From positions 124,001 through 188,000 of the forward strand of contig NZ_MRCE01000012.1 in the NCBI RefSeq assembly GCF_001904725.1: DNA of 64,000 nucleotides, written 5' to 3'. The notes beneath the pieces are model-generated. The model did not search any database. It was not told the DNA's origin and saw only the letters and a program-made list of their open reading frames with translations. The translations under genes and the position numbers were made by a program. The first letter of the stretch is position 1. Each line of letters starts with the position of its first letter. Origin of the DNA: Phormidium ambiguum IAM M-71 (lineage in GTDB: Bacteria > Cyanobacteriota > Cyanobacteriia > Cyanobacteriales > Aerosakkonemataceae). Positions 1 to 64,000 of this stretch are shown piece after piece.

Positions 1-1
1 A

Positions 2-3000
2 GAAATTCAATCAGGAATCACAGCTTTGTCATTACCTCAATTACTTACAGGCAATAATATTGGCAATGCTAATGTTGTTTCAGTGAACGAAAAAGGACAA
101 GTAATTTTGACAGGTTCTGGCATTACCCTACCAGATGCAGCAGGAACTACTATTATCTCAGGTAATGTTTCTAGTCGCAGTCAGCAGTCAGTTGGCGGAG
201 AAATTAATGTTTTAGGTTCGCGCATTGCTTTACTCAATGCAAATATCGATGCTTCTGGTGTAAACGGTGGCGGCAATATTTTGATTGGGGGAAATCGTTC
301 TGGACTCGGCCCTTTGCCCAATGCACAATATACTTTTATTAGTCCTGATTCTGTTGTTTCTGCGGATGCTTTGCAAATAGGCAATGGCGGTAAAATTATT
401 GTCTTTGCAGAAGATACAACGCAAGTTTACGGTAATTTGACGGCGCGGGGTGGGTTGCTGGGAGGAAATGGCGGATTTATCGAGACAAGTGGTTTGCGAT
501 CGCTTACAATCACCACAACCCCCAATGTCGGCGCAACAGCAGGTTTAGGCGGCGAATGGTTAATTGACCCTTACAATATCACCATTGTTGCCGGAAATGG
601 TAACACCAACATTAAGGACAAATCGCCCTTTGAATCATCTGGTGATAATGCACAATTAGGTATTGATTTAATTACCGCAGCACTAAGTTCTGGCGATGTA
701 ACTATCTCCACAAGTGCTAGTGATACACAAGTTGGTGGTACGCAAGCTGGAGATATTAACTTCTTTACACCGTTAACATTTAATTTAACAACTGAAAGAA
801 CCCTGACACTGGATGCACATAACAGTATTTCCATTTTCCAACCAATTCAGGGAACAGCAGGTAGCGCCCCTTTGAACCTTGTTTTTAACGCCAATAAGGG
901 GAATTTAACAGGAGATACAGGCAGAGTTGGTATTTTTAATTCAATTAATACTTTGGGCGGTAATCTTACAATCAATGGTAGTGGAATTTTATTGGAAAAC
1001 AAACCATCTTTAAATTTAGGTGGTGGCGATCTTAATTTAACAGCTGTAGGATCTAGTTCAACTTCAGCCCCCATTCTTCATATTAAAACTGGTACTGAGA
1101 TTGATACAGGTGGAGGAAGCATTACTATTACCAGTAAAGTTACCTCTGGCAATGCTATGGCAATCTCAATTGATAAAACTAATTTAATTGTTAAAGGTAA
1201 TGGAAATATTACAATTAATGGAAATAGTGAAAAAAGTCCTGGCGTTTTTATCACAGGAAATCAACTTACTGTTGAGAATGGAACTATTGAAATTAATGGT
1301 AGTGGTAGACCTGATGGACAGGGTATTTTACTCAATGGTGCTACTAAATTAACTGCAACAGGTAATGGAAAAATTAACCTTAACGTTGGTGAAGGTCGGG
1401 GTCGTTTAACGATCGGTGATTTTAGCGAATTAAAAGCTAATGAAGGTGAAATCAATCTTACAGGTAGCGGTGGCATTTTCCTTAATAATAACAGTAGTAT
1501 TCAATCTAATACTGGTACTATAACCCTAAAAAATTCCGATATTATTTATATTAATACTGGCAGCAATATTCAATCTCTAAATGGTCAGATTAATCTGATT
1601 AGCGATAGCGACTTTTTTCTTACTGATGGTAGTATTCAGTCAGGAAATGCTCAAATTAATTTGAGTAGCAAGGGTTTCATTTTTTTCGATAATAGCAATT
1701 TCCAATCTACTAGCGGTGGAATAACACTTACCAGTAATGATTTTGTGCTACTCAATAATGGTAGTAGTCTTAAATCTACTACAGGTGCTATTAGTGTTAC
1801 AGGTAATAATGGTGTTGTAGTCAATTCTAACAGCAGTATTGAATCTAATGATGGTAATATAACACTTGTTGGTCTTTTTAATGGCATTTATATCTATGAC
1901 AACAGCAGCCTGCAATCTACCAACAGTGATATTAATTTAACTGGCATTGAAGTAGAATTTAGTAACAGTAATCTTAATCCCATTCCTGGTAGTGGAAATC
2001 TCATTTTGGCGGCTGATGAAATAAATATGATTGGCACCAGTAAAATTAAGGGAACGGGTGCAATAACATTAAAATCACTAAATACTAATTCAAATATTAG
2101 TATAGGAGGAAATACTTCAAATAGCGACTTAAATCTTGATGATTCTGACCTTGCTACTTTACAAAATGGGTTCGCAAAAATTATTATTGGCAGCCCTGAA
2201 AATACTGGCACAATTACACTCAATGATACCGCTACTTTTAACGCACCAGTTAATATTGCTGGTGGTTCAACTTTAATCGGCCCGAATCGTGATACAACTT
2301 GGACAATTACAGGTAAAAATTCAGTAAGTATTAGCGGTTATCCTAATGGGTTAACTGCTAATAATATTCAAAATATTAAAGGGGGAACTTTCAATGATAA
2401 TTTTATTTTTAATGATAAGGCAAATTGGGCAGGGAAAATTGATGGTGAGGCAGGAATAGATAGTTTAGATTATTCGGCTTTTACCACTGATTTAACTGTG
2501 GATTTGGCAACTTTAAGTGCAACAGGTATTGAAACAATTATTGGGACAAAAAACGCAACTAGTACTCTAATTGGTGCAAATACAAACAACACTTGGAATA
2601 TCACAGAAACCAACAACGGAACACTTAACAGTACACTCACTACACTCACTTTTACCAATTTCCAAAACCTAGTAGGGGGAAGTCTAGACGATAGTTTTGT
2701 TTTTAATGATGGGGTAAACTGGGGAGGGAAAATTGGCGGAAATCAGGGAATAGATAGTTTAGATTATTCGGCTTTTACCACTGATTTAACTGTAAATTTA
2801 GCTGTTTTAAATGCAGCAGGTATTGAAACAATTATTGGCACAAATAATGCAACTAGCACTCTGATTGGTATAAATACAAATAACACTTGGAATCTGACAG
2901 GAAGCAACAACGGTACGCTGAACGGTACGCTGACTTTTAGAAATTTTCAAAATTTGGTAGGTGGAACGTTAGATGATAGTTTTACTTTTAATGATGGGGT

Positions 3001-6000
3001 AAATCGGGGAGGAAAGATTGATGGTAATGATGGAATAGATAGTTTAGATTATTCGGCTTTTACCACTGAATTAACTATAGATGTAGGCGCTTTAGGTGCC
3101 ACCAATGTTGAAACAATTATTGGCACAAATAATGCAACTAGCACTCTGATTGGCACAAACATAAATAATACTTGGAATCTGACGGGAACTAATCAGGGAA
3201 TTCTGAATGGTACGCTGACTTTCAGAAATTTCTCAAATCTGTTAGGTGGAACGTTAGAGGATATTTTTGTTTTTAATGATGGAGTGAACTGGGGCGGCAA
3301 AATTGATGCTAATGCTGGAATAGATGTTTTAGATTATTCGGCTTTTACAACTGACTTAACTGTAAATTTAACTGATTTGGTGGCAACAGGTATTGAAACG
3401 ATTATTGGAACGAATAATGCAACTAGCACTCTGATTGGTGTCAACACAAATAATACTTGGAATCTCACAGGAACTAATCAGGGAACTCTGAATGGTACAT
3501 TGAGTTTTAGAAACTTCCGAAGTTTGATAGGTGGAACGCTAGATGATAGTTTTATTTTTAATGATGGGGTGAACTGGGGAGGAAAGATTGACGGAAATGA
3601 GGGAATAGATGTTTTAGATTATTCGGCTTTTACGACTGATTTAATTGTAGATTTAGACACTTTGGGGGCGACAAGTATTGAAACGATTATTGGTACAGTA
3701 AAGGCAACGAGTACGTTGATTAGCAGTAATACAAATAATACTTGGAATTTGACTGGAACGAACAGTGGCAATCTGAATAATACGCTGACTTTTCGGCAAT
3801 TCCAAAACTTGACGGGAGGGAATGAAGCTGATACTTTTATTTTTAATGCCGAAGCTAGTATTAGTGGAAATATTGATGGTGGTGCTGGTATATTGACGCT
3901 AATGGGAGATGAAATTGATTTTTCGGGAAGTGTTTCGGGAACTGGAGATTTAAAAATTGAACCGTTAACAGTTAATCGAGAAATTAGAGTAGGGGGAACA
4001 GATAGTGCCAATAATAGCGTTCTTAATTTAACTAGTGCGGAGTTGAGTTTGCTGCAAAATGGTTTTCGCTCTATTAGTATTGGCGGAACGAATACTAATG
4101 GTACAATAACTTTAGCAGGTGATGGAACTTTTTTAGATCCAATAAGTTTACAAACTCTTGGTATCATTGCTTATCAAAATGGTACTCTTAGAGGTGCTGA
4201 TGATGCCACTATTACTTTAACTGCGAAGGGAGATATTACTACAGGTAATATTATTAATTCGGGTCGTCAAATTTCGATCGCTAGTCAACAAGGACAAATT
4301 GATACGAAAGCTGGAACTATTGATACCAATTCGGTGACTGGTGATGGAGGTGCGATCGCTCTTTCCACTTCCGGTAACATTATTACTAGCAACCTTAACT
4401 CTAGTTCTACTACTAACAAAGGCGGAAATATTACTGTTACCTCCACAACCGGAAGCATTACTACAAATAACATCAATTCATCTGGAATTACTAGCGGCGG
4501 TAATATTGTTGTTCAAGCTCAAACGGCCATTAAAACGGGTGAAATTAATTCTAGTGCAACGATCGGAAATGGTGGCAATGTTACCCTCGATCCGATCGGA
4601 GATATTGAGGTAAGCTTTATCAATGCCCAAGGTGGAACTAATGGGAAAGGTGGAGATGTATTTATTGAATCCACAGGCGGTTTTTTTCGCGCTACTAATT
4701 CATTTCCTACTACTTTATCTCCCACCGGAAATGCTAGTATTTCCACAGCTGGTGGTTTAGGGGGAGGTTCGATTACCATTCGCCACGCCGGAGGAGATGA
4801 AACATCTCCCATTCAAGCATTTGTCATTGGAAGTCAAACTCCTAATGGTACTCAAGAGGCAATTACTACAGGAACATCTACTCTCTTTCCCGGTGAATCT
4901 TTTCCGCGTGCCTTCAGTTTAGGCAATATTGCTTTAGTAACTGACGGCTTAGTACCACAACCGCCACCGCCAGAAACGCAACCCCAACCAGAACCACAGC
5001 CACAACCCCAGCCGCAATCACAACTGCAACCGCAGCCAGAACCTCAACCGCAGTCAGAACCTCAACCACAGCCAGAACCTCAACCGCAGCCAGAACCTCA
5101 ACCACAGCCAGAACCTCAACCACAGCCAGAACCTCAACCACAGCCACAACTGCAACCGCAGCCAGAACCTCAACCACAGCCAGAACCTCAACCACAGCCA
5201 CAACTGCAACCGCAGCCAGAACCTCAACCACAGCCAGAACCTCAACCACAGCCACAACTGCAACCGCAGCCACAGCCACAACTGCAACCGCAGCCGCAAC
5301 CGCAGCCACAACTGCAACCGCAGCCGCAACCGCAGCCACAGCCACAACTGCAACCGCAGCCGCAACCGCAGCCACAACCACAACCGCAACCACAGCCGCA
5401 GCCACAACCGCAACCACAACCACAGCCACCACAATCGCCCACTTCACAGCGAGAGGATGTTAGTAATGGGGAATTGATGGCGCAGAACAATCCCCCAGTT
5501 CAATCTCAAACTAGGGATATTGTTCCTGTGCAAATTGATACTTCTATCGCCGCAATTGAAGAGGTGTTGACGCGGGAATTTGAGAGTTATTTTGAACGAT
5601 CGCCCTCTACTTCCATTGCCACTATTGCACAAATTCAGCAAAGATTGCGGCAAACGGAACAGGAAACCGGAGTGAAATCGGCATTGGTTTACATGGTATT
5701 TGGACGTGAAAAGTTGGGAACAAATGCGGTTTTACTCTGTCCGCCATCGGGATATGGAGTAACAATAGAGGAAAATCAAAGATTTCAACGGTCATTGTGC
5801 GATCGATCTCCTAACGATCCGCTACAAATTATAGTAGTAACAGCCAGCAGTCAACCGATTAACTTACAAATTCCCGCAGCTAAGCGCCAACAAGTGCAAG
5901 CATTAGTAACAGAAATGCGTGCGGAAGTAACAAATCCCCATCGAACCCGCACCACCAGTTATTTAGCCTCAGCGCAAAAACTCTACAATCTGCTAATTAC

Positions 6001-6853
6001 TCCGATTCAACCAACTTTGCGATCGCAAGGAATTGAAAATTTGGTGTTCATTCCAGATGTAGGTTTGCGATCTTTACCATTTGCCGCACTTCACGACGGT
6101 CAAAAGTTTCTGATCGAGCAATATAGTTTAGCTTTGATTCCTAGTTTCAGTTTAAGTGAACCTGAATACATTAACTTGAAACAAGCCAAAGTTTTGGGAA
6201 TGGGCGCTTCGCAATTTCGTGAGCAAGCCCCTTTACCTTTCGTACCTTTGGAGTTAGAAAATATTACTTCTAAATTAGGACAAAGTAAAGTCTTTCTCAA
6301 TGAGAATTTTACACTAAATAATCTCAAAATACAACGCAATCAGCAAAGTTTTGAAATTGTTCATTTGGCAACTCATGCGGAATTTCAAACAGGTTTACCT
6401 AATAATTCTTATATTCAGCTTTGGGATACTCGCTTGCAATTTCCGCAGATGCAACAGTTAAACTGGAAAGACCCGCCTGTGGAGTTATTGGTGCTTTCTG
6501 CTTGCCGCACTGCTTTGGGAGATGAACAAGCAGAATTAGGATTTGCCGGATTGGGTGTGCAAGCAGGTGTGCGATCGGCCCTAGCAAGTTTGTGGTATGC
6601 CAATGATAAAGGTACTTTGGGACTCATGGTGAAATTTTACCAGCACTTGCAGCAAGCGTCGATTCGGGCTGAAGCTCTCAGGCAAGCTCAAATTGCTTTA
6701 CTCAGAGGTCAAGTGAAGATAGAAGGGGGAAAATTACATATATCTGAAGAAGGGACAACAATATTACTCCCTCAATTAGTTAAAACCGCAGATACAGATT
6801 TTTCTCACCCTTATTATTGGGCAGCTTTTGCACTTATTGGTAATCCTTGGTAA
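2..6853 (+). CDS. Giant secreted haemagglutinin-like adhesin with C-terminal CHAT protease domain (5' end outside window)
   Basis: The frame is open from base 2 with no stop, so the start and the expected N-terminal two-partner-secretion domain lie upstream; the TTG at 26 is not a real start. Order, numbered from base 26: a long Gly/Asn/Thr/Ser-rich beta-helical passenger; about five tandem 95-98 residue repeats (roughly 790-1270); a Pro-Gln-Glu linker (about 1645-1800); then a caspase-like CHAT domain to the end. The CHAT dyad is visible as His2117 in HLATHAEF and Cys2160 in LSACRTALG. CHAT domains are cysteine peptidases of the caspase/separase clan; similar haemagglutinin-CHAT architectures are common in cyanobacteria. 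The passenger should be exported by a TpsB partner, not seen here. Whether the CHAT end is secreted or released is unknown. Confidence 0.85.
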   Translation, partial: EIQSGITALSLPQLLTGNNIGNANVVSVNEKGQVILTGSGITLPDAAGTTIISGNVSSRSQQSVGGEINVLGSRIALLNANIDASGVNGGGNILIGGNRSGLGPLPNAQYTFISPDSVVSADALQIGNGGKIIVFAEDTTQVYGNLTARGGLLGGNGGFIETSGLRSLTITTTPNVGATAGLGGEWLIDPYNITIVAGNGNTNIKDKSPFESSGDNAQLGIDLITAALSSGDVTISTSASDTQVGGTQAGDINFFTPLTFNLTTERTLTLDAHNSISIFQPIQGTAGSAPLNLVFNANKGNLTGDTGRVGIFNSINTLGGNLTINGSGILLENKPSLNLGGGDLNLTAVGSSSTSAPILHIKTGTEIDTGGGSITITSKVTSGNAMAISIDKTNLIVKGNGNITINGNSEKSPGVFITGNQLTVENGTIEINGSGRPDGQGILLNGATKLTATGNGKINLNVGEGRGRLTIGDFSELKANEGEINLTGSGGIFLNNNSSIQSNTGTITLKNSDIIYINTGSNIQSLNGQINLISDSDFFLTDGSIQSGNAQINLSSKGFIFFDNSNFQSTSGGITLTSNDFVLLNNGSSLKSTTGAISVTGNNGVVVNSNSSIESNDGNITLVGLFNGIYIYDNSSLQSTNSDINLTGIEVEFSNSNLNPIPGSGNLILAADEINMIGTSKIKGTGAITLKSLNTNSNISIGGNTSNSDLNLDDSDLATLQNGFAKIIIGSPENTGTITLNDTATFNAPVNIAGGSTLIGPNRDTTWTITGKNSVSISGYPNGLTANNIQNIKGGTFNDNFIFNDKANWAGKIDGEAGIDSLDYSAFTTDLTVDLATLSATGIETIIGTKNATSTLIGANTNNTWNITETNNGTLNSTLTTLTFTNFQNLVGGSLDDSFVFNDGVNWGGKIGGNQGIDSLDYSAFTTDLTVNLAVLNAAGIETIIGTNNATSTLIGINTNNTWNLTGSNNGTLNGTLTFRNFQNLVGGTLDDSFTFNDGVNRGGKIDGNDGIDSLDYSAFTTELTIDVGALGATNVETIIGTNNATSTLIGTNINNTWNLTGTNQGILNGTLTFRNFSNLLGGTLEDIFVFNDGVNWGGKIDANAGIDVLDYSAFTTDLTVNLTDLVATGIETIIGTNNATSTLIGVNTNNTWNLTGTNQGTLNGTLSFRNFRSLIGGTLDDSFIFNDGVNWGGKIDGNEGIDVLDYSAFTTDLIVDLDTLGATSIETIIGTVKATSTLISSNTNNTWNLTGTNSGNLNNTLTFRQFQNLTGGNEADTFIFNAEASISGNIDGGAGILTLMGDEIDFSGSVSGTGDLKIEPLTVNREIRVGGTDSANNSVLNLTSAELSLLQNGFRSISIGGTNTNGTITLAGDGTFLDPISLQTLGIIAYQNGTLRGADDATITLTAKGDITTGNIINSGRQISIASQQGQIDTKAGTIDTNSVTGDGGAIALSTSGNIITSNLNSSSTTNKGGNITVTSTTGSITTNNINSSGITSGGNIVVQAQTAIKTGEINSSATIGNGGNVTLDPIGDIEVSFINAQGGTNGKGGDVFIESTGGFFRATNSFPTTLSPTGNASISTAGGLGGGSITIRHAGGDETSPIQAFVIGSQTPNGTQEAITTGTSTLFPGESFPRAFSLGNIALVTDGLVPQPPPPETQPQPEPQPQPQPQSQLQPQPEPQPQSEPQPQPEPQPQPEPQPQPEPQPQPEPQPQPQLQPQPEPQPQPEPQPQPQLQPQPEPQPQPEPQPQPQLQPQPQPQLQPQPQPQPQLQPQPQPQPQPQLQPQPQPQPQPQPQPQPQPQPQPQPQPPQSPTSQREDVSNGELMAQNNPPVQSQTRDIVPVQIDTSIAAIEEVLTREFESYFERSPSTSIATIAQIQQRLRQTEQETGVKSALVYMVFGREKLGTNAVLLCPPSGYGVTIEENQRFQRSLCDRSPNDPLQIIVVTASSQPINLQIPAAKRQQVQALVTEMRAEVTNPHRTRTTSYLASAQKLYNLLITPIQPTLRSQGIENLVFIPDVGLRSLPFAALHDGQKFLIEQYSLALIPSFSLSEPEYINLKQAKVLGMGASQFREQAPLPFVPLELENITSKLGQSKVFLNENFTLNNLKIQRNQQSFEIVHLATHAEFQTGLPNNSYIQLWDTRLQFPQMQQLNWKDPPVELLVLSACRTALGDEQAELGFAGLGVQAGVRSALASLWYANDKGTLGLMVKFYQHLQQASIRAEALRQAQIALLRGQVKIEGGKLHISEEGTTILLPQLVKTADTDFSHPYYWAAFALIGNPW
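2400..3840 (+). repeat. Five tandem 285-294 bp coding repeats in the adhesin
   Basis: The anchor TATTCGGCTTTTAC recurs at 2471, 2765, 3050, 3335 and 3620, giving periods of 294, 285, 285 and 285 bp. Each unit encodes a block containing FVFNDGVNWGGKI, LDYSAFTTDLTV and IETIIGTNNATSTLIG. The central units are nearly identical at the DNA level, which suggests recent duplication or gene conversion. The domain itself resembles repeats found in cyanobacterial surface proteins; its ligand is unknown. Confidence 0.9.
4955..5430 (+). repeat. Pro-Gln-Glu low-complexity linker repeat
   Basis: Short units built from CAGCCA and CAACCG codons encode runs of QPQPEPQPQP type, about 155 residues long. The stretch joins the beta-helical passenger to the CHAT domain and is probably an extended, wall- or sheath-spanning stalk. 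The codon repeats leave long open frames on the opposite strand that have no independent support as genes. Confidence 0.9.
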
Positions 6854-6891
6854 TCTCGATCAATTATTACTTAGATGTCACACATTATTAT

Positions 6892-8532
6892 ATGTTAATT
6901 CTTCATCCTCTTAATGATTTCCTTCCCAACAACTTTACTGTCAGTGACTCATCTATTAATTATTGGTATCAAGGATATTGTCCCCAAACTGGCGATTTAT
7001 TGAAGTTACCGCGCACGCCTTTAGCGGAAGCGATCGCAAATAGTTTAATGCAGCAAATGAAGATAGACGATCGCTTTTCTCGTGAAGGCAAAATGTATGG
7101 CATATTAATTGTAGAATTACCCAATAAAGAATTAGGAATTTTAAAAGCTTTTTCTGGATTGCTTAATGGTTTTAGTGTGGTGGAAGGTTGGGTGCCGCCA
7201 ATTCCGGGAAGAGAGGAATTAGTATCAGAAGAAAGTCGCACTTTAGAACAATTGGAAGCGATTAAAAATGAATTAATTAGACTGAAGCAATTCCCCGAAA
7301 GAGCAGAGTATGAAAGGCTGTTGCGGGAGTTTGAGGGAAAGTTGCATGAAATTAGCGATCGCCACCAACATTCTAAACAACAACGCCAAGAAAAACGCCA
7401 ACTTCTCTGTCAAACTCTCACCGGAGAAGCACTCAATCAAGCTTTAGAAGAACTGAATCAGCAAAGTCGTTTAGAAGGAATTGAAAAACGACAACTTAAA
7501 CGCCAAAGAGATGCTATATTACAACCAATTAAACAGTTAATCGCTCGATCAGATACCCAAATTCGAGAATTAAAAAAACAGCGTCAAGAATTATCTCGTC
7601 AGTTACAAACCCAAATGCACGCTGTCTATTCATTAACTAATTTTTCCGGTAAATCCCTCACTTTACAACAATTAATGCCCGCAGGTTTACCGACTGGAAC
7701 GGGGGATTGTTGCGCCCCCAAACTGTTACATTATGCAGCAACGCATAATCTAAAACCTTTGGCAATGGCTGAGTTTTGGTGGGGAAAAAGTTCGGTTAAT
7801 GGCGATAAAATTGCTGGAGAATTTTATGAAGCTTGTGTAGAACGTTGTCAGCCAATCATGGGGTTTTTGCTATCGGGAATGACTCCCGGAAAACCCAGGG
7901 AAAAAATTGATATTCTTTACGAAGATGAATGGTTAATTGCAGTAAATAAACCTGCGGGATTACTTTCTGTACCGGGACGTTACAGCTATAACCAAGATAG
8001 CGTTGTTAGTCGGTTGCGTCAACTTTTACTAGATGGAAAAATGCTGACTGCTGTGCATCGTTTAGATCGGGAAACTTCGGGAATTTTGTTGTTAGCACGT
8101 CACCAGGAAACTTATCGCCAACTAAGTCAACAGTTTGCCCAAAGACAAGTGCGGAAAGTTTATGAAGCTGTGCTTTCTGGAGTTTTGTTAATTGACAAAG
8201 GTGCGATCGAGTTACCGCTTTGGGGAAATCCAGAAAATCGCCCGTTGCAAACAGTTAATTGGCAATTTGGTAAACCGAGTTTAACTCATTTTCAAGTGAT
8301 TTCTAGGGAGGGGAATTATACTCGCGTTGAGTTTTTTCCAGTAACAGGACGTACTCATCAAATCAGGGTTCATGCTGCTGATTCTCAAGGATTGGGAATG
8401 GTGATTTTAGGCGATCGACTTTATGGCTGTAATGCTAATGTCGATCGCTTACATTTACACGCCAAAGAAATTTGTTTTCAGCATCCCCATTTAAGAGAAA
8501 GTTTAACTATTCAAGCAAAAACTCCCTTTTAA
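6892..8532 (+). CDS. RluA-family RNA pseudouridine synthase with N-terminal coiled-coil extension
   Basis: Isomerises uridine to pseudouridine in rRNA or tRNA. The C-terminal half carries the RluA motifs: INxxP-like VNKPAGLLSVPG, then HRLDRETSG with catalytic Asp392, and GRTHQIRVH. The first 340 residues form an extension with a Glu/Arg/Gln-rich coiled coil (about 115-250) instead of an S4 domain; long RluA proteins of this layout occur in cyanobacteria and other bacteria. The ATG at 6892 is preferred over the TTG at 6847 because the latter would overlap the upstream stop and adds residues unlike the family. The target nucleotide cannot be told from sequence. Confidence 0.88.
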   Translation: MLILHPLNDFLPNNFTVSDSSINYWYQGYCPQTGDLLKLPRTPLAEAIANSLMQQMKIDDRFSREGKMYGILIVELPNKELGILKAFSGLLNGFSVVEGWVPPIPGREELVSEESRTLEQLEAIKNELIRLKQFPERAEYERLLREFEGKLHEISDRHQHSKQQRQEKRQLLCQTLTGEALNQALEELNQQSRLEGIEKRQLKRQRDAILQPIKQLIARSDTQIRELKKQRQELSRQLQTQMHAVYSLTNFSGKSLTLQQLMPAGLPTGTGDCCAPKLLHYAATHNLKPLAMAEFWWGKSSVNGDKIAGEFYEACVERCQPIMGFLLSGMTPGKPREKIDILYEDEWLIAVNKPAGLLSVPGRYSYNQDSVVSRLRQLLLDGKMLTAVHRLDRETSGILLLARHQETYRQLSQQFAQRQVRKVYEAVLSGVLLIDKGAIELPLWGNPENRPLQTVNWQFGKPSLTHFQVISREGNYTRVEFFPVTGRTHQIRVHAADSQGLGMVILGDRLYGCNANVDRLHLHAKEICFQHPHLRESLTIQAKTPF

Positions 8533-8543
8533 AATCCAATCCC

Positions 8544-9332
8544 CTAGCTAATTTCCCTGGGATTTCTAATTTTTTTAAAGATGATTAGTACGATTAAAGC
8601 GATCGCACTTACAATCGCAGTAATCCAAATTACAGGGTTATCAAAATGACGCAATGCAATTGCTACATAAGCCCAAACAAACACTAAAGTAAAAGCAACA
8701 TCACTTCTTTGGATGGCAACAATGGCAGCAATAACTGTACCAATAATCAGCATAATTGCTGTCCATCCAGTATCATTAATACCCCAAGCATCCCAACCAG
8801 AAATGTAAAGTGCTGAGGCAACATTCACAATTGTGGCGACAGAAATCCAAGCGAGGTAAATACTAAAGGGAATTTGGGCAAACCATCTTCTTTCCCGCGA
8901 TACGGAAGCTCTGCTATTTCTTAATAGTAAATTAATTCTAATTAATGGCAACAGAATCACTAACATCGCTACTACGGAAGGCCAAAATAATTGCAAGGTA
9001 AACAAATATACCCAAAAAATTTGTGCCAAACTCGCAAGAATTACTAAAGCATTAACTTGTTGGATAATAGCTCTACCGCGTTGAGAAGGACGAAATTGGT
9101 AAATACTGTAGGCAATTAATCCTAAATAAATTAATCCCCAAATTGCAAAGGCATAATTGGCGGGAATTATCAGTACACCTTGTAAAATAGTGTTAGCAAT
9201 TTCACCAATATTTCTGCCTCCGGGGGGGAAGAAGTTTGATAAACTATTAACAATTAAGGTGGCGAAGATGGCGATTATAGTTGCGATCGACAACCCCAAC
9301 CCGGAATTAGATTCTTGTGTTGATGTGTTCAT
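8544..9332 (-). CDS. TspO/MBR-family tryptophan-rich sensory protein homologue
   Basis: A 262-residue polytopic membrane protein with about seven hydrophobic segments. The pattern YAFAIWGLIYLGL followed by PFSIYLAWISVATIVN matches the distant TspO/MBR branch annotated as tryptophan-rich sensory protein. TspO proteins bind tetrapyrroles and affect stress responses; this longer form (family core is about 160 residues) has no assigned ligand. It converges on the pseudouridine synthase with an 11-bp gap and is divergent from the ABC exporter gene starting at 9388. Confidence 0.7.
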   Translation of the reverse strand: MNTSTQESNSGLGLSIATIIAIFATLIVNSLSNFFPPGGRNIGEIANTILQGVLIIPANYAFAIWGLIYLGLIAYSIYQFRPSQRGRAIIQQVNALVILASLAQIFWVYLFTLQLFWPSVVAMLVILLPLIRINLLLRNSRASVSRERRWFAQIPFSIYLAWISVATIVNVASALYISGWDAWGINDTGWTAIMLIIGTVIAAIVAIQRSDVAFTLVFVWAYVAIALRHFDNPVIWITAIVSAIALIVLIIFKKIRNPREIS

Positions 9333-9387
9333 AAGTTTGATTTACTAATTAAACTATAAATATTTAAGCTTATAAAGGTGAATTCCA

Positions 9388-11163
9388 TTGCAGCAACCAG
9401 AAATTCCCGATAATTCGTCGATGCTACCACTCCAGCGAGTCTTAGGAAGTCTCAGCGCCTACCGTTGGACTGCTTTAGGGGCATTATTCAGTTCTTTCCT
9501 TTTAACTGCTGCTTATGCGATAACGCCCCAACTGTTTCGCTGGGCGATCGATGATGGTATTAGTAAGAATAATCTTAGAGTTGTATTTTACAGTGCGGCA
9601 TGGATGATTGTCGCTGCGATCGCACGCGGTTTATTCAACTTTGGACAAAGTTTTTGGGCAGAAACCGCATCTCAAGGAGTTGTTTACGATCTGCGAAATC
9701 GGATTTTTACGAAAATTCAAAATCTGAGTTTTAGTTATCACGATCAATCGCAAACTTCTCAATTACTAACTCGTGTCACCAGCGATATTGAACAAATTCG
9801 GACTTTTTTAAGTACCAGTTTAATGCAGGTAATTAGCGGCATAGCCACGTTAATTACTATTGCCACAATCTTGCTAATCATGAATTGGGAATTAGCATTA
9901 ATTACTTTAACAGTTATCCCGATGTCGGCATGGTTAATGGCACGATTTTTACAAAAAAATAGCAAATTATTTGGACAAGTACAAGAGGAATTGGGAAATC
10001 TGAACACCGTATTACAAGAGAATTTGTTTGGGGTGCGAGTGGTAAAAGCGTTTGTGCGGGAATCAGCAGAAACTCAACGTTATACAACGCTAAATCAGAC
10101 TTTGTTACAAACTAATCTAAAAACCATTCTTGCTATTCGTAATACTTTCCCATTCATCTTTTTATTGAGTAATTTAGTTTCTGTCTTTGTGATTGCTTAT
10201 GGTGGTATAGCAGTAATTAAAGAGAGATTTTCCATTGGTGAATTAGTCGCCTTTAACTCTTATTTACTGTTAATTTTGCAACCTGTTTTGTTAATTGGTT
10301 TTGCGGCTCCAGCGATCGCAGGTGCGGCTGCATCTGCTCACAGAGTTTATGAAGTTGTAGATGCGAAAATCGAAATTCGGGATCGCCCTAATGCTGTACC
10401 ATTTGAAACTTGCGGGGGGAGAATTACTTTTGAAAATGTTTGTTTCCGCTATCCTGGCTCAACTACAGAAGCGTTGAAAGGTATTTCTTTTGAAACAAAA
10501 CCTAAAGAATTAATTGCTATTTTAGGGATGACTGGATCGGGGAAAAGTACAATAATTAATTTAATTCCTCGGTTTTATGATGTGACTTCGGGTGCAGTTC
10601 GGATTGATGGTAGAGATGTGCGAGATTTTAGTTTAGCCAGTTTGCGATCGCACATTGGCATTGTCTTTCAAGAAACCACATTATTTTCTGGAACGATTCG
10701 AGAAAATCTTACTTATGCCAATCCTCATGCCACAATGGAACAAATAATTGAGGTGGCAAAAACTGCTCAAATTCACGATTTTATTGAGAGTTTACCTGAT
10801 AGTTACGAAACAATTGTGGGGGAAAGAGGCGTAGGTTTATCCGGCGGACAAAAGCAGAGAATTGCGATCGCTCGTACCTTATTAACAGATTACAGCATTC
10901 TAATTTTAGATGACAGCACTTCAGCAGTTGATGCGAAAACTGCGGCGCAAATTCAAGAAGAACTCGATTATTTAATGCGGAAAAAAACTTGCACAGCTTT
11001 TGTAATTGCTCAAAGAATTAGTACCGTGAAAAATGCCGATCGCATTTTGTTAATAGATAAAGGAAGATTAGTCGCCCAAGGAACTCATGAAGAATTAATG
11101 CGAACTAGTCCGTTATATGGAGCAATTTTGGAATCCCAGGTAAAGCAAGCAATTAAAACATAA
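9388..11163 (+). CDS. ABC exporter half-transporter, degenerate-site (TM287-like) subunit
   Basis: Six transmembrane helices (about 20-320) precede a nucleotide-binding domain. Walker A is GMTGSGKST (380-388) and the signature LSGGQ is intact (484-488), but Walker B ends in Asp508-Asp509 rather than Asp-Glu, and the switch position is Gln542 in IAQRIST instead of His. Asp plus Gln at these two places is the hallmark of the non-hydrolytic subunit of heterodimeric exporters such as TM287/288. The matching catalytic subunit is at 12683-14467, downstream of two TA modules. The start is a TTG with AAAGGTG eight bases upstream; the first in-frame ATG, at 9421, lacks a clear ribosome site. Substrate unknown; drugs, lipids or peptides are possible. 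Confidence 0.9.
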   Translation: MQQPEIPDNSSMLPLQRVLGSLSAYRWTALGALFSSFLLTAAYAITPQLFRWAIDDGISKNNLRVVFYSAAWMIVAAIARGLFNFGQSFWAETASQGVVYDLRNRIFTKIQNLSFSYHDQSQTSQLLTRVTSDIEQIRTFLSTSLMQVISGIATLITIATILLIMNWELALITLTVIPMSAWLMARFLQKNSKLFGQVQEELGNLNTVLQENLFGVRVVKAFVRESAETQRYTTLNQTLLQTNLKTILAIRNTFPFIFLLSNLVSVFVIAYGGIAVIKERFSIGELVAFNSYLLLILQPVLLIGFAAPAIAGAAASAHRVYEVVDAKIEIRDRPNAVPFETCGGRITFENVCFRYPGSTTEALKGISFETKPKELIAILGMTGSGKSTIINLIPRFYDVTSGAVRIDGRDVRDFSLASLRSHIGIVFQETTLFSGTIRENLTYANPHATMEQIIEVAKTAQIHDFIESLPDSYETIVGERGVGLSGGQKQRIAIARTLLTDYSILILDDSTSAVDAKTAAQIQEELDYLMRKKTCTAFVIAQRISTVKNADRILLIDKGRLVAQGTHEELMRTSPLYGAILESQVKQAIKT

Positions 11164-11172
11164 GTTTCTGAG

Positions 11173-11209
11173 AATAAAGCTCAAAACAATTATTATTCTG
11201 AGCTTTATT
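11173..11209. terminator. Bidirectional hairpin terminator
   Basis: Perfect 11-bp arms AATAAAGCTCA (11173-11183) and TGAGCTTTATT (11199-11209) around a 15-base loop, between the ABC gene end and the converging TA remnant. It overlaps the last codons of the toxin remnant. Confidence 0.6.
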
Positions 11210-11519
11210 GCTCATCCAAAATAGCTTCTAAATCTCTAGCACCATGTAATACTCTTAAAATTTCTATTCCTGAGTCTATCACCAAATAGAAAATTAGATA
11301 AAGCCGAAATCCATTAATTGAATATTGTCGAATACCCGCAAGTTGTGGATTAGAAAATTTACTGAATTTGCCTAGTCCCGGCATTTTTCCTAGCTGTTGA
11401 AATGTTGCTTCAGCTGCAACTAAAAATTGCTCCGCGATTTCTAGATTTCCTTAAGCAATGTAGTCAGCACACTCAATCAAATCTTGAATAACAATTGGCC
11501 GTTTTCTAATTTCAACCAT
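11205..11519 (-). pseudogene. RelE/ParE-type toxin inactivated by a nonsense codon
   Basis: The reverse strand encodes a 104-codon RelE/ParE fold: after MVEIRKRPIVIQDLIECADY it reads EIAEQFLVAAEATFQQL, GIRQYSINGFRLYLIFY and EILRVLHGARDLEAIL, all typical of the family. Codon 23 (11451-11453) is TAA where GAA would restore the helix, a single-base nonsense change. The start overlaps the antitoxin stop by eight bases, the usual coupled layout. Translation of the intact toxin is therefore not expected unless the gene restarts internally. It is the decayed partner of the antitoxin at 11512-11784. Confidence 0.85.
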
Positions 11520-11784
11520 TTGTAAGTCCTTGATTACGCTCAGAGATGCGATCGCGCACAGCTTGACGAATATCTTGCCAATCTTGAGCATTCATTGGTG
11601 TTGATGGCTCAGACTCCAACCCTTCTATTAGCAATGATTCCAACTTTTTATGTGCTTTTTGTTTCTGATCCTGGCGAATCAACTCAAGAAAATACTCATC
11701 AACTGTACCATAGCCACCTTTAGCCGCTTGTTCTTCTACATAAGCCTTCATAGATTCAGGCAAGGAAATATTGATATTAGTCAT
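11512..11784 (-). CDS. ParD/CopG-type antitoxin
   Basis: A 90-residue protein whose first residues (NINISLPESMKAYVEEQ) form the ribbon-helix-helix start typical of ParD antitoxins, followed by a GGYGTVDEYFLELIRQDQ helix and a charged toxin-binding tail. It should dimerise, repress its own promoter and bind a ParE toxin. Its partner downstream is interrupted by a stop codon, so the antitoxin may now be an orphan kept by chance or neutralising related toxins elsewhere. It lies antiparallel between the two ABC subunit genes. Confidence 0.85.
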   Translation of the reverse strand: MTNINISLPESMKAYVEEQAAKGGYGTVDEYFLELIRQDQKQKAHKKLESLLIEGLESEPSTPMNAQDWQDIRQAVRDRISERNQGLTNG

Positions 11785-12033
11785 CAGGATTGCTCTCTAT
11801 CTCATAGCCTACTTAATATCAAATTATGACATTTTTTGCTAGCAAAAATGATTAAGATAGTCTTTTGAGGCATACCATAGAAAAGTGCGAAATCAAATGG
11901 GAGTAATCAGGGTCAGCACCTCGATCTAAAGCGACAGGGCTATGCAGTTCTTCCGTACTTATTGTATTAATTTATTAGGGAAATAATGTTAAAATATGGA
12001 TATCTAGATTACAAGTTTGAGGCTTCTACTTAA

Positions 12034-12297
12034 ATGGAAAAAACTCAATTATCAGCAGAAGGAAAAGTATTAATTCCCCAATCTTTGCGGGAAGCGCATC
12101 AGTGGAAATCAGGACAAGAATTGATTGCAATTAATATAGGAGATGGAATTTTACTCAAACCTAAAAAGCCATTTCCAGAAACATCATTGCCCGATGTTTC
12201 TGGCTGTTTAAAGTATCAAGGATTACCCAAAACTTTGGAAGATATGGAAAATGCCATAGCTCAAGGAATCAAGGAGTTATGGCATGATCGCGGTTGA
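12034..12297 (+). CDS. AbrB/MazE-type (VapB) antitoxin
   Basis: An 87-residue swapped-hairpin AbrB-type DNA-binding protein: LSAEGKVLIPQSLREAHQWK, then GDGILLKPKKPFPETSL. The C-terminal helix (TLEDMENAIAQGI) is of the kind that wraps a PIN toxin. The stop overlaps the start of the PIN gene by 14 bases. The family represses its own operon. Here that operon appears to run on into an ABC exporter subunit gene, so antitoxin repression could also affect the exporter. Confidence 0.88.
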   Translation: MEKTQLSAEGKVLIPQSLREAHQWKSGQELIAINIGDGILLKPKKPFPETSLPDVSGCLKYQGLPKTLEDMENAIAQGIKELWHDRG

Positions 12298-12673
12298 TAC
12301 TAATGTTGTGATTAGGCTTTTAACCCAAGATGATGAATCACAGTTCAACAAAAGTGTAGAACTTTTCAATTCGCAAGATATCTTTGTTCCAGATACCGTG
12401 ATTTTGGAAATAGAATGGGTACTGCGTTTTGCTTATAAATTTAAACCATCTGAAATTTGTACAGCTTTGAGGAACTTGTTTGGTTTACCAAATGTTTATA
12501 TTACAAATGCTAACTTAATTATAAAAGTCCTACAATGGCATGAAAATGGTTTAGATTTTGCTGATGCTTTTCATTTAGCTCATAGTCAAAGTTACCCAGA
12601 ATTTTACACATTTGATGGAAAGTTTGTGAAAAGAGCAGCAGGATTGACGCAGTGTGTTGTGAAAAACTTATGA
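12284..12673 (+). CDS. vapC: VapC-type PIN-domain ribonuclease toxin
   Basis: A 129-residue PIN domain starting MIAVDTNVVIRLL. The four acidic metal-site positions are present: Asp5, Glu42, Asp94 (with Asp91 close by in GLDFADAFHLA) and Asp111. VapC toxins cut tRNA or rRNA with Mg or Mn. The gene is full length and open, so this module looks active. Its stop codon at 12671-12673 overlaps the ribosome-binding region (GAGGAG) of the downstream ABC gene. Confidence 0.9.
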   Translation: MIAVDTNVVIRLLTQDDESQFNKSVELFNSQDIFVPDTVILEIEWVLRFAYKFKPSEICTALRNLFGLPNVYITNANLIIKVLQWHENGLDFADAFHLAHSQSYPEFYTFDGKFVKRAAGLTQCVVKNL

Positions 12674-12682
12674 GGAGTCAGG

Positions 12683-14467
12683 ATGAGAAGCCCCAGTCAA
12701 ATTGTTTTATCTGAGCAAAAAGCAACTCAGCAATCGAAAACGTTACGGCGTTTTTTGCAATACCTCCGACCTTATAGTAAAGATATTCCCGTTGCGATAA
12801 CTTTAGTATCGATCGGTGCCGCAACACAATCCATCGGCCCTTTTTTAATTGGTTGGTCAATTGATAATTTAATTTCCCAAGGAAATGTACGCGGATTATT
12901 TTTAACCCTGGGAATATTGGTACTAATTTATATTTTAGGTATTGCCGCAATTCGCCAACAAATTTTGCGAATCGGCACGATTATGCAAGGTCTACTCGCG
13001 CAACTGCGGCAAGATATTTTCCTGAAAATTCAAAGTTTGCCTGTCAGCTTTTTCGATCGCAGCGAAGCGGGCGATTTAATGAGCCGTTTAATTAATGATG
13101 TTAACACAGTTAATCAAGCATTTGGGCAAACGATCGCTCAAATGTTGGGTAACTTGTTAAGCTTAGTTGGCATTATTATTGCCATGTTTGCAATTAACTG
13201 GAAACTTGCATTACTGAGTAATTTAGTTGTGCCTTTGATGATTTTCACCACAGGCTTTTTCTCGCGTTGGGCAAGAAGTAAATTTCGCGTTACCAGAGAA
13301 ACGATTGGCGAACTTTCAACTAAATTAGAAGAAGGAATTATTAGTGTCCGAGAAGCTCAAGCTTTCAATCGGATTAACCTAAATATTCAAGAATTTGCCT
13401 TGTTAAATGCAGCCAATCGGGATGCTAACATTCAAGCAGTCGCCATTACTTCCGCCTTTGTACCTTCAATTGATTTTCTCAACACTTTAGCCACTGGAGC
13501 AGTGTTAGCTTATGGTGGTTATTTAGCGGTGACTGGTGCGGCGACGGTGGGAGTTGTCACTGCTTTTTTAATTTACGTCCAACAGTTTTTTCGCCCGATT
13601 CAAATCCTCAGTCAATTTTACACTCAAGCGCAATCTGCAATGGCAGGATTAGAGCGAATTTTCTTTTTATTAGATGAACCAGCGGAACTTCAAGATGCTC
13701 TTAATGCTCAAGAAATGCCAGCGATTAAAGGTGAGGTAAAATTTGAAAATGTTACTTTCGGATATACTCCAAATCAATTAGTTCTTAAAGGGGTGAATTT
13801 ACACGCTCAACCCGGAGAAATGATTGCCTTAGTGGGGCCAACTGGAGCCGGAAAAACGACAATTATTAATTTAATTTTGCGGTTTTATGATGTGACTGAT
13901 GGTGCGGTTAAAATTGATGACATTGATATAAGAGGTGTGACGCAGGCGAGTTTGCGCCGACAAATGGGGATTGTTTTACAAGATAATATTTTGTTTAGTG
14001 GTACTGTGGCTGAAAATATTGCTTTTGGTTCTCCTAATGCCACCCAAGCTGATATTGAAAAAGCCGCACAATTAGCCAATGTCCATGAATTTATCACCTC
14101 ATTATCTCAAGGATACATGACACAATTAGGGGAAAGAGGTGCGCCTTTAAGTCAGGGACAAAGACAATTAGTTAGTATTGCCCGTGCGGTATTAATTAAT
14201 CCGCGAATTCTGATTTTAGATGAAGCTACTAGTAGTATTGATACTAGAACTGAAGCTTTGGTGCAAGATGCGATCGCACGTTTATTGCAAGGACGTACTA
14301 GCTTTGTAATTGCTCACCGTCTGAGCACCGTAACTAAAGCCGATCGAGTTTTAGTCATTCAACAAGGCGAAATTGTGGAACAAGGAACTCACGCTGAACT
14401 AATGACGAAACAAGGAATTTATGCTAATCTCTACGCTTTGCAATTGGGAGCAAATTCTCATCAATAA
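12683..14467 (+). CDS. ABC exporter half-transporter, catalytic-site (TM288-like) subunit
   Basis: Six membrane helices, then a nucleotide-binding domain with Walker A GPTGAGKTT (385-393), Walker B Asp513-Glu514 and switch His545, all catalytically competent. The signature is LSQGQ (489-493) rather than LSGGQ, as in TM288. Together with the degenerate subunit at 9388-11163 this predicts one consensus and one degenerate ATP site. The 594-residue length is normal. The ribosome site overlaps the vapC stop, so translation is probably coupled to the TA module. Substrate unknown. Confidence 0.9.
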   Translation: MRSPSQIVLSEQKATQQSKTLRRFLQYLRPYSKDIPVAITLVSIGAATQSIGPFLIGWSIDNLISQGNVRGLFLTLGILVLIYILGIAAIRQQILRIGTIMQGLLAQLRQDIFLKIQSLPVSFFDRSEAGDLMSRLINDVNTVNQAFGQTIAQMLGNLLSLVGIIIAMFAINWKLALLSNLVVPLMIFTTGFFSRWARSKFRVTRETIGELSTKLEEGIISVREAQAFNRINLNIQEFALLNAANRDANIQAVAITSAFVPSIDFLNTLATGAVLAYGGYLAVTGAATVGVVTAFLIYVQQFFRPIQILSQFYTQAQSAMAGLERIFFLLDEPAELQDALNAQEMPAIKGEVKFENVTFGYTPNQLVLKGVNLHAQPGEMIALVGPTGAGKTTIINLILRFYDVTDGAVKIDDIDIRGVTQASLRRQMGIVLQDNILFSGTVAENIAFGSPNATQADIEKAAQLANVHEFITSLSQGYMTQLGERGAPLSQGQRQLVSIARAVLINPRILILDEATSSIDTRTEALVQDAIARLLQGRTSFVIAHRLSTVTKADRVLVIQQGEIVEQGTHAELMTKQGIYANLYALQLGANSHQ

Positions 14468-14471
14468 ACTC

Positions 14472-14502
14472 TTGCATTTTTTGGGGGGTTGTCTACTATA
14501 AT
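14472..14502 (+). promoter_or_regulatory. Possible promoter of the nitroreductase gene
   Basis: TTGCAT (14472-14477) and a perfect TATAAT (14497-14502) are separated by 19 bases, 27 bases before the ATG at 14530. The spacer is longer than ideal, so the -35 assignment is weak; the -10 is good. Confidence 0.4.
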
Positions 14503-14529
14503 CTAGGTAACTTTACAAAACTATACATC

Positions 14530-15180
14530 ATGATTAGTACTGTAGTTGCTCCCGATCGGGTAATCCAACAATTAAATTGGCGGTATGCTACCAAAAAGTT
14601 TGATTCCAACAAAAAGATTCCTGCTGAAGTTTGGCAAACCCTGGAACAAAGTTTAGTACTAGCACCTTCCTCTTTTGGGTTACAACCTTGGAAGTTTTTT
14701 GTCGTCAATAATCCCGAACTTCGCCAAAAATTAGTCGAACATTCTTGGGGACAAACACAGGTTGTGGAAGCTTCTCATTTGGTAGTTTTGGCGATTAAAA
14801 ATAATATCAACGATGCAGATGTAGACCATTACATAGAACGGATGGCTGAAGTTCGTCAAGTACCTGTTGATTCTTTGCAAGGCTTCGGCAACGTAGTGAA
14901 AAATTTCCTGAAAAATCCTCCCGTTAAACTTGATGAATGGGCGGCAAGACAAGTTTATATTGCGTTAGGTCAATTAATGACTGCGGCGGCAATGTTGGAA
15001 ATTGATACTTGTCCAATGGAAGGTTTTAATCCGGCTAAATACAATGAATTGTTAGGATTAACTGAACAGGGATATTCCGCAGTTGTAGTTTGTCCATTGG
15101 GCTATCGTGCCGCAGATGATAAATATGCAGTAATGCCAAAAGTGCGGTTTCCCACTGAAGAAGTAATGCACTACATCTAA
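14530..15180 (+). CDS. NAD(P)H-dependent nitroreductase-family flavoprotein
   Basis: A 216-residue member of the FMN nitroreductase fold (NfsB-like). Typical features are the N-terminal RYATKKFD, APSSFGLQPWKFFVV, WAARQVYIALGQLMTAAAM and the C-terminal NPAKYNELLGL...VVCPLGYRAADDKY region. Such enzymes reduce nitroaromatics, quinones or other oxidised small molecules with NAD(P)H. It is monocistronic by appearance, with a promoter just upstream and hairpins downstream. Confidence 0.88.
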   Translation: MISTVVAPDRVIQQLNWRYATKKFDSNKKIPAEVWQTLEQSLVLAPSSFGLQPWKFFVVNNPELRQKLVEHSWGQTQVVEASHLVVLAIKNNINDADVDHYIERMAEVRQVPVDSLQGFGNVVKNFLKNPPVKLDEWAARQVYIALGQLMTAAAMLEIDTCPMEGFNPAKYNELLGLTEQGYSAVVVCPLGYRAADDKYAVMPKVRFPTEEVMHYI

Positions 15181-15872
15181 GATAATCAGCAGTTTATAGG
15201 GGCAACGACACAGGGATTGCCCCTACAAAGGATGTTTGTTCTCATAATTTGCGTAAGTTCTGATAATTAAAAAAAAAGGTGATAAAGAGGCGCAAATATA
15301 GAAGATATTTGTGCCTTTTTCGTCTTTGTTTTTGCTTCTCTGACTCTTAACTTTTTTTGGGCTGAGATCATGTCCGATCGATTACTCACACTGTAGTAAC
15401 TTCTCTGCATGGGTTGGTTACAATTCTTGATGTTTTGTGATTTTGCGTAAATTTATGCAGATAGGATGCCCAATAAACAAAAAAAACTGTAACTATTGTG
15501 GGGTGGGCATTCTATCCGTCATCTAAGTGAGAGTACGGAGTTTTTTGCAAGTGCTAATTAACAAAGTATTGAAACAAAAACGTTTAGTTTTAAGGCGTTT
15601 GTGACCTGAATAAAGTTAGCACATATAAAATCAAATTAGCATTTGTTATTGCGGGCTTCAAAGTATAAAAAATCTGAACATTAGATGTTCAAGAAATTGA
15701 TGTTCTTTGCAGCTACCAACCCCAGCCGGGACTAAAGTAACTGAAAATTTGTTTACTGTTTCCTTGCCAAAATGTTCTGCTTAAGACCGATCGCCCTTTT
15801 TACCCCTATACCCATTCAGACATTCAGAAATTTGCTTCTGAGTATGTCACAACCACGCAGGGATAAGTTGCC
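15181..15872. other. 692-bp gene-free leader region with several inverted repeats
   Basis: No credible gene. Contents: a 9-bp inverted repeat TAGGGGCAA/TTGCCCCTA (15197-15205, 15217-15225) of a kind common in cyanobacterial spacers; the terminator at 15288-15320; an imperfect inverted repeat around ATGCCCA/TGGGCAT near 15465-15520; and the short dyad GAACAT-TAG-ATGTTC (15676-15690) about 180 bp before the hybrid kinase gene. The last could be a regulator site but no factor is assigned. Confidence 0.5.
15288..15320 (+). terminator. Rho-independent terminator
   Basis: A 12-bp stem AGGCGCAAATAT / ATATTTGTGCCT with one G-U pair, a five-base loop and a following TTTT run. It lies 110 bp beyond the nitroreductase gene and reads in its direction. 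Confidence 0.75.
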
Positions 15873-17555
15873 ATGATTTCATCGCTCAGTGAAAGCATTA
15901 ATACTCCGAATTTTATCTCCCACAAGATATTAATTATTGGAGATGTTGCCGCCGATCGACAACGTTACTGCCAGTATTTGCGGTCAGATTTGAATTGGCG
16001 CTACACAATATTAGAAACGGATTCACTTACTACAGCGTTAGTAATGTGTCAAAATCACCAAATCGATGGGATTTTGTTGGATAATACCTTTCCCGATCGC
16101 ACTGGATGGGAATTTTTACAGGCGTTGCAACAACAATTTGGTGACAATCATCCACCGATCGTTATGGTGACAGATGAGTCTAATTTGGCCGTTCCTGTAG
16201 AGGTTGCTGTACAACGTGCGGTTCGGGCGATGAAACTGGGTGTGGAAGATTATTTGCTCAAACAAACCTTGACCCCAGAATCTCTTCAGTTAGCGATCCA
16301 AAGTGCGATCGAGCAGACACAATTGAATATTTCTGAACGCAAACAAATAGAAATTGAACGCACCCAACTTTTAGCCGAAGCCGAAGCTGCCAATCGTAGT
16401 AAAGATGAGTTTGTCGCTTTGGTTGCCCATGAATTGCGATCGCCCCTCAACGCAATTATGGGTTGGGCAAAACTACTCCAAACTCGTCAGTTTGATGCCG
16501 CAACTACAAAAAAAGCCTTAGAAACGATCGTTCGTAACACGCAATCGCAAGTGCAATTAGTAGAAGATTTACTTGATATTTCTCGGATGGTACGTGGCAC
16601 GCTACATTTGACCATTACACCAGTCAATTTGGTTAACGTCATCGAAACTGCATTGGAGAGCGTGCGTCCCACAGCTGAAGCAAAGCAAATTCAACTAGAA
16701 GCGGAAATACACAATATTGCACCAGTTTTCGGAGATTTTCATCGTTTGCAACAACTTGTCTTGAATTTGTTGACCAATTCTATCAAGTTTACTCCCGAAG
16801 GTGGACGAGTTCAGGTTTTGCTAGAACAACATCATTCTCAAGCTAGGATTGAAGTTAGAGATACGGGAAAAGGGATTAGTCCTGATTTTTTGCCTTATAT
16901 TTTCGATCGTTTTCGCCAAGATCAACAAAATACCACCGCAAAGCAAGGATTGGGATTAGGGTTAACGATCGTCAAACATATTGCAGAAATGCACAACGGT
17001 ACAGTAACAGTGGAAAGCCAAGGTGAAGGAAAAGGCGCAACCTTTACAGTCATGTTGCCCCTGCTGGAAAACAAAGAGGTAGAGGGGCAACGAATCAAAG
17101 AAAATAGGGAAATAGAAAATACAGTTTCTACTTCTCTACTTCCTCATGTTTCTACCACTAATTCTCAGTCTCCACTGACTAAATTACGAGTGCTATTGGT
17201 GGATGATGAGCCTGATATGTTGAGTCTTACGGCTTTTATTTTGAAGCAGTATGGTGCGATCGCTCACACTGCCACTAATGTTAATTCTGCCTTGGAAGAG
17301 TTAAGAGAATTTCAACCTCAAATTCTGATCAGCGATATTGCCATGCCAGAACAAGATGGTTACGTGCTGCTACAACAAATGCAGAATATTTATCCAGAGG
17401 GGCAAATTCCGGCTATTGCTCTTACCGCATACGCCAGCAACAGCCGACAAGAACAATCCTTAAGAGCAGGTTTTCGGATACATCTGACAAAACCTGTGGA
17501 ACCAGAGGCGTTAGTCAAAGCAATTTTGAGTACTATTGAGCGGAGGGAGCCATAA
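15873..17555 (+). CDS. Hybrid histidine kinase: REC-HisKA-HATPase-REC
   Basis: A 560-residue soluble protein without membrane helices. Order: receiver domain (about 15-150) with phospho-Asp70; a short coiled-coil; HisKA with His186 in VAHELRSPLNA; HATPase_c with N-box LNLLTNSIKF, G1 DTGKGIS and G2 GLGLGL; a linker; and a second receiver (about 430-555) with phospho-Asp488 and VDDEPD. The N-terminal receiver means it is probably driven by another kinase. The next gene, another hybrid kinase, overlaps by one base, so the two are co-translated and likely form one phosphorelay. Confidence 0.92.
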   Translation: MISSLSESINTPNFISHKILIIGDVAADRQRYCQYLRSDLNWRYTILETDSLTTALVMCQNHQIDGILLDNTFPDRTGWEFLQALQQQFGDNHPPIVMVTDESNLAVPVEVAVQRAVRAMKLGVEDYLLKQTLTPESLQLAIQSAIEQTQLNISERKQIEIERTQLLAEAEAANRSKDEFVALVAHELRSPLNAIMGWAKLLQTRQFDAATTKKALETIVRNTQSQVQLVEDLLDISRMVRGTLHLTITPVNLVNVIETALESVRPTAEAKQIQLEAEIHNIAPVFGDFHRLQQLVLNLLTNSIKFTPEGGRVQVLLEQHHSQARIEVRDTGKGISPDFLPYIFDRFRQDQQNTTAKQGLGLGLTIVKHIAEMHNGTVTVESQGEGKGATFTVMLPLLENKEVEGQRIKENREIENTVSTSLLPHVSTTNSQSPLTKLRVLLVDDEPDMLSLTAFILKQYGAIAHTATNVNSALEELREFQPQILISDIAMPEQDGYVLLQQMQNIYPEGQIPAIALTAYASNSRQEQSLRAGFRIHLTKPVEPEALVKAILSTIERREP

Positions 17556-19756
17556 TGTTTAATTTATTTTGTTTATCCGCCAAGCATCAATCTGCACAGT
17601 CTTCTCCTGAGATCGATCGCACTTTGCAATGCGAAACATTAATTGATTTGGCTCCCGATGCCATTTTTATTGCCGACTTAAATGGTATTTACACAGAAGT
17701 TAACCACCAAGCTTGTCAACTGTTAGGCTACAGTCGTGAGGAACTGTTGGGCAAATCGATCGCTGATTTGATTCCCCAAGAAGATTTACTCAAACTAATA
17801 GCGGTGCGGGACTTTCTCATCCAAGGCAATACCCAAATTGATACTTGGACGCATTTACACAAAGACGGTAGCCGCATTCCTACAGAAGTCAGTGCTAAAA
17901 TTCTCCCGGATGGTCGTTGGGTAGCTTTTGTCCGGGATATTCGCTCTCGCCAACAAGCAGAACTAGCTTTGCGAGAAAAAGCCTTGCAAGAAAGGAACAG
18001 TCATATTCAACTTTTGTATGAAACTACCCGCGATTTACTATCAGCAAATCAACCTTTAACGTTAGTCAAAACGCTGTTTGCGAAACTCAAAGATATAGTG
18101 GGGTTGGATGCCTACTTTAACTATGTGTTGGATGAAGAACGGCAGAAGTTACACTTGATGTTTTGTGGTGGGATTTCGGATGAGATAGCTAGAGATATTG
18201 AATGGTTAGATTTGGGTTGTGCTGTTTGTGGTACGGTGGCGCAAAAACGCTATCAAATGTTGCAGTTTGATGTGCAACACTCGGACGATCCGAAAACTCA
18301 ACTTGTGCGATCGCTCGGTATCACTGCTTATGCTTGTCAACCATTAATTTCCCAAGGTAAACTCTTCGGGACATTAAGCTTTGGCAGCAAAACTCGTACC
18401 ACTTTTTCACCTACGGAAACTGAATTATTTCAAGTACTTTGCGATCAAATTGCCATTGCTTTGGAGCGATCGCAACTGATAGCTTCGTTACAAGAACAAA
18501 CAGAAGAACTCAAGCAAAACGATCGCCTCAAAGATAATTTCTTTTCTGCCCTTTCTCACGAACTGCGAACACCACTGAATCCAATTTTGGGTTGGACAAA
18601 ATTACTGCAAACCGAAACACTCTCATCCGCACAAGTTAGCCAAGCTTTACAAACGATCGATCGCAATGTACAGCAACAAATTAGATTAGTAGACGATTTG
18701 TTGGATATGTGCTGCGTGATTCAAGGCAAAATGCGATTAGAAACTCATCCTGTTAATTTAGGATTTACCATCAAAAACGCCGTTGAAACTGTCGAGTTTG
18801 CAGCACAAGCAAAAGCGATCGATCTCCGGCTCCATTTGACAGATGCAATTTATACTTTGGGAGATGGCGATCGCCTGCAACAAGTATTTTGGAATTTACT
18901 ATCTAACGCGATCAAATTCACACCAAAGGGCGGACGCATAGACGTTGATTTATCATTGGTGTCTAGCCATTCAACATGGGGAGAAGAAAAAGTTACAAAT
19001 AATAAATATGCTCAAATTCGCATTAGAGACACAGGAATTGGAATTGACTCTGGATTTCTCCCCCATATTTTTGAATACTTTCGTCAAGCCGAAGGTGGTT
19101 CGACGCGCCGATATGGTGGGTTAGGATTAGGATTAGCGATCGTTCATCATTTAGTAGAACTACACGGAGGAACAATCAAAGCAGAAAGTCCAGGCTTGAA
19201 TCAAGGCGCAGTCTTTACAGTGAAATTGCCGCTTTTAAATAATGACAATCCCTTAAAAAAAATCAATCCAATCGAACCAAGAAAGATAGATTACATCGAT
19301 CGTAATTTTATCGAATCTTTCAATGTTTCATTATCTCCTGAATCCAGTTACATAACAACTACTATTATCAATTCGGCAGGTAGTTTAGGCGGTATTCAGA
19401 TTGCTTTAGTGGATGACGATCCAGATAATTTAGAACTATTGCGTTTTTTACTAAGTGAAGAAGGTGCCAAAGTTAAAGCTTTTAATTCCCCGGAAAAAGC
19501 ATTGGAAGCGATCGCCAAATCTCCACCGGATTTATTAGTAAGTGACATCGGAATGCCAGAAATGAATGGCTATGAATTTATTCAAAAAGTTCGCGCCCTA
19601 CCATCCCAGCAAAGAAGAAACTTTCCGGCGATCGCCCTGAGTGCTTTTGCCCAAAAAATTGACCAAGAAAAAGCGATCGAAGCAGGTTATCAAGCTTATA
19701 TCACCAAACCTGTCGATCCACTCCAAGCGATCGCAACTGTCGCTCAATTTATCTAG
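17555..19756 (+). CDS. Hybrid histidine kinase: PAS-GAF-HisKA-HATPase-REC
   Basis: A 733-residue cytoplasmic sensor kinase. Order: PAS (about 27-140); GAF (about 160-310), with Cys-containing ...GCAVCGTV... but no clear bilin-binding motif; HisKA with His335 in LSHELRTPLNP; HATPase_c with NLLSNAIKFTP, DTGIGID and GLGLGLAIV; and a receiver with phospho-Asp664. ATG overlaps the TAA of the preceding kinase gene (TAATG). The PAS or GAF domain is the probable input; the signal is unknown. No separate output regulator is present nearby. Confidence 0.92.
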   Translation: MFNLFCLSAKHQSAQSSPEIDRTLQCETLIDLAPDAIFIADLNGIYTEVNHQACQLLGYSREELLGKSIADLIPQEDLLKLIAVRDFLIQGNTQIDTWTHLHKDGSRIPTEVSAKILPDGRWVAFVRDIRSRQQAELALREKALQERNSHIQLLYETTRDLLSANQPLTLVKTLFAKLKDIVGLDAYFNYVLDEERQKLHLMFCGGISDEIARDIEWLDLGCAVCGTVAQKRYQMLQFDVQHSDDPKTQLVRSLGITAYACQPLISQGKLFGTLSFGSKTRTTFSPTETELFQVLCDQIAIALERSQLIASLQEQTEELKQNDRLKDNFFSALSHELRTPLNPILGWTKLLQTETLSSAQVSQALQTIDRNVQQQIRLVDDLLDMCCVIQGKMRLETHPVNLGFTIKNAVETVEFAAQAKAIDLRLHLTDAIYTLGDGDRLQQVFWNLLSNAIKFTPKGGRIDVDLSLVSSHSTWGEEKVTNNKYAQIRIRDTGIGIDSGFLPHIFEYFRQAEGGSTRRYGGLGLGLAIVHHLVELHGGTIKAESPGLNQGAVFTVKLPLLNNDNPLKKINPIEPRKIDYIDRNFIESFNVSLSPESSYITTTIINSAGSLGGIQIALVDDDPDNLELLRFLLSEEGAKVKAFNSPEKALEAIAKSPPDLLVSDIGMPEMNGYEFIQKVRALPSQQRRNFPAIALSAFAQKIDQEKAIEAGYQAYITKPVDPLQAIATVAQFI

Positions 19757-19805
19757 CAAAAGGCAGAGGGAAGAAAACCGCAGGGAAAAGACTAAAAAAT
19801 TTAGT

Positions 19806-20078
19806 TTATTGCATTTTCCAAGCAATCAAACTAACAAGTACAAACAAACCTAATGCTCTCCGAAAATAGTTAACCCCTTGAAATAACTCTTCCCATGCCC
19901 AAGTAAATATTGAGCCAAAAGCGATTAATTCTAATCCCAAATTAATTTTACCAGTGCTAAAAATTATTTGTAATAAACTAGTGACAACCGCAACAATCAA
20001 TGGCAAATTAGGCGGCTGAGCAATAACAATGTTACCCTCATCGTCTCGAAAAACTCGATCGAATAGCGTATTTTCCAT
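19806..20078 (-). CDS. Small three-helix membrane protein, unknown function
   Basis: A 90-residue protein with three predicted hydrophobic segments (LPLIVAVVTSLLQIIF, LELIAFGSIFTWAWEELF and ALGLFVLVSLIAWKM). The N-terminus FDRVFRDDEGNIVIAQPPNLP looks cytoplasmic and conserved in style with small cyanobacterial membrane proteins. It converges on the kinase operon. Not recognised. Confidence 0.65.
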   Translation of the reverse strand: MENTLFDRVFRDDEGNIVIAQPPNLPLIVAVVTSLLQIIFSTGKINLGLELIAFGSIFTWAWEELFQGVNYFRRALGLFVLVSLIAWKMQ

Positions 20079-20448
20079 CAGATTCTTCTCTTTTTAGGTT
20101 TTTTGATAAGCAAAAATTCCAGAGCAAACCTAACCCAATAAATTTGGATAAGTCTTTACTACCTGTGTTTAATGATTTCATGAGGCTGGATTATTACCAT
20201 CCATCTTAGGTTTAAGATACCAAGATATCTTGAGGTAGATTTGTCATGGTGAAAATGAATACTTCCAGCCTGTACATAAATAAATGAGAATTAGCTGAAA
20301 ATTATCTAAAAACTTCCTAGCTAAATTATCAGCTTTTTCACTACAAATATTTAAATATGTCTCACTTTCACTCAAATTTTATATAGATATACTTAACGTA
20401 TATCTAAGTTATGAAACACACTTAATAATTTTTGAGGAACAATTCATC
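20079..20448. other. 370-bp intergenic region, AT-rich, with one operator-like dyad
   Basis: No gene is evident. The only strong structure is the dyad at 20384-20406 just upstream of the DM13 lipoprotein gene. Confidence 0.5.
20384..20406 (+). promoter_or_regulatory. Perfect 9-bp dyad, probable operator
   Basis: TAGATATAC (20384-20392), five-base spacer TTAAC, then GTATATCTA (20398-20406), ending 42 bp before the DM13 gene ATG. Symmetry and position fit a dimeric repressor site; it is unlike the MerR-type promoters elsewhere in the window. The regulator is not identified. Confidence 0.55.
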
Positions 20449-20946
20449 ATGAAACGGAAAAATTTACTAACACTAAGTATTGTGGCTTTGTTAATTGGCT
20501 GCACTACACAGGAAACAACCAAACAGCCTTCAATTACTCCTGTTGCAGAAAACGTCTCTGCTTCTACACAATCACTAGCAAATGTAAAGTCTAATGTTGT
20601 GAAGTCTGGTGCTTTTGTATCTGGAGAACACCCTACTACTGGAACAGCCAGTGTAGTTAACAAAGACGGCAAATCATTTTTAGAGCTAGATCGATCGTTT
20701 AAAACCTCAAATATGGGGCCTGATTTAGTAGTTATATTACATCGTTCTAATAATATACTAGCTTCTACTAAACCCCCTGCTTATCCGCTGAGACAAGGAG
20801 AATATGTGATTCTAGCTCCCTTGAAAAAATTTAGCGGCACTCAAAGCTACGCTATTCCTAATAACATCAATTTAACAGATTACAAATCGGCGGCAATTTG
20901 GTGTCGTAAATTTAATGCAACCTTTGGTGCAGCAACGTTCAAATAA
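20449..20946 (+). CDS. DM13-domain lipoprotein
   Basis: A 165-residue exported protein. The N-terminus is a lipoprotein signal with lipobox LIGC (Cys18), then a Ser/Thr/Gln-rich tether, then a DM13 domain (about 52-165): SGAFVSGEHPTTGTASVV, FLELDRSFKTSNMGPDLVV and the terminal AIWCRKFNATFGAATF with its conserved Cys. DM13 is a small beta-sandwich thought to be redox-active in extracytoplasmic electron transfer. It precedes a small unknown gene in the same direction and sits at the edge of the metal island. A preceding GAGGAA ribosome site supports this start. Confidence 0.85.
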   Translation: MKRKNLLTLSIVALLIGCTTQETTKQPSITPVAENVSASTQSLANVKSNVVKSGAFVSGEHPTTGTASVVNKDGKSFLELDRSFKTSNMGPDLVVILHRSNNILASTKPPAYPLRQGEYVILAPLKKFSGTQSYAIPNNINLTDYKSAAIWCRKFNATFGAATFK

Positions 20947-21004
20947 TTTGAATTTCAAACTTGGTAGCCATAATTCAAAAAATTTCTCAGGGAGGTAATT
21001 GACA

Positions 21005-21346
21005 ATGAATAATTCATGGCAAATTATTGGTAATTTTAAACCCCAAGAACTGACAGACAGTAGAATAAAAATCCATTACGCAGTTCAGTTTATTGCTGTT
21101 ACGAGTTCTGCTCTTGTACCAGCCTTGCCAGACTATAGCCACACTAGTTTGGCATGGAATCCAGTCATAAAAATGTTTACAGGTGAATTAATTCAAGTGC
21201 AAACTTCATTTAGAGTTGCACTCGATCCAATTTATCTTAAGCTGAATGATACTAATATCAAAGTAGCTGAGATGCAAAAGCAACAAGTTGAGATTTTTTT
21301 GAATTCGGCTTTTAAATTATCAAAAGCATTATTAACATCTGATTGA
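21005..21346 (+). CDS. Small protein of unknown function
   Basis: A 113-residue protein (MNNSWQIIGNFKP...). No family recognised; it looks like a soluble alpha/beta protein with no signal peptide. The ATG at 21005 is nine bases after GGAGG (20991-20995); a TTG at 20999 is too close to that site. It follows the DM13 gene by 58 bp and its 3' end overlaps the converging phytochelatin synthase gene by 15 bp. Confidence 0.65.
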   Translation: MNNSWQIIGNFKPQELTDSRIKIHYAVQFIAVTSSALVPALPDYSHTSLAWNPVIKMFTGELIQVQTSFRVALDPIYLKLNDTNIKVAEMQKQQVEIFLNSAFKLSKALLTSD

Positions 21347-22516
21347 ATATAAACTATAAAGATGCTGGAGTGCCAACATTTGTTCTCTTAATCTAGATAC
21401 TTCTAAAGCTAAAGGAGATGTAAGTCGATCGAGAGAGCGAACTTCCTCGATCCAAAGTTGTAAATCGGGTTTGAGGGGAGTATACAGAGTTAATGGACAG
21501 GATAGTAAAATTACTGTTATTATCTCTGCGATTAACGGTTGTTGCGATCGCCATTTTTCCACCACAGACATCCCCTCCCAACTAGCATTATCCAAGCATT
21601 TTTGCACAACAGTAAATAATGGATTTAATCGAAGATTCGTGCATAATTTCTCAAAATCATCTGTCATTTGTAGGGAAATATCGAGCATATTTGTAAATTC
21701 AATAGGCCAATAATGCAGGATAATATCGATCGCTGAAACAATTGAGACTGGCTGCTCATTTCTGATAATTTCTGGTAATATTTCTGTAAAGTAAGGAGCA
21801 ATACTACGCCACTGATGTAAATTAAAAGCAACATGAAAAAAGGTTTCTTGTAACCCTTCACTTCTTTGTAATAAAATATAACCTCGACATTGATTAGTGA
21901 CAGAATCTACAGGCTCAAAAGCTTGCCATAATAAAGGTAAAGGAACCCAATGTGGTGGATATTTAAAACGAGCAACATCTAATAAAAGAACTAAATCTCG
22001 TTGGGGATGATAACCACCAATTGGTGAGAAATGACCATCACCAGTTTGTCCTAAAATTTTTCGGTTGTATGACGCAACAAGATGGATATTACTAGGTGCG
22101 GTAGTAACTTGTTCAACTGCTTGGCGAAATTTTTCTAAACTGCTTTGGTGGTAACGATGCGCTGTGACAACAGCACCATTGCAACGTGCAATACAGATAA
22201 ATTCATCGAAAGTAATGCCGTTTTCTTTCACAACAGAAAGAGGTAAACAACAATCTAAAAATTCCTCACCGTACCATCTCCATACCCCTTTCCAAATTCG
22301 ACCAGGATCGATCGACAAAGCATTAAGAACTACCACTAAACTACTCAATCCACAAAAAGCAGGTTCTGCTTGAGTATGAAATTGTTCAGCCAGTGCAAAG
22401 TACCCTTCCATTCCTCCCAAAGCTAATGCTTCTCGAAAAATTTGCCTTCCCTCTATTGAGGAAAAAGCAATAGCAGAATCCGGTAATGAACGACGATAAA
22501 ATCCTTGTTCAGTCAT
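21332..22516 (-). CDS. Full-length phytochelatin synthase (plant-like, with C-terminal domain)
   Basis: Transfers gamma-Glu-Cys between glutathione molecules to make metal-binding phytochelatins (EC 2.3.2.15 for the family). The catalytic triad falls at Cys55 (EPAFCGLSSL), His162 (GDGHFSPIGGYH) and Asp180 (LLLDVARFKYPPHW), almost the same numbering as Arabidopsis PCS1 (Cys56, His162, Asp180). The Cys89-Cys90 pair and WKGVWRWYGEEFLDCC also match plant enzymes. Cyanobacterial PCS-like proteins are usually about 240 residues and lack a C-terminal domain; this one has about 170 extra residues (225-394). ATG at 22516 is preferred to the upstream TTG at 22528. No membrane segment: cytosolic. Confidence 0.92.
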   Translation of the reverse strand: MTEQGFYRRSLPDSAIAFSSIEGRQIFREALALGGMEGYFALAEQFHTQAEPAFCGLSSLVVVLNALSIDPGRIWKGVWRWYGEEFLDCCLPLSVVKENGITFDEFICIARCNGAVVTAHRYHQSSLEKFRQAVEQVTTAPSNIHLVASYNRKILGQTGDGHFSPIGGYHPQRDLVLLLDVARFKYPPHWVPLPLLWQAFEPVDSVTNQCRGYILLQRSEGLQETFFHVAFNLHQWRSIAPYFTEILPEIIRNEQPVSIVSAIDIILHYWPIEFTNMLDISLQMTDDFEKLCTNLRLNPLFTVVQKCLDNASWEGMSVVEKWRSQQPLIAEIITVILLSCPLTLYTPLKPDLQLWIEEVRSLDRLTSPLALEVSRLREQMLALQHLYSLYSIRC

Positions 22517-22542
22517 AACTTTTTTCAATTATTATTACTGTT

Positions 22543-22658
22543 ATACCGTCTCTATATGAAACTGCAATATATTTACCCCCCGGCTAACGCCGTCCCCCCT
22601 TAGTAAGGGGGGACTAGAGGGGGGTGTAATAAAGCGCATCTTCATAGAGAATTGGTAT
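22543..22658. mobile_element. MITE-like element, ATACCAATTCTCT family
   Basis: The right end reads ATTGGTAT at 22651-22658, whose complement ATACCAATTCTCTATGAAG is shared with other copies; the left end (ATACCGTCTCTATATGAAA) is a diverged version. The core is a GC-rich CCCCCC...GGGGGG palindrome. About 116 bp, no coding capacity. Confidence 0.6.
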
Positions 22659-22694
22659 TAGCTAATAATCATGCCATAAAACCTGATAAAAAAT

Positions 22695-22725
22695 ATCCCT
22701 AATCTGTTATTAACAGATTAGGGAT
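22695..22725 (-). terminator. Strong hairpin terminator of the His-rich lipoprotein gene
   Basis: Fifteen-base perfect arms (ATCCCTAATCTGTTA and its complement) around a single central base, followed on the minus strand by ATTTTTTA. It lies 25 bp beyond the stop at 22751. Confidence 0.8.
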
Positions 22726-22750
22726 GATAGAAATTATAAAACTAATTTCT

Positions 22751-23632
22751 TCAGATAACATTTACCCAGAAATCAGCAGTAATAATCTCACCATTGCGCT
22801 TGAATTGACCCCAAAGTTTATACATCCCCCGTTTAGGAAATCGAGTCAAAAAATGTATTTTACCTGGAGGAGTTCCTTTCAAAGCATGAGCATGAATGTA
22901 ATTAGCTTCAGAGAGAACTGGAGATTGCTGTAAAATTACCAAATGTCCTGCTTCTCCTAAGTAAGGTTGCAAATCCGTCACAGGTTGATTATTAACAGGA
23001 TCTTCGAGGTGAAACATGATAGTTACTTCCTCACCTGCTTTGACTGCGGGAGTAGAAAACAGTAGCTCAACGTTAGTATTCGCAAATGTCCTCATGTGAC
23101 TCAAATTTTTGGCTGAGATTAATGTGTTTTTCCCCGGAACTTGAGTTTTGAGAACAGAAATTTGTTCAGATTTTCCCGCAGGTTTATAATCGCTGAAAAA
23201 GGTGTAATTTCCGGGTTGAGGAAAACGAGCATTGATTTCAAATCGTCCATTTCCTTTGTAAGTCGGGTGAAGATGAGAGAAAAATTGCAGGTCATCACTG
23301 ACGAGAATTAAGTGCATGAATTCTTCTTGGAATCTGTCAAATTTTTCAATAGTTTTACCCGTTGAATCTTGAATGTTAATTGTTACAGGAATATTAGTAT
23401 TGGGAAGAATATTTCCAGGGGTGGTGAGTTTAGCTTTCGCAAACTCACTCTTTGTGGTGTGACTTGAATGATTATGTGAATGTGCATCATGAGTATGATT
23501 TATTTCTTTCATTGAATGTTCCTCTTGGTGGTTATTTGCAACATTTGTTGCTGTCGTTTGATTGCTATTAGTACAACTTTGGGCAAGTAATAAAGTCGCT
23601 ACAATTGCGATCGCAGTGCTAAAACGGTGCAT
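22751..23632 (-). CDS. His-rich extracytoplasmic lipoprotein, probable metal-binding
   Basis: A 293-residue protein beginning MHRFSTAIAIVATLLLAQSC, a lipoprotein signal with Cys20. Residues about 30-65 are rich in His (HTHDAHSHNHSSHTTK), a likely copper or other metal-binding stretch. The rest is a two-part beta-rich module containing FMHLILVSDDLQFFSHLHP and YIHAHALKGTPPGKIHF, with conserved His/Met. I do not know a named family. The ATG at 23632 has AAAGGAG upstream; an ORF extension to 23710 would overlap the promoter and is rejected. It has its own MerR-type promoter. Confidence 0.75.
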   Translation of the reverse strand: MHRFSTAIAIVATLLLAQSCTNSNQTTATNVANNHQEEHSMKEINHTHDAHSHNHSSHTTKSEFAKAKLTTPGNILPNTNIPVTINIQDSTGKTIEKFDRFQEEFMHLILVSDDLQFFSHLHPTYKGNGRFEINARFPQPGNYTFFSDYKPAGKSEQISVLKTQVPGKNTLISAKNLSHMRTFANTNVELLFSTPAVKAGEEVTIMFHLEDPVNNQPVTDLQPYLGEAGHLVILQQSPVLSEANYIHAHALKGTPPGKIHFLTRFPKRGMYKLWGQFKRNGEIITADFWVNVI

Positions 23633-23678
23633 AGTGATTACTCCTTTGAGAAAACTCTGAATTATTTTCAATACAGTT

Positions 23679-23710
23679 ATCTTAAAATCTCCATTTGACT
23701 GGAGAATCAA
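23679..23710 (-). promoter_or_regulatory. MerR-type promoter of the His-rich lipoprotein gene
   Basis: On the minus strand: -35 TTGATT (23710-23705), a 20-bp spacer with dyad CTCCAGTCAAATGGAG, and -10 TAAGAT (23684-23679). The over-long spacer with a dyad inside it is diagnostic of MerR-family activation. The ATG is 46 bp downstream. Confidence 0.8.
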
Positions 23711-23814
23711 GGGGGTTGAGCAAAAAATTTTTCAGCTAATTTTAAGAAAAATGGGCGGACGAAATGCCCAAACCATGATAGATTTATGAACTAAAAAAGC
23801 CGGAACTATTGGTA

Positions 23815-23919
23815 ATACAAATTCTCTATCAAGATGCGCTTAATTAACCCCACCCCAAACCCCTCCCCGTCTACGGGGAGGGGCTATAATTTAAGCGCAA
23901 TTTTACAGAGAATTGGTAT
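23815..23919. mobile_element. MITE-like element overlapping the end of the RND pump gene
   Basis: Ends ATACAAATTCTCTATC (left) and, on the complement, ATACCAATTCTCTGTAAAA (right). A GC-rich palindrome CCCCTCCCCGT/ACGGGGAGGGG fills the core. The right end supplies the last four codons and the stop codon of the RND gene (TNSL then TAA). It closely resembles the copy at 35825-35928. Confidence 0.75.
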
Positions 23920-26900
23920 GAATTTTTTGGACAGGTTGTGGTAAAGTTTTGGACTCTTTTCGACGCATTAATCGCTGTTGAATTGTGCCAATGACAATAT
24001 ATAAAATCGGGACAACAAACAGACTTAAAAAAGTAGCAACAAATGTTCCGCCAAAGATAGCAGTACCGAGAGATTGACGACTTGCCGCACCTGCTCCTGT
24101 GGGAAATACCATTGGATAAGCGCCCAATAATGCTGAAAATGCTGTCATCAAAATAGGTCGCAAACGGTCTTGGGAAGCTTCTACAATTGCCTTAGTAATT
24201 GACAGACCTTGCTCTCGTAATTGGTTGGCAAATTCCACCATTAAGATCGAGTTTTTGCTGGCTAAACCAATCAACATCACTAATCCGACTTGGCAATAAA
24301 CATCGTTATATAAACCGCGTAAAGATTGAGCGGCTAAGGCTCCCAAAACTGCTAAAGGAACTGACAGCATAATGATTAATGGGTCGAAGAAGTTATTGTA
24401 TTGAGCCGCTAAAACTAGGAAAACAAAGAAAACGCCTAAACCAAAAATGAGTGGTGCTTGTCCTCCAGATTCTAACTCTTCTAAAGAGATTCCTGACCAC
24501 TCAAATCCCATGTTGGGTGGCAATATTTCAGCCGCTAACTTTTCCATTATTTGTATTGCTTGTCCAGAACTAAAACCGGGAGCAGCCGCACCGTTGATTT
24601 CAATGGAACGATACAAGTTGTAATGATTAATTGTTTGGGGGCCTGTTGTTGAGGTAATCTTGACTAAATTACTCAGCGGAATCATTTCTCCTTGGCGAGA
24701 ACGCACATATAATTGACCGATATCTTCTGGGTTCGATCGAAACTTTTGATCCGCTTGCACATAAACTCGATAAGTGCGACCAAAGGCATTAAAATCATTG
24801 ACATAACGCGAACCGATATAAGTTTGCAATGTGCTGAATATTTCATCAGTAGAAACTTGTAATGCTTCGGCTTTTTCTCGATCGATATCGATCAGCAATT
24901 GTGGTGCATTTGCGGTGTAAGTACTGAATACTCCTTGCAATCCAGGTGTTTGATTCGCACGAGTTAGTAATTCAGTTTTTATCCCATCCAAAGTGCTAAT
25001 ATCAGTAGTGCGATCGCCTTTATCTTGTAGTTGAAATACAAAACCACCAGTACTACCAAGACTAGGAATTGTTGGCGGATTTACTGCAATAACTGGGGCT
25101 TGAGGAATTCCCATTAATCCCCCTCGAATTCGATTAAGAATCCCGGAAACTGATTGTTCTGGTTTTTGTCTTTCATCCCACGATTTTAACGGTGCAAACA
25201 TCAATCCTCTGTTTGGTGTATTGCCACTAAAACCTACTCCACCCATCGCAAAAGTGCCTTTAATTTCAGGAACTTTGCTTAATTGTTGTTCTGCTTGCGT
25301 CACAATTTGTCTGGTGTAATTTAAAGAAGTGCCATCGGCTGCTTGAATTAAACTAATAAAATAACCTTGGTCTTCTTCGGGTAAAAAGGCTTTTGGGACG
25401 CGCAAGTAAAGCCAAACAGTTAACACTAACGAGGCAATAAATAAGAGCATCATTATTGGTTTGAATCGAGTTATAAATCTAAGTAATTGATGGTATCCTC
25501 GACGCAACCAATCTAAAAAGCCATTAATGCAATTAGAAGCCCAACCCATTAAGCCACGCGGTTTTGATTGGCGACGTAACAAAAGTGCAGAAAGGGCAGG
25601 TGTTAAAGTTAAAGCATTGAATGTGGAAATAGCGATCGAGAAAGTAATTGTTAAAGCAAATTGTTTATAAAGTTGTCCTGTCGTTCCGGGAAAAAAACCA
25701 ACTGGAATAAATACTGCCATCAAAACTAAGGCGGTGGCAATTACCGAACCGAACAATTCGCGCATTGCTTCCGAAGTAGCCCGAATTGGACTTAGCCCTT
25801 TTTCTTGAATTAAACGGGTGACATCTTCCGCAACTACGATCGCATCATCTACTACCATTCCCGTTGCTAAAGTCAAACCAAATAAGGTGAGACTGTTTAA
25901 TGAAAAATTAAAAATTTTCACAAATGCAAAGGTGCCAATTAATGATACGGGAATTGCGATCGCAGGAACGATCGTTGCCCGCCAGTCTTGTAAAAAGATG
26001 AAGATTACTAATACAACCAGCCCTACTGATTGAAATAAAGTAATCACAACTTCTCTAAATGATGCTTCTACAAATAAAGAGGAATCGTAGGGAATATCAT
26101 AAGTTAATCCTGGGGGAAATTTCTGAGCTAATTTTTTCATTTCAGCCTTGACTGCTTTGGCAATATTCAAAGCATTACTACCCGGAATTTGGAGAATTTG
26201 ATAACCTACAGCAACGTGACCTTTATAACTGGCAAAAGAGCTATAACTTTCTGCCCCTAATTCAGCTTTTCCTACATCTTTTAATTTGACAATTGTGCCA
26301 TCAGTATTAGCTTTGAGAATTAGATTTTCAAATTCTTTGGCTTCTTTAAGTCTGCCTTTAGTTTGTAAGTCGATTTGATACAATTGTCCATCGGGTGCAG
26401 GGGGTTGTCCAATACTACCAATACCTACTTGTAAGTTTTGTTTGTTGAGTGCATTAATTACATCTTGAGCGGTGAGATTGCGACTTGCTAAACGTTGAGG
26501 ATCTAACCAAATTCGCATTGCATAACGGCGATCGCCAAATGCGAGAATATTTCCTATACCTTTAATGCGTCGAAGTGGATCTAATACATACAGATCTGCA
26601 TAGTTACTAATAAATGTATCATCGTAGCGATCGTCTTCGCTATAAAGTGCCATTGCTAATACAATTGCATTCGATTGTTTAGAAACAGTAACTCCTGTTT
26701 GTCGGACAACATCTGGAAGTTTTGGTTCTGCTTGTAACACTCGATTTTGGATATCTGATGCAGCAACATCCAAATCATAACCTTGTTCAAAGGTAATAAT
26801 AATTGTGCTAGTACCGTCATTACTGCTAGTTGAATTCATGTATCTCATGCCTTCAACGCCATTAATTTGTCTTTCTAATACGGTGGTTACTGTCTCTTCT

Positions 26901-27073
26901 ACAACTTGAGCACTGGCACCAACATAATTTGCATTGACGGCAATTTGTGGCGGACTAATATCTGGATATTGCTCTACAGGTAGGGCAGGAATGCTGATAA
27001 ATCCAGTGACTAATATAACTAGGGCGCACACGATCGCAAATACAGGTCTTTTGATGAAAAAATCGGCTAACAT
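23903..27073 (-). CDS. RND multidrug/metal efflux pump permease, HAE1 (AcrB) type
   Basis: A 1056-residue inner-membrane proton antiporter with the usual twelve-helix, two-loop plan (MLADFFIKRPVFAIV at the N-terminus). Proton relay residues are Asp409-Asp410 in GMVVDDAIVVAEDV and the Lys in GLASKNSILMVEF, as in AcrB; CusA-type heavy-metal signatures are not seen, so by sequence it is HAE1 rather than HME. The ATG at 27073 gives the standard N-terminus; the longer start at 27124 adds unrelated residues. The last codons come from a MITE. Its adaptor lies immediately upstream in the same operon; an outer-membrane TolC partner is not in the window. Confidence 0.92.
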   Translation of the reverse strand: MLADFFIKRPVFAIVCALVILVTGFISIPALPVEQYPDISPPQIAVNANYVGASAQVVEETVTTVLERQINGVEGMRYMNSTSSNDGTSTIIITFEQGYDLDVAASDIQNRVLQAEPKLPDVVRQTGVTVSKQSNAIVLAMALYSEDDRYDDTFISNYADLYVLDPLRRIKGIGNILAFGDRRYAMRIWLDPQRLASRNLTAQDVINALNKQNLQVGIGSIGQPPAPDGQLYQIDLQTKGRLKEAKEFENLILKANTDGTIVKLKDVGKAELGAESYSSFASYKGHVAVGYQILQIPGSNALNIAKAVKAEMKKLAQKFPPGLTYDIPYDSSLFVEASFREVVITLFQSVGLVVLVIFIFLQDWRATIVPAIAIPVSLIGTFAFVKIFNFSLNSLTLFGLTLATGMVVDDAIVVAEDVTRLIQEKGLSPIRATSEAMRELFGSVIATALVLMAVFIPVGFFPGTTGQLYKQFALTITFSIAISTFNALTLTPALSALLLRRQSKPRGLMGWASNCINGFLDWLRRGYHQLLRFITRFKPIMMLLFIASLVLTVWLYLRVPKAFLPEEDQGYFISLIQAADGTSLNYTRQIVTQAEQQLSKVPEIKGTFAMGGVGFSGNTPNRGLMFAPLKSWDERQKPEQSVSGILNRIRGGLMGIPQAPVIAVNPPTIPSLGSTGGFVFQLQDKGDRTTDISTLDGIKTELLTRANQTPGLQGVFSTYTANAPQLLIDIDREKAEALQVSTDEIFSTLQTYIGSRYVNDFNAFGRTYRVYVQADQKFRSNPEDIGQLYVRSRQGEMIPLSNLVKITSTTGPQTINHYNLYRSIEINGAAAPGFSSGQAIQIMEKLAAEILPPNMGFEWSGISLEELESGGQAPLIFGLGVFFVFLVLAAQYNNFFDPLIIMLSVPLAVLGALAAQSLRGLYNDVYCQVGLVMLIGLASKNSILMVEFANQLREQGLSITKAIVEASQDRLRPILMTAFSALLGAYPMVFPTGAGAASRQSLGTAIFGGTFVATFLSLFVVPILYIVIGTIQQRLMRRKESKTLPQPVQKIHTNSL

Positions 27074-27158
27074 AGGTATACTCTGGATGTATTGGATTTT
27101 GAACCACGAAGACACGAAGGACACGAAGAAAGAAGAGAGAAGAGAGAAGAAGAAATTT

Positions 27159-28547
27159 TCACAATTGATTTAGACTGGCTATAGATGCGCCATCTCTGAG
27201 AGCTAATAACCCGGAAAGTACAACTTTTTCTCCTGGTTTTAATCCTGAAATAACTTGATAATTATTGCCTTCAATGCTGTCTACTTTGATGAGGCGTTGT
27301 CGAGCTACTATTCCTGATTTAGAAGATTCTGCTACAAAGACAAATGTTTCTCCACCAAAGCGCATAATTGCAGTTGTTGGTACTAACACGCCTAGTTGTT
27401 GTTTCCAAATTACCTTGGCTCGAACAAATTGCTCAACTTTTAACTGTCCTTTAGAATTGTCAAACAGCGATTTTATTAGCACAGATTGCGTATCATTTGT
27501 AGCTTTTGGTGAAATGAAAAATATGCGACTTGTGCCTAGTGTTTTACCTTGACCATCGGTTAATTCAACGGACATTCCTGAACGTAATTTGAGGGCTTGT
27601 TCATTAGGAACTGAAAAGGTAACTTCTAATGAACGATTATCTGTAATTGTGGTTAATTGGCTGGAATTATCAACAAAATCTCCGACTTTTACGGGAATAT
27701 CTCCTACTGTACCAGCAAAGGGAGCCGTAATTAAATAAAACTGAAGTTGGGCAGCTTGTTCTTTGACATTTGCCTGAGCTTGTTTGACCAATCTTTGATT
27801 TTTAATAATGGTTGCTTCGGCTTTAGTTATTGCTGCTTTGGCTTTAATAATCGCTGCTTCTTGGGCAGCAATATCCGCATCTGTTTGAGCAATTTTAGCT
27901 TTAGCAACTTCTAGAGCATTGCGCCGTTGATCTAGCATTTGCAAACTAACAGCGCCTTGACGATAAAGATAGTTAAATCGTTCATAGTCTCGCTCATTAA
28001 GTGTTAAATTAGATTGTTCCGAAACTTGACGAGCTTGTAATGCTTTGAGTGTTGCTTTAGCATTGTTAACATCAGCTTTGGCGCTGGCTAATTCGGCTTT
28101 GGCAGTTTCTAAATCAGCTTGGGAAGATTCAACAGCTGCGATACGACTTTCAACTGATGCTTGTTGCGGTTTCGCATCTACTTTTAAAATCGGAGTACCT
28201 GTTTTTACTTGTTCTCCACTTTGAACTAAAATTTGGGAAATTTGACCCTGAATTCTGGGGCGTAATGTAATAGAACGACGAGATTGTAAGGTAGCAACAA
28301 ATTCTGAACTTTCTTCAATAGAACTGGTTTTTAGTAACAATGTTTTTACAGGCATTGGTGGTTGTTGAGCGACTGCTGGGGGTGATTTCTGAGTCGGAGT
28401 CATAGTCTGCCACAGTCCTATTCCTCCACCGCCTACAAGAAGCAGGAATATGATAATTAATCGAAAGTGCGATCGCTTTTTACCAGTTAGCTCTGAAATA
28501 TCTTGAATATCAGGGTTTGCAGTCGATTCTAACTCAGATACTTCCAT
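27159..28547 (-). CDS. RND efflux periplasmic adaptor (HlyD/AcrA family)
   Basis: A 462-residue membrane fusion protein. An N-terminal cytoplasmic stretch and one signal-anchor helix (about 27-45) are followed by a lipoyl half (TLQSRRSITLRPRIQGQIS), a long coiled-coil hairpin rich in Ala/Lys/Glu (about 130-265), the second lipoyl half (ITAPFAGTVGDIPVKVGDFV) and beta-barrel and membrane-proximal domains. It links the RND pump to an outer-membrane channel. The RND gene begins 85 bp downstream; that gap holds a purine-rich cyanobacterial spacer repeat (GAAGACACGAAGGACACGAA). Confidence 0.92.
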   Translation of the reverse strand: MEVSELESTANPDIQDISELTGKKRSHFRLIIIFLLLVGGGGIGLWQTMTPTQKSPPAVAQQPPMPVKTLLLKTSSIEESSEFVATLQSRRSITLRPRIQGQISQILVQSGEQVKTGTPILKVDAKPQQASVESRIAAVESSQADLETAKAELASAKADVNNAKATLKALQARQVSEQSNLTLNERDYERFNYLYRQGAVSLQMLDQRRNALEVAKAKIAQTDADIAAQEAAIIKAKAAITKAEATIIKNQRLVKQAQANVKEQAAQLQFYLITAPFAGTVGDIPVKVGDFVDNSSQLTTITDNRSLEVTFSVPNEQALKLRSGMSVELTDGQGKTLGTSRIFFISPKATNDTQSVLIKSLFDNSKGQLKVEQFVRAKVIWKQQLGVLVPTTAIMRFGGETFVFVAESSKSGIVARQRLIKVDSIEGNNYQVISGLKPGEKVVLSGLLALRDGASIASLNQL

Positions 28548-28664
28548 AACTTATCTCTCAATTAATCTTGTTGATTCAGAACATAAATTGAAGAAATTGG
28601 CAGTAATAATCAATCAAAAATCTCTTTTCTCCAAAACCTCACGGAAAATCACTGCCAAAATAAA

Positions 28665-29018
28665 CTAACGAATATTAAGCCTCTGCAATTGAGCTTCTAC
28701 CGCACTCAAATATCCTTTGTCACTGGCAATTTGGGGTGATAATTTGTTAGCTCTAATTGCCGCTGCAACTAATTGTTCTGCACTTAGTCTTCCCATCTGA
28801 TGAGCCGAGACAAGTTGTAAATAACCAGGTATACCTTGCTCTTGAAAATAGCCTTGGTTAGCCATTGAAACAAGCTCAAAAGGTGTGATTTGATAAACAG
28901 AACTTCCGGTGGTTCTATAAGTTTCTGAATTGATTGCTTGAGTTTGAGCTTGAGCTACTGGCACAGATAAAGAAGATAAGAATACTAAAGACAAACTGCC
29001 GATGATTAAGCGTTTCAT
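28665..29018 (-). CDS. Small secreted protein of unknown function, metal-regulon member
   Basis: A 117-residue protein with a clear Sec signal (MKRLIIGSLSLVFLSSLSV, cleavage near AQAQ). The mature part is helical (PFELVSMANQGYFQEQGI...GRLSAEQLVAAAIRANKL), with no Cys or obvious metal ligands. The ATG at 29018 follows GGAGG; the TTG at 29030 is inside that ribosome site. It is transcribed from a MerR-type promoter and lies 117 bp before the adaptor gene, so it probably leads the efflux operon. Confidence 0.75.
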   Translation of the reverse strand: MKRLIIGSLSLVFLSSLSVPVAQAQTQAINSETYRTTGSSVYQITPFELVSMANQGYFQEQGIPGYLQLVSAHQMGRLSAEQLVAAAIRANKLSPQIASDKGYLSAVEAQLQRLNIR

Positions 29019-29090
29019 AATTGCCTCCAAACTTTGAAAATTCTTGATGAGAAGTTGAGCGATCTATTAGTTATTTCCTCAACTGAATTC

Positions 29091-29122
29091 ATCTTAAATT
29101 CTCCAGTTGTCTGGAGAGTCAA
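29091..29122 (-). promoter_or_regulatory. MerR-type promoter of the small secreted protein and RND operon
   Basis: Minus strand: -35 TTGACT (29122-29117), 20-bp spacer containing the perfect dyad CTCCAG-ACAA-CTGGAG, -10 TAAGAT (29096-29091). This is the best dyad of the four related sites. Confidence 0.85.
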
Positions 29123-29181
29123 TAGGTAAATTGAAAAAAATCAAATATTTTTTTAACTAGTTCAGAATTTTTTAATAAAAA

Positions 29182-29222
29182 AGCAGTTTATCAACTTTGA
29201 CAAACAAAGCTGATAAACTGCT
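29182..29222 (-). terminator. Terminator of the merR gene
   Basis: Perfect 12-bp arms AGCAGTTTATCA (29182-29193) and TGATAAACTGCT (29211-29222), followed on the minus strand by a T run. It lies 25 bp after the merR stop. Confidence 0.8.
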
Positions 29223-29247
29223 AAGAATAATTCAATTGTTGAATCTT

Positions 29248-29661
29248 TTAATTTTGTTCAATCAGAGGACAAATGACTGAATCAACCTTTTCTAATAATG
29301 TTGATGAACCGGAAAGTAATCCTTCTAATTCTGATTTGAGAATAAGTAGTTGCTGAATTTGTTGTTCAATATCATTTACCTTATCTTGCAACTTAGTTTT
29401 AACCTGTTCGCAAGGCAAATCACCTTGGTCGTGAACTCTCAAGAATTCCCGAATTTCTAATAAAGTTAATCCCAAACTTTGGGCGCGTTTGATAAAGCTG
29501 AGGCGAGCCAAAACATCAGGAGTAAACAATCTAAATTTTCCCTCAGTTCTGCCTGATGCTTTGAGTAAACCGAGTTCTTCATAGTAGCGAATAGTTTTAA
29601 TCGATACGCCGCTTTCTTTGGCAACTGAACCGATGAGTTTTTGCGCTTCTTGGACTAACAT
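29248..29661 (-). CDS. MerR-family metal-responsive activator
   Basis: A 137-residue regulator: winged helix-turn-helix (about 8-75; IGSVAKESGVSIKTIRYYEE), a dimerisation helix, and a C-terminal metal loop. Only two likely ligands are seen: Cys84 (position of ZntR Cys79 and CueR Ser77) and Cys131 in VICPLIEQN (position of CueR Cys120). The Cys corresponding to CueR Cys112 is missing. This hybrid set makes the metal hard to call; context says copper, the Cys84 position suggests a divalent-type sensor. The ATG at 29661 has AGGAGAGG upstream and follows its own MerR-type promoter. It probably controls all four dyad promoters in the window. Confidence 0.88.
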   Translation of the reverse strand: MLVQEAQKLIGSVAKESGVSIKTIRYYEELGLLKASGRTEGKFRLFTPDVLARLSFIKRAQSLGLTLLEIREFLRVHDQGDLPCEQVKTKLQDKVNDIEQQIQQLLILKSELEGLLSGSSTLLEKVDSVICPLIEQN

Positions 29662-29695
29662 ACTGATTTCCTCTCCTGAACCTAACCCTAAGCAT

Positions 29696-29727
29696 AGGAT
29701 AAACTCTCCGGTTAAGAGGAGAGTCAA
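29696..29727 (-). promoter_or_regulatory. MerR-type promoter of merR itself
   Basis: Minus strand: -35 TTGACT (29727-29722), 20-bp spacer with CTCC...GGAG dyad, -10 TATCCT (29701-29696), 35 bp before the merR ATG. It suggests autoregulation. Confidence 0.8.
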
Positions 29728-29782
29728 GAGGTAGCTAGAAAAATTTTTTGATGATTAACTATTTGCTTCAGATGCTTGGAAT

Positions 29783-29840
29783 GGGCGGGTTTTGTCCAGA
29801 TATTGTTTGTGAAAGCCGACAATTTTGCCTAAACCCGCCC
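29783..29840. repeat. Inverted repeat GGGCGGGTTT / AAACCCGCCC
   Basis: Ten-bp perfect arms separated by 38 bp in the spacer between merR and the cupredoxin gene. Repeats with this end sequence are widespread in cyanobacterial spacers. It might also slow transcription beyond the cupredoxin gene. Confidence 0.6.
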
Positions 29841-29874
29841 CTACCATACAATATCGATGCAACTGGACATGAGA

Positions 29875-30807
29875 TCAATTATTGAAAGCTTGAGCAGCTT
29901 TTTCGTGGAACTCAGAGGTGTTGGCAGCTTGCACTTTTATAATGCCGCGAACCATATTCATGCCGCAGCTAAAAGCGTGTTCTCCCTCTTGTTTGGGAGT
30001 AAATTCGATCGTTTTTAGTTGATGCAAAGGTAAATCGGTTGCAATATCAAAATCAGGAATCAGAATTTTCTCTAAACAACTACTAGGATTTTCCCTTAAA
30101 AAGCTGAGTTGAACGGGTTTTCCTGCTTTAACTACCAGATGATTTGGTTGGTAGCCTTTGTCAACAATCACAGTTAGTTTTTGTATTTCCTGGTTAACAT
30201 TTGGATTAACTTGCATAGTTGTAGTTTCCTTGACTGTTTCATGCTGATTTGGGGAAATCAATGGTGTAGTTGATTCACTTTGTTGATCTTCGGCAATGAT
30301 TTCGCCACGAAACATATTCATGCCACAGGTAAAGACATAATTTCCCGCTTTTTTTGGTGTAAATTCTACAGAAGTAACAACATTAATTGGCAAATCTGCG
30401 GCAATATGAAAATCTGGAATTAATACTTGTTCCAAACAACTACTAGGATCTAAGCGATGAAAATTAAGACGCACAGGTTGACCTGATTGGACAACAATCC
30501 GACTGGGTTCGTAACCGCCATCAACGGTGATAGTTACTTCTTGAATTCCTCCAGTTGCAGTTGCTTTTTTCGACTGGGGTTTACTGAGGAGAAACCACCA
30601 AAGTTCTAAACCAATTAATCCGAGTCCAGCCAGAGTCACTAAAACTTTGTTACTTAAGGGTTGTTCAATGGGACGAAATTGATTTGTTTGCTCTGTTTTA
30701 GTTGGGTGTGTTTCATGGGTATTTTGTGCGATCGCTTCTCCAGTTCCCATTCCTAACACAATCCCTAAACTAGCAATTCCACCGATGATTTTGGTTCTGT
30801 TCAACAT
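29875..30807 (-). CDS. Membrane-anchored protein with two cupredoxin-like domains
   Basis: A 310-residue protein. A signal peptide (MLNRTKIIGGIASLGIVLGM) and a second hydrophobic helix (LVTLAGLGLIGLELWWFLL, about 55-73) precede two tandem cupredoxin-like domains (about 88-172 and 210-295). Each domain has the same set of candidate copper ligands: a Cys in DPSSCLE / NPSSCLE, and Cys plus Met in CGMNM. They are of the EfeO/CopA-associated cupredoxin type rather than plastocyanin. Last gene of the likely copZ-copA-microprotein-cupredoxin unit. Role: probably extracytoplasmic copper binding or delivery. Confidence 0.85.
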   Translation of the reverse strand: MLNRTKIIGGIASLGIVLGMGTGEAIAQNTHETHPTKTEQTNQFRPIEQPLSNKVLVTLAGLGLIGLELWWFLLSKPQSKKATATGGIQEVTITVDGGYEPSRIVVQSGQPVRLNFHRLDPSSCLEQVLIPDFHIAADLPINVVTSVEFTPKKAGNYVFTCGMNMFRGEIIAEDQQSESTTPLISPNQHETVKETTTMQVNPNVNQEIQKLTVIVDKGYQPNHLVVKAGKPVQLSFLRENPSSCLEKILIPDFDIATDLPLHQLKTIEFTPKQEGEHAFSCGMNMVRGIIKVQAANTSEFHEKAAQAFNN

Positions 30808-30928
30808 TTGAAAAACTCCTAAAAATTACAAGCGATAACTTAAGTTCGAGTAGATTAGCGGGTTAAATAAATTGGGTATAAGTTAAACCCGCTATTTCTT
30901 TTTTCCTTCATTTAAACCGACAAGTCGA

Positions 30929-31021
30929 TTAAGTTAAAAACCCTACAATCGAACCGGAAATTACTCCAATCAGAAAACCAAATCCTACTAATGTTGCCCA
31001 AAATTTTTGTTTATTACTCAT
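30929..31021 (-). CDS. 30-residue membrane microprotein downstream of copA
   Basis: A 31-codon frame reading MSNKQKFWATLVGFGFLIGV then ISGSIVGFLT, a single hydrophobic helix after a short basic N-terminus. It starts 15 bp after the copA stop, and its ribosome site (GAGGT) directly follows that stop, which argues for coupled translation. Too small for routine gene callers. By position it could be a small partner or regulator of the copper ATPase, but this is inference; no family recognised. Confidence 0.6.
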   Translation of the reverse strand: MSNKQKFWATLVGFGFLIGVISGSIVGFLT

Positions 31022-31035
31022 GATGATTACCTCAA

Positions 31036-33297
31036 TTAAGCTAATAATTTGGGTCGGAAATTACGCAGACGCAACGCATTTGTTACTACAGAAACTGAAC
31101 TAAATGCCATTGCTGCTCCGGCAATAATCGGACTGAGAAGCCATCCGAAAAAGGGGAAGAGTATACCTGCTGCGATCGGAATTCCTGCTACGTTGTAAAT
31201 AAAGGCGAAAAACAAATTTTGTTTGATGTTTTGCATTGTGGAACGAGATAATTGAATCGCAGTAACAATGCCGTGTAAATCACCAGAAATTAGCGTAATG
31301 TCACTAGCAGCGATCGCAACATCTGTCCCAGTACCAATTGCCATTCCTACATCTGCTTGAGCTAATGCAGGCGCATCATTAATACCATCTCCCACCATTG
31401 CCACAATTTTTCCTTCTTCTTGAAGATTGGCAACTTGCGCGGCTTTTTGTTCGGGACGAACTTCTGCAATTACTCTTTTGATTCCAACTTCTCTCGCTAT
31501 TACTTCAGCCGTGCGACGGTTATCACCTGTTAACATTACCACTTCTAATCCCATCTTTTGTAAGATGCGAATTGCGTTGGCAGAAGAAGGTTTTACGGCA
31601 TCTGCGATCGCCATCATACCTTCCACTTTCCCATCAACTGCTAACCAAACAACCGTTTTACCAAGGTATTCCAATCGCTCCCAATCTTGTTCTAATTTAT
31701 GGGTATCAATTCCCAATTCTTTCATCCAGCGATGCGTACCAATTTGTACCCATTTATCGGAAACATAGCCTTGTACACCGCTACCTGCGATCGCTTCAAA
31801 TTGTTGAGTATCTGTTAATTCTACACCTTGCGATTGAGCATATTGGACAACTGCTTCGGCTAAAGGATGCTCAGAATTACGTTCCACAGATGCAGCTAAC
31901 TGTAATAGTTTGAATTCGTTTTGATTAGCTGTGCCGTCAACAGTTAAAAAATGAGTGACTGTGGGTTTTCCTTGGGTAATTGTGCCTGTTTTATCGAGAA
32001 CGATCGCTTGGATTTTATGAGCCAATTCCAAGCTTTCTGCACCTTTAATTAAAATGCCGTTTTCTGCGCCTTTTCCAGTTCCCACCATGATCGAAGTTGG
32101 TGTTGCTAAACCTAAAGCACAAGGACAAGCGATAATCAAAACACCTACGGTAGTAATTAATGCCATCGTCACATTTCCCATGAGGTTATACCAGATGATG
32201 AAAGTAGCGATCGCAATTGCAATTACCGCCGGAACAAACCATCCAGTTACTTGGTCAGCTAATCTTTGAATCGGTGCTTTAGAACCTTGTGCTTGCTGAA
32301 CTAATTGCACAATTTGAGCCAAGAAAGTATCTTTGCCAACTCGCGTAGCGCGGAATTTAAAGCTACCTGTTTTGTTAATTGTCGCTCCAATTACTTCATC
32401 GCCTGATTTCTTTTTTACAGGTAAACTTTCCCCTGTCACCATTGCTTCATCTATGGTTGAAGAACCATCAACAATCTCACCATCTACGGGAATTTTTTCC
32501 CCTGGACGCACGAGAATTATATCGCCCAAAATTACTTCCGCAATCGGAACATCTACCTCTTTTCCATTACGAATTACTCTTGCGGTTTTCGCTTGCAATC
32601 CCATCAGTTTGCGAATTGCTTCTGAGGTTTGTCCTTTGGCGCGATTCTCCAACAATTTCCCCAACAGAATTAAGGTAATAATTACAGCAGCCGCTTCATA
32701 ATACACATCTGCTGTTAATCCTTGATTGGTAAAAAAGCTGGGGAATAGAGTAGCAAAAATGGAATAGAAAAAAGCCGCACCTGTGCCAACTGCAACTAAA
32801 GTATCCATTGTCGCTGCATGGCGCTTTAAGGCTTTCCAAGCATTAATATAAAAGCTACGACCGCACCAAAATTGTACGGGTGTAGTTAATATTAATTGCA
32901 GCCAAGGATTGTGTAACCACATTGGGATGAAAGGAATAGATAATCCTGTCATCATTGGCAGAGAACCAATTACTAAAATGGCGCTGACTAAGCCACCAAA
33001 TATAACTTTGTTGCGTAATTGTCGAGTTTCTGCCTGTCTTTCTTGTTGTTCGACATCATCATTTCTATTCAACAAATCATCGGATTTTATGGGTTGAGCA
33101 ACATATCCAGCCGCATCAACTGCTTCTTGAATTGCGTCTAAATTGGTTTGTTGCGGGTTATATTTAACTGTTGCTTGTTCTGCACCAAAGTTGACGTTAC
33201 AAGCTTCTACACCAGGGACAGAAAGAATCGCATTTTCGATCGCATTTGCACAAGAAGCACAACTCATCCCTCGCAGTTTCAAATTTGCGTTTTCCAT
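31036..33297 (-). CDS. copA: Cu(I)-exporting P1B-1-type ATPase
   Basis: A 753-residue ATPase. One N-terminal heavy-metal domain (GMSCASC, Cys13/Cys16) is followed by eight membrane helices. The transmembrane metal site is Cys391-Pro-Cys393; the phosphorylated residue is Asp435 in DKTGT; the SEHPL and GDGINDAP motifs are present. YN in helix 7 and MxxSS-type AMAFSSVSV in helix 8 are specific for Cu(I) (P1B-1). It drives Cu(I) out of the cytosol or into an internal compartment. GGAGG lies just before the ATG, 31 bp after the chaperone gene, and the promoter upstream of that gene likely serves both. Confidence 0.95.
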
Positions 33298-33328
33298 TAC
33301 CTTACCTCCTAATTTTTTTCCCTAAATT

Positions 33329-33529
33329 TTAGTGACAGGCAACTGTATAACCAGCAGATTTAATTGCCTCTGTCACAACGGTTTCTGATACTTGCGTTTC
33401 GATATTGACCAGCTTGGTTTTTGGATCTGCCTGAACGGTTGCAGCTGGATCGATCGCTTTAATAGCTTTGGTAATGGTTTCTCCGCAAGCTGAACAAGCC
33501 ATGTTCGGAACTTTTAGTTGTAGTGTCAT
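33329..33529 (-). CDS. Cytosolic copper chaperone (CopZ/Atx1-like)
   Basis: A 66-residue single heavy-metal-associated domain with the metal loop NMACSAC (Cys12, Cys15), typical of cyanobacterial Atx1/CopZ. It carries Cu(I) to the metal domain of the ATPase encoded next. The C-terminal CH could also bind copper. It is the first gene behind a MerR-type promoter. Confidence 0.92.
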   Translation of the reverse strand: MTLQLKVPNMACSACGETITKAIKAIDPAATVQADPKTKLVNIETQVSETVVTEAIKSAGYTVACH

Positions 33530-33565
33530 GATTTAATTTTTCCTTTCTTTTGAGGTGTTAATCCT

Positions 33566-33597
33566 ATCTTGAACTGTCCAGTCAACTAGAGAGTCAA
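33566..33597 (-). promoter_or_regulatory. MerR-type promoter of copZ-copA
   Basis: Minus strand: -35 TTGACT (33597-33592), 20-bp spacer with an imperfect CTCTAG...CTGGAC dyad, -10 CAAGAT (33571-33566), 36 bp before the chaperone ATG. Confidence 0.78.
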
Positions 33598-33726
33598 GGG
33601 GTAAAGGAAAAAATTTTTGCGGATCTCTAAAAACGATAACTGGACAGCTGGAACAAAAGTTCCACTGCCATATTTGATGAGCTATAAAGGATTGCAGCAA
33701 TTTTGATGTAAATACTAACCTTGGTA

Positions 33727-33761
33727 GAAAAGCTGGGCAATCAAACCTTACCCAGCTTTTC
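33727..33761 (-). terminator. Terminator of the copper-storage gene
   Basis: Perfect 11-bp arms GAAAAGCTGGG (33727-33737) and CCCAGCTTTTC (33751-33761), 11 bp past the stop at 33773, with a T-rich tail on the minus strand. Confidence 0.75.
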
Positions 33762-33772
33762 TTTTGAGCTAT

Positions 33773-34102
33773 TTAAGCTACACCTGCAACACTAACAATC
33801 TTGCGGTATTCTTCAGCGGCTACCCGACAAGCCTGAGCGCATTTCTGGCAATGTTCGGATTCGTGCTTTTCACATTCTTTGGCGCAGGCTTCGCAGATTT
33901 CTATACAGGATTTAACAATTTGGGGGATGAAGCGCGAACCACGACTCATGTAAGCAGCAGAATTCCAGCAAATTTGCGCGCAATCTATGCAGAGACGGGC
34001 GCATTCAGGCATACTACCCAAACAAGAATCGGCACAGTGTTCGCATTCGTATGCACAGCGAACCGCAATATCTATACTGGATTGAGAAATTTTGTGAGCC
34101 AT
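33773..34102 (-). CDS. Cys-rich four-helix-bundle copper-storage protein (Csp3/DUF326-like)
   Basis: A 109-residue protein with 15 Cys spaced along helices (for example CAYECEHCADSC and CIEICEACAKEC). This is the Csp/DUF326 pattern, in which Cys line the core of a four-helix bundle and hold many Cu(I) ions. No signal peptide, so cytosolic Csp3 type. The ATG at 34102 follows AAAGGAG; a longer start at 34138 is not supported. No MerR-type dyad was seen upstream. Confidence 0.88.
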   Translation of the reverse strand: MAHKISQSSIDIAVRCAYECEHCADSCLGSMPECARLCIDCAQICWNSAAYMSRGSRFIPQIVKSCIEICEACAKECEKHESEHCQKCAQACRVAAEEYRKIVSVAGVA

Positions 34103-34336
34103 TAAAACTCTCCTTTGGAAATGAACTTTCGCTTTCACTCTAAAAACTGACTAATATGTGTGCTTCTTTCTCAAGGTATGGATGTAATTTATTTCTAATT
34201 AAGTATGAGGAATTCATCCAAATTTCATTTCTCTATGTATTTAGTTTTGGTTAATACAACAAGTCGATCTCGATTTTATCGGCGAAAATCTAGTATAGAT
34301 AATTCGATCGCAATAATTGACCGAATAAATTAGACT

Positions 34337-34408
34337 AACCCCACCCCTTAATCCCCTCCCCGTACACGGGGAGGGGAGACAAAGCGCAGCTTTGGCAGGG
34401 GTGGGGTG
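34337..34408. repeat. GC-rich palindromic spacer repeat
   Basis: AACCCCACCCC...CCCCTCCCCGT-ACACGGGGAGGGG...GGGGTGGGGT. A second partial copy lies at 35711-35759. The central palindrome is shared with the MITE-like elements at 23815 and 35825, but the ATACCAATTCTC ends are missing. The rest of the 342-bp spacer 34103-34444 has nothing recognisable. Confidence 0.65.
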
Positions 34409-34444
34409 CTTTTTTAATAAGTGATTATCCGGGGAAATTGAGCT

Positions 34445-34939
34445 TTAAAGTTGTAGAGATCGATCGCACAATGCAAAAGTAAACAATGCTGCTGCTATCA
34501 GTGCTGCGACTGTGCGAATATGATTCCAAAACGTCCAATCAGTAAGATATCTAGCCCAGAGATTAGCACCATCAATGCTGTCTGGTTTAACATTTGCCAA
34601 GGCATCATTGAGTGGTACATTAAAGGCGATCGTCACTAAAACACTACCAATCAAATACAGCAAACTACCAACGAGTAAGTAAACAGCACCAGGTTGTTGC
34701 CATTTTAATAGTGAGAAAATAGCTAAAAGAATGCAAGCCACAGCCGTTCCAAAAAGCGCCACCATGAATAACGGATTAATTGCACAGATATTAATTGATT
34801 GCATGGCAGCAATACCCGATTTCGGCTGAAGTCGGCTCAGGGCATTCATTACGAAGGTTGAGAAAGCAAAGAAAACTCCTGCTATTAAGCCACAACCCAA
34901 CGCACAGAACAACTTCAATGCAAAATAATCTTGTAGCAT
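34445..34939 (-). CDS. DUF1772 (anthrone-oxygenase-like) membrane protein
   Basis: A 164-residue protein with four membrane helices, starting MLQDYFALKLFCALGCGLIAG and containing the NVPLNDALANV motif and a C-terminal YLTDWTFWNHIRTVAAL, which fit DUF1772. Function in bacteria is unknown; some relatives are called anthrone oxygenases. Start 34939 follows GGAGGG, which overlaps the end of the azoreductase gene, so the two genes are translationally coupled. Confidence 0.8.
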   Translation of the reverse strand: MLQDYFALKLFCALGCGLIAGVFFAFSTFVMNALSRLQPKSGIAAMQSINICAINPLFMVALFGTAVACILLAIFSLLKWQQPGAVYLLVGSLLYLIGSVLVTIAFNVPLNDALANVKPDSIDGANLWARYLTDWTFWNHIRTVAALIAAALFTFALCDRSLQL

Positions 34940-34943
34940 TGGC

Positions 34944-35576
34944 TTACCCTCCAACTAGTTGCACAATTTGGGTACGCGCTTTGGCGATCGAATCTGCTAA
35001 TTTTTGCCCCCCATACTCATCATTTTCTACATGAATAAAGGTGATATCTGTGATTCCTATAAACCCAAAGACAGTAACAAGATAGGGATCGTGATGATTC
35101 ATTTTCTCGTAACGTCCACCAGGTTGAAAGCCTGAATCACCCCGCGCTTCGATGATAAACATTTTCTTACCTTGTACAAGCGGTTTATAAGCATTAGCAG
35201 AATTATCTGGTTCAAAAGCAACGGTGCGTCCGACTCGCACGATTTGGTCAATGTAAGCCTTAAATGCACTAGGAACGCTGAAATTATACATGGGAACGCC
35301 AATGACGTAGATATCAGCCGCTAGAAATTCGTCCACTAGGCGATCGCTAATCCTAATAGCTTCCCACAATTCGGGCGTGCGTTGTTCGGGGGGCATGAAA
35401 GCGGCTGCAATCCAAGGTTCATCGACGTGGGGAACTGGATTGCGTCCTACATCTCGGTAGGTAACGATATCACCAGGATTAGCTTGTTTCCATTGTTCCA
35501 CAAACTCTCTAGTTAGACGGCGAGAGTGCGACCTTTCACCACGCGGACTAGAATCAATGTGCAATAGATGTGCCAT
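34944..35576 (-). CDS. azoR: FMN-dependent NADH-azoreductase
   Basis: A 210-residue flavodoxin-fold enzyme. The FMN phosphate loop HIDSSPRGERSHSRRL, the PMYNFSVPSAFKAYIDQ segment and RGDSGF...FGFIGI are characteristic. It reduces quinones and azo compounds with NADH. ATG at 35576 follows GGAGGGGG. It is divergent from an AraC-type regulator at 35986, its probable controller, and runs into the DUF1772 gene. Confidence 0.92.
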   Translation of the reverse strand: MAHLLHIDSSPRGERSHSRRLTREFVEQWKQANPGDIVTYRDVGRNPVPHVDEPWIAAAFMPPEQRTPELWEAIRISDRLVDEFLAADIYVIGVPMYNFSVPSAFKAYIDQIVRVGRTVAFEPDNSANAYKPLVQGKKMFIIEARGDSGFQPGGRYEKMNHHDPYLVTVFGFIGITDITFIHVENDEYGGQKLADSIAKARTQIVQLVGG

Positions 35577-35985
35577 AGTTCCCCCTCCAATCAATTACTC
35601 TTTCAGCTTAGGGAAGTAATCCAGAGCAAACTATCTGATTCTTGTGCAACTATCAAAATCTTGCGGTGAGATTGGGTTCGGCTAATTCAGTTATGTTTTC
35701 CACAGTCATTAAACCCCACCCCTTAATCCCCTCCTCGTGTACGGGGAGGGGAGACAAAGATCCAAAACCCTGTAGAGACGTTGCTGGCAAAGTCTCTACA
35801 GTATGGAATCGACTTTTTGCTGTTTACCAATTCTCTATGATAAATGCGCTTAATCATTGCCCCTCCCCGTAGACGGGGAGGGGTTTGGGGTGGGGTTAAT
35901 TAAGCGCAATTTTACAGAGAATTGGTATTAGTTCACACCTTCTCAAAATGAATACAATCGAAGCTATACGCATTGGGAAAGCATT
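35577..35985. other. 409-bp divergent spacer packed with repeats
   Basis: Contains a partial GC-rich repeat (35711-35759), a hairpin CTGTAGAGAC/GTCTCTACAG (35770-35779, 35792-35801; a related hairpin is at 60034-60061), and a complete MITE-like element (35825-35928). The AraC and azoreductase promoters must lie here but were not resolved. Confidence 0.6.
35825..35928. mobile_element. MITE-like element, ATACCAATTCTCT family
   Basis: Left end TTACCAATTCTCTATGA; complement of right end ATACCAATTCTCTGTAAAA followed by TTGCGCTTAATTAACCCC. The CCCCTCCCCGTAGACGGGGA core is almost the same as the copy at 23815-23919, in opposite orientation. It ends about 57 bp before the AraC gene. Confidence 0.8.
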
Positions 35986-36861
35986 ATGAAAAATCTCCCT
36001 ACCCATCAAGTTGAAACAGAAAACTTGCCCATCTTGTCAAGTCAAGCTCACGGTTGGGAAAATATTTTAGTTGAACAATTCCAACATCCTCCAGGGGAAG
36101 CAAGTTGTCATTACAGTAATGAACACACGGTTTGTATGTCTTTAGTATCCCGTCCGATGCGCTTGTTGCAAATTCGAGATGGCAAAACTTATAGTGGACT
36201 TTACGGGAAAGGAGATATTTCAATTACGCCTGCAAAAGTGCCGTTTTTTGCTCGTTGGGAAGAAGAAGATAATTATTTGCAAATTCGGATTACTTCTCGT
36301 TTTATTCAGCAAGTTGCTAAAGAAGCGTTGGCGATGAATTCGGAACATTTGGAATTACTTCCTGAATTTAAGATCCGCGATCCGCAACTTGAGGCGATCG
36401 GTATGATGTTACTTACTGAACTAAAACAAGAAAATACGAGTAGTAAGCTTTATATTGAATCTTTAGCAAATGTTTTGGCGGTGCATTTACTCCGCAATTA
36501 TGCCACTACTAAACCTCAACTGACAATTTATCAAGGGGGATTAAGAGAGCGTCAACTTTTGCCTGTTTTGGATTACATTAACGACAATTTAGATCGAGAT
36601 ATCACGCTGGCTGATTTGGCGGCTTTGTTGGGAATGAGTCAATTTCATTTTAGTAATCAATTCAAATTGGCGATCGGTACGACTCCTTATCAATATTTGC
36701 TTCAACAAAGAATCGAACGCGCCAAGCAGTTGTTGAAAAAAAGCGATCGATCTATTACAGATATTGCTTTGATGTGTGGATTTAATAGCCACAGTCATTT
36801 AAGTAAACAATTTCGACAACTTACAGGTATGACACCAAAAACTTATCGAATACATTCATAA
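35986..36861 (+). CDS. AraC-family transcriptional regulator
   Basis: A 291-residue regulator with an N-terminal cupin-like sensor half (about 1-175) and two C-terminal helix-turn-helix units (about 190-290): ITLADLAALLGMSQFHFSNQ and ITDIALMCGFNSHSHLSKQ, ending LTGMTPKTYR. It is divergent from azoR across a repeat-filled spacer and probably regulates azoR and DUF1772 in response to a small toxic molecule. The effector is unknown. Confidence 0.9.
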   Translation: MKNLPTHQVETENLPILSSQAHGWENILVEQFQHPPGEASCHYSNEHTVCMSLVSRPMRLLQIRDGKTYSGLYGKGDISITPAKVPFFARWEEEDNYLQIRITSRFIQQVAKEALAMNSEHLELLPEFKIRDPQLEAIGMMLLTELKQENTSSKLYIESLANVLAVHLLRNYATTKPQLTIYQGGLRERQLLPVLDYINDNLDRDITLADLAALLGMSQFHFSNQFKLAIGTTPYQYLLQQRIERAKQLLKKSDRSITDIALMCGFNSHSHLSKQFRQLTGMTPKTYRIHS

Positions 36862-36934
36862 TTACTAAAAGATTGCCATTTTGTATTATATATACTACAA
36901 TAGTCAAAATGAGGACTATTAGGAGTAATTTTGC

Positions 36935-37870
36935 TTGAAACCAATAACTAACTACAACCTAATTTTGCCAGTGGGTACGCAGGTAGTAACTCGTGTGGAA
37001 GTGAAAACTTCTACAGGTGAGATTTCCTGTTTGCGGGGAGCAGTAGGTGAAATTGTCCGCTCTCCCACAGACAATTCTCATACTTACCAAATTCAATTAC
37101 CTACAGGAGTGCAAGTTAATTTACGGCGACACGAATTTAGTATTCGTAAGCATTATCAACGTGAAGGATTAGAACAATCCCATTTATTAGCTGATTATAA
37201 TTTATATGATTCAGTAATTTATCGTTGTGTGGTTGGTTCTAGAGCTTTTGGTTTAGATAATGAAGGTTCAGATATCGATCGCAGAGGAATTTACCTACCA
37301 CCAGCTGATTTACATTGGTCGCTTTATGGAGTTCCAGAACAGCTGGAAAATAATGCTAACCAAGAATGTTATTGGGAGTTGCAAAAGTTTTTAATTTTAG
37401 CATTAAAGGCAAATCCTAATGTATTGGAATGTTTATACACGCCTTTGGTAGAAACAGCAACACCATTAGCAGAAGAATTGTTAAATTTGCGGCATATTTT
37501 CTTGTCCCAATTGGTGTATCAAACCTACAATAGCTATGTGTTATCTCAATTTAAAAAGATGGAGCAAGATTTGCGAAATCAAGGCGAGATTCGCTTTAAA
37601 CACGCAATGCACTTAATCCGATTGTTGTTATCTGGAATTACGATTTTAGAAGCTGGATTTGTGCCAGTGCGAGTAGAGGAATATCGCAGTCAATTATTAG
37701 CAATTCGTAATCAAGAAATGAGTTGGGATGAGGTAAATCAATGGCGATTGAGTTTGCATCAAAAGTTCGATCGCGCTTTTGCTAATACTTCATTACCTGA
37801 AAGACCGGATTACGAACAAGCGAATGCTTTCTTATTGCGTGCTCGTCGCTTTATGGTTGTCGGGGAATAA
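36935..37870 (+). CDS. RlaP-like nucleotidyltransferase with N-terminal beta-barrel domain
   Basis: A 311-residue protein. Residues about 1-70 resemble a small SH3-like barrel (GTQVVTRVEVKTSTGEISC...VQVNLRRHEF). The catalytic region carries GSRAFGLDNEGSDIDRRGIY, the GS-x(n)-SDxD signature of polymerase-beta-type nucleotidyltransferases, then a helical C-terminus, as in COG3541/RlaP. Start is TTG at 36935, nine bases after AGGAG. The following gene encodes a shorter homologue 14 bp downstream. RlaP proteins are often linked to RNA ligases; none is here, so substrate is unknown. Confidence 0.78.
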   Translation: MKPITNYNLILPVGTQVVTRVEVKTSTGEISCLRGAVGEIVRSPTDNSHTYQIQLPTGVQVNLRRHEFSIRKHYQREGLEQSHLLADYNLYDSVIYRCVVGSRAFGLDNEGSDIDRRGIYLPPADLHWSLYGVPEQLENNANQECYWELQKFLILALKANPNVLECLYTPLVETATPLAEELLNLRHIFLSQLVYQTYNSYVLSQFKKMEQDLRNQGEIRFKHAMHLIRLLLSGITILEAGFVPVRVEEYRSQLLAIRNQEMSWDEVNQWRLSLHQKFDRAFANTSLPERPDYEQANAFLLRARRFMVVGE

Positions 37871-37884
37871 TCAAATTTACCTTT

Positions 37885-38655
37885 ATGGATACAATTAAGG
37901 CTCAACTTTTGTCGATCGTGCAAAATCAACCTTACCCGTTATTATTCGCCACAATTAGTGGTTCGCATTTGTATGGCTTTCCTTCTGCTGATTCTGACTA
38001 CGATTTGCGCGGAGTACATATTTTACCGCTTCCAGATGTAATTGGATTGATTGAAGGAGAGGAAACACTTGAGCGATCGCAAATTCAAAATAATCTACAA
38101 CTGGATTTAGTAACACATGATATCAAGAAGTTTTTCGGATTGTTACTTAAGAAAAATGGCTATGTTTTAGAGCAACTTTATTCACCGCTAATCGTCCATT
38201 CCACACCAGAGCATGAGGAGTTAAAGCAAATTGCTCAAGGTTGTATTACCCGTTTTCACGTTCATCATTACCAAGGTTTTGCTCAAACACAATGGCGATT
38301 ATTTGAAAAAGAACAACCCCCGCGAGTGAAGCCGTTACTTTATGTTTATCGAGTTCTATTAACTGGAATTCATCTGATGCAAACAGGAGAAATTCAAGCG
38401 AACTTGGTAACATTAAACCAGCACTTCCAGTTACCACAAATCCCTGATTTGATTGCTTGTAAATTAGCTGGAGCAGAAAAATCTGTAATCACAGATAATG
38501 ATTTAGCATTTCATCAACAGGAGTATCAACGCTTATCTCAATTATTAGAAGAAGCGAGTCATAAAAGCCACTTACCTGATACCCCATCAGCTAAAGATGC
38601 TTTGCATAATTTATTAGTAAGAGTGCGTTTAGGTACAGGTAAATTTCATGATTAA
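37885..38655 (+). CDS. RlaP-like nucleotidyltransferase
   Basis: A 256-residue paralogue of the preceding gene without its N-terminal barrel. The active-site motif is SGSHLYGFPSADSDYDLRG, with both motif Asp residues kept. The helical C-terminal part contains YVLEQLYSPLIV and KPLLYVYRVLLTGIHLMQTG, parallel to VLECLYTPLV and HLIRLLLSGITILEAG in the first gene. The two are almost certainly co-transcribed and may act as a hetero-pair. No RNA ligase or known antitoxin-type partner is nearby. Confidence 0.78.
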   Translation: MDTIKAQLLSIVQNQPYPLLFATISGSHLYGFPSADSDYDLRGVHILPLPDVIGLIEGEETLERSQIQNNLQLDLVTHDIKKFFGLLLKKNGYVLEQLYSPLIVHSTPEHEELKQIAQGCITRFHVHHYQGFAQTQWRLFEKEQPPRVKPLLYVYRVLLTGIHLMQTGEIQANLVTLNQHFQLPQIPDLIACKLAGAEKSVITDNDLAFHQQEYQRLSQLLEEASHKSHLPDTPSAKDALHNLLVRVRLGTGKFHD

Positions 38656-38739
38656 ACTGAAACCTTTAAATAGCTGGCAATTTTTTCGACTTTCCAATCT
38701 ATAACTGAGAGCCTAACTACAGTATCTTTTATCCGACTG

Positions 38740-39801
38740 CTACGAATATTGGATTAAGTGTGCCATGACGAAACCGATCGATGCGAGAAATAGCCATGAT
38801 GCTCCTGCTAGATAAATTGGTTTCCATCCAATTTGTGTCAACTTACTTAAGTTTGTCTCCAATCCCATTGCAGCAAGCGACATACAGAGTAAAAATTGAT
38901 TGCTTGTAAGAATCAATTGTTTGATGGATTCAGGAATAAAATTGAGGCTATTGATAAACACCAACAAACCAAACAATAAAACAAACCAGGGAATTGAAAC
39001 TCGAAACCGATGATGTGGTTCACTTGATAAGCTAGTCTGAGAATTGTGCCAACTTAGGGAACCAATAATGGGAATGAGAAGTAGCACACGAGATAACTTT
39101 GTGATTGTGGCAAACTCACCGCTAACAGTTCCATTTTGAAACGCGGTTGCGATCGCTTGTGCAACCTCATGGATCGAGACTCCGCACCAGATGCCAAACA
39201 CTTGGGGACTGATCTCAATCAAGTTTGGCACCAGAGGATATAACACCATTGCACAAGTGCCGAATCCAGTGATTGTAGCGATCGCATAAGCCATGTCCTC
39301 TTCAGAACTCTCAATCGCAGCGTTGGTGGCAACTACAGCAGAAGCACCGCAAATCGAGGTTCCGGCAGCAATAAGCTGAGTTAATTTACGATTAATATGC
39401 AAACGTTGTCCTAACCAGCAGGTCAGATAAAAGGTACTCACTGTGCAGGAAACAACCACAATTAGGCCAATCGGACCAACCGCCCATACTTCAGCCAAAC
39501 TGAGTTTGAGTCCTAGTAAAATAACTGCCAGACGCAAAATTCGCTTCATTGAAAAACGAATTCCCGATCGAAATCGAGTTGGTGTTCCCCAAAAATTTTG
39601 AATTCCCATGCCCAGAAAAACCGCAATTAATAGGGGATTGAGAACCGTGATTCCCAGAATATGCTCAATAAATAACGAAAAAGCAGCGATCGATGCGGTT
39701 AACATCAAACCAGGAAGTAGAATAAAGAGCCTGTCTCTCCAACCTAGAAAAACTGCTAGAAATAGCGATCGTCTTCGACTTAATCCAGATATCATCTTCA
39801 T
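38740..39801 (-). CDS. YeiH/UPF0324-family putative sulfate exporter
   Basis: A 353-residue membrane protein with about ten helices. TSICGASAVVATNAAIESSEEDMAYA-type and GVSIHEVAQAIATAF motifs match the YeiH/UPF0324 family. Members are annotated as sulfate exporters and are linked to taurine or sulfur metabolism in some bacteria; direct evidence is limited. Context agrees: it is the distal gene of a same-strand run with TauE/SafE and the AprAB-like genes, though 305 bp of repeat-rich spacer separates it from the next gene. Confidence 0.85.
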   Translation of the reverse strand: MKMISGLSRRRSLFLAVFLGWRDRLFILLPGLMLTASIAAFSLFIEHILGITVLNPLLIAVFLGMGIQNFWGTPTRFRSGIRFSMKRILRLAVILLGLKLSLAEVWAVGPIGLIVVVSCTVSTFYLTCWLGQRLHINRKLTQLIAAGTSICGASAVVATNAAIESSEEDMAYAIATITGFGTCAMVLYPLVPNLIEISPQVFGIWCGVSIHEVAQAIATAFQNGTVSGEFATITKLSRVLLLIPIIGSLSWHNSQTSLSSEPHHRFRVSIPWFVLLFGLLVFINSLNFIPESIKQLILTSNQFLLCMSLAAMGLETNLSKLTQIGWKPIYLAGASWLFLASIGFVMAHLIQYS

Positions 39802-40106
39802 GTTGATTTCTATCTAATTGTCTAACATCACTTGTCTTGCATAAGTGTTTTCAAAGCGAGGCAATAAATCTCATCATTAGACATCTCCAATAACTCTTGT
39901 AGGGTAGGCATCCTGCCTGCCTTTGAAATTCTCCTGCCTTACCCCCGTTATCTTCTCGCTCTTTCCTCTGCGTCCTCTGCGTCCTCTGCGGTTCATTAAT
40001 CAAGGAGTTTTTCACCCGGATTTAGTATGAGATTCTATTTTGGAGAAGTCTATTGCCTTACCCCGCAAAATTATTTCCCTATGCAATTTTTAACTCTGCA
40101 AAATTC
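39802..40106. other. 305-bp spacer with short tandem repeats
   Basis: Holds TAGGCATCCTGCCTGCC, three copies of CCTCTGCGT around 39967-39992, and ACCCGGATTTAGTAT at about 40015, which is one end of the MITE family at 40901-41011. No gene or promoter could be assigned. Confidence 0.5.
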
Positions 40107-40829
40107 CTAGATCACCAGAGCAAGTATCGCCGCGACTACTAATAATCCCAGGACAAATTTGCGAAATAGCGATTCATTAACTCGCTTAAAACAAAAGCCA
40201 CCTAAAAACAACCCAAACAAGAAAACGGGGGCAAAGCGAGCAAAGAGAAAAAGGGCATTAATGGATAAAATTCCGCCGATCCAGTAGGTAATGAGGGCAA
40301 CAAACTGAGTCAGCGCAAAAAAGCTAATAAAATTTGCCCGGTTTGTTACAGCCTTGTTGTCTCCCGACAGTTGGTAAAGCACGATCGGCGGCCCACCAAT
40401 TCCAGCTAATCCAGTTAAAAAGCCGCTCAATGCGCCAATTCCAGAAGTAAACGAAAGATGAGGCTTTGAGAAGTATTGATGTCCTGTTGCTAACAGTGCA
40501 ACGAAGCAGAGTATCAACGCTCCAATAATGCGCCGCATCAGATTCGGCTCTAAAATGGACAGGAAGTAAGTACCTACGGGAACCATCACCGCAGCACCGA
40601 TCGCCAACGTTAAAACTTCAGGCCATTTCGTTTGATGAACAGCCTCTGGAATCAGCCCACCCGCTGCTGTCATTTCTAAAAGCAATATCGCTGCAATGAC
40701 TTGCTGAGGAGGAAACAAAAGACTCAGGGAAGGTGCCAAAATGAGTCCTGCACCAAATCCAGAAAAGCCGCGAGTAAATCCGGCGATCGTCACTAGAACC
40801 ATTGCGATTAGCCAATTTACCGGAACCAT
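40107..40829 (-). CDS. TauE/SafE-family sulfite/sulfonate exporter
   Basis: A 240-residue protein with seven to eight membrane helices and the family's duplicated motif GFSGFGAGLILAPSL (first half) and GFLTGLAGIGGPPIVLY (second half). TauE/SafE proteins export sulfite, sulfoacetate and other organosulfur anions. Placed between the YeiH-like gene and the Mrp gene in a sulfur island, export of sulfite produced from sulfonates is the likely role. A 212-bp spacer with a MITE separates it from the Mrp gene. Confidence 0.9.
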   Translation of the reverse strand: MVPVNWLIAMVLVTIAGFTRGFSGFGAGLILAPSLSLLFPPQQVIAAILLLEMTAAGGLIPEAVHQTKWPEVLTLAIGAAVMVPVGTYFLSILEPNLMRRIIGALILCFVALLATGHQYFSKPHLSFTSGIGALSGFLTGLAGIGGPPIVLYQLSGDNKAVTNRANFISFFALTQFVALITYWIGGILSINALFLFARFAPVFLFGLFLGGFCFKRVNESLFRKFVLGLLVVAAILALVI

Positions 40830-40900
40830 CAGTTTATCCTCACGTTCTTAAGGCAGCAGGCTTTACAGCTTTGTAATTCGTAATTGCCAGAATTAGAATC

Positions 40901-41011
40901 ATACTAAATCCGGGTTGATTACCCCCTTTTTATTTGAACCGCGAAGACGCGAAGAGCGCGAAGAGAAGAGGAAGAAGATACGCCAATCGGTAGCGAACCC
41001 GGATTTGGTAT
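40901..41011. mobile_element. MITE-like element with ATACTAAATCCGGGTT ends
   Basis: Left end ATACTAAATCCGGGTT (40901-40916); the right end is its complement with one mismatch (40996-41011). The 111-bp body includes the purine-rich CCGCGAAGACGCGAAGAG spacer repeat. A solitary end occurs near 40015. No coding capacity. Confidence 0.75.
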
Positions 41012-41041
41012 CACTAGCAATTCTCAAGCATTTATCTGTTG

Positions 41042-42136
41042 TCATTGCGCGAATTGATATTCTGGTACAGTGACTCCAAAAGTTGCGTTTAGTCCGGTGG
41101 CAATTTGACCAAAAATCAGGCTTAGAGGTGCATTGGGTGCTTTTAAGGGAAGCGGTTGCCCTTCGTCGCCTAGTTCACAAATGCGCGGATCGATCGGAAT
41201 TTGTCCCCATAGCGGTACTTGCAGTTCGGTGGCAATTTGGGCACCGCCACCGCTGCCAAAGATCGGAGTTGGTTCGCCGCAATGCCCGCATATCAGGTAG
41301 CTCATGTTTTCTACTAAGCCCAGCACAGGTACTCCGACTCGACGAAACATATACACGCTACGACGCACATCGGAAACAGCAACCTGCTGCGGCGTTGTCA
41401 CCATGATCACACCGCAAATTGGGCTTTCTTGCACGATCGTAATTTGGGCATCTCCTGTACCAGGTGGTAAGTCAATCAACAGATAGTCGAGTTCGCCCCA
41501 AGCCACTTCATGAATAAACTGAGTCAAAATCTTGTGCATTACAGGCCCGCGCCATGCTAGCGGATGATCCTTCTCAGCGAGTAAGCCAACGGACATCAGC
41601 TTAATACCGTGTGCTTCCAGTGGTACAAAGCGTTGACCATCAGGCGTATCAATTACCTGTACAGTCGATTGGCTCAACCCCAGCATTTGTGGTACGTTAG
41701 GGCCATAAATATCAGCATCAAGCAAGCCAACTCTGGCTCCTGTACGACTCAGAGCAGCAGCTAAGTTTACAGCAGTGGTAGATTTTCCGACTCCACCTTT
41801 GCCACTGGAAACTGCTAAAGTAACCCGCACGCCTGGAATTGTGCAAAGTTGGACATAAACCCTTTTGCACCAAGATAGGTCTGAGAGGATTTGTTGTACT
41901 TGACCTTGCAAGGCATATTGATGCCGTCCGACATAAAGCCGTAGATAAACGTAGTCATCCACAACTTGCAAATTTCGCACCATGCCCAGACTGACGATAT
42001 CGTTGCCAAGAATCGGTTCTTGAATGCGTTTGAGAAGTTGAGTTACTTCAGTCTTACGAGCCAGTACGATCGGATCGGGAGCAGGTTCTGGCTGGGGGGC
42101 ATCAGCCCGATGGAACGGAGAAGAGTGTCTAGACAT
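41042..42136 (-). CDS. Mrp/ApbC-family Fe-S cluster carrier P-loop ATPase
   Basis: A 364-residue protein. An N-terminal MIP18/DUF59-like domain (about 20-105; KRIQEPILGNDIVSLGMV) is followed by the ParA-type ATPase with deviant Walker A SSGKGGVGKSTTAVNLA, GLLDADIYGPNVPQ and the cluster-binding CGHC (in LICGHCGEP). These proteins bind and transfer [4Fe-4S] clusters. The start at 42136 overlaps the HEAT gene stop by eight bases; the longer reading to 42304 runs inside that gene. In this operon it probably matures the AprB-like ferredoxin. Confidence 0.9.
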   Translation of the reverse strand: MSRHSSPFHRADAPQPEPAPDPIVLARKTEVTQLLKRIQEPILGNDIVSLGMVRNLQVVDDYVYLRLYVGRHQYALQGQVQQILSDLSWCKRVYVQLCTIPGVRVTLAVSSGKGGVGKSTTAVNLAAALSRTGARVGLLDADIYGPNVPQMLGLSQSTVQVIDTPDGQRFVPLEAHGIKLMSVGLLAEKDHPLAWRGPVMHKILTQFIHEVAWGELDYLLIDLPPGTGDAQITIVQESPICGVIMVTTPQQVAVSDVRRSVYMFRRVGVPVLGLVENMSYLICGHCGEPTPIFGSGGGAQIATELQVPLWGQIPIDPRICELGDEGQPLPLKAPNAPLSLIFGQIATGLNATFGVTVPEYQFAQ

Positions 42137-43106
42137 GGGAGGTTTCTGGCAAGGATTTTTGGATTTTGTCGATTGCTCTTTGGGAGAAGATTCGCACGTC
42201 AATATCCGGGTCATTAAGGGTTTGCTGTAGAGCCGGAAGCGCATCTTTTTCGCCCAGATTTCCGAGAGCAGTTGCCGCATCCCGACGCACATCGGAGTAT
42301 TCATCCGTTAGGGCTTTGATTAAAGTCGGCATTGCTCGAACATCAGTCACCTTTTGCAAGGCACGGACAGTAAACTTGCGAACCTGCCATTCCGAGTCAT
42401 CCACTGCCACAATCAAAGCATCGATCGCAGCTGGATCGGCAAGCAGATCGAGAGATTGTGCTGCATTACGGCGGACTTGCCAATCTGAATCTTGCGTGAG
42501 AAGCTGACACAGTAATGGAACAACGCCCTCATCAGTCAGATGTCCCAGCGTTAAAGTAGCAGATCGTCGCACCATATCCACTGAGTCTTGAGCTAATGCT
42601 AAAGCAGGTTCGCACCGCACCACCTGATTTAAGTAGCGTAGAGTGGTTACGGCAGCTTCTCGTAAGATCGCGTGTTCCGACTCAAAGAAGGGCAAGACAT
42701 AAGGCAATGCCTGAGCATCGTGAATCTTGCGGAGCAGAATCAGCACATTTAACTGAACATTGATGTCATCTTGGTGCAGGACATCTAATAGCTTGAGCAA
42801 ATCATTTGTGGAAACAAGTTCTTTCAAAGCTGAGAGTGCTTCTTCACGAATATCTTCATCGGGAGAACCCAGGCATTCAATCAGTGCAGGAATGGCAACT
42901 GGGTTTGCTAGCTCCCAAAGAGTAGTGACAGCAATCTTTTGCACCGCTGGACTTTCATCTTTTAAGGCAATGATTAAGCCCTCGATCGCACTTTCATCTC
43001 CCAAATGTTGCAAAGTTTTGACAGCAACCAAGCGATCGTTTACGTCAGGCGATCGCAACATCTCAATCCACTGTGCAACCTCTGGATCAATATCAGCCGA
43101 ATACAT
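42129..43106 (-). CDS. HEAT-repeat protein
   Basis: A 325-residue all-helical solenoid of about nine PBS-lyase-type HEAT repeats of roughly 31 residues, each with an LL-A-L-DEx(V/I)R pattern (for example AVKTLQHLGDESAIEGL and AATALGNLGEKDALPAL). Such proteins are scaffolds or act as chaperones/lyases in phycobilisome assembly; here the position in the AprAB-like operon, overlapping the Mrp gene, suggests a scaffold or maturation factor for the flavoprotein-ferredoxin pair. AGGAGA precedes the ATG. Confidence 0.9.
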   Translation of the reverse strand: MYSADIDPEVAQWIEMLRSPDVNDRLVAVKTLQHLGDESAIEGLIIALKDESPAVQKIAVTTLWELANPVAIPALIECLGSPDEDIREEALSALKELVSTNDLLKLLDVLHQDDINVQLNVLILLRKIHDAQALPYVLPFFESEHAILREAAVTTLRYLNQVVRCEPALALAQDSVDMVRRSATLTLGHLTDEGVVPLLCQLLTQDSDWQVRRNAAQSLDLLADPAAIDALIVAVDDSEWQVRKFTVRALQKVTDVRAMPTLIKALTDEYSDVRRDAATALGNLGEKDALPALQQTLNDPDIDVRIFSQRAIDKIQKSLPETSHV

Positions 43107-43146
43107 CGTTCTGTCTCCTTAGTTAATCTGATTGTTCCAAATCGAC

Positions 43147-43374
43147 CTAGCGCAGTAAAAATGGAATTTTTACTGTAATCGCATTGGTTGGGCATTCTTT
43201 CTCGCAAGGCAGACAAAACCAGCATTCGTCGTACTTCATATACGCCTTGCCTGTTTCAGGATTTTTAGCCAGCACATCAAGCGGGCAAACCTCAATACAG
43301 GCAACACATTTTTCCAGACATTTTGACTCGTCCACAATAACTGGGACATCGACACGCTGAGTGGTTAAAGCCAT
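43147..43374 (-). CDS. AprB-like 2[4Fe-4S] ferredoxin
   Basis: A 75-residue ferredoxin with eight Cys: CLEKCVACIEVCP (Cys19, 23, 26, 30) and CWFCLPCEKECP. The Trp in DECWFC and the following PTNAITVK closely parallel AprB of adenylylsulfate reductase (CWECYSCVKMCPQGAIDV), and the first motif has AprB-like irregular Cys spacing. AprB's C-terminal tail is absent. It is encoded next to an AprA-like flavoprotein (73-bp gap), so it is the likely electron partner. Confidence 0.85.
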   Translation of the reverse strand: MALTTQRVDVPVIVDESKCLEKCVACIEVCPLDVLAKNPETGKAYMKYDECWFCLPCEKECPTNAITVKIPFLLR

Positions 43375-43446
43375 AGGTATAGCGATCCTTCTAATTCGTC
43401 ATTCGTAACTGAGAGGTTGAGAAATACAAGTTGTTTTAGCAGTAAA

Positions 43447-45150
43447 TTAACGGACTGCTACATCGTAAACTTCGGTTTCGAGGTCTACGTTCACGATGTA
43501 AGGATCGACGGGTCGTTTAAATAACTCCATCTCTCCAGCTTCGTTTTTCTTCAAGTTGACGTGGCAGAACCACTCTTCGTTGTTTTTCTCTGGATAATCT
43601 AGACGATAGTGATAGAGACCCCAACGGCTTTCCTTGCGGAACAGCGATGCTCGTGCCGCCATTTCCGCACAGTCGCGGATAAAATGAACTTCCATACAGC
43701 GCATCAGTTCATGGGGATCGTTGGCTCCCATCAGGTTTAGCGTGGCATGATAATCTGCGAATTTTTCTAAACCAATTTCCATCTTGTAAGGAGACTTGGG
43801 AGGTTGTAGATAATCATTAACAAGTCGTCGCAATTTATACTCAACTTGAGTATGGGGAATTCCACTTGGATGCTGTAAGGGTCGGTAAATCCGCTCTTGC
43901 TCGGCAGCGAGAAATTCTGGATCGGGTTCGATGTGTTCCAATTCACGCAGGTATTCGATCGCATTTTCCCCTGCAATCCGTCCGTAAACAAATGCGCCAA
44001 TCATATAGTTGTGCGGCACACCCGCCATATCTCCAGCGGCGTAAAGACCAGGCACCGTTGTTTCAGCTTTCTCGTTGACCCAAACGCCAGAGGCACTATG
44101 ACCGCTGCACAACCCAATTTCCGAGATATTCATTTCTACGCCGTGTGTGCGGTAGTTTTCTCCCCGTCCTTCATGGAAACGTCCTCGGCTGGGCCGCTCG
44201 TTGTCCCACAGAATCCGCTCGATTTCGGAAATGGTGTCGTTGTCGAGGTGGTACATTTTCAGGTGAACAGGGCCTTTGCCGGAGTTTAGCTCCTTCCAGA
44301 TTTCCAGCATCATCTGACCGCTCCAGTAATCGCAGTTAATGAAGCGATGCCCTTCTGCATTGGCAGTGTAAGCTCCAAAGGGGCTGGCGACATAGGCACA
44401 GGCTGGCCCATTGTAGTCTTTGATGAGCGGGTTGATTTGGAAACACTCGATGTTGGTGAGTTCAGCGCCCGCGTGATATGCCATTGAGTACCCGTCCCCG
44501 GCATTGGTGGGGTTTTCGTAAGTGCCGTAGAGATAGCCTGATGCAGGCAAGCCGAGTCGTCCACAGGCTCCCGTGCAAAGCACGACGGCTTTCGCTTGAA
44601 TCACCACAAAGTCGCCATTGCGGACATCAAACCCGACGGCTCCGGTTACTCGTCCATGTTGTACCATCACACGAGTCGCCATGACGCGGTTAGTTACCCG
44701 AACGCCTTGCCGCTTTACCTGACGCGCCAGAATCTTTTTTAAATCTTTTCCTTCTGGCATGGGTAGGACATATTTTCCTACTCGGTGAACTTGCTTGAGG
44801 TCGTAATTGCCTTCGTGATCTTTCTGGAATTTAACGCCCCAGCTTTCTAATTCTTGAATTACAGAAAAGCCTAAGCGACCTGTTTCGTAAACTGATTTTT
44901 GGTTCACAATGCCGTCATTGGCGATCGTAATTTCCCGAACGTATTGTTCTGGCGTGGAATTCCCAGGAATGACCGCAGTATTAACTCCATCCATGCCCAT
45001 TGCGATCGCTCCACTGCGACGGATATTCGCTTTCTCTAAAATTAAAACGTCTGCGTCTGGGTTTGCTTGCTTTGCCTTAATGCCTGCCATTGTTCCGGCA
45101 GTTCCACCACCCACAACCAAAAAATCTGTCTGCAAGTACTGAGTATTCAC
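43447..45150 (-). CDS. AprA-like FAD oxidoreductase (fumarate reductase/adenylylsulfate reductase superfamily)
   Basis: A 567-residue flavoprotein. The FAD Rossmann motif VVGGGTAGTMAG lies at 12-23, with the substrate-domain signature GLCSGHSASGVWVNEKAE and the second FAD motif GLYAAGDMAGVPHNYMIG. The family includes SdhA, FrdA, AspB and AprA. The HxH-less GHSASGVWV segment and the adjoining AprB-like ferredoxin make it most like AprA, which interconverts adenylylsulfate and sulfite plus AMP; the true substrate is unproven. The start is GTG at 45150 after GGGAG. It is the first gene of a run with ferredoxin, HEAT and Mrp genes, divergent from a LysR-type regulator. Confidence 0.82.
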   Translation of the reverse strand: MNTQYLQTDFLVVGGGTAGTMAGIKAKQANPDADVLILEKANIRRSGAIAMGMDGVNTAVIPGNSTPEQYVREITIANDGIVNQKSVYETGRLGFSVIQELESWGVKFQKDHEGNYDLKQVHRVGKYVLPMPEGKDLKKILARQVKRQGVRVTNRVMATRVMVQHGRVTGAVGFDVRNGDFVVIQAKAVVLCTGACGRLGLPASGYLYGTYENPTNAGDGYSMAYHAGAELTNIECFQINPLIKDYNGPACAYVASPFGAYTANAEGHRFINCDYWSGQMMLEIWKELNSGKGPVHLKMYHLDNDTISEIERILWDNERPSRGRFHEGRGENYRTHGVEMNISEIGLCSGHSASGVWVNEKAETTVPGLYAAGDMAGVPHNYMIGAFVYGRIAGENAIEYLRELEHIEPDPEFLAAEQERIYRPLQHPSGIPHTQVEYKLRRLVNDYLQPPKSPYKMEIGLEKFADYHATLNLMGANDPHELMRCMEVHFIRDCAEMAARASLFRKESRWGLYHYRLDYPEKNNEEWFCHVNLKKNEAGEMELFKRPVDPYIVNVDLETEVYDVAVR

Positions 45151-45565
45151 TAAAAATCTCCCTCAGTTTGTATGGCAATGAAAAAATTTATGCTGCGGAA
45201 AACGAGTCAACTTCACCAATTTTCTGCCGCCTTGTTCATTATCATATTGAGGCAAGAACGGAGCATCAACAGTGTTTGTAGCGAATGTTACGTTTTTTCA
45301 ATTCAGGTATTTTATAGACTCATAACAGCATTCAATAGGGAACCTTAAGACTGGAGAATAAAGAACCAAGGAGTGATGTTTGTGCTAGAAAATGTGTAAA
45401 AAGTATCCTATGTACTGTTTTAGCCTATTAACTTTTGAATTTTGGAATTTGAAATCAGCCTAAAGCGATTTTTTTACAGAATTAAGTTTAAAATTCAGTT
45501 TCAGGATTACGAAATATCTTCTCAAGCTGCCGCCAAATTTTAGTGACGTTCATCAGGTAATTGCT
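45151..45565. other. 415-bp divergent regulatory region between AprA-like and LysR-fusion genes
   Basis: No gene. The layout (regulator divergent from target) is the classic LysR arrangement, so T-N11-A type binding sites are expected, but the region is AT-rich and no single site stands out by eye. Confidence 0.5.
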
Positions 45566-47644
45566 GTGGAAATTTATCAGCTTAGGGTGTTTTTAGAAGT
45601 TGCGAAATACTTAAGTTTTACTGAGGCAGCAGATGCCCTGAATTTAACGCAACCAGCTGTTAGTGCCAAAATTCGATCGCTCGAAGCAGAATTAAAAACG
45701 TCTCTGTTTCATCGATTGGGACGACGAGTTGAGCTTACTTTAGTGGGACAATATTTGCTGGATAAAGGCCCGGAATTAGTTAATTTAGAAGCGCGGTTAA
45801 CCCAAGAAATAGAAGAAATTAAGCGAGGAAAATTAAGCAGCTTAAAGGTTGGCTGCATTTCAGCAACAGCCGATCATTGGTTGCCAACCCTACTCTTTCG
45901 CTATCGTCAGCAATACCCGCAAGTGCAAACACAATGCGTGCAATTTAATTGGCCCGATCAGCTACATCGCGCAATTACTTCTGGAGAAATTGATGTGGCA
46001 ATTTCCGATCTTAGTTTCTCTGGATTTGATGAAATTTCCGAGACAATTATTGATACGATTCAATATTCTCTTGTTGTTTCTGCAAGTCATCCTCTGGTAA
46101 AGCAATCGTGGTTAAGTTTAAAAGAATTGCGAAATCAACCTTGGGTTTTACCACCGGAAGGCTTTCCAAATCGAATTATTTTAGATAAGCGATTAGAAGA
46201 ACTGGGGATTAATTGGTCGAGTTTCTCTAAAGTTGAGGTTGCTGATTCTCCGAATTTAATCCGAACTTACTTACTCGAAGGGTATTATCTTAGTTTTGCT
46301 TCTAATCTAGAGTTTCAGATCGAACAGCAAACGAATCTGCTCAAAATGATGCCGTTGGAAGAGTTTGCTTTGGGTACACCGCTGTTTTTACTTTTACCCA
46401 AACGATTCAGTGCTTGCTTGGAGTCTTGCCATCAACCCAGTTTGAATAAGAATCAGGAACTCGAACCGATTCAGAACTTTGTAAAGCTGGCGCGGGAAGG
46501 AATTCAACCTTTTGGAAAGGGGATGACAAAAAATGTGCGAGGCGATCGATCGATCGCCTCGCAAACAACCAATTCCGCGCCAAACATCAATCAAAGTTCG
46601 CATCCCCTAATCACCCGATTTCAATCTCCCAGTTTCCAAGCTCGATCGCATACCGCCCAGTCAGCCACAACACCAACCAAAACATTAACGCTGACGATCG
46701 GCATCCAAAATCATACGATTCAAACTGCAACTGCTGGTCTGATTATGCAGCGATTAGGGCTGCTGGAACATTTTCTGCCCCGTGAAGGGCGTTATAGCGG
46801 CACGCAATATCAGATTCAGTGGTGGAACTATTCTTCAGGCGCACCGATCGTTGAAGGATTGCATTCAAAGCAAATCGACATTGGGGTACTGGGCGATTAT
46901 CCCCTGCTGCTAAGTGCGGTACAGCAGAATATCGAGACTTTAGCCGAGACGCGCTTAATTAGCTTTGTCGCCAGCAATCCCGATGGCGCAGGTAATGATG
47001 TTATTGTGCCTCACCGATCGTTGTTAAACAGTTTTGAAGATCTTAAAGGTCGTGTGATTGCTGTACCATTTAGCTCTGCGGCTCATGGCATGATGATGCG
47101 ATCGCTCTATCGCAAACAGTTGCTTGATGATGTTCGACTCACTTCGATCGACACGCTCAATCCGCATTCCGCCAACAAACGGACTCACTTAGTAGACGGT
47201 TACGCCTACTTTGCCCCCTTCCATGAAATTGCCAAGCATAAAGGAGGATTTCGACGTTTGCTTGAAGGCGATCGAGACAGGCTCCCCACCTTTCATGGCG
47301 TTGTTGTGCAGCAAGCACTAACCGAAGTCTATCCAGAAGTCGTGGTTGCTTATCTCAAGGCACTGCTAGCAGCCCAGTATTGGTACACAACGAATCCCCT
47401 TGCCCCAACCCTCGTGAGCCGTTGGATCGATTTGGATGCTGCGATCGTCTCCAAAACCCTCTATGTTGAGGGTCAAAACCATGCAGAAGGCATCTTTTTT
47501 CCAGAAACTCAAATTCGGCTCGATTGGATTAACGAGCATATTCGCCAGTTGACGATGATTACTGGCAACGAACACCTAAGCCAGATTAATCTCGATCGCT
47601 GGGTGCAAGCAGAGTTTTTAGAGAAAGCAATGGCAACGCTTTAA
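45566..47644 (+). CDS. LysR-type regulator fused to an SsuA/TauA-type substrate-binding domain
   Basis: A 692-residue fusion. Residues 1-60 are a LysR winged helix (YLSFTEAADALNLTQPAVSA), about 90-300 a LysR effector domain, 300-370 a disordered Ser/Thr/Gln linker, and about 373-692 a complete periplasmic-binding fold of the nitrate/sulfonate/taurine type. The last part is clearly homologous to the binding protein at 49831-51348: IDIGVLGDYP versus IDIGLMGDFP, VPFSSAAHGMMMRSL versus VPFGSAAHGMLLKAL, TFHGVVV versus TLHGIVV. There is no signal peptide, so this copy is cytosolic and probably senses the imported ligand. Start is GTG at 45566. It likely controls the divergent AprA-like operon and perhaps the converging importer. 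Confidence 0.93.
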   Translation: MEIYQLRVFLEVAKYLSFTEAADALNLTQPAVSAKIRSLEAELKTSLFHRLGRRVELTLVGQYLLDKGPELVNLEARLTQEIEEIKRGKLSSLKVGCISATADHWLPTLLFRYRQQYPQVQTQCVQFNWPDQLHRAITSGEIDVAISDLSFSGFDEISETIIDTIQYSLVVSASHPLVKQSWLSLKELRNQPWVLPPEGFPNRIILDKRLEELGINWSSFSKVEVADSPNLIRTYLLEGYYLSFASNLEFQIEQQTNLLKMMPLEEFALGTPLFLLLPKRFSACLESCHQPSLNKNQELEPIQNFVKLAREGIQPFGKGMTKNVRGDRSIASQTTNSAPNINQSSHPLITRFQSPSFQARSHTAQSATTPTKTLTLTIGIQNHTIQTATAGLIMQRLGLLEHFLPREGRYSGTQYQIQWWNYSSGAPIVEGLHSKQIDIGVLGDYPLLLSAVQQNIETLAETRLISFVASNPDGAGNDVIVPHRSLLNSFEDLKGRVIAVPFSSAAHGMMMRSLYRKQLLDDVRLTSIDTLNPHSANKRTHLVDGYAYFAPFHEIAKHKGGFRRLLEGDRDRLPTFHGVVVQQALTEVYPEVVVAYLKALLAAQYWYTTNPLAPTLVSRWIDLDAAIVSKTLYVEGQNHAEGIFFPETQIRLDWINEHIRQLTMITGNEHLSQINLDRWVQAEFLEKAMATL
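46536..46563. repeat. 28-bp perfect palindrome in the fusion linker
   Basis: A perfect palindrome centred on TCGATCGA, with arms TGCGAGGCGATCGA. It encodes RGDRSIASQ in the linker between the LysR and SsuA-like halves (around residue 327). HIP1-rich palindromes that are translated as GDRSIAS are known as insertions in cyanobacterial genes, so this looks like a small inserted element. Confidence 0.85.
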
Positions 47645-47692
47645 TTTAGTAAATTTCAGCCGCTCTGATTGAGTAGTTCCAGCTATCCCCAA

Positions 47693-48508
47693 CTATGCAG
47701 CCTCCATACTCTTGAGAGTTTCCTCACGAATTAGCTCAAAGACTTGTCGATGAAGCTGGGTAAACTCGCTAGATAAGGTATCTTCAAAATGGCGGGGACG
47801 GGGCAAAGTATTCGAGATTTCAGCCTTGATGCGCCCTGGCTGGACTCCCATCACACAGATCCGATCGCCCAGAAAAAGGGCTTCTTCAATATCGTGAGTC
47901 ACAAAGATAACGGTTGTGTTGAGATCGCTCCAAATATCGAGCAGAAGTTGTTGCATCATGTGACGAGTTTGGGCATCCAACGCCGCAAAGGGTTCGTCCA
48001 TGAGCAATACTGAAGGTGAATTTACCAATGCCCGAACAATACTCGCTCGTTGCTGCATTCCTCCAGAAAGCTGACTCGGATAGCTGTTGCGATGCTTATA
48101 CAACCCCACTCTATTTAAGTAATCATTGACTAGAGCCGTCCGCTCTGCCTTTGCCATTCCCCGAATCTTTAAACCAAACTCAACGTTTTCAAAGGTAGTT
48201 TTCCAAGGCAACAAAGAATATTGCTGAAACACAAAACCGCGATCGGCCCCCGGACGCACAACCGGAACTCGATCGACCATGACATAGCCTTCAGTTGGCT
48301 TAACAAAACCTGCAATAACGTTGAGCAAGGTTGATTTACCGCATCCAGAAGGCCCCAATAAACAGACAAATTCACCTGGCTGAATCTGAAGCTGAATTGA
48401 CTCTAAAACTGGGTTAACCAGCCCTCGTCGCCGAAACGTCACGGAAAGCCCTTCTACCTGAACAGCACCCTTGGTTGTGTTGTGTTGCTGAGTTTGCTGC
48501 ATTAACAT
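47693..48508 (-). CDS. ssuB: Sulfonate/nitrate/taurine-type ABC importer ATPase
   Basis: A 271-residue ATPase with Walker A LGPSGCGKSTLLN, signature LSGGMQQRASIVRAL, Walker B LLMDEPFAALDAQT and His in FVTHDIEEAL, the SsuB/TauB/NrtD pattern. It energises uptake together with the permease and binding protein upstream. It converges on the LysR fusion gene with 48 bp between. The SsuB name is by family; nitrate or another anion cannot be excluded from this gene alone. Confidence 0.9.
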   Translation of the reverse strand: MLMQQTQQHNTTKGAVQVEGLSVTFRRRGLVNPVLESIQLQIQPGEFVCLLGPSGCGKSTLLNVIAGFVKPTEGYVMVDRVPVVRPGADRGFVFQQYSLLPWKTTFENVEFGLKIRGMAKAERTALVNDYLNRVGLYKHRNSYPSQLSGGMQQRASIVRALVNSPSVLLMDEPFAALDAQTRHMMQQLLLDIWSDLNTTVIFVTHDIEEALFLGDRICVMGVQPGRIKAEISNTLPRPRHFEDTLSSEFTQLHRQVFELIREETLKSMEAA

Positions 48509-48541
48509 AGCTCACTTAATCCTTATTCCAAACTTACTGCG

Positions 48542-49402
48542 CTAAAAATCCTGCTTTTTAATGACTCGCCACGGCATCAAGGCATTCATTGCATGGCTCA
48601 CTGCCCAAGAACTGAATGCACCCATACCGCCAATGAGCAGCATCCCCATTACGATCGGCGGATAGTTCGAGGTGACATAAGACTCCCAGGTTATATAGCC
48701 GACACCATAGCGACCTGCTAGAATTTCGGCTGTCACTAGACAAAACCAGGCATTGCCCATGCCGATCGTTAAGCCACTTGCAATACTGGGCAAAGAACCG
48801 GGAATCACAATATCTTTGAAAGTGTGCCAGGGTTTTGCACCCAGACATTGCCCCACCCGAATCAAAACCATGTCGCTCAAAGTACTTTCAACCCCTTTGA
48901 TCGTGCTAATCAAAATCGGGAAGAATGCCCCAATAAAAGTGATGTAAACCATGCCTGACTCGGCGTTAGGAAACATCAAAATCGCTAGGGGAATCCAAGC
49001 AACTGCCGGAATGGGTCGGAGAAGTTCCAAAGCTGGCATCGTTAAGTCTTCAACCTTCTCAAACCAACCAATGAGAACACCTAAAACCACACCCAAGCAA
49101 GCTCCAATTACATACCCCAGCATTACTCGCAAGATGCTTGCCCAGATATGAACACCCGGATTTCGAGACAAGAAAATAACTGTTGCCTGAAAAACTTCGA
49201 TCGGGGATGGAACAAACTGAAAGTTGATCAACAGGTTGAAATTTAGGGCGCAGAGCAACTGCCACCCGCCAAAAAATATCACCAAGGAAATAAGTTGCCG
49301 AATCGATCGCTGACTTGAAAACCCACCAATTCCACCAGACAGAAACCAGTTCATCCAGCGTTGGTTGGCACGTTTCCCAGCTTGGGACGTTGTGACCGCC
49401 AT
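48542..49402 (-). CDS. ssuC: Sulfonate/nitrate/taurine-type ABC importer permease
   Basis: A 286-residue protein with six membrane helices and the EAA-type cytoplasmic loop (CLGAKPWHTFKDIVIPGSLPS), typical of SsuC/TauC/NrtB. The start at 49402 (MAVTTSQAG) is preferred; a TTG at 49426 extends it without support. It precedes the ATPase gene by 33 bp. A long 428-bp spacer separates it from the binding-protein gene. Confidence 0.9.
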   Translation of the reverse strand: MAVTTSQAGKRANQRWMNWFLSGGIGGFSSQRSIRQLISLVIFFGGWQLLCALNFNLLINFQFVPSPIEVFQATVIFLSRNPGVHIWASILRVMLGYVIGACLGVVLGVLIGWFEKVEDLTMPALELLRPIPAVAWIPLAILMFPNAESGMVYITFIGAFFPILISTIKGVESTLSDMVLIRVGQCLGAKPWHTFKDIVIPGSLPSIASGLTIGMGNAWFCLVTAEILAGRYGVGYITWESYVTSNYPPIVMGMLLIGGMGAFSSWAVSHAMNALMPWRVIKKQDF

Positions 49403-49830
49403 ATTTGAACCTCGATTAAACCTCAATTGAACGTTTGTAGAGGAAAGATTGACCTATAACAAACCCTAGAAAAATACAGATTGGCAGTTACCTTAAACTG
49501 CTTCACTCATCAAAATCTGTATTCAGACCTTCAGCAACAGAGCAATCATTATGTATGTTATTCATGCACCTTTCACGAATGAACACTATTCGATCGGAGC
49601 TCATAATCCTTCTATAGCAAAAGGCAGAAGGCAGAAGGCAGAAGGCAGAAGGAAAAACCTTATAAAAACAAAGGTTCTGGCTTTTCATCTCGCCTTAACC
49701 GCCAAGGCGGTTGCTATAGTTCCAATTCTCTAAATACTGGCTACAACTCGAAACCCAAAAATAGGAATGAACTGTAGCATTCCAAATTACGAATTAGGGA
49801 CGATGAACTACAAAAATGGATGATGAATTC
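49403..49830. other. 428-bp spacer with heptamer repeat
   Basis: Contains AAGGCAG repeated in tandem four times (49621-49650), the sort of short tandem repeat common in filamentous cyanobacteria, a CCGCCAAGGCGG hairpin near 49700, and a solitary TCCAATTCTCTAAA that resembles a MITE end. The permease promoter may lie near the 3' part of this region but was not identified. Confidence 0.6.
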
Positions 49831-51348
49831 CTACCGGGCTGCTCCAAGTAGCATTGCTTTACGAGCATACATTTGTTGAATTTCTCTAAATGCTGTTATC
49901 TGCCCTCCGTTTACTGCTGCAAATTTTTGAGCATCTGATTCTAGGAGGAATGCGGATAGCTCATCTCCTTTGGTGACAAAGTAGGAGTTTTCTGCAAAGA
50001 GTTTCCAACCGTTGTTGCGATCGTGAACAAATATAGCATCAGCTGTTTTTCCTTCCGCTTGCAGTTTTGCTAACGCTTTGACCATATTGCTAATTGAGGC
50101 AAAGTTCGTTACAGTAGACTCCCCTTGAATCCAATATTGAGCCGCAAGTTTAGGATTTTGAATCGTCTCACCCGTCAAGGCATCCTTACCTGTGATTTGG
50201 TAATTTTCTGCTGTGGCAACCACTTGATCGTAGTCAAGCGACTTTTCGCTTATTGCTTGCTTGAGGTAGCTTTCATCAATCCATTTCGTCACTTCTTCCG
50301 GGTTAACAGGCTTTTCAATTCTGCCGAGCTTCGTTAGCATAGCGATGCTATTCTTCAGGGCATTCACCTGAACTGCTTGTACAGTCGGATTAAGAGACTG
50401 AAGACCAGAAGGCCCCAAAAACATATAGACCACTTCTTTCTCTACACCTGACCATTGCTCAATCTTTGTTGCCAATTCCTCGGGCTTCTCACGAAACATC
50501 TGATTCGCTTCTAGAACTGCTTTGAGATATGCTACGACAATCTCAGGATGTTCTTTGGCAAAATCTGAGCGAACCACAATGCCATGAAGCGTTGGCATTT
50601 CGGTTTGCGCTCCATCAAAAATCTTTCTGGCAAAGCCACGAAAGGTAAATAGTTCACCAAAGGGTACAAAGTTTGCATGAGCATCAATTTGCCCTGTTCG
50701 TAAACTCGAACCCCCAACCTCTGGAGTTTGACTGATTAATTTGACATCTTTATCAGGATCGATGCCAGCTTGCTCTAACGCTTTGAGCAACATTCCATGA
50801 GCCGCCGAACCAAACGGAACAGAAACTGTTAATCCCTTTAAATCAGCCAGACTTTTTGCAGAGCTTTGTTTGGGTACAACTACGGCGTTGCCCGCTCCCT
50901 TGGGGCTATACGCTAATGTGCCAATAAAAATTGAATCTGCATCCTGAGCTTCCTGCTGAAATTTCACCAAGTTGATTGTTGCAGGAAAATCACCCATCAG
51001 ACCAATATCAATTTGATTTGCCAACATTTTGTTCGTAATGGGTGGCCCCGAAGTATAGCTAGACCACTGAATATCATATTTGACTCCAGCATATTTGCCA
51101 GTTTTAGGCAAATGCTTTTGCAGCAAATCTAGCTCTCGAACAGTTGCTCCACCAACCGCTGTGTTAATGACCTGATCTTGGGTGCCTATGGCAATTCTAA
51201 TCACCTTTGCGGAATTATTAGAACTACTACTAGCATTGGTTTGTCCACTGGTTTGTCCACTGGTGCTGGAACAACCGCTGACGATCGCCACTGAAGCTAC
51301 TAATAAACCTGATGCAATGCTTTGTCTCAGCCAATTATTGTATTGCAT
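49831..51348 (-). CDS. ssuA: Lipoprotein substrate-binding protein of the SsuABC-type importer
   Basis: A 505-residue protein with lipoprotein signal MQYNNWLRQSIASGLLVASV and lipobox SGC (Cys26). About 45-370 is the NMT1/SsuA-type binding domain (IAIGTQDQVINTAVGG, IDIGLMGDFPATINL, VPFGSAAHGML). A further C-terminal region (about 370-505) makes it longer than the usual 320 residues. Its ligand is unknown; sulfonates fit the sulfur context. The cytosolic paralogue in the LysR fusion (45566-47644) resembles it closely. Confidence 0.88.
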   Translation of the reverse strand: MQYNNWLRQSIASGLLVASVAIVSGCSSTSGQTSGQTNASSSSNNSAKVIRIAIGTQDQVINTAVGGATVRELDLLQKHLPKTGKYAGVKYDIQWSSYTSGPPITNKMLANQIDIGLMGDFPATINLVKFQQEAQDADSIFIGTLAYSPKGAGNAVVVPKQSSAKSLADLKGLTVSVPFGSAAHGMLLKALEQAGIDPDKDVKLISQTPEVGGSSLRTGQIDAHANFVPFGELFTFRGFARKIFDGAQTEMPTLHGIVVRSDFAKEHPEIVVAYLKAVLEANQMFREKPEELATKIEQWSGVEKEVVYMFLGPSGLQSLNPTVQAVQVNALKNSIAMLTKLGRIEKPVNPEEVTKWIDESYLKQAISEKSLDYDQVVATAENYQITGKDALTGETIQNPKLAAQYWIQGESTVTNFASISNMVKALAKLQAEGKTADAIFVHDRNNGWKLFAENSYFVTKGDELSAFLLESDAQKFAAVNGGQITAFREIQQMYARKAMLLGAAR

Positions 51349-51914
51349 TACTCAAATCATTTGACTCATTTGAAGCTAATTAATCCAGCATTTGAGATAC
51401 CCATCTGTAAATCGATATACATATCCTAGAGACAAAGGCGTTTGACTTATAAAACTCTTAACTAAGTTCATACATTCTGTTTATCAAATGTTCCGTAACA
51501 GGGTAAATGAGTTCTTCCGCTCTTTTGGTGAAAGGGGAAAAAAGGCTAGAATAGCTTACCGTGTAAGAGTTAGAGGGATGTTCCACACAAGAGAAGAAAA
51601 AGTAGAAGAAGCTGTGTTTTGCAGATGAACTGGAGAATCTGCCTGATAGAAACTCACATTCCGCATCCTGAACTGTCTCACATCATCAAACATAGGTCTT
51701 ATACCAATTCTCTGAATGTTTGCTACAGATCGATCGCCCTTTGTAGTCACCGTTGCTATAGGCGTAGCCTTCCCGCAGGGTAGGGGGACGGCGACAGCCG
51801 GGGGTTGATGATATGTCGCCGCTGTATAGAGAATTGCTCTTACGCAACTGGCACGGCAAGCTGAAAATTCTACTTTTAACAGCGGCGATCGCGTGGATAT
51901 GATATTACTTTTAT
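51349..51914. other. 566-bp spacer, mostly without recognisable content
   Basis: Upstream half (51349-51700) shows no gene or repeat. The downstream half holds the MITE-like element at 51701-51838 and then 76 bp before the STAND gene stop. Confidence 0.5.
51701..51838. mobile_element. MITE-like element, ATACCAATTCTCT family, diverged
   Basis: Left end ATACCAATTCTCTGAATG; complement of right end AGCAATTCTCTATACAGC. The body differs from other copies (contains GCGTAGCCTTCCCGCAGGGTAG and CGGCGACAGCCGG). It lies just beyond the truncated end of the STAND gene. Confidence 0.6.
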
Positions 51915-53420
51915 CTAAAATTTTAAGTGGTGAAGAATTGCCATGATATTACTACCTACATAACCAATTGCTAAAGGAGATTTATCTGATAAAAATGATA
52001 AAATTTGATTGAGGATTTGCGGAAGATTTGCGCCGTAAGTTCGCCATAGTTGTTCTCTTAATTGCAGTAAAATTCGATCGCCTGCAATATCATCTGTCCC
52101 TGGTCGCAGTAACCAATGAGTTCGTAATACTTTAACATGACTGACATCATTACTCGACACAACTTGATTAATTTCTTGCACCGCACATTCGACTAATTTA
52201 TCTGTAACAAATTTCATGATTAGTGGTTGCAATGTGAAGGAGTATTCATTTTCACTTGCCCATTTTTCTAATAGCGATCGCTTTTCTAAACCCGCAATTC
52301 CTGTTAAAATCTTAGCGGGATCGAGTGAAATTAAAAATTGAGATTGCAACCGACAAAAAGAAATAGGTTCTTGCCAAATTGCTAGCCAATAAAGAATATC
52401 TCGCTCTAAATCAGAGAGTTGGTCGAATTGTTGTTGTAGAATATTGTGTAAGCGATCGCCAATTACTAAAGCGTTTTGATTCAGAAAGGCAACGATATTG
52501 CTAGCAAATATAGATTGAATTAAGGGAATTACGAGTTTGAGTGCTAAAGGATTACCGCGATAAAGTTTAATCAAAGCTGGTAATCCTAATTCTTTACCTG
52601 TAAATCCTTGAGACTGAAAAAGTGCGATCGTATCAATTGTTGATAAACCTTGTAAAGTTAAACAGCTAAATATTTTGGGATTAATATCAATTAAGTTTAG
52701 TTTTTCTCGACTGGTGATGATAATGCAGCTTTGGTGACGAGTTTGGTTTAGTTGTTGGATGAATGAATTATAGGCGATCGCATTTTCTTTATTTGACAAA
52801 ACTGCTTCCAATCCATCTAATATCAGCAAACATCGACGTTGCTGGAATAGTTGAATTAGTTGCTTTATCCCTTTGTCAATATCTTGAATAACTGCGTGAT
52901 TCAAACTACTAAGAATACTATCTAGCAAAGTAAGCAGAGAAGGATTATTTAGCAGCGATTTCCAAATTAAACAATCAAAATTTGCCTGAATTCTGTCTGC
53001 TAAAGTCAACGCCAAAGAAGTTTTGCCAATTCCACCAATCCCAACGATTGTCACTAATTTACAACCATCTGTTATCCACTGTTCTACTTGTTCTAACTCC
53101 CGATTTCGTCCGTAAAAATTCTCAATATTTGGTGCTTCATTCCAATCAATCAAGGAATTTGAAACTTGCGCTTCGAGAGTTAAAGAAACATCAGAAAAAT
53201 CTGCGATTGTTTCCCATTCACTAATACCAACTGCTTGACAAATAGCCATGAAAATGTCTCGTTGAATACGTTCTCCTTGCCAAAATCGTCGTAAAGTAGC
53301 CTTAGAAGTGTGAGCATCCTGCCACCAACAAGCAGTGCTAGTCTTCGTCCAACCACGACGTTGGCGTGCTTTGTCTACAATGGTCAATCCTGCTGTTGAT
53401 GCTTTGAGCGAGTTTGACAT
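51915..53420 (-). CDS. STAND-family NB-ARC NTPase lacking C-terminal sensor repeats
   Basis: A 501-residue protein. An N-terminal domain resembling a degenerate helix-turn-helix (about 10-75; ARQRRGWTKTSTACWWQDAH) is followed by an NB-ARC NTPase with Walker A GIGGIGKTS (Lys133) and Walker B RCLLILDGLEA, then winged-helix and helical parts. Cyanobacterial relatives continue into WD40 or pentapeptide repeats after a GY-GGN-type junction; here the protein stops at GYVGSNIMAILHHLKF, right at that junction. It may be a truncated but translated allele. Such proteins act as signalling switches, sometimes in immunity. No effector domain is seen. Confidence 0.82.
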   Translation of the reverse strand: MSNSLKASTAGLTIVDKARQRRGWTKTSTACWWQDAHTSKATLRRFWQGERIQRDIFMAICQAVGISEWETIADFSDVSLTLEAQVSNSLIDWNEAPNIENFYGRNRELEQVEQWITDGCKLVTIVGIGGIGKTSLALTLADRIQANFDCLIWKSLLNNPSLLTLLDSILSSLNHAVIQDIDKGIKQLIQLFQQRRCLLILDGLEAVLSNKENAIAYNSFIQQLNQTRHQSCIIITSREKLNLIDINPKIFSCLTLQGLSTIDTIALFQSQGFTGKELGLPALIKLYRGNPLALKLVIPLIQSIFASNIVAFLNQNALVIGDRLHNILQQQFDQLSDLERDILYWLAIWQEPISFCRLQSQFLISLDPAKILTGIAGLEKRSLLEKWASENEYSFTLQPLIMKFVTDKLVECAVQEINQVVSSNDVSHVKVLRTHWLLRPGTDDIAGDRILLQLREQLWRTYGANLPQILNQILSFLSDKSPLAIGYVGSNIMAILHHLKF

Positions 53421-53495
53421 ATTTTTGAAAAGTGAGCAAGTTGTCTCTATTTTGACTTAACTTAACTTGCTGTTTGTCGGATGTTTTATATTTTA

Positions 53496-53834
53496 TTAAA
53501 CTTCATCTTGCAGATTTTTTAGGTCATCTAAAGTCAATGGCGATTGGGCGGTATGTCGCACATATAGCACATAGACGGTGACATCTCGAATAGTAAATAG
53601 GACTCGATAAATATTTTTGGATTTTCCATAAAGTAACTGCCGCACTTCTTCAGGAAAAATATCGTGTTCAACAGCCAATCCACAGCGTTTTGGCTTCTCT
53701 TGAAGTGTTGCAATAGTATTCATCAAGCCGCGAAACCAGCGATCGGCAAATTCAGGATTATGTTCTCGATACCATTGGTAAGCTTGCTCAATCTGCCTTT
53801 CAGCAATCGGGGTAATCTCAACCTGAAATGTCAT
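53496..53834 (-). CDS. RelE/ParE-family toxin
   Basis: A 112-residue toxin: MTFQVEITPIAERQIEQAYQ, then EVRQLLYGKSKNIYRVLFTI and VYVLYVRHTAQSPL, the RelE/ParE fold with conserved Arg and the terminal basic/aromatic strand. The gene overlaps its upstream antitoxin gene by 17 bp. Target (ribosome-bound mRNA or gyrase) not determined. Complete and apparently intact. Confidence 0.88.
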   Translation of the reverse strand: MTFQVEITPIAERQIEQAYQWYREHNPEFADRWFRGLMNTIATLQEKPKRCGLAVEHDIFPEEVRQLLYGKSKNIYRVLFTIRDVTVYVLYVRHTAQSPLTLDDLKNLQDEV

Positions 53835-54081
53835 ACTTTTGCTGCATTTCTTGGATAAAATTTTCTATCGATCGAGTTTGACCTGAGTTTAGTTCGTCAA
53901 AACCTTGCTGAATACCTGCGATCGTTTCTAAATGCTCGATTAGTTCGCGCAGTTTTACCGGATTGATTTTGCCTGGATCGAGAAAGGTAACTAGGACTTG
54001 AGTACGATCGCTAACATCTCCTGGTAGCTCAGTAAGTTCAATTTTTCCATTCTGATAAATACCTTCAATGGTTTTTAGCAT
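53818..54081 (-). CDS. Antitoxin of the RelE/ParE pair
   Basis: An 87-residue protein with a DUF104/AF2212-like start (MLKTIEGIYQNGKIELTELP), a domain seen in small VapB-type antitoxins, and a helical C-terminus (FDELNSGQTRSIENFIQEM) suited to toxin binding. Promoter-proximal in a two-gene operon with a 17-bp overlap. Function by position and style. Confidence 0.8.
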   Translation of the reverse strand: MLKTIEGIYQNGKIELTELPGDVSDRTQVLVTFLDPGKINPVKLRELIEHLETIAGIQQGFDELNSGQTRSIENFIQEMQQKYDISG

Positions 54082-54250
54082 ATCTAGAAATAGGGTTGCT
54101 CATTTTTTCAATTTTACTTTATTTTCTGAGTTTTTTTGTCTAACTGAGTTGTTTACTGATCATCAACTGAACACAAAACTGAGCACTTTTTCCCAATAAG
54201 CTCGTTTAGGCTAAAAGTAATCAGACGATCGCATTATGGAGATTACCATT

Positions 54251-56725
54251 ATGACTCAAACTATCAAAGAACAACCTGGTGGTTTATACGTTCAAACTCC
54301 CGAAAAACAACAAATTGCTTTTCCGCTCAAACACACCGAAGTTCAAGCAAAAATTTCTGGAAATATCTCGCGGGTAGAAGTTACCCAAAGTTTTGAAAAT
54401 CCTTTTACAACTACCTTAGAGGCAGTTTATATTTTCCCATTACCTGATGAAGCTGCGGTCGATGATATGTTGATTAAAATTGGCGATCGCACAATCAAAG
54501 GTAGCATCAAAAAACGCCAAGAAGCACAACAAATTTACGAACAAGCTAAACGACAAGGACGCACCGCCGGACTATTAGAACAAGAACGCGATAACATTTT
54601 TACTCAATCTTTAGCTAACATCAAACCAGGCGAACAAATTGATGTAATTATTCGCTATAGTGACAGCCTGAAATTTGCAGCAGGTAACTATGAATTTGTG
54701 TTTCCAATGGTAGTTGGTCCTCGTTATATTCCCGGAACAACTATTGAGGATAATACAATTGGCGCTGGTTCTGCGCCTGCACCAATGATGCAAAATCAAG
54801 ATACCGATCTAGTGCCTGATGCTTCGCGGTTGAATGCGCCAATTTTACCCCCAGGAACTCGTTCTCGCCATGATATTAATGTAACTGTGGAAATTGATGC
54901 GGGTGTGGAAATTCAGAATTTATCCTCGCCTTCTCACCAAATTCAAATTACCAAATCAAAACAAATTGTTCGAGTAAACTTAGCAGGCGGAGACACTATT
55001 CCGAACAAAGATTTTATTTTGCGTTATCAAGTTGCAAGTGATTCTACACAAACAACTGTGTTAACTCAAAGTGATGACAGAGGCGGACATTTTGCAGTTT
55101 ATTTAATTCCAGCAATTGAGTATAAACCTAATGAAATTGTCCCCAAAGATGTGGTATTCCTGATTGATACTTCAGGTTCTCAAGCAGGTGCGCCGTTGAT
55201 GCAATGTCAAGAATTAATGCGTCATTTTATTAACGGATTGAATCCTCATGATACGTTCAGCATTGTTGATTTTGCCAACACCACTCAGCATCTTTCATCT
55301 GTTCCTTTACCTAATACGCCACAAAATCGATCGTTTGCCATGAACTATATCAACAAATTAAATGCCAGTGGCGGAACGGAATTATTACGAGGAATTCGTG
55401 CTGTGTTGAATTTTCCCGTTACAGATCCGGGAAGATTGCGGACAATTGTATTATTAACTGATGGCTACATCGGCAACGAAAACCAAATTTTAGCAGAAGT
55501 ACAAAGCAGTTTAAAATCAGGAAATCGCTTATATAGTTTTGGTGCTGGTAGTTCTGTCAATCGCTTTCTTTTGAATCGAATTGCTGAATTAGGAAGAGGA
55601 ATTTCCCGAATTATTCGTCATGATGAGGCAGTCGATCGAGTCGTAGAAAAGTTCTTTCTGCAAATCAATAATCCAGTATTAGCTAACATTAATTTGCAAT
55701 GGGAAGGCGAAGGAAAATCACCAATTATTTATCCGCAAACACCACCAGATTTATTTGCCGAACAACCTTTAGTTTTGTTTGGACGTAAAGCAGATAAACT
55801 TGCCGGAAAATTGCATATTAATGGCATTGCTGCGGGAGGAATTCGCTATCAAAAAACTTTCAATTTGAACTTTGATGATGTTGGTAATTCCGCTATTGCC
55901 CAACTTTGGGGACGTTCTCGCATCAAAGATTTAATGAATCAAATGGTGAGTGGAGATACAAAGAAAGGTGTAGAAGTAGTGACAGATACGGCTCTTTCTT
56001 ATCAATTACTATCACAATATACAGCTTTTGTTGCTGTTAGTGATGATGTGCGAGTTGACCCAACAGAGAGTTCTATTTCTGTTCAAGTACCTGTAGAAAT
56101 GCCAGAAGGTGTTAACTATCAAGGAGTTTTTGGTGGGATTAATTATGCAGCTGCACCTGTAGAGCAAATACAACGCAGTTTATCTCGACGATCTGTTCCT
56201 TTTAGCCCACGTTTAGAAGAAGAGAAACCGATGAAACTGGAGTTAGCAAGAGGTATAGATTTTGCAGATTTGTCAGCAGATCTACCACAGGTTGATGAAT
56301 ACGATATTACGTTAATTAATCCGACTTTCTTTAGTGATGATGATGAGTTATCTAGTGATGATGATGATGTTTTTAATGAAGCGCCTTATCTAGCAGCACC
56401 ATCCATACCAATGGCAGAAATGGAAGAATCTGCATTTCCTGTGCAACCTTTACAAATTTTGAGCGCGATCGGACTGGATGAAAAAGCGATCGAACTTCTC
56501 ACAAAACATCTACAATTGCTAATGTTACCAGATGGGTTTAGTGGTGATTTAGTTTTTGAATTTCAGGTCAGTAAAGGAAGAGTCCGACAAGTTGTTTGGG
56601 ATGAACAAGCATCTTCTTTGAAAGAAGATAAAGTGATTAGACTAATTAGGCGATCGCTCTTAACTTGGCTACCTCCACAAACCATTAACAATACAATTCA
56701 AATAACTATTCGCATTCAAGCATAA
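54251..56725 (+). CDS. VIT and von Willebrand A domain protein
   Basis: An 824-residue protein: VIT domain (about 5-135; ISRVEVTQSFENPFTTTLEA, EVIYEQAKRQGRTAGLLEQE-like region), vWA domain (about 298-470) with MIDAS Asp306-x-Ser308-x-Ser310 in DTSGSQAG, then beta-rich parts, an acidic linker (SDDDELSSDDDDVFNE) and a C-terminal domain (730-824) found in related proteins. No signal peptide or membrane helix. Inter-alpha-trypsin-inhibitor-like bacterial proteins probably mediate metal-dependent protein binding; the partner is unknown. ATG at 54251 is nine bases after GGAG, so it is preferred over 54236. Confidence 0.88.
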   Translation: MTQTIKEQPGGLYVQTPEKQQIAFPLKHTEVQAKISGNISRVEVTQSFENPFTTTLEAVYIFPLPDEAAVDDMLIKIGDRTIKGSIKKRQEAQQIYEQAKRQGRTAGLLEQERDNIFTQSLANIKPGEQIDVIIRYSDSLKFAAGNYEFVFPMVVGPRYIPGTTIEDNTIGAGSAPAPMMQNQDTDLVPDASRLNAPILPPGTRSRHDINVTVEIDAGVEIQNLSSPSHQIQITKSKQIVRVNLAGGDTIPNKDFILRYQVASDSTQTTVLTQSDDRGGHFAVYLIPAIEYKPNEIVPKDVVFLIDTSGSQAGAPLMQCQELMRHFINGLNPHDTFSIVDFANTTQHLSSVPLPNTPQNRSFAMNYINKLNASGGTELLRGIRAVLNFPVTDPGRLRTIVLLTDGYIGNENQILAEVQSSLKSGNRLYSFGAGSSVNRFLLNRIAELGRGISRIIRHDEAVDRVVEKFFLQINNPVLANINLQWEGEGKSPIIYPQTPPDLFAEQPLVLFGRKADKLAGKLHINGIAAGGIRYQKTFNLNFDDVGNSAIAQLWGRSRIKDLMNQMVSGDTKKGVEVVTDTALSYQLLSQYTAFVAVSDDVRVDPTESSISVQVPVEMPEGVNYQGVFGGINYAAAPVEQIQRSLSRRSVPFSPRLEEEKPMKLELARGIDFADLSADLPQVDEYDITLINPTFFSDDDELSSDDDDVFNEAPYLAAPSIPMAEMEESAFPVQPLQILSAIGLDEKAIELLTKHLQLLMLPDGFSGDLVFEFQVSKGRVRQVVWDEQASSLKEDKVIRLIRRSLLTWLPPQTINNTIQITIRIQA

Positions 56726-56862
56726 TCTACACTAGCAATACAAGTAATCCAATCTTCAGCAAGTTCTAATGCTGAAGATTTTCCTATTTTTACTCTATAA
56801 CTTTAAGTACTTGGAGATAATTAAACTAAGAAAGCTTGAGCGTACCAAAAGATTGAGGAACC

Positions 56863-59166
56863 ATGAAAAAACTGTTACTCATCGAATCACCGGGAAAATT
56901 AAAAAAATTAAGCCAAATCTTAGGAACAGATTGGATAGTTAAAGCCAGCATGGGTCATATTCGTGAACTAGCCAACGACGGAGAAGATGCACTAGGATTT
57001 GACCTCAATGATAACCGAGTAAACTGTCGCTACGAACTCAGAAGTACTCGCGCTCGTTCCGTAGTTCAAGAAATACGACAAGCGGTTAAACAAGCAACAG
57101 AAATTTATATTGCCACCGATCCAGACCGCGAAGGAGAAACAATTGGTTGGCATCTGCAACAAGAATTAAAATTAAAAAAACCCTTTCGGATTACCTATAC
57201 AGAAATCACCAAATCTGCGGTAACAAAAGCAATTGCCAACCCCAAAACTTTAGACCAAAATCTCATCGCCGCAGGTCGTGCGAGAGATTGTTTAGATAAA
57301 TTAGTTGGTTATAAAGGTAGCAAACATTTGGTTTGGGCATTGCAAAATGGAGCCAAATCAATGGGGCGCGTTCAAAGTGCTACATTACACTTAATTTGCC
57401 AAAGAGAAACGGAAATTCTGACCTTTGTTCCCGAAGATTATTGGTCAGTTTGGGTAGAATACATCGAAGGATTTAAAGCCTTTTATCGCCGCAATTTAAA
57501 TAATGATTCTACCCCAAAAGACCGACAACCTGATGATGCCAAAACCGAAGCAGAAAAAACCCCAGAATCCGATCGAGTTAGTTCTCAAGCTGAAGCCGAT
57601 CGATTAGTAGCTATTGCGAAAAATAACCCTCATCAAATAATCCAAATAGAACGCAAAAATACCTTTCAATCACCACCTGCTGCCTTTACAACTTCCACAT
57701 TACAACAAGCTGCTGGTGCCAAATTAAAATTAGCACCAGAAAGTACTATGAAAATAGCTCAATCACTTTATGAAAAAGGTCATATTACTTATATGCGAAC
57801 TGATTCAGTCGCATTATCAGAACAATTTTGCTTAGCTGTACAACAATATTTACAACAAAATGACCCGGATAATGTTCCTACTAAAATAGCCAAACATCGC
57901 GCCGCCAAAAACGCACAAGAAGCTCATGAAGCGATTCGTCCTACGGATGTTTACCGATTACCAGAACAAATGCACAATACTTTGATGGCAGATGAAGCTA
58001 AATTATATGAATTAATTTGGAATCGTTCTGTTGCTTCACAATGTCGTCCAGCAGAATTAGCTAAAACTCGAATTATTACCCAATCTGGTGACATATTTTG
58101 GGAAGCTAGAGGACAAATATTAATTTTTCCTGGTTATACAATTTACTGGAATAATATTAGTGCCGATAAAGAATTACCCGCAGTACAACAAGGGCAAATT
58201 GTCACTTTAAAAGAAGCTAATTCCGAGAAAAAACAAACTCAACCACCACCGCGTTATACTGAACCAAAACTAGTGCAATTAATGGAACGCCAAGGCATTG
58301 GTAGACCGAGTACTTATTCTCCGACAATTAAGACTCTCAAAGAGAGAGAATACGTGCAATTAACTAAAGGAAAATTACAACCCACGCAACTTGGTAGAGA
58401 ATTAGATGCTTTTTTAGCGCAGATTTTACCAGACTTAATTAGCAGCGAGTTTACTGCTAATATGGAACAGCAATTAGATGCGATCGCAGATGGAAAACTT
58501 AACTGGGAATATTACTTAACTAATTGGAATCAACAATATTTTGCTCCAGCTTTAGAGAAAGCTATTGCCCAAATTCCTCAAGTCAAACAAACTTTAACAA
58601 AGCAAACTCAGGAAACTAAGCAACAAAAATCTTCCCCCAAAAATCAGGAAATCGCTAACATTCAATGCCCTAAATGTGGTAAACAAATGGTGAAAGTGCC
58701 ATCCAAATCAGCTAAAGTCAAAGCTGGTCATTTTCTCAGTTGTGATTCGCGGCAAAATGGATGCGGTGCTGTAATGTTTAAAAATGAGCGATCGGGAAAT
58801 TATGAACTACCTTATTCCGAACGGCAATCTCAACCATCAGCTACTTCCGTTCCAAATAATTTAAAAAGACAATCTCAACCATCAACTACTTCCGTTGCAG
58901 ATAATTTGTCTGAAATTCTTTGTCCAGTTTGTAGTTCTCCTTTAGAAAAGTTTGGCTATGCTGATAAGAAAACTGGAGAAGCAAAAACTATGTTGAGATG
59001 TTCCAATGTTCAAAATAGAAAAGAGCGTTGCAAAGATGTAGCTTTTTGGTGGACTTCTCAACAACATTGGTGGTCAAAAGTATATGGAGAAATTAAAGAG
59101 AATGCGATTACTAAGCCCAAAAAGTCATCTCGGAAAACGACTGTTACTAAAAAGCGTAAATCCTAG
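56863..59166 (+). CDS. topA: Type IA DNA topoisomerase (TopA-like, probably the second copy)
   Basis: A 767-residue type IA topoisomerase. Toprim domain (about 1-110) with the acidic DPDREGE motif, central core with catalytic Tyr310 in TYMRTDSVAL, and hinge domains through RQGIGRPSTYSPTIKTL. The C-terminus has two Cys4 zinc ribbons (CPKCGKQM...CDSRQNGC and CPVCSSPL...CSNVQNRKERC). Between them a 45-bp in-frame duplication (RQSQPSATSV / RQSQPSTTSV, about 58820-58905) marks a linker. It relaxes negatively supercoiled DNA through 5'-phosphotyrosyl intermediates. Its divergence and size suggest an accessory enzyme; a main topA probably lies elsewhere. Confidence 0.92.
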   Translation: MKKLLLIESPGKLKKLSQILGTDWIVKASMGHIRELANDGEDALGFDLNDNRVNCRYELRSTRARSVVQEIRQAVKQATEIYIATDPDREGETIGWHLQQELKLKKPFRITYTEITKSAVTKAIANPKTLDQNLIAAGRARDCLDKLVGYKGSKHLVWALQNGAKSMGRVQSATLHLICQRETEILTFVPEDYWSVWVEYIEGFKAFYRRNLNNDSTPKDRQPDDAKTEAEKTPESDRVSSQAEADRLVAIAKNNPHQIIQIERKNTFQSPPAAFTTSTLQQAAGAKLKLAPESTMKIAQSLYEKGHITYMRTDSVALSEQFCLAVQQYLQQNDPDNVPTKIAKHRAAKNAQEAHEAIRPTDVYRLPEQMHNTLMADEAKLYELIWNRSVASQCRPAELAKTRIITQSGDIFWEARGQILIFPGYTIYWNNISADKELPAVQQGQIVTLKEANSEKKQTQPPPRYTEPKLVQLMERQGIGRPSTYSPTIKTLKEREYVQLTKGKLQPTQLGRELDAFLAQILPDLISSEFTANMEQQLDAIADGKLNWEYYLTNWNQQYFAPALEKAIAQIPQVKQTLTKQTQETKQQKSSPKNQEIANIQCPKCGKQMVKVPSKSAKVKAGHFLSCDSRQNGCGAVMFKNERSGNYELPYSERQSQPSATSVPNNLKRQSQPSTTSVADNLSEILCPVCSSPLEKFGYADKKTGEAKTMLRCSNVQNRKERCKDVAFWWTSQQHWWSKVYGEIKENAITKPKKSSRKTTVTKKRKS

Positions 59167-59340
59167 CTTTCGGGAGCGATCGACATATTAATTAAAACTT
59201 GTGTTTTGATTTATTATGTCCAATTTAAAGATATAATATATCAACGCAATAAGGACAGAGGTTAGAGAAACATTTCTTTCCTAATTACCTGTTCCTTTGG
59301 TACAGTAAAATATCTCGCTTGTTGACCGAATCATCAATTT

Positions 59341-59826
59341 ATGAGTGTAACAAATAGTTTTGCAATTCTCGCCCCAGTTCCAGAAATTCACCTGCTTTCT
59401 GGACAAGAAGCGATCGCGCAACTTAGCAACGATCCAAATAATGAAATAGTTAAAATTGCTTTTGGTAGTATGGATTTTGAAGGGTTTCGGCAAATCGATG
59501 AATTAAGAAAATCGCAATCAGTAGAAGTATTTATTTATGCCAGCGATTCTACTGGCGACCAACCTTTACACACGCAAGCATTGTGGCATGGTATTTACAT
59601 TGGTCATGTCCCTTCTCGTAATGGTCGATATCCGGGGAATAAAAAGTTTCGTCCCCCTTCTACTTTAAGCGATCGACCAACTTGGGCGGTATACTGGGAA
59701 GTACAAGAATTACAACTTTTAGAGAAACCTATTGCAATTGCCTCCCTCAAAGGATTAAATAAAAAAGCGAATTTTTCCTCTCGATTTATCCCCGAAGGGC
59801 CACTTTTAATTGAATACCCTAAATAA
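59341..59826 (+). CDS. Conserved-looking protein of unknown function
   Basis: A 161-residue soluble protein (MSVTNSFAILAPVPEIHLLS...). The central part has IYASDSTGDQPLHTQALWHG and GHVPSRNGRYPGNKKFRPPS, with a compositional style of cyanobacterial hypothetical proteins. No family recognised. A possible ribosome site is weak. It stands alone between topoisomerase and a remnant-rich region. Confidence 0.65.
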   Translation: MSVTNSFAILAPVPEIHLLSGQEAIAQLSNDPNNEIVKIAFGSMDFEGFRQIDELRKSQSVEVFIYASDSTGDQPLHTQALWHGIYIGHVPSRNGRYPGNKKFRPPSTLSDRPTWAVYWEVQELQLLEKPIAIASLKGLNKKANFSSRFIPEGPLLIEYPK

Positions 59827-59859
59827 GCTGTCGCGCCTTTAAATCACTTATTGAGATCG

Positions 59860-59883
59860 CAGGGGGGCAGGGGGGCAGGGGGG
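59860..59883. repeat. CAGGGGGG octamer repeat and nearby hairpin
   Basis: Three tandem copies of CAGGGGGG. A little further on, GTAGAGACGTT/AACGTCTCTAC (60034-60044, 60051-60061) forms an 11-bp hairpin; a related hairpin is at 35770-35801. Both are cyanobacterial spacer elements. Confidence 0.75.
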
Positions 59884-60066
59884 CAGAGGAGAGGATTTAG
59901 ACCAATTTTCTTCTGTTTCCAAACTATCTAATTTAAATGCGGAATAGCTTATCATATTTAAAGGTAATTAAAGTTTGTTATAAATCAGATCGTGTCTGGC
60001 TAATGAACCATAATATCCTTAGTCTGTAACTCTGTAGAGACGTTGAATACAACGTCTCTACTCTCC

Positions 60067-60510
60067 TTAATCTTTACCCATATTTATGATATATTCTCGA
60101 AAAATTGGAGATAAATTAAACAAAATTTTCTCGGATTCTAAGATTTTCAGTAAAAAGCGTTTATTCAAAGATTCTAACCCATTAATAAAGTCTGTTGATG
60201 ATAAAGATAAAGCTTGTCTCAAATCTTCTCTCGATCTCGGTTGATTAAGCTTACTTAATTCTAAAAGTATCTCCTGTTCTATGGGAGTTAATCGGGCAAA
60301 TAATTCACTAAAGCGAAATTTCATATCTTCTGTCAAATGCAAAGTATTTTCTGTAAAGAACTCAGAAACTTTACCTAGAAAAATCTTTTTAATTAAAATA
60401 GCAATATCTTTTAAATAAACGGGATTACCTTCATATAATTCAATTAGCTTTACCCAACTTTCCTCATCTTTTAATCCCAAATTTTGCAAAATATCGATAT
60501 TGTCTAATCC
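60067..60510 (-). pseudogene. C-terminal fragment of a STAND NTPase
   Basis: Encodes about 147 residues, from GLDNIDILQNLGLKDEE to FREYIINMGKD, matching the helical region after the NTPase core in the intact STAND protein at 51915-53420 (compare LIELYEGNPVYLK with LIKLYRGNPLALK). No Walker motifs or real start remain, and the upstream frame is cut by a stop at 60511-60513. A recombination scar, not a functional gene. Confidence 0.75.
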
Positions 60511-60646
60511 TTATTTTGTTAAAATTGCTCAAATGTTTGATATTGGCTTGAGAGTAGAAGGCAATTTATTTGAATCTTGGCAGTTTGAGGGTGATTTATT
60601 ATCATCAGTTGAATTAATTAGAGAAAAATACAATATATGTCTGTAA
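60503..60646 (+). pseudogene. Remnant of an unidentified gene
   Basis: An open stretch encoding YFVKIAQMFDIGLRVEGNLF and ending FEGDLLSSVELIREKYNICL then TAA, without a start. It abuts the STAND fragment at about 60505. The residue pattern looks like the C-terminus of a small soluble protein, but the family is not recognised. Confidence 0.4.
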
Positions 60647-60683
60647 AATTTTCTTATTTAACAGCCCGTTATCCAAAGAGTTT

Positions 60684-60749
60684 GTAAGGTGCGTCAGAGC
60701 AAAAAAGTTATTGATGAGATAATTAAGTTAACTATCTGACGCACCCTAC
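60684..60749. repeat. 66-bp hairpin repeat, copy 1
   Basis: Ends GTAAGGTGCGTCAGA and TCTGACGCACCCTAC form nearly complementary 15-bp arms. Copy 2 at 62955-63020 is in the same orientation and differs at only two positions. Downstream similarity (TTTGATGCGATCG...CGCCTACGG) extends the shared block by about 70 bp. Confidence 0.85.
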
Positions 60750-60872
60750 AAAGTTTTTGGTTTGATGCGATCGCTACGCCTACGGTAGGCTACAACAACG
60801 CACATTTCACCCGACAAATGCGATATTAAATGTGGTCGAGAGAGAGGTTAATTAGTGCGATCGCTAAATAAT

Positions 60873-61346
60873 TTAAGAATGCTTTTCTAATAACTTTTGT
60901 AGCAAACTTTCAGATACCCAAAAAGATGTATTTTGTAAGCTTTGAATTGTCACAGGTAAGTCGATTAACTTCATCGTTGCGGCTCGATCTAATATTCCCA
61001 GAATACCTGCGATCGCCAAGCCTCTATCTTTGGCAATCCGTCTTGCTTTCATGTCGTCTAGCAGAACTAAGTCTGCTTTAAGTTCCTCTGCTAAAAGAAT
61101 AGCTGCACTTTCTCCAGGATCTAGTAAATCTGCGATCGCATCGGAAGATTGGCTAACAGATTGAATTTCTAGCCAGTTGGGTAAATTGGTAATCCAAACT
61201 TGGACAAGTAGTGGAGCAAGTGGATCGGATAGCTCATTGTAAACAGCTTGAGGAATGATAATTTGCTGAAATAATTTAGGCAGTAAGTCGATTTCTACTA
61301 TCAAAATTAAATAGTTGATCGGAGAGGTATTGGAAACAATAATCAT
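60873..61346 (-). CDS. DUF3368 PIN-like toxin
   Basis: A 157-residue PIN-fold protein: MIIVSNTSPINYLILIVEID, IIIPQAVYNEL, LDPGESAAILLAEELKADLV and LLDDMKARRIAKDRGLAIAG. Candidate acidic site residues include the Asp in LLDDMKA and the Glu in GESAA. The N-terminal SNTSP replaces the usual D-T/S-N acidic residue, a DUF3368 feature. The gene overlaps its antitoxin gene by four bases. Ribonuclease activity is inferred from the fold. Confidence 0.88.
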   Translation of the reverse strand: MIIVSNTSPINYLILIVEIDLLPKLFQQIIIPQAVYNELSDPLAPLLVQVWITNLPNWLEIQSVSQSSDAIADLLDPGESAAILLAEELKADLVLLDDMKARRIAKDRGLAIAGILGILDRAATMKLIDLPVTIQSLQNTSFWVSESLLQKLLEKHS

Positions 61347-61612
61347 TCAGTTCCTAGTAAGTTATTAATCGTTTGAATATCTTCTGCTAAATCTTCTTCA
61401 GTGTAGGGTAAGTAAGCTTGTTCCTGTTTCAAGAATTGATATGTTTCCCATCGGGAAAAAAAGTTCAGCATTCGGTGAACTTCGGCTGCTCCAATCCGAC
61501 CTTGACGATAATAATCGGCGGCGATTAGTTCTAAAACTCTGCGGGAAATGTTGGTGTGTTGCAGTTGTAGGTTATCGACGATATCATCGGGAAGTTCGAG
61601 GGTAATTTGCAT
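61343..61612 (-). CDS. UPF0175-family antitoxin
   Basis: An 89-residue protein (MQITLELPDDIVDNLQLQH...) with ribbon-helix-helix-like start and the UPF0175 helix IAADYYRQGRIGAAEVHRML. UPF0175 genes commonly pair with DUF3368 PIN genes, as here (ATGA-type 4-bp overlap). It probably represses this operon and neutralises the toxin. Confidence 0.88.
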   Translation of the reverse strand: MQITLELPDDIVDNLQLQHTNISRRVLELIAADYYRQGRIGAAEVHRMLNFFSRWETYQFLKQEQAYLPYTEEDLAEDIQTINNLLGTE

Positions 61613-61669
61613 AAGTTATGCTCGTAAGGCTCTTGTTTAAAAGGATAGCGTTTTTTCGTAGAGTTTGGA

Positions 61670-61745
61670 TGAAAGGCGATGCGATCGCTACGCCTACGGC
61701 AGGCTACGCCAACACACATTTCACCCGACAAATGCGCTGTTAAAT
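61670..61745. repeat. Partial copy of the repeat downstream tail
   Basis: TGCGATCGCTACGCCTACGG...CGACAAATGCG matches the tail that follows both 66-bp hairpins (60765-60825 and 63037-63090) but lacks the hairpin. A short ACATTTCACCC match also occurs near 62238. Confidence 0.6.
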
Positions 61746-61813
61746 ATGGTTGGAAGAAAGAGTAATTATCATGTTATAATTAATTAGCAAAATAGCATTT
61801 TCATAGATTCGCT

Positions 61814-62035
61814 ATGTCTACCGTAGAAATCACACAAGCTATTTCCCAAATATCAGAATTATTCGATTTAGCTTTAAGTGGAGAAGAAATAATCATTACA
61901 GAAAATCAACAGCCTTTATTAAAATTAGTTTCACTTGAGCCTAAATCTCAACGTCTTCCTTTATTTGGCACGGATAAAGAAATCATATCTATTTCTGATG
62001 ATTTTGATGCACCGTTAGAGGAATTTGAAGATTAA
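61814..62035 (+). CDS. Phd/YefM-type antitoxin
   Basis: A 73-residue antitoxin: MSTVEITQAISQISELFDLA, EEIIITENQQPLLKLV, then an acidic tail (FGTDKEIISISDDFDAPLEE). The layout (Phd-like fold plus disordered toxin-binding tail, followed 2 bp later by a PIN gene) is the common VapB-VapC format. Its toxin partner is destroyed. Confidence 0.85.
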   Translation: MSTVEITQAISQISELFDLALSGEEIIITENQQPLLKLVSLEPKSQRLPLFGTDKEIISISDDFDAPLEEFED

Positions 62036-62037
62036 CG

Positions 62038-62221
62038 ATGCAATTTTTATTAGATACTCATGCACTTATTTGGTTTTTTCTGGTAATACAAAACTTAGTG
62101 ATACTGCCAGAGATTTAATAGAAGATATAAACAATATAAAATATATCGGTTAGTTGAGAATATTTCGATTATTAGTCAAGATTCTCTGTTTAATTTATAC
62201 CCAATTAATGTTGTATGGTGA
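62038..62221 (+). pseudogene. VapC-type PIN toxin with frameshift and internal deletion
   Basis: Begins MQFLLDTHALIWFF, the usual PIN start with Asp6. A T run at 62074-62079 has lost one T, shifting the frame: the next frame continues SGNTKLSDTARDLIEDINNIKYI. After a TAG the original C-terminus appears in another frame, VENISIISQDSLFNLYPINV, ending with TGA at 62219-62221. About 65 residues of the middle, including the second and third acidic residues, are missing. No active toxin can be made. Confidence 0.85.
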
Positions 62222-62269
62222 GAGTGCGAGTGGATCGGACATTTCACCCAAAAGATGCGATCGCCTCTA

Positions 62270-62629
62270 CTAATCCCCATATAACTCAGCCAAAATAGAA
62301 TTAATTTCATTCACTGTAATATCTTCTCGTTCTGATTTACTATAAATCGTCAGCAATAGAACATTGATTTCTGATTCAATCAAATAAATTAACCTATATC
62401 CAGCACTTTTACCTTTTTGGATATTACTATTTTTAGCTCTAACTTTATAAACGAAATAATCTGAACCAAATCCAGATAAGCGATCTCCAACAAAATTACC
62501 TTTCTGAATTTCCGCAATTATCGGTTCAATATCAGCACGAATATGGCGATATTTCTTTGATAAACGATACAACTCACTTTCAAATTCATTAGTAAATCTG
62601 ACTGAAATTTGATGAAAATTATTAGTCAT
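62270..62629 (-). CDS. RelE-superfamily toxin
   Basis: A 119-residue protein: ISVRFTNEFESELYRLSKKY, GDRLSGFGSDYFVYKVRAKN and KGKSAGYRLIYLIESEINVL, ending LLTIYSKSEREDI. This is the RelE/ParE-superfamily fold (typical RELE-like toxin in cyanobacteria). It overlaps the antitoxin gene by eight bases. Complete and open. Confidence 0.82.
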   Translation of the reverse strand: MTNNFHQISVRFTNEFESELYRLSKKYRHIRADIEPIIAEIQKGNFVGDRLSGFGSDYFVYKVRAKNSNIQKGKSAGYRLIYLIESEINVLLLTIYSKSEREDITVNEINSILAELYGD

Positions 62630-62870
62630 CTATTCTTTCCCATAATTGAGAAATAGGTCGAGTTTCTCCGGCTTTTACTTGTTGTAAAGAGCGTCTTAAA
62701 CTTGCTTTAATTTCTGCAACTGGTGTATCATCGGAATCGGTTTCAGATTCAGACTCATTAGTTAATAAAACAATCACTTTAACTCGACTTGGAGTAGTAA
62801 TATTTAAATTTTGGTCTAAAATTATTTGACCTTTTTCATCAATTGTTCCCATCACTTCAAAGGCTTGCAT
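62622..62870 (-). CDS. Antitoxin paired with the RelE-type toxin
   Basis: An 82-residue protein with an N-terminal AbrB-like or beta-rich part (MQAFEVMGTIDEKGQIILDQ), an acidic low-complexity segment (NESESETDSDDTP) and a helical C-terminus (AEIKASLRRSLQQVKAGE). Short, acidic and upstream-overlapping: a typical antitoxin. It gives a complete TA operon with the gene at 62270-62629. Confidence 0.8.
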   Translation of the reverse strand: MQAFEVMGTIDEKGQIILDQNLNITTPSRVKVIVLLTNESESETDSDDTPVAEIKASLRRSLQQVKAGETRPISQLWERIDD

Positions 62871-62954
62871 TGTAGTATTGCCTCAAATAGTCAAGTTAAT
62901 TAATTTCATCTTAGCAGGTGGTATTGATTTGTTAAATGTGTGATCTCCCATTTC

Positions 62955-63020
62955 GTAAGGTGCGTTAGAGTAAAAAAGTTATTGATGAGATAATTAAGTT
63001 AACTATCTGACGCACCCTAC
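62955..63020. repeat. 66-bp hairpin repeat, copy 2
   Basis: Near-identical to the copy at 60684-60749 (two C-to-T changes in the left arm and loop boundary). Same orientation. The two copies bracket a 2.2-kb block of TA genes and remnants. Confidence 0.85.
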
Positions 63021-63113
63021 AAAGTTTTTTTGTTTGATGCGATCGATACGCCTACGGCAGGCTACGCGATCGCACATTTCGCCCAACATAGGATTGTTAG
63101 TGTCTTAGGATGA

Positions 63114-64000
63114 TTACGTTAAACTTGTTTTTAGTGACTCTAATTCCCGATCGATATTTTCCAAACAAGCATTTAATAAATTTAATTGAGAACGCTTACT
63201 GCTAATATCTAAAGGCAGTTCTGGCATTTGAAAACTGATAATTCGCTCAGCTTTATCTTGATACTTTAATAACTGTTCAATCGATTCTTTACTCAAGCGA
63301 ATTAAATAATCTTTAGCAGCGTCAGTATATAGTTGTAATAGTTCATTGTGATAACTTTGTTCGGTAGTTTGTTGCTTTTCTTTGGAGAGGTTTTTATTCA
63401 AAATATAAGCAGCACTACCAACAACAGCGGCTCCCACAGGGCCACCCAAAACCCAACCTAAACCAGTAGCTACACCAACCGAAGCAGTGTCAGCCAACCC
63501 CTCAGAAGTTGTTGGTTTGTTTGGCAAATTTATTTGGGGGTGAGGGGGTAATGAAATAGAGAGAGTTTCGAGTTGAGGACGATTGAAAAAATCGCTAGCT
63601 TGTGTCACCCATTTAACAATTGATTCTTGTAATTCGACAAATTTTGGTTGCAAAAAATCTCTTTCCCAATTACTAAACTTACCTTGTTGCAATGCAGCAG
63701 TCGCTTCTGATTGATAACGATATAAAAGTGTTTGTTCATCTAGCCAGTTGCGTAATTCTAAAACGCTAGCGAGAAAACCTTGTTTAATTAGTTTCTCGGC
63801 TTTTTGTTGAATCTGAATTTTAGCATTATGTTTATTTTCCAATGCTTCTAATTCACTGGCTATACTTTGTGCTTTTGCTTGTAATAATTGTTTGATTTGA
63901 GCAGCAATTGTAATTACACGCGGTAAGCGAACATCTGCCATTTTTTCCTGTTTTGCTGCCAAAATACTTTGCAAAGCAGATTCAAAAATTACTAAACCGC
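63114..64000 (-). CDS. C-terminal part of a dynamin-like GTPase family protein (start outside window)
   Basis: The frame is open to the window edge, reading GLVIFESALQSILAAKQEKM upstream of the apparent start, so the N-terminal GTPase domain lies beyond base 64000. The visible 295 or so residues are helical coiled coil with a Gly/Ala-rich hydrophobic segment (VATGLGWVLGGPVGAAVVG) that would fit a membrane-inserting paddle, then a C-terminal coiled coil. This is the pattern of bacterial dynamin-like proteins, which remodel membranes. Without the GTPase motifs the assignment is moderate. Confidence 0.6.
   Translation of the reverse strand, partial: GLVIFESALQSILAAKQEKMADVRLPRVITIAAQIKQLLQAKAQSIASELEALENKHNAKIQIQQKAEKLIKQGFLASVLELRNWLDEQTLLYRYQSEATAALQQGKFSNWERDFLQPKFVELQESIVKWVTQASDFFNRPQLETLSISLPPHPQINLPNKPTTSEGLADTASVGVATGLGWVLGGPVGAAVVGSAAYILNKNLSKEKQQTTEQSYHNELLQLYTDAAKDYLIRLSKESIEQLLKYQDKAERIISFQMPELPLDISSKRSQLNLLNACLENIDRELESLKTSLT

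Follow-up and report, generated by a model that had tools for sequence, protein, structure and literature searches.

Results

The window analyzed here, a stretch of 64,000 nucleotides from Phormidium ambiguum IAM M-71 (contig NZ_MRCE01000012.1, positions 124,001 to 188,000), carries a gene for a phytochelatin synthase (PCS) of 394 amino acids, which we assign to the E-type (group 2) class from its PF05023 match, its position in a tree, and the homology of its C-terminal part to that of AtPCS1. Read from ATG, the gene occupies 21332..22516 on the minus strand, stop codon included, and a TTG start would extend it to 21332-22528 on the same strand. All the features that follow it in the upstream direction also lie on the minus strand. 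A hairpin resembling an intrinsic terminator (22695..22725; 14 pairs, 5 of them G-C, followed by a T run; a consensus match only) stands between PCS and the gene for a YtkA-like lipoprotein (22751..23632; a weak PF13115 match below the cut-off), which is itself preceded by a candidate MerR-type operator/promoter, TTGATTCTCCAGTCAAATGGAGATTTTAAGAT, with 2 mismatches (23679..23710), 1194 bp upstream of the PCS ATG. Farther upstream are genes for an RND efflux permease (23903..27124; above the cut-off with the HAE1-type model TIGR00915 and below it with the CusA/CzcA model TIGR00914), an HlyD/RND periplasmic adaptor identified by family match (27159..28547), and a small, secreted-looking protein of 117 amino acids that matched 0 families (28665..29018). 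These are followed by a pattern match to the MerR-type operator with 1 mismatch (29091..29122), a MerR-family metal regulator (29248..29661), a weaker operator-like site before the MerR gene (29706..29727; 3 mismatches, outside the 11 whole-genome matches described below), and a protein with a double cupredoxin domain (29875..30807; PF13473 in two stretches). The set is completed by a CopA-type copper P-type ATPase of 753 amino acids (31036..33297; TIGR01511 at 675 bits against a cut-off of 397), a putative MerR-type operator with 2 mismatches before the CopA gene (33566..33597), and a four-helix, Cys-rich copper storage protein of the Csp3/DUF326 family (33773..34102; PF03860; solved CSP3 at E 1e-12). 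The first-pass annotation, made from the sequence alone, had noted a copper/metal island beside PCS, and genes for CopA, Csp, a cupredoxin, MerR, and HlyD-RND do adjoin it.

CopA, Csp, and the cupredoxin point to copper as the metal of the island, whereas a divalent metal appears as likely to be the signal of its MerR regulator. The regulator matched no specific MerR type above the cut-off in NCBIfam, and it carries a Cys that aligns with a Cys of CadR and of the solved regulator 4ua1, a Bacillus MerR. Copper-sensing CueR has Ser at this position, so that copper may not be what the window regulator senses. Just beyond PCS, on the opposite strand, lies a gene for a lipoprotein with a DM13 electron-transfer domain (20449-20946), and outside the island, the window also encodes an FAD-binding protein of 567 amino acids with a fumarate-reductase-type C-terminus (43447-45150).

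The catalytic domain of the window PCS spans residues ~6-213, and the C-terminal domain spans ~214-394. PF05023 matched residues 6-213 over its full profile (1-210 of 210) with an E value of 6e-88 and 294 bits (cut-off 24.9). The catalytic triad named in the first-pass annotation proved exact at C55, H162, and D180, with a spacing of 106 residues from Cys to His and 17 from His to Asp. The triad and four extra cysteines, arranged as CC (C89/C90) and CxxxC (C108/C112), were identical in 16/16 aligned long bacterial PCS, an alignment in which T48 was likewise invariant and E51 nearly so. The residue four positions before the catalytic Cys is thus Glu rather than Asn, followed by Pro (P52), with Thr seven positions before the Cys, as in group 2 or E-type enzymes; the Alr0975 type, in contrast, is short, lacks a C-terminal domain, and has Asn before the catalytic Cys, where the window protein has Glu51 and a C-terminal part of 181 residues. 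Five solved structures matched the window PCS by sequence, all of them Alr0975 and all aligned throughout the catalytic domain, and the catalytic part of the predicted model superposed on nine chains of solved Alr0975 with TM-scores to the target of 0.82-0.87. Because the full-length model (mean pLDDT 77.6) has low confidence in stretches of the catalytic domain, we base our statement on its fold solely on the Alr0975 match. No signal peptide was seen at the N-terminus of the window PCS; judged by eye, many short cyanobacterial PCS have signal-peptide-like N-termini and the long forms do not. Viral contigs searched with the window PCS yielded 6 stretches that matched a pattern and 0 relatives.

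An extension of about 170 residues beyond the catalytic domain had also been noted; it is present and, at 181 residues with 4 Cys, slightly longer. The corresponding part of AtPCS1 has 272 residues and 10 Cys, and 18 cyanobacterial C-termini ranged from 171 to 194 residues with 1-5 Cys each. A profile of these 18 aligned with the AtPCS1 C-terminus in hhalign with a probability of 96.5 and an E value of 8.5e-10, colinear from end to end (1-171 vs 1-256), and shuffled controls (n=5) gave probabilities of 0.1 to 9.9. The plant Cys-rich middle segment found no aligned counterpart in the profile of 18 cyanobacterial C-termini. On this profile evidence, the C-terminal domain of the window PCS is homologous to the plant domain, without its Cys-rich insert, and the short forms have no such domain. 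PF09328 scored the window PCS at 19.2 bits, under the cut-off of 25, and placed L005 and L038 above it; at E <= 0.01, 14/16 long proteins were matched. Structure prediction, which had been suggested as a check, gave a confident and mostly helical model for the C-terminal domain on its own (mean pLDDT 88.1) and no counterpart for it, as Foldseek against PDB returned 0 matches at E <= 0.001. VIA-align produced one row at Z 2.1 among 678 aligned chains. The structure searches with this predicted model are therefore uninformative and establish the fold neither as new nor as known.

The long and short proteins were clearly separated in our phylogeny. Its input comprised 22 long proteins, among them the truncated L057, together with 26 short proteins (L006-L031) drawn from ~33 near-full-length short-type matches, and AtPCS1; the AtPCS1 sequence used for the tree and the alignments alike scored 303 bits with PF05023 and 302 bits end to end with PF09328. 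The Microcoleus near-copies L042 and L043, the duplicates L001, L003-L005, L032, L035, L049, and L061-L080, and the fragments L002, L033, L037, L060, L082, L086, and L087 were omitted. Clustering of the window PCS with short bacterial proteins, which the first-pass annotation had regarded as evidence against a plant-like enzyme, did not occur: a 100/100 branch split 26/26 short cyanobacterial PCS from a group made up of the window PCS, the 21 remaining long bacterial proteins, and AtPCS1. Inside the long set, the window PCS was placed with Microcoleus, and the position of AtPCS1 was without resolution, with a long-branch warning for AtPCS1 and the short set.

The enzyme belongs to a class that has already been described. 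Ferrari et al. (2024) define E-type or group 2 PCS of cyanobacteria by a Glu preceding the catalytic Cys, four additional Cys, and a C-terminal extension (PMC11314372). Their Table 1 lists P. ambiguum WP_073594115.1 with 394 aa, 45.12 kDa, the motif QAEPAFC, spacings of 106 and 17, 10 Cys, a pI of 5.59, 10.65% negative and 8.12% positive residues, an instability index of 54.85, and an aliphatic index of 103.43 (PMC11314372). Our computed values for the window PCS were 394 aa, 45.12 kDa, QAEPAFC, 106/17, 10 Cys, pI 5.59, 10.66% negative, 8.12% positive, 54.85, and 103.43. The window PCS is apparently the same protein as the tabulated one, and since its computed properties reproduce that row, the enzyme is a known member of a published class and the finding as first worded, a full-length, plant-like PCS in a cyanobacterium, is correct but not new. 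The words "operon" and "plasmid" occur 0 times in the main text of that paper, in which we found nothing on gene neighborhood (PMC11314372).

Across the phylum, PF05023 matched 43/386 genomes at E <= 0.001, 42 of them above the cut-off. The long type was represented by the four genes that scored highest (open frames of 398-459 codons), in G000 (the window genome), G024, G027, and G099; judged by top score and length, and with a frame of 484 codons and 212 bits in G314 left out, full-length PCS thus occurs in 4/386 genomes and is uncommon, as the first-pass annotation had supposed. The G027 protein has 401 aa and is 53% identical to the window PCS. In named genomes, 21 loci were detected, of which 19 are cyanobacterial and 2 carry the label Deltaproteobacteria (Myxococcota according to the tree tool); the 21 include one N-terminal fragment and one copy ending after ~residue 263. 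The two loci labeled Deltaproteobacteria, L058 and L059, come from metagenome genomes and have a long-type PCS with a shorter C-terminal domain, without a copper island. Plasmid records provided 13 matches, of which 2 covered 80% or more of the protein; both of these plasmids, from Scytonema NIES-4073 and Aulosira laxa NIES-50, were typed as conjugative.

Island genes recurred beside long-type PCS in other genomes. Relatives of at least two of the island genes lie within ~10 kb of PCS at L035/L051, L038/L049, L039, L048, L050, L052-L055, L057, and L060, and likewise in a second island of the window genome (L037). YtkA-like homologues adjoin PCS at L045 and L048 and are found in L037 as well; the Planktothrix locus L045 has this gene and an operator only. 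L047 was not counted as an island, since it has weaker relatives only: an RND relative at 25%, part of a YtkA-like gene, and an HlyD-type gene upstream, along with a single downstream site with 3 mismatches. Island genes and operator were absent beside PCS in Microcoleus (L036, L040, L041, L044), G027 (L034), and the Myxococcota loci L058 and L059, and the shorter contigs L042, L043, L046, and L056 yielded none. As a control, 20 of the ~33 near-full-length short-type matches were searched for RND, HlyD, MerR, cupredoxin, and YtkA genes, with none at E <= 1e-8 in these 20 loci; distant ATPase matches (33-34% identity) appeared in 2/20. At the genome level, the comparison of PCS with the cupredoxin gave matches in 39/386 genomes at E <= 1e-40, those over both domains being confined to G000, G024, and G074, and we did not use this co-occurrence as evidence because it is too sparse and is biased by starting from the window genome. 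The association of PCS with mobile MerR-type copper islands is a correlation at the sequence level, seen in four or five independent arrangements, and we found no description of it among the open-access papers listed in our searches. In the plasmid island at L038, a DUF305 protein and a YHS-domain copper-type ATPase are encoded downstream of PCS (L038:14995-18120).

The recurring promoter consists of TTGACT, a 20-bp spacer holding the dyad CTCCAGT-NN-ACTGGAG, and TAAGAT. Its pattern was built from sites first noticed in the second island, on contig C17, and the operators of that island are therefore partly circular evidence. With up to 3 mismatches, the pattern matched 11 sites in the 7.4-Mb genome, all of them in the two islands (3 in that of the window, 8 in that of C17), and the reversed control pattern matched 0. 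The 28 long-type loci, which include the 64-kb window and the duplicates L035/L051 and L038/L049, held 71 sites in 580 kb after matches within 40 bases were merged, against 0 sites in 399 kb of the 20 short-type loci and 1 site in 1.28 Mb of Markov sequence. For operator placement, L035 and L049 were dropped and the broken copies L037, L057, and L060 were kept, with less than 1.5 kb of upstream sequence available at L043 and L046; on this basis, 14/26 long-type loci have an operator within 1.5 kb upstream of PCS and 12/26 have none. It is directed towards PCS in 10/26, a count that excludes L057 and L060; at these two loci, the match on the PCS strand mirrors a site on the other strand.

In 8/9 Nostocales loci, the site is followed by two genes of the YdcZ exporter family and then by PCS, with the family named for L038 and assigned to the others by relationship; the second YdcZ gene is interrupted at L053, and the ninth locus, L060, has been reduced to the last part of the second YdcZ gene and the first part of PCS. 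These eight loci are near-copies and therefore count as about one lineage. At L038, gaps of 24 and 65 bp separate the genes of the ydcZ-ydcZ-PCS series, and a search for terminator-like sites between the ydcZ pair and PCS found none at this locus, the one Nostocales locus checked. L048 has the order operator, YtkA-like gene, 36 bp, PCS, and no terminator-like site was found on the PCS strand. In the plasmid-type islands, PCS closes a putative operon led by a MerR-type promoter. MerR control of PCS is plausible for these operons and for L048, judging from gene order and spacing; for the window PCS it is putative and unproven, the case being weaker because the 14-pair terminator-like hairpin separates the gene from the operator-led YtkA-like gene.

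Several island copies of PCS are broken. The C17 island contains relatives of MerR, HlyD, a partial RND permease, YtkA-like, cupredoxin, CopA, and Csp genes, and its PCS (L037:9970-13615) is split, with residues ~1-57 and ~351-394 left. In place of the middle there are now an RND tail, a gene for a MerR-precorrin-mutase protein, and a P-type ATPase of the cadmium family, of which the last two resemble the cobalt system CoaR-CoaT (PMC4284471). The N-terminal remnant runs in frame with the RND tail as a chimera of 124 codons. The C17 tail of PCS shares 80% identity with Planktothrix and 50% with the copy in the window, and the two islands of this genome are therefore probably separate arrivals. 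Truncated copies also occur in copper islands of Nostoc sp. ATCC 43529 (L060:10001-10207) and Argonema antarcticum (L057:7287-8087); the latter, of 266 aa, has kept its catalytic domain and lost its C-terminal domain. Damage to three island copies (C17, L060, L057) indicates that PCS is dispensable in those islands. The C17 and L060 copies share a breakpoint near PCS residue 56, where C17 lost the middle of PCS to the RND tail and the CoaR-CoaT-like cassette and L060 also lost most of its YdcZ pair; programmed rearrangement at this point was considered and dropped as unsupported.

Discussion

We are fairly confident, with regard to both enzyme identity and chemistry, that the window gene encodes a true phytochelatin synthase of the plant-like group 2 ("E-type"). 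It has in common with AtPCS1 the triad, the Thr/Glu context, the CC and CxxxC cysteines, and a homologous C-terminal domain, the difference being the Cys-rich middle of the plant C-terminal part. Alr0975/NsPCS of Nostoc PCC 7120 and the other short cyanobacterial PCS share the papain-like catalytic domain but lack the C-terminal domain, form a separate branch, and in many cases have a signal-peptide-like N-terminus. The PCS of Geitlerinema PCC 7407, a full-size cyanobacterial enzyme encoded in its genome, is similar in length to the window PCS at 401 aa, and Bellini et al. (2020) describe this organism as making Cd-activated PC2-PC4 (PMC7411734). A compact PCS without the plant Cys-rich part could serve as a tool for asking what the C-terminal domain does without that part.

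As no signal peptide was seen, unlike in many short forms, the window PCS would be cytosolic. There, a thiophilic metal (Cu or Cd) may load glutathione as a bis-thiolate, and a gamma-Glu-Cys acyl-enzyme formed at Cys55 would hand its dipeptide on to another glutathione molecule, yielding PC2 and longer, metal-chelating peptides, while the C-terminal domain would stabilize or tune the enzyme. Judging from its position, PCS may serve as one arm, chelation, of a copper/heavy-metal island that moves horizontally, in which CopA and HlyD-RND would provide export, Csp storage, and the periplasmic copper proteins a further arm, with MerR-type regulators in control. Mobile metal islands of the MerR type (mer, cue, cad, pbr) combine a MerR regulator, a palindromic operator in a promoter with a 20-bp spacer, a P-type ATPase, RND efflux, and carriage on plasmids. 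The PCS islands have these features in common with them and differ in having phytochelatin synthase as an island gene.

We tentatively propose, giving it somewhat less than an even chance, that plant-type PCS is a working part of mobile, MerR-regulated copper/heavy-metal islands, carried on conjugative plasmids in some Nostocales and co-transcribed there with a YdcZ pair that possibly moves the peptide or its complex with the metal; it would thus be inducible and plasmid-spread and no housekeeping relic. The location of the gene in a copper-resistance island of a mobile kind suggests that bacteria carry PCS as a metal-defense gene. This setting makes it possible to ask whether PCS determines metal resistance in bacteria as a mobile gene with a regulator of its own, and which metal it serves.

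PCS may instead be a passenger of often-recombining islands, expressed constitutively and outside the MerR response. The terminator-like hairpin before the window gene and the damaged copies in C17, L060, and L057 are consistent with such a passenger, as are the Microcoleus and G027 genes that have no island beside them and the description of the Geitlerinema PCS as constitutively expressed (PMC7411734). The association nevertheless recurs across rearranged islands of differing make-up (the window, L048, L057, C17, and the Nostocales) and is missing from 20/20 short-type loci, and operators are directed towards PCS in 10/26 loci, which makes mere carriage rather unlikely, if still a serious competitor to the proposal of a working island part.

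We regard as improbable the explanation that the protein is mainly a hydrolase of glutathione or its conjugates, engaged in GSH turnover like Alr0975 and placed in a metal island incidentally. Its catalytic domain does align throughout with Alr0975 and matches its fold, and the Nostoc enzyme is described as acting chiefly on GSH with little or no phytochelatin formed (PMC7411734, PMC11314372). However, the window PCS falls on the plant-like branch and shows three features missing from the short forms, namely the E-P context, the CC/CxxxC cysteines, and a C-terminal domain; moreover, PC2-PC4 are formed with Cd in an organism whose PCS has 401 aa (PMC7411734). Recent transfer of the gene from a plant or alga, which the plant-like residues and C-terminal domain might suggest, is very improbable given long PCS in several cyanobacterial groups and Myxococcota and 18 cyanobacterial C-termini without a counterpart of the plant Cys-rich insert, though the tree tests it weakly, with one plant sequence and no resolved place for it among the long forms.

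Besides the short and long types, a further PCS-like family with weak matches was observed in G340, G352, G376, G251, G024, G068, and G030 (E ~1e-10 to 1e-12); its open frames span 196-228 codons and align to PF05023 from ~48-85 to 209 only.
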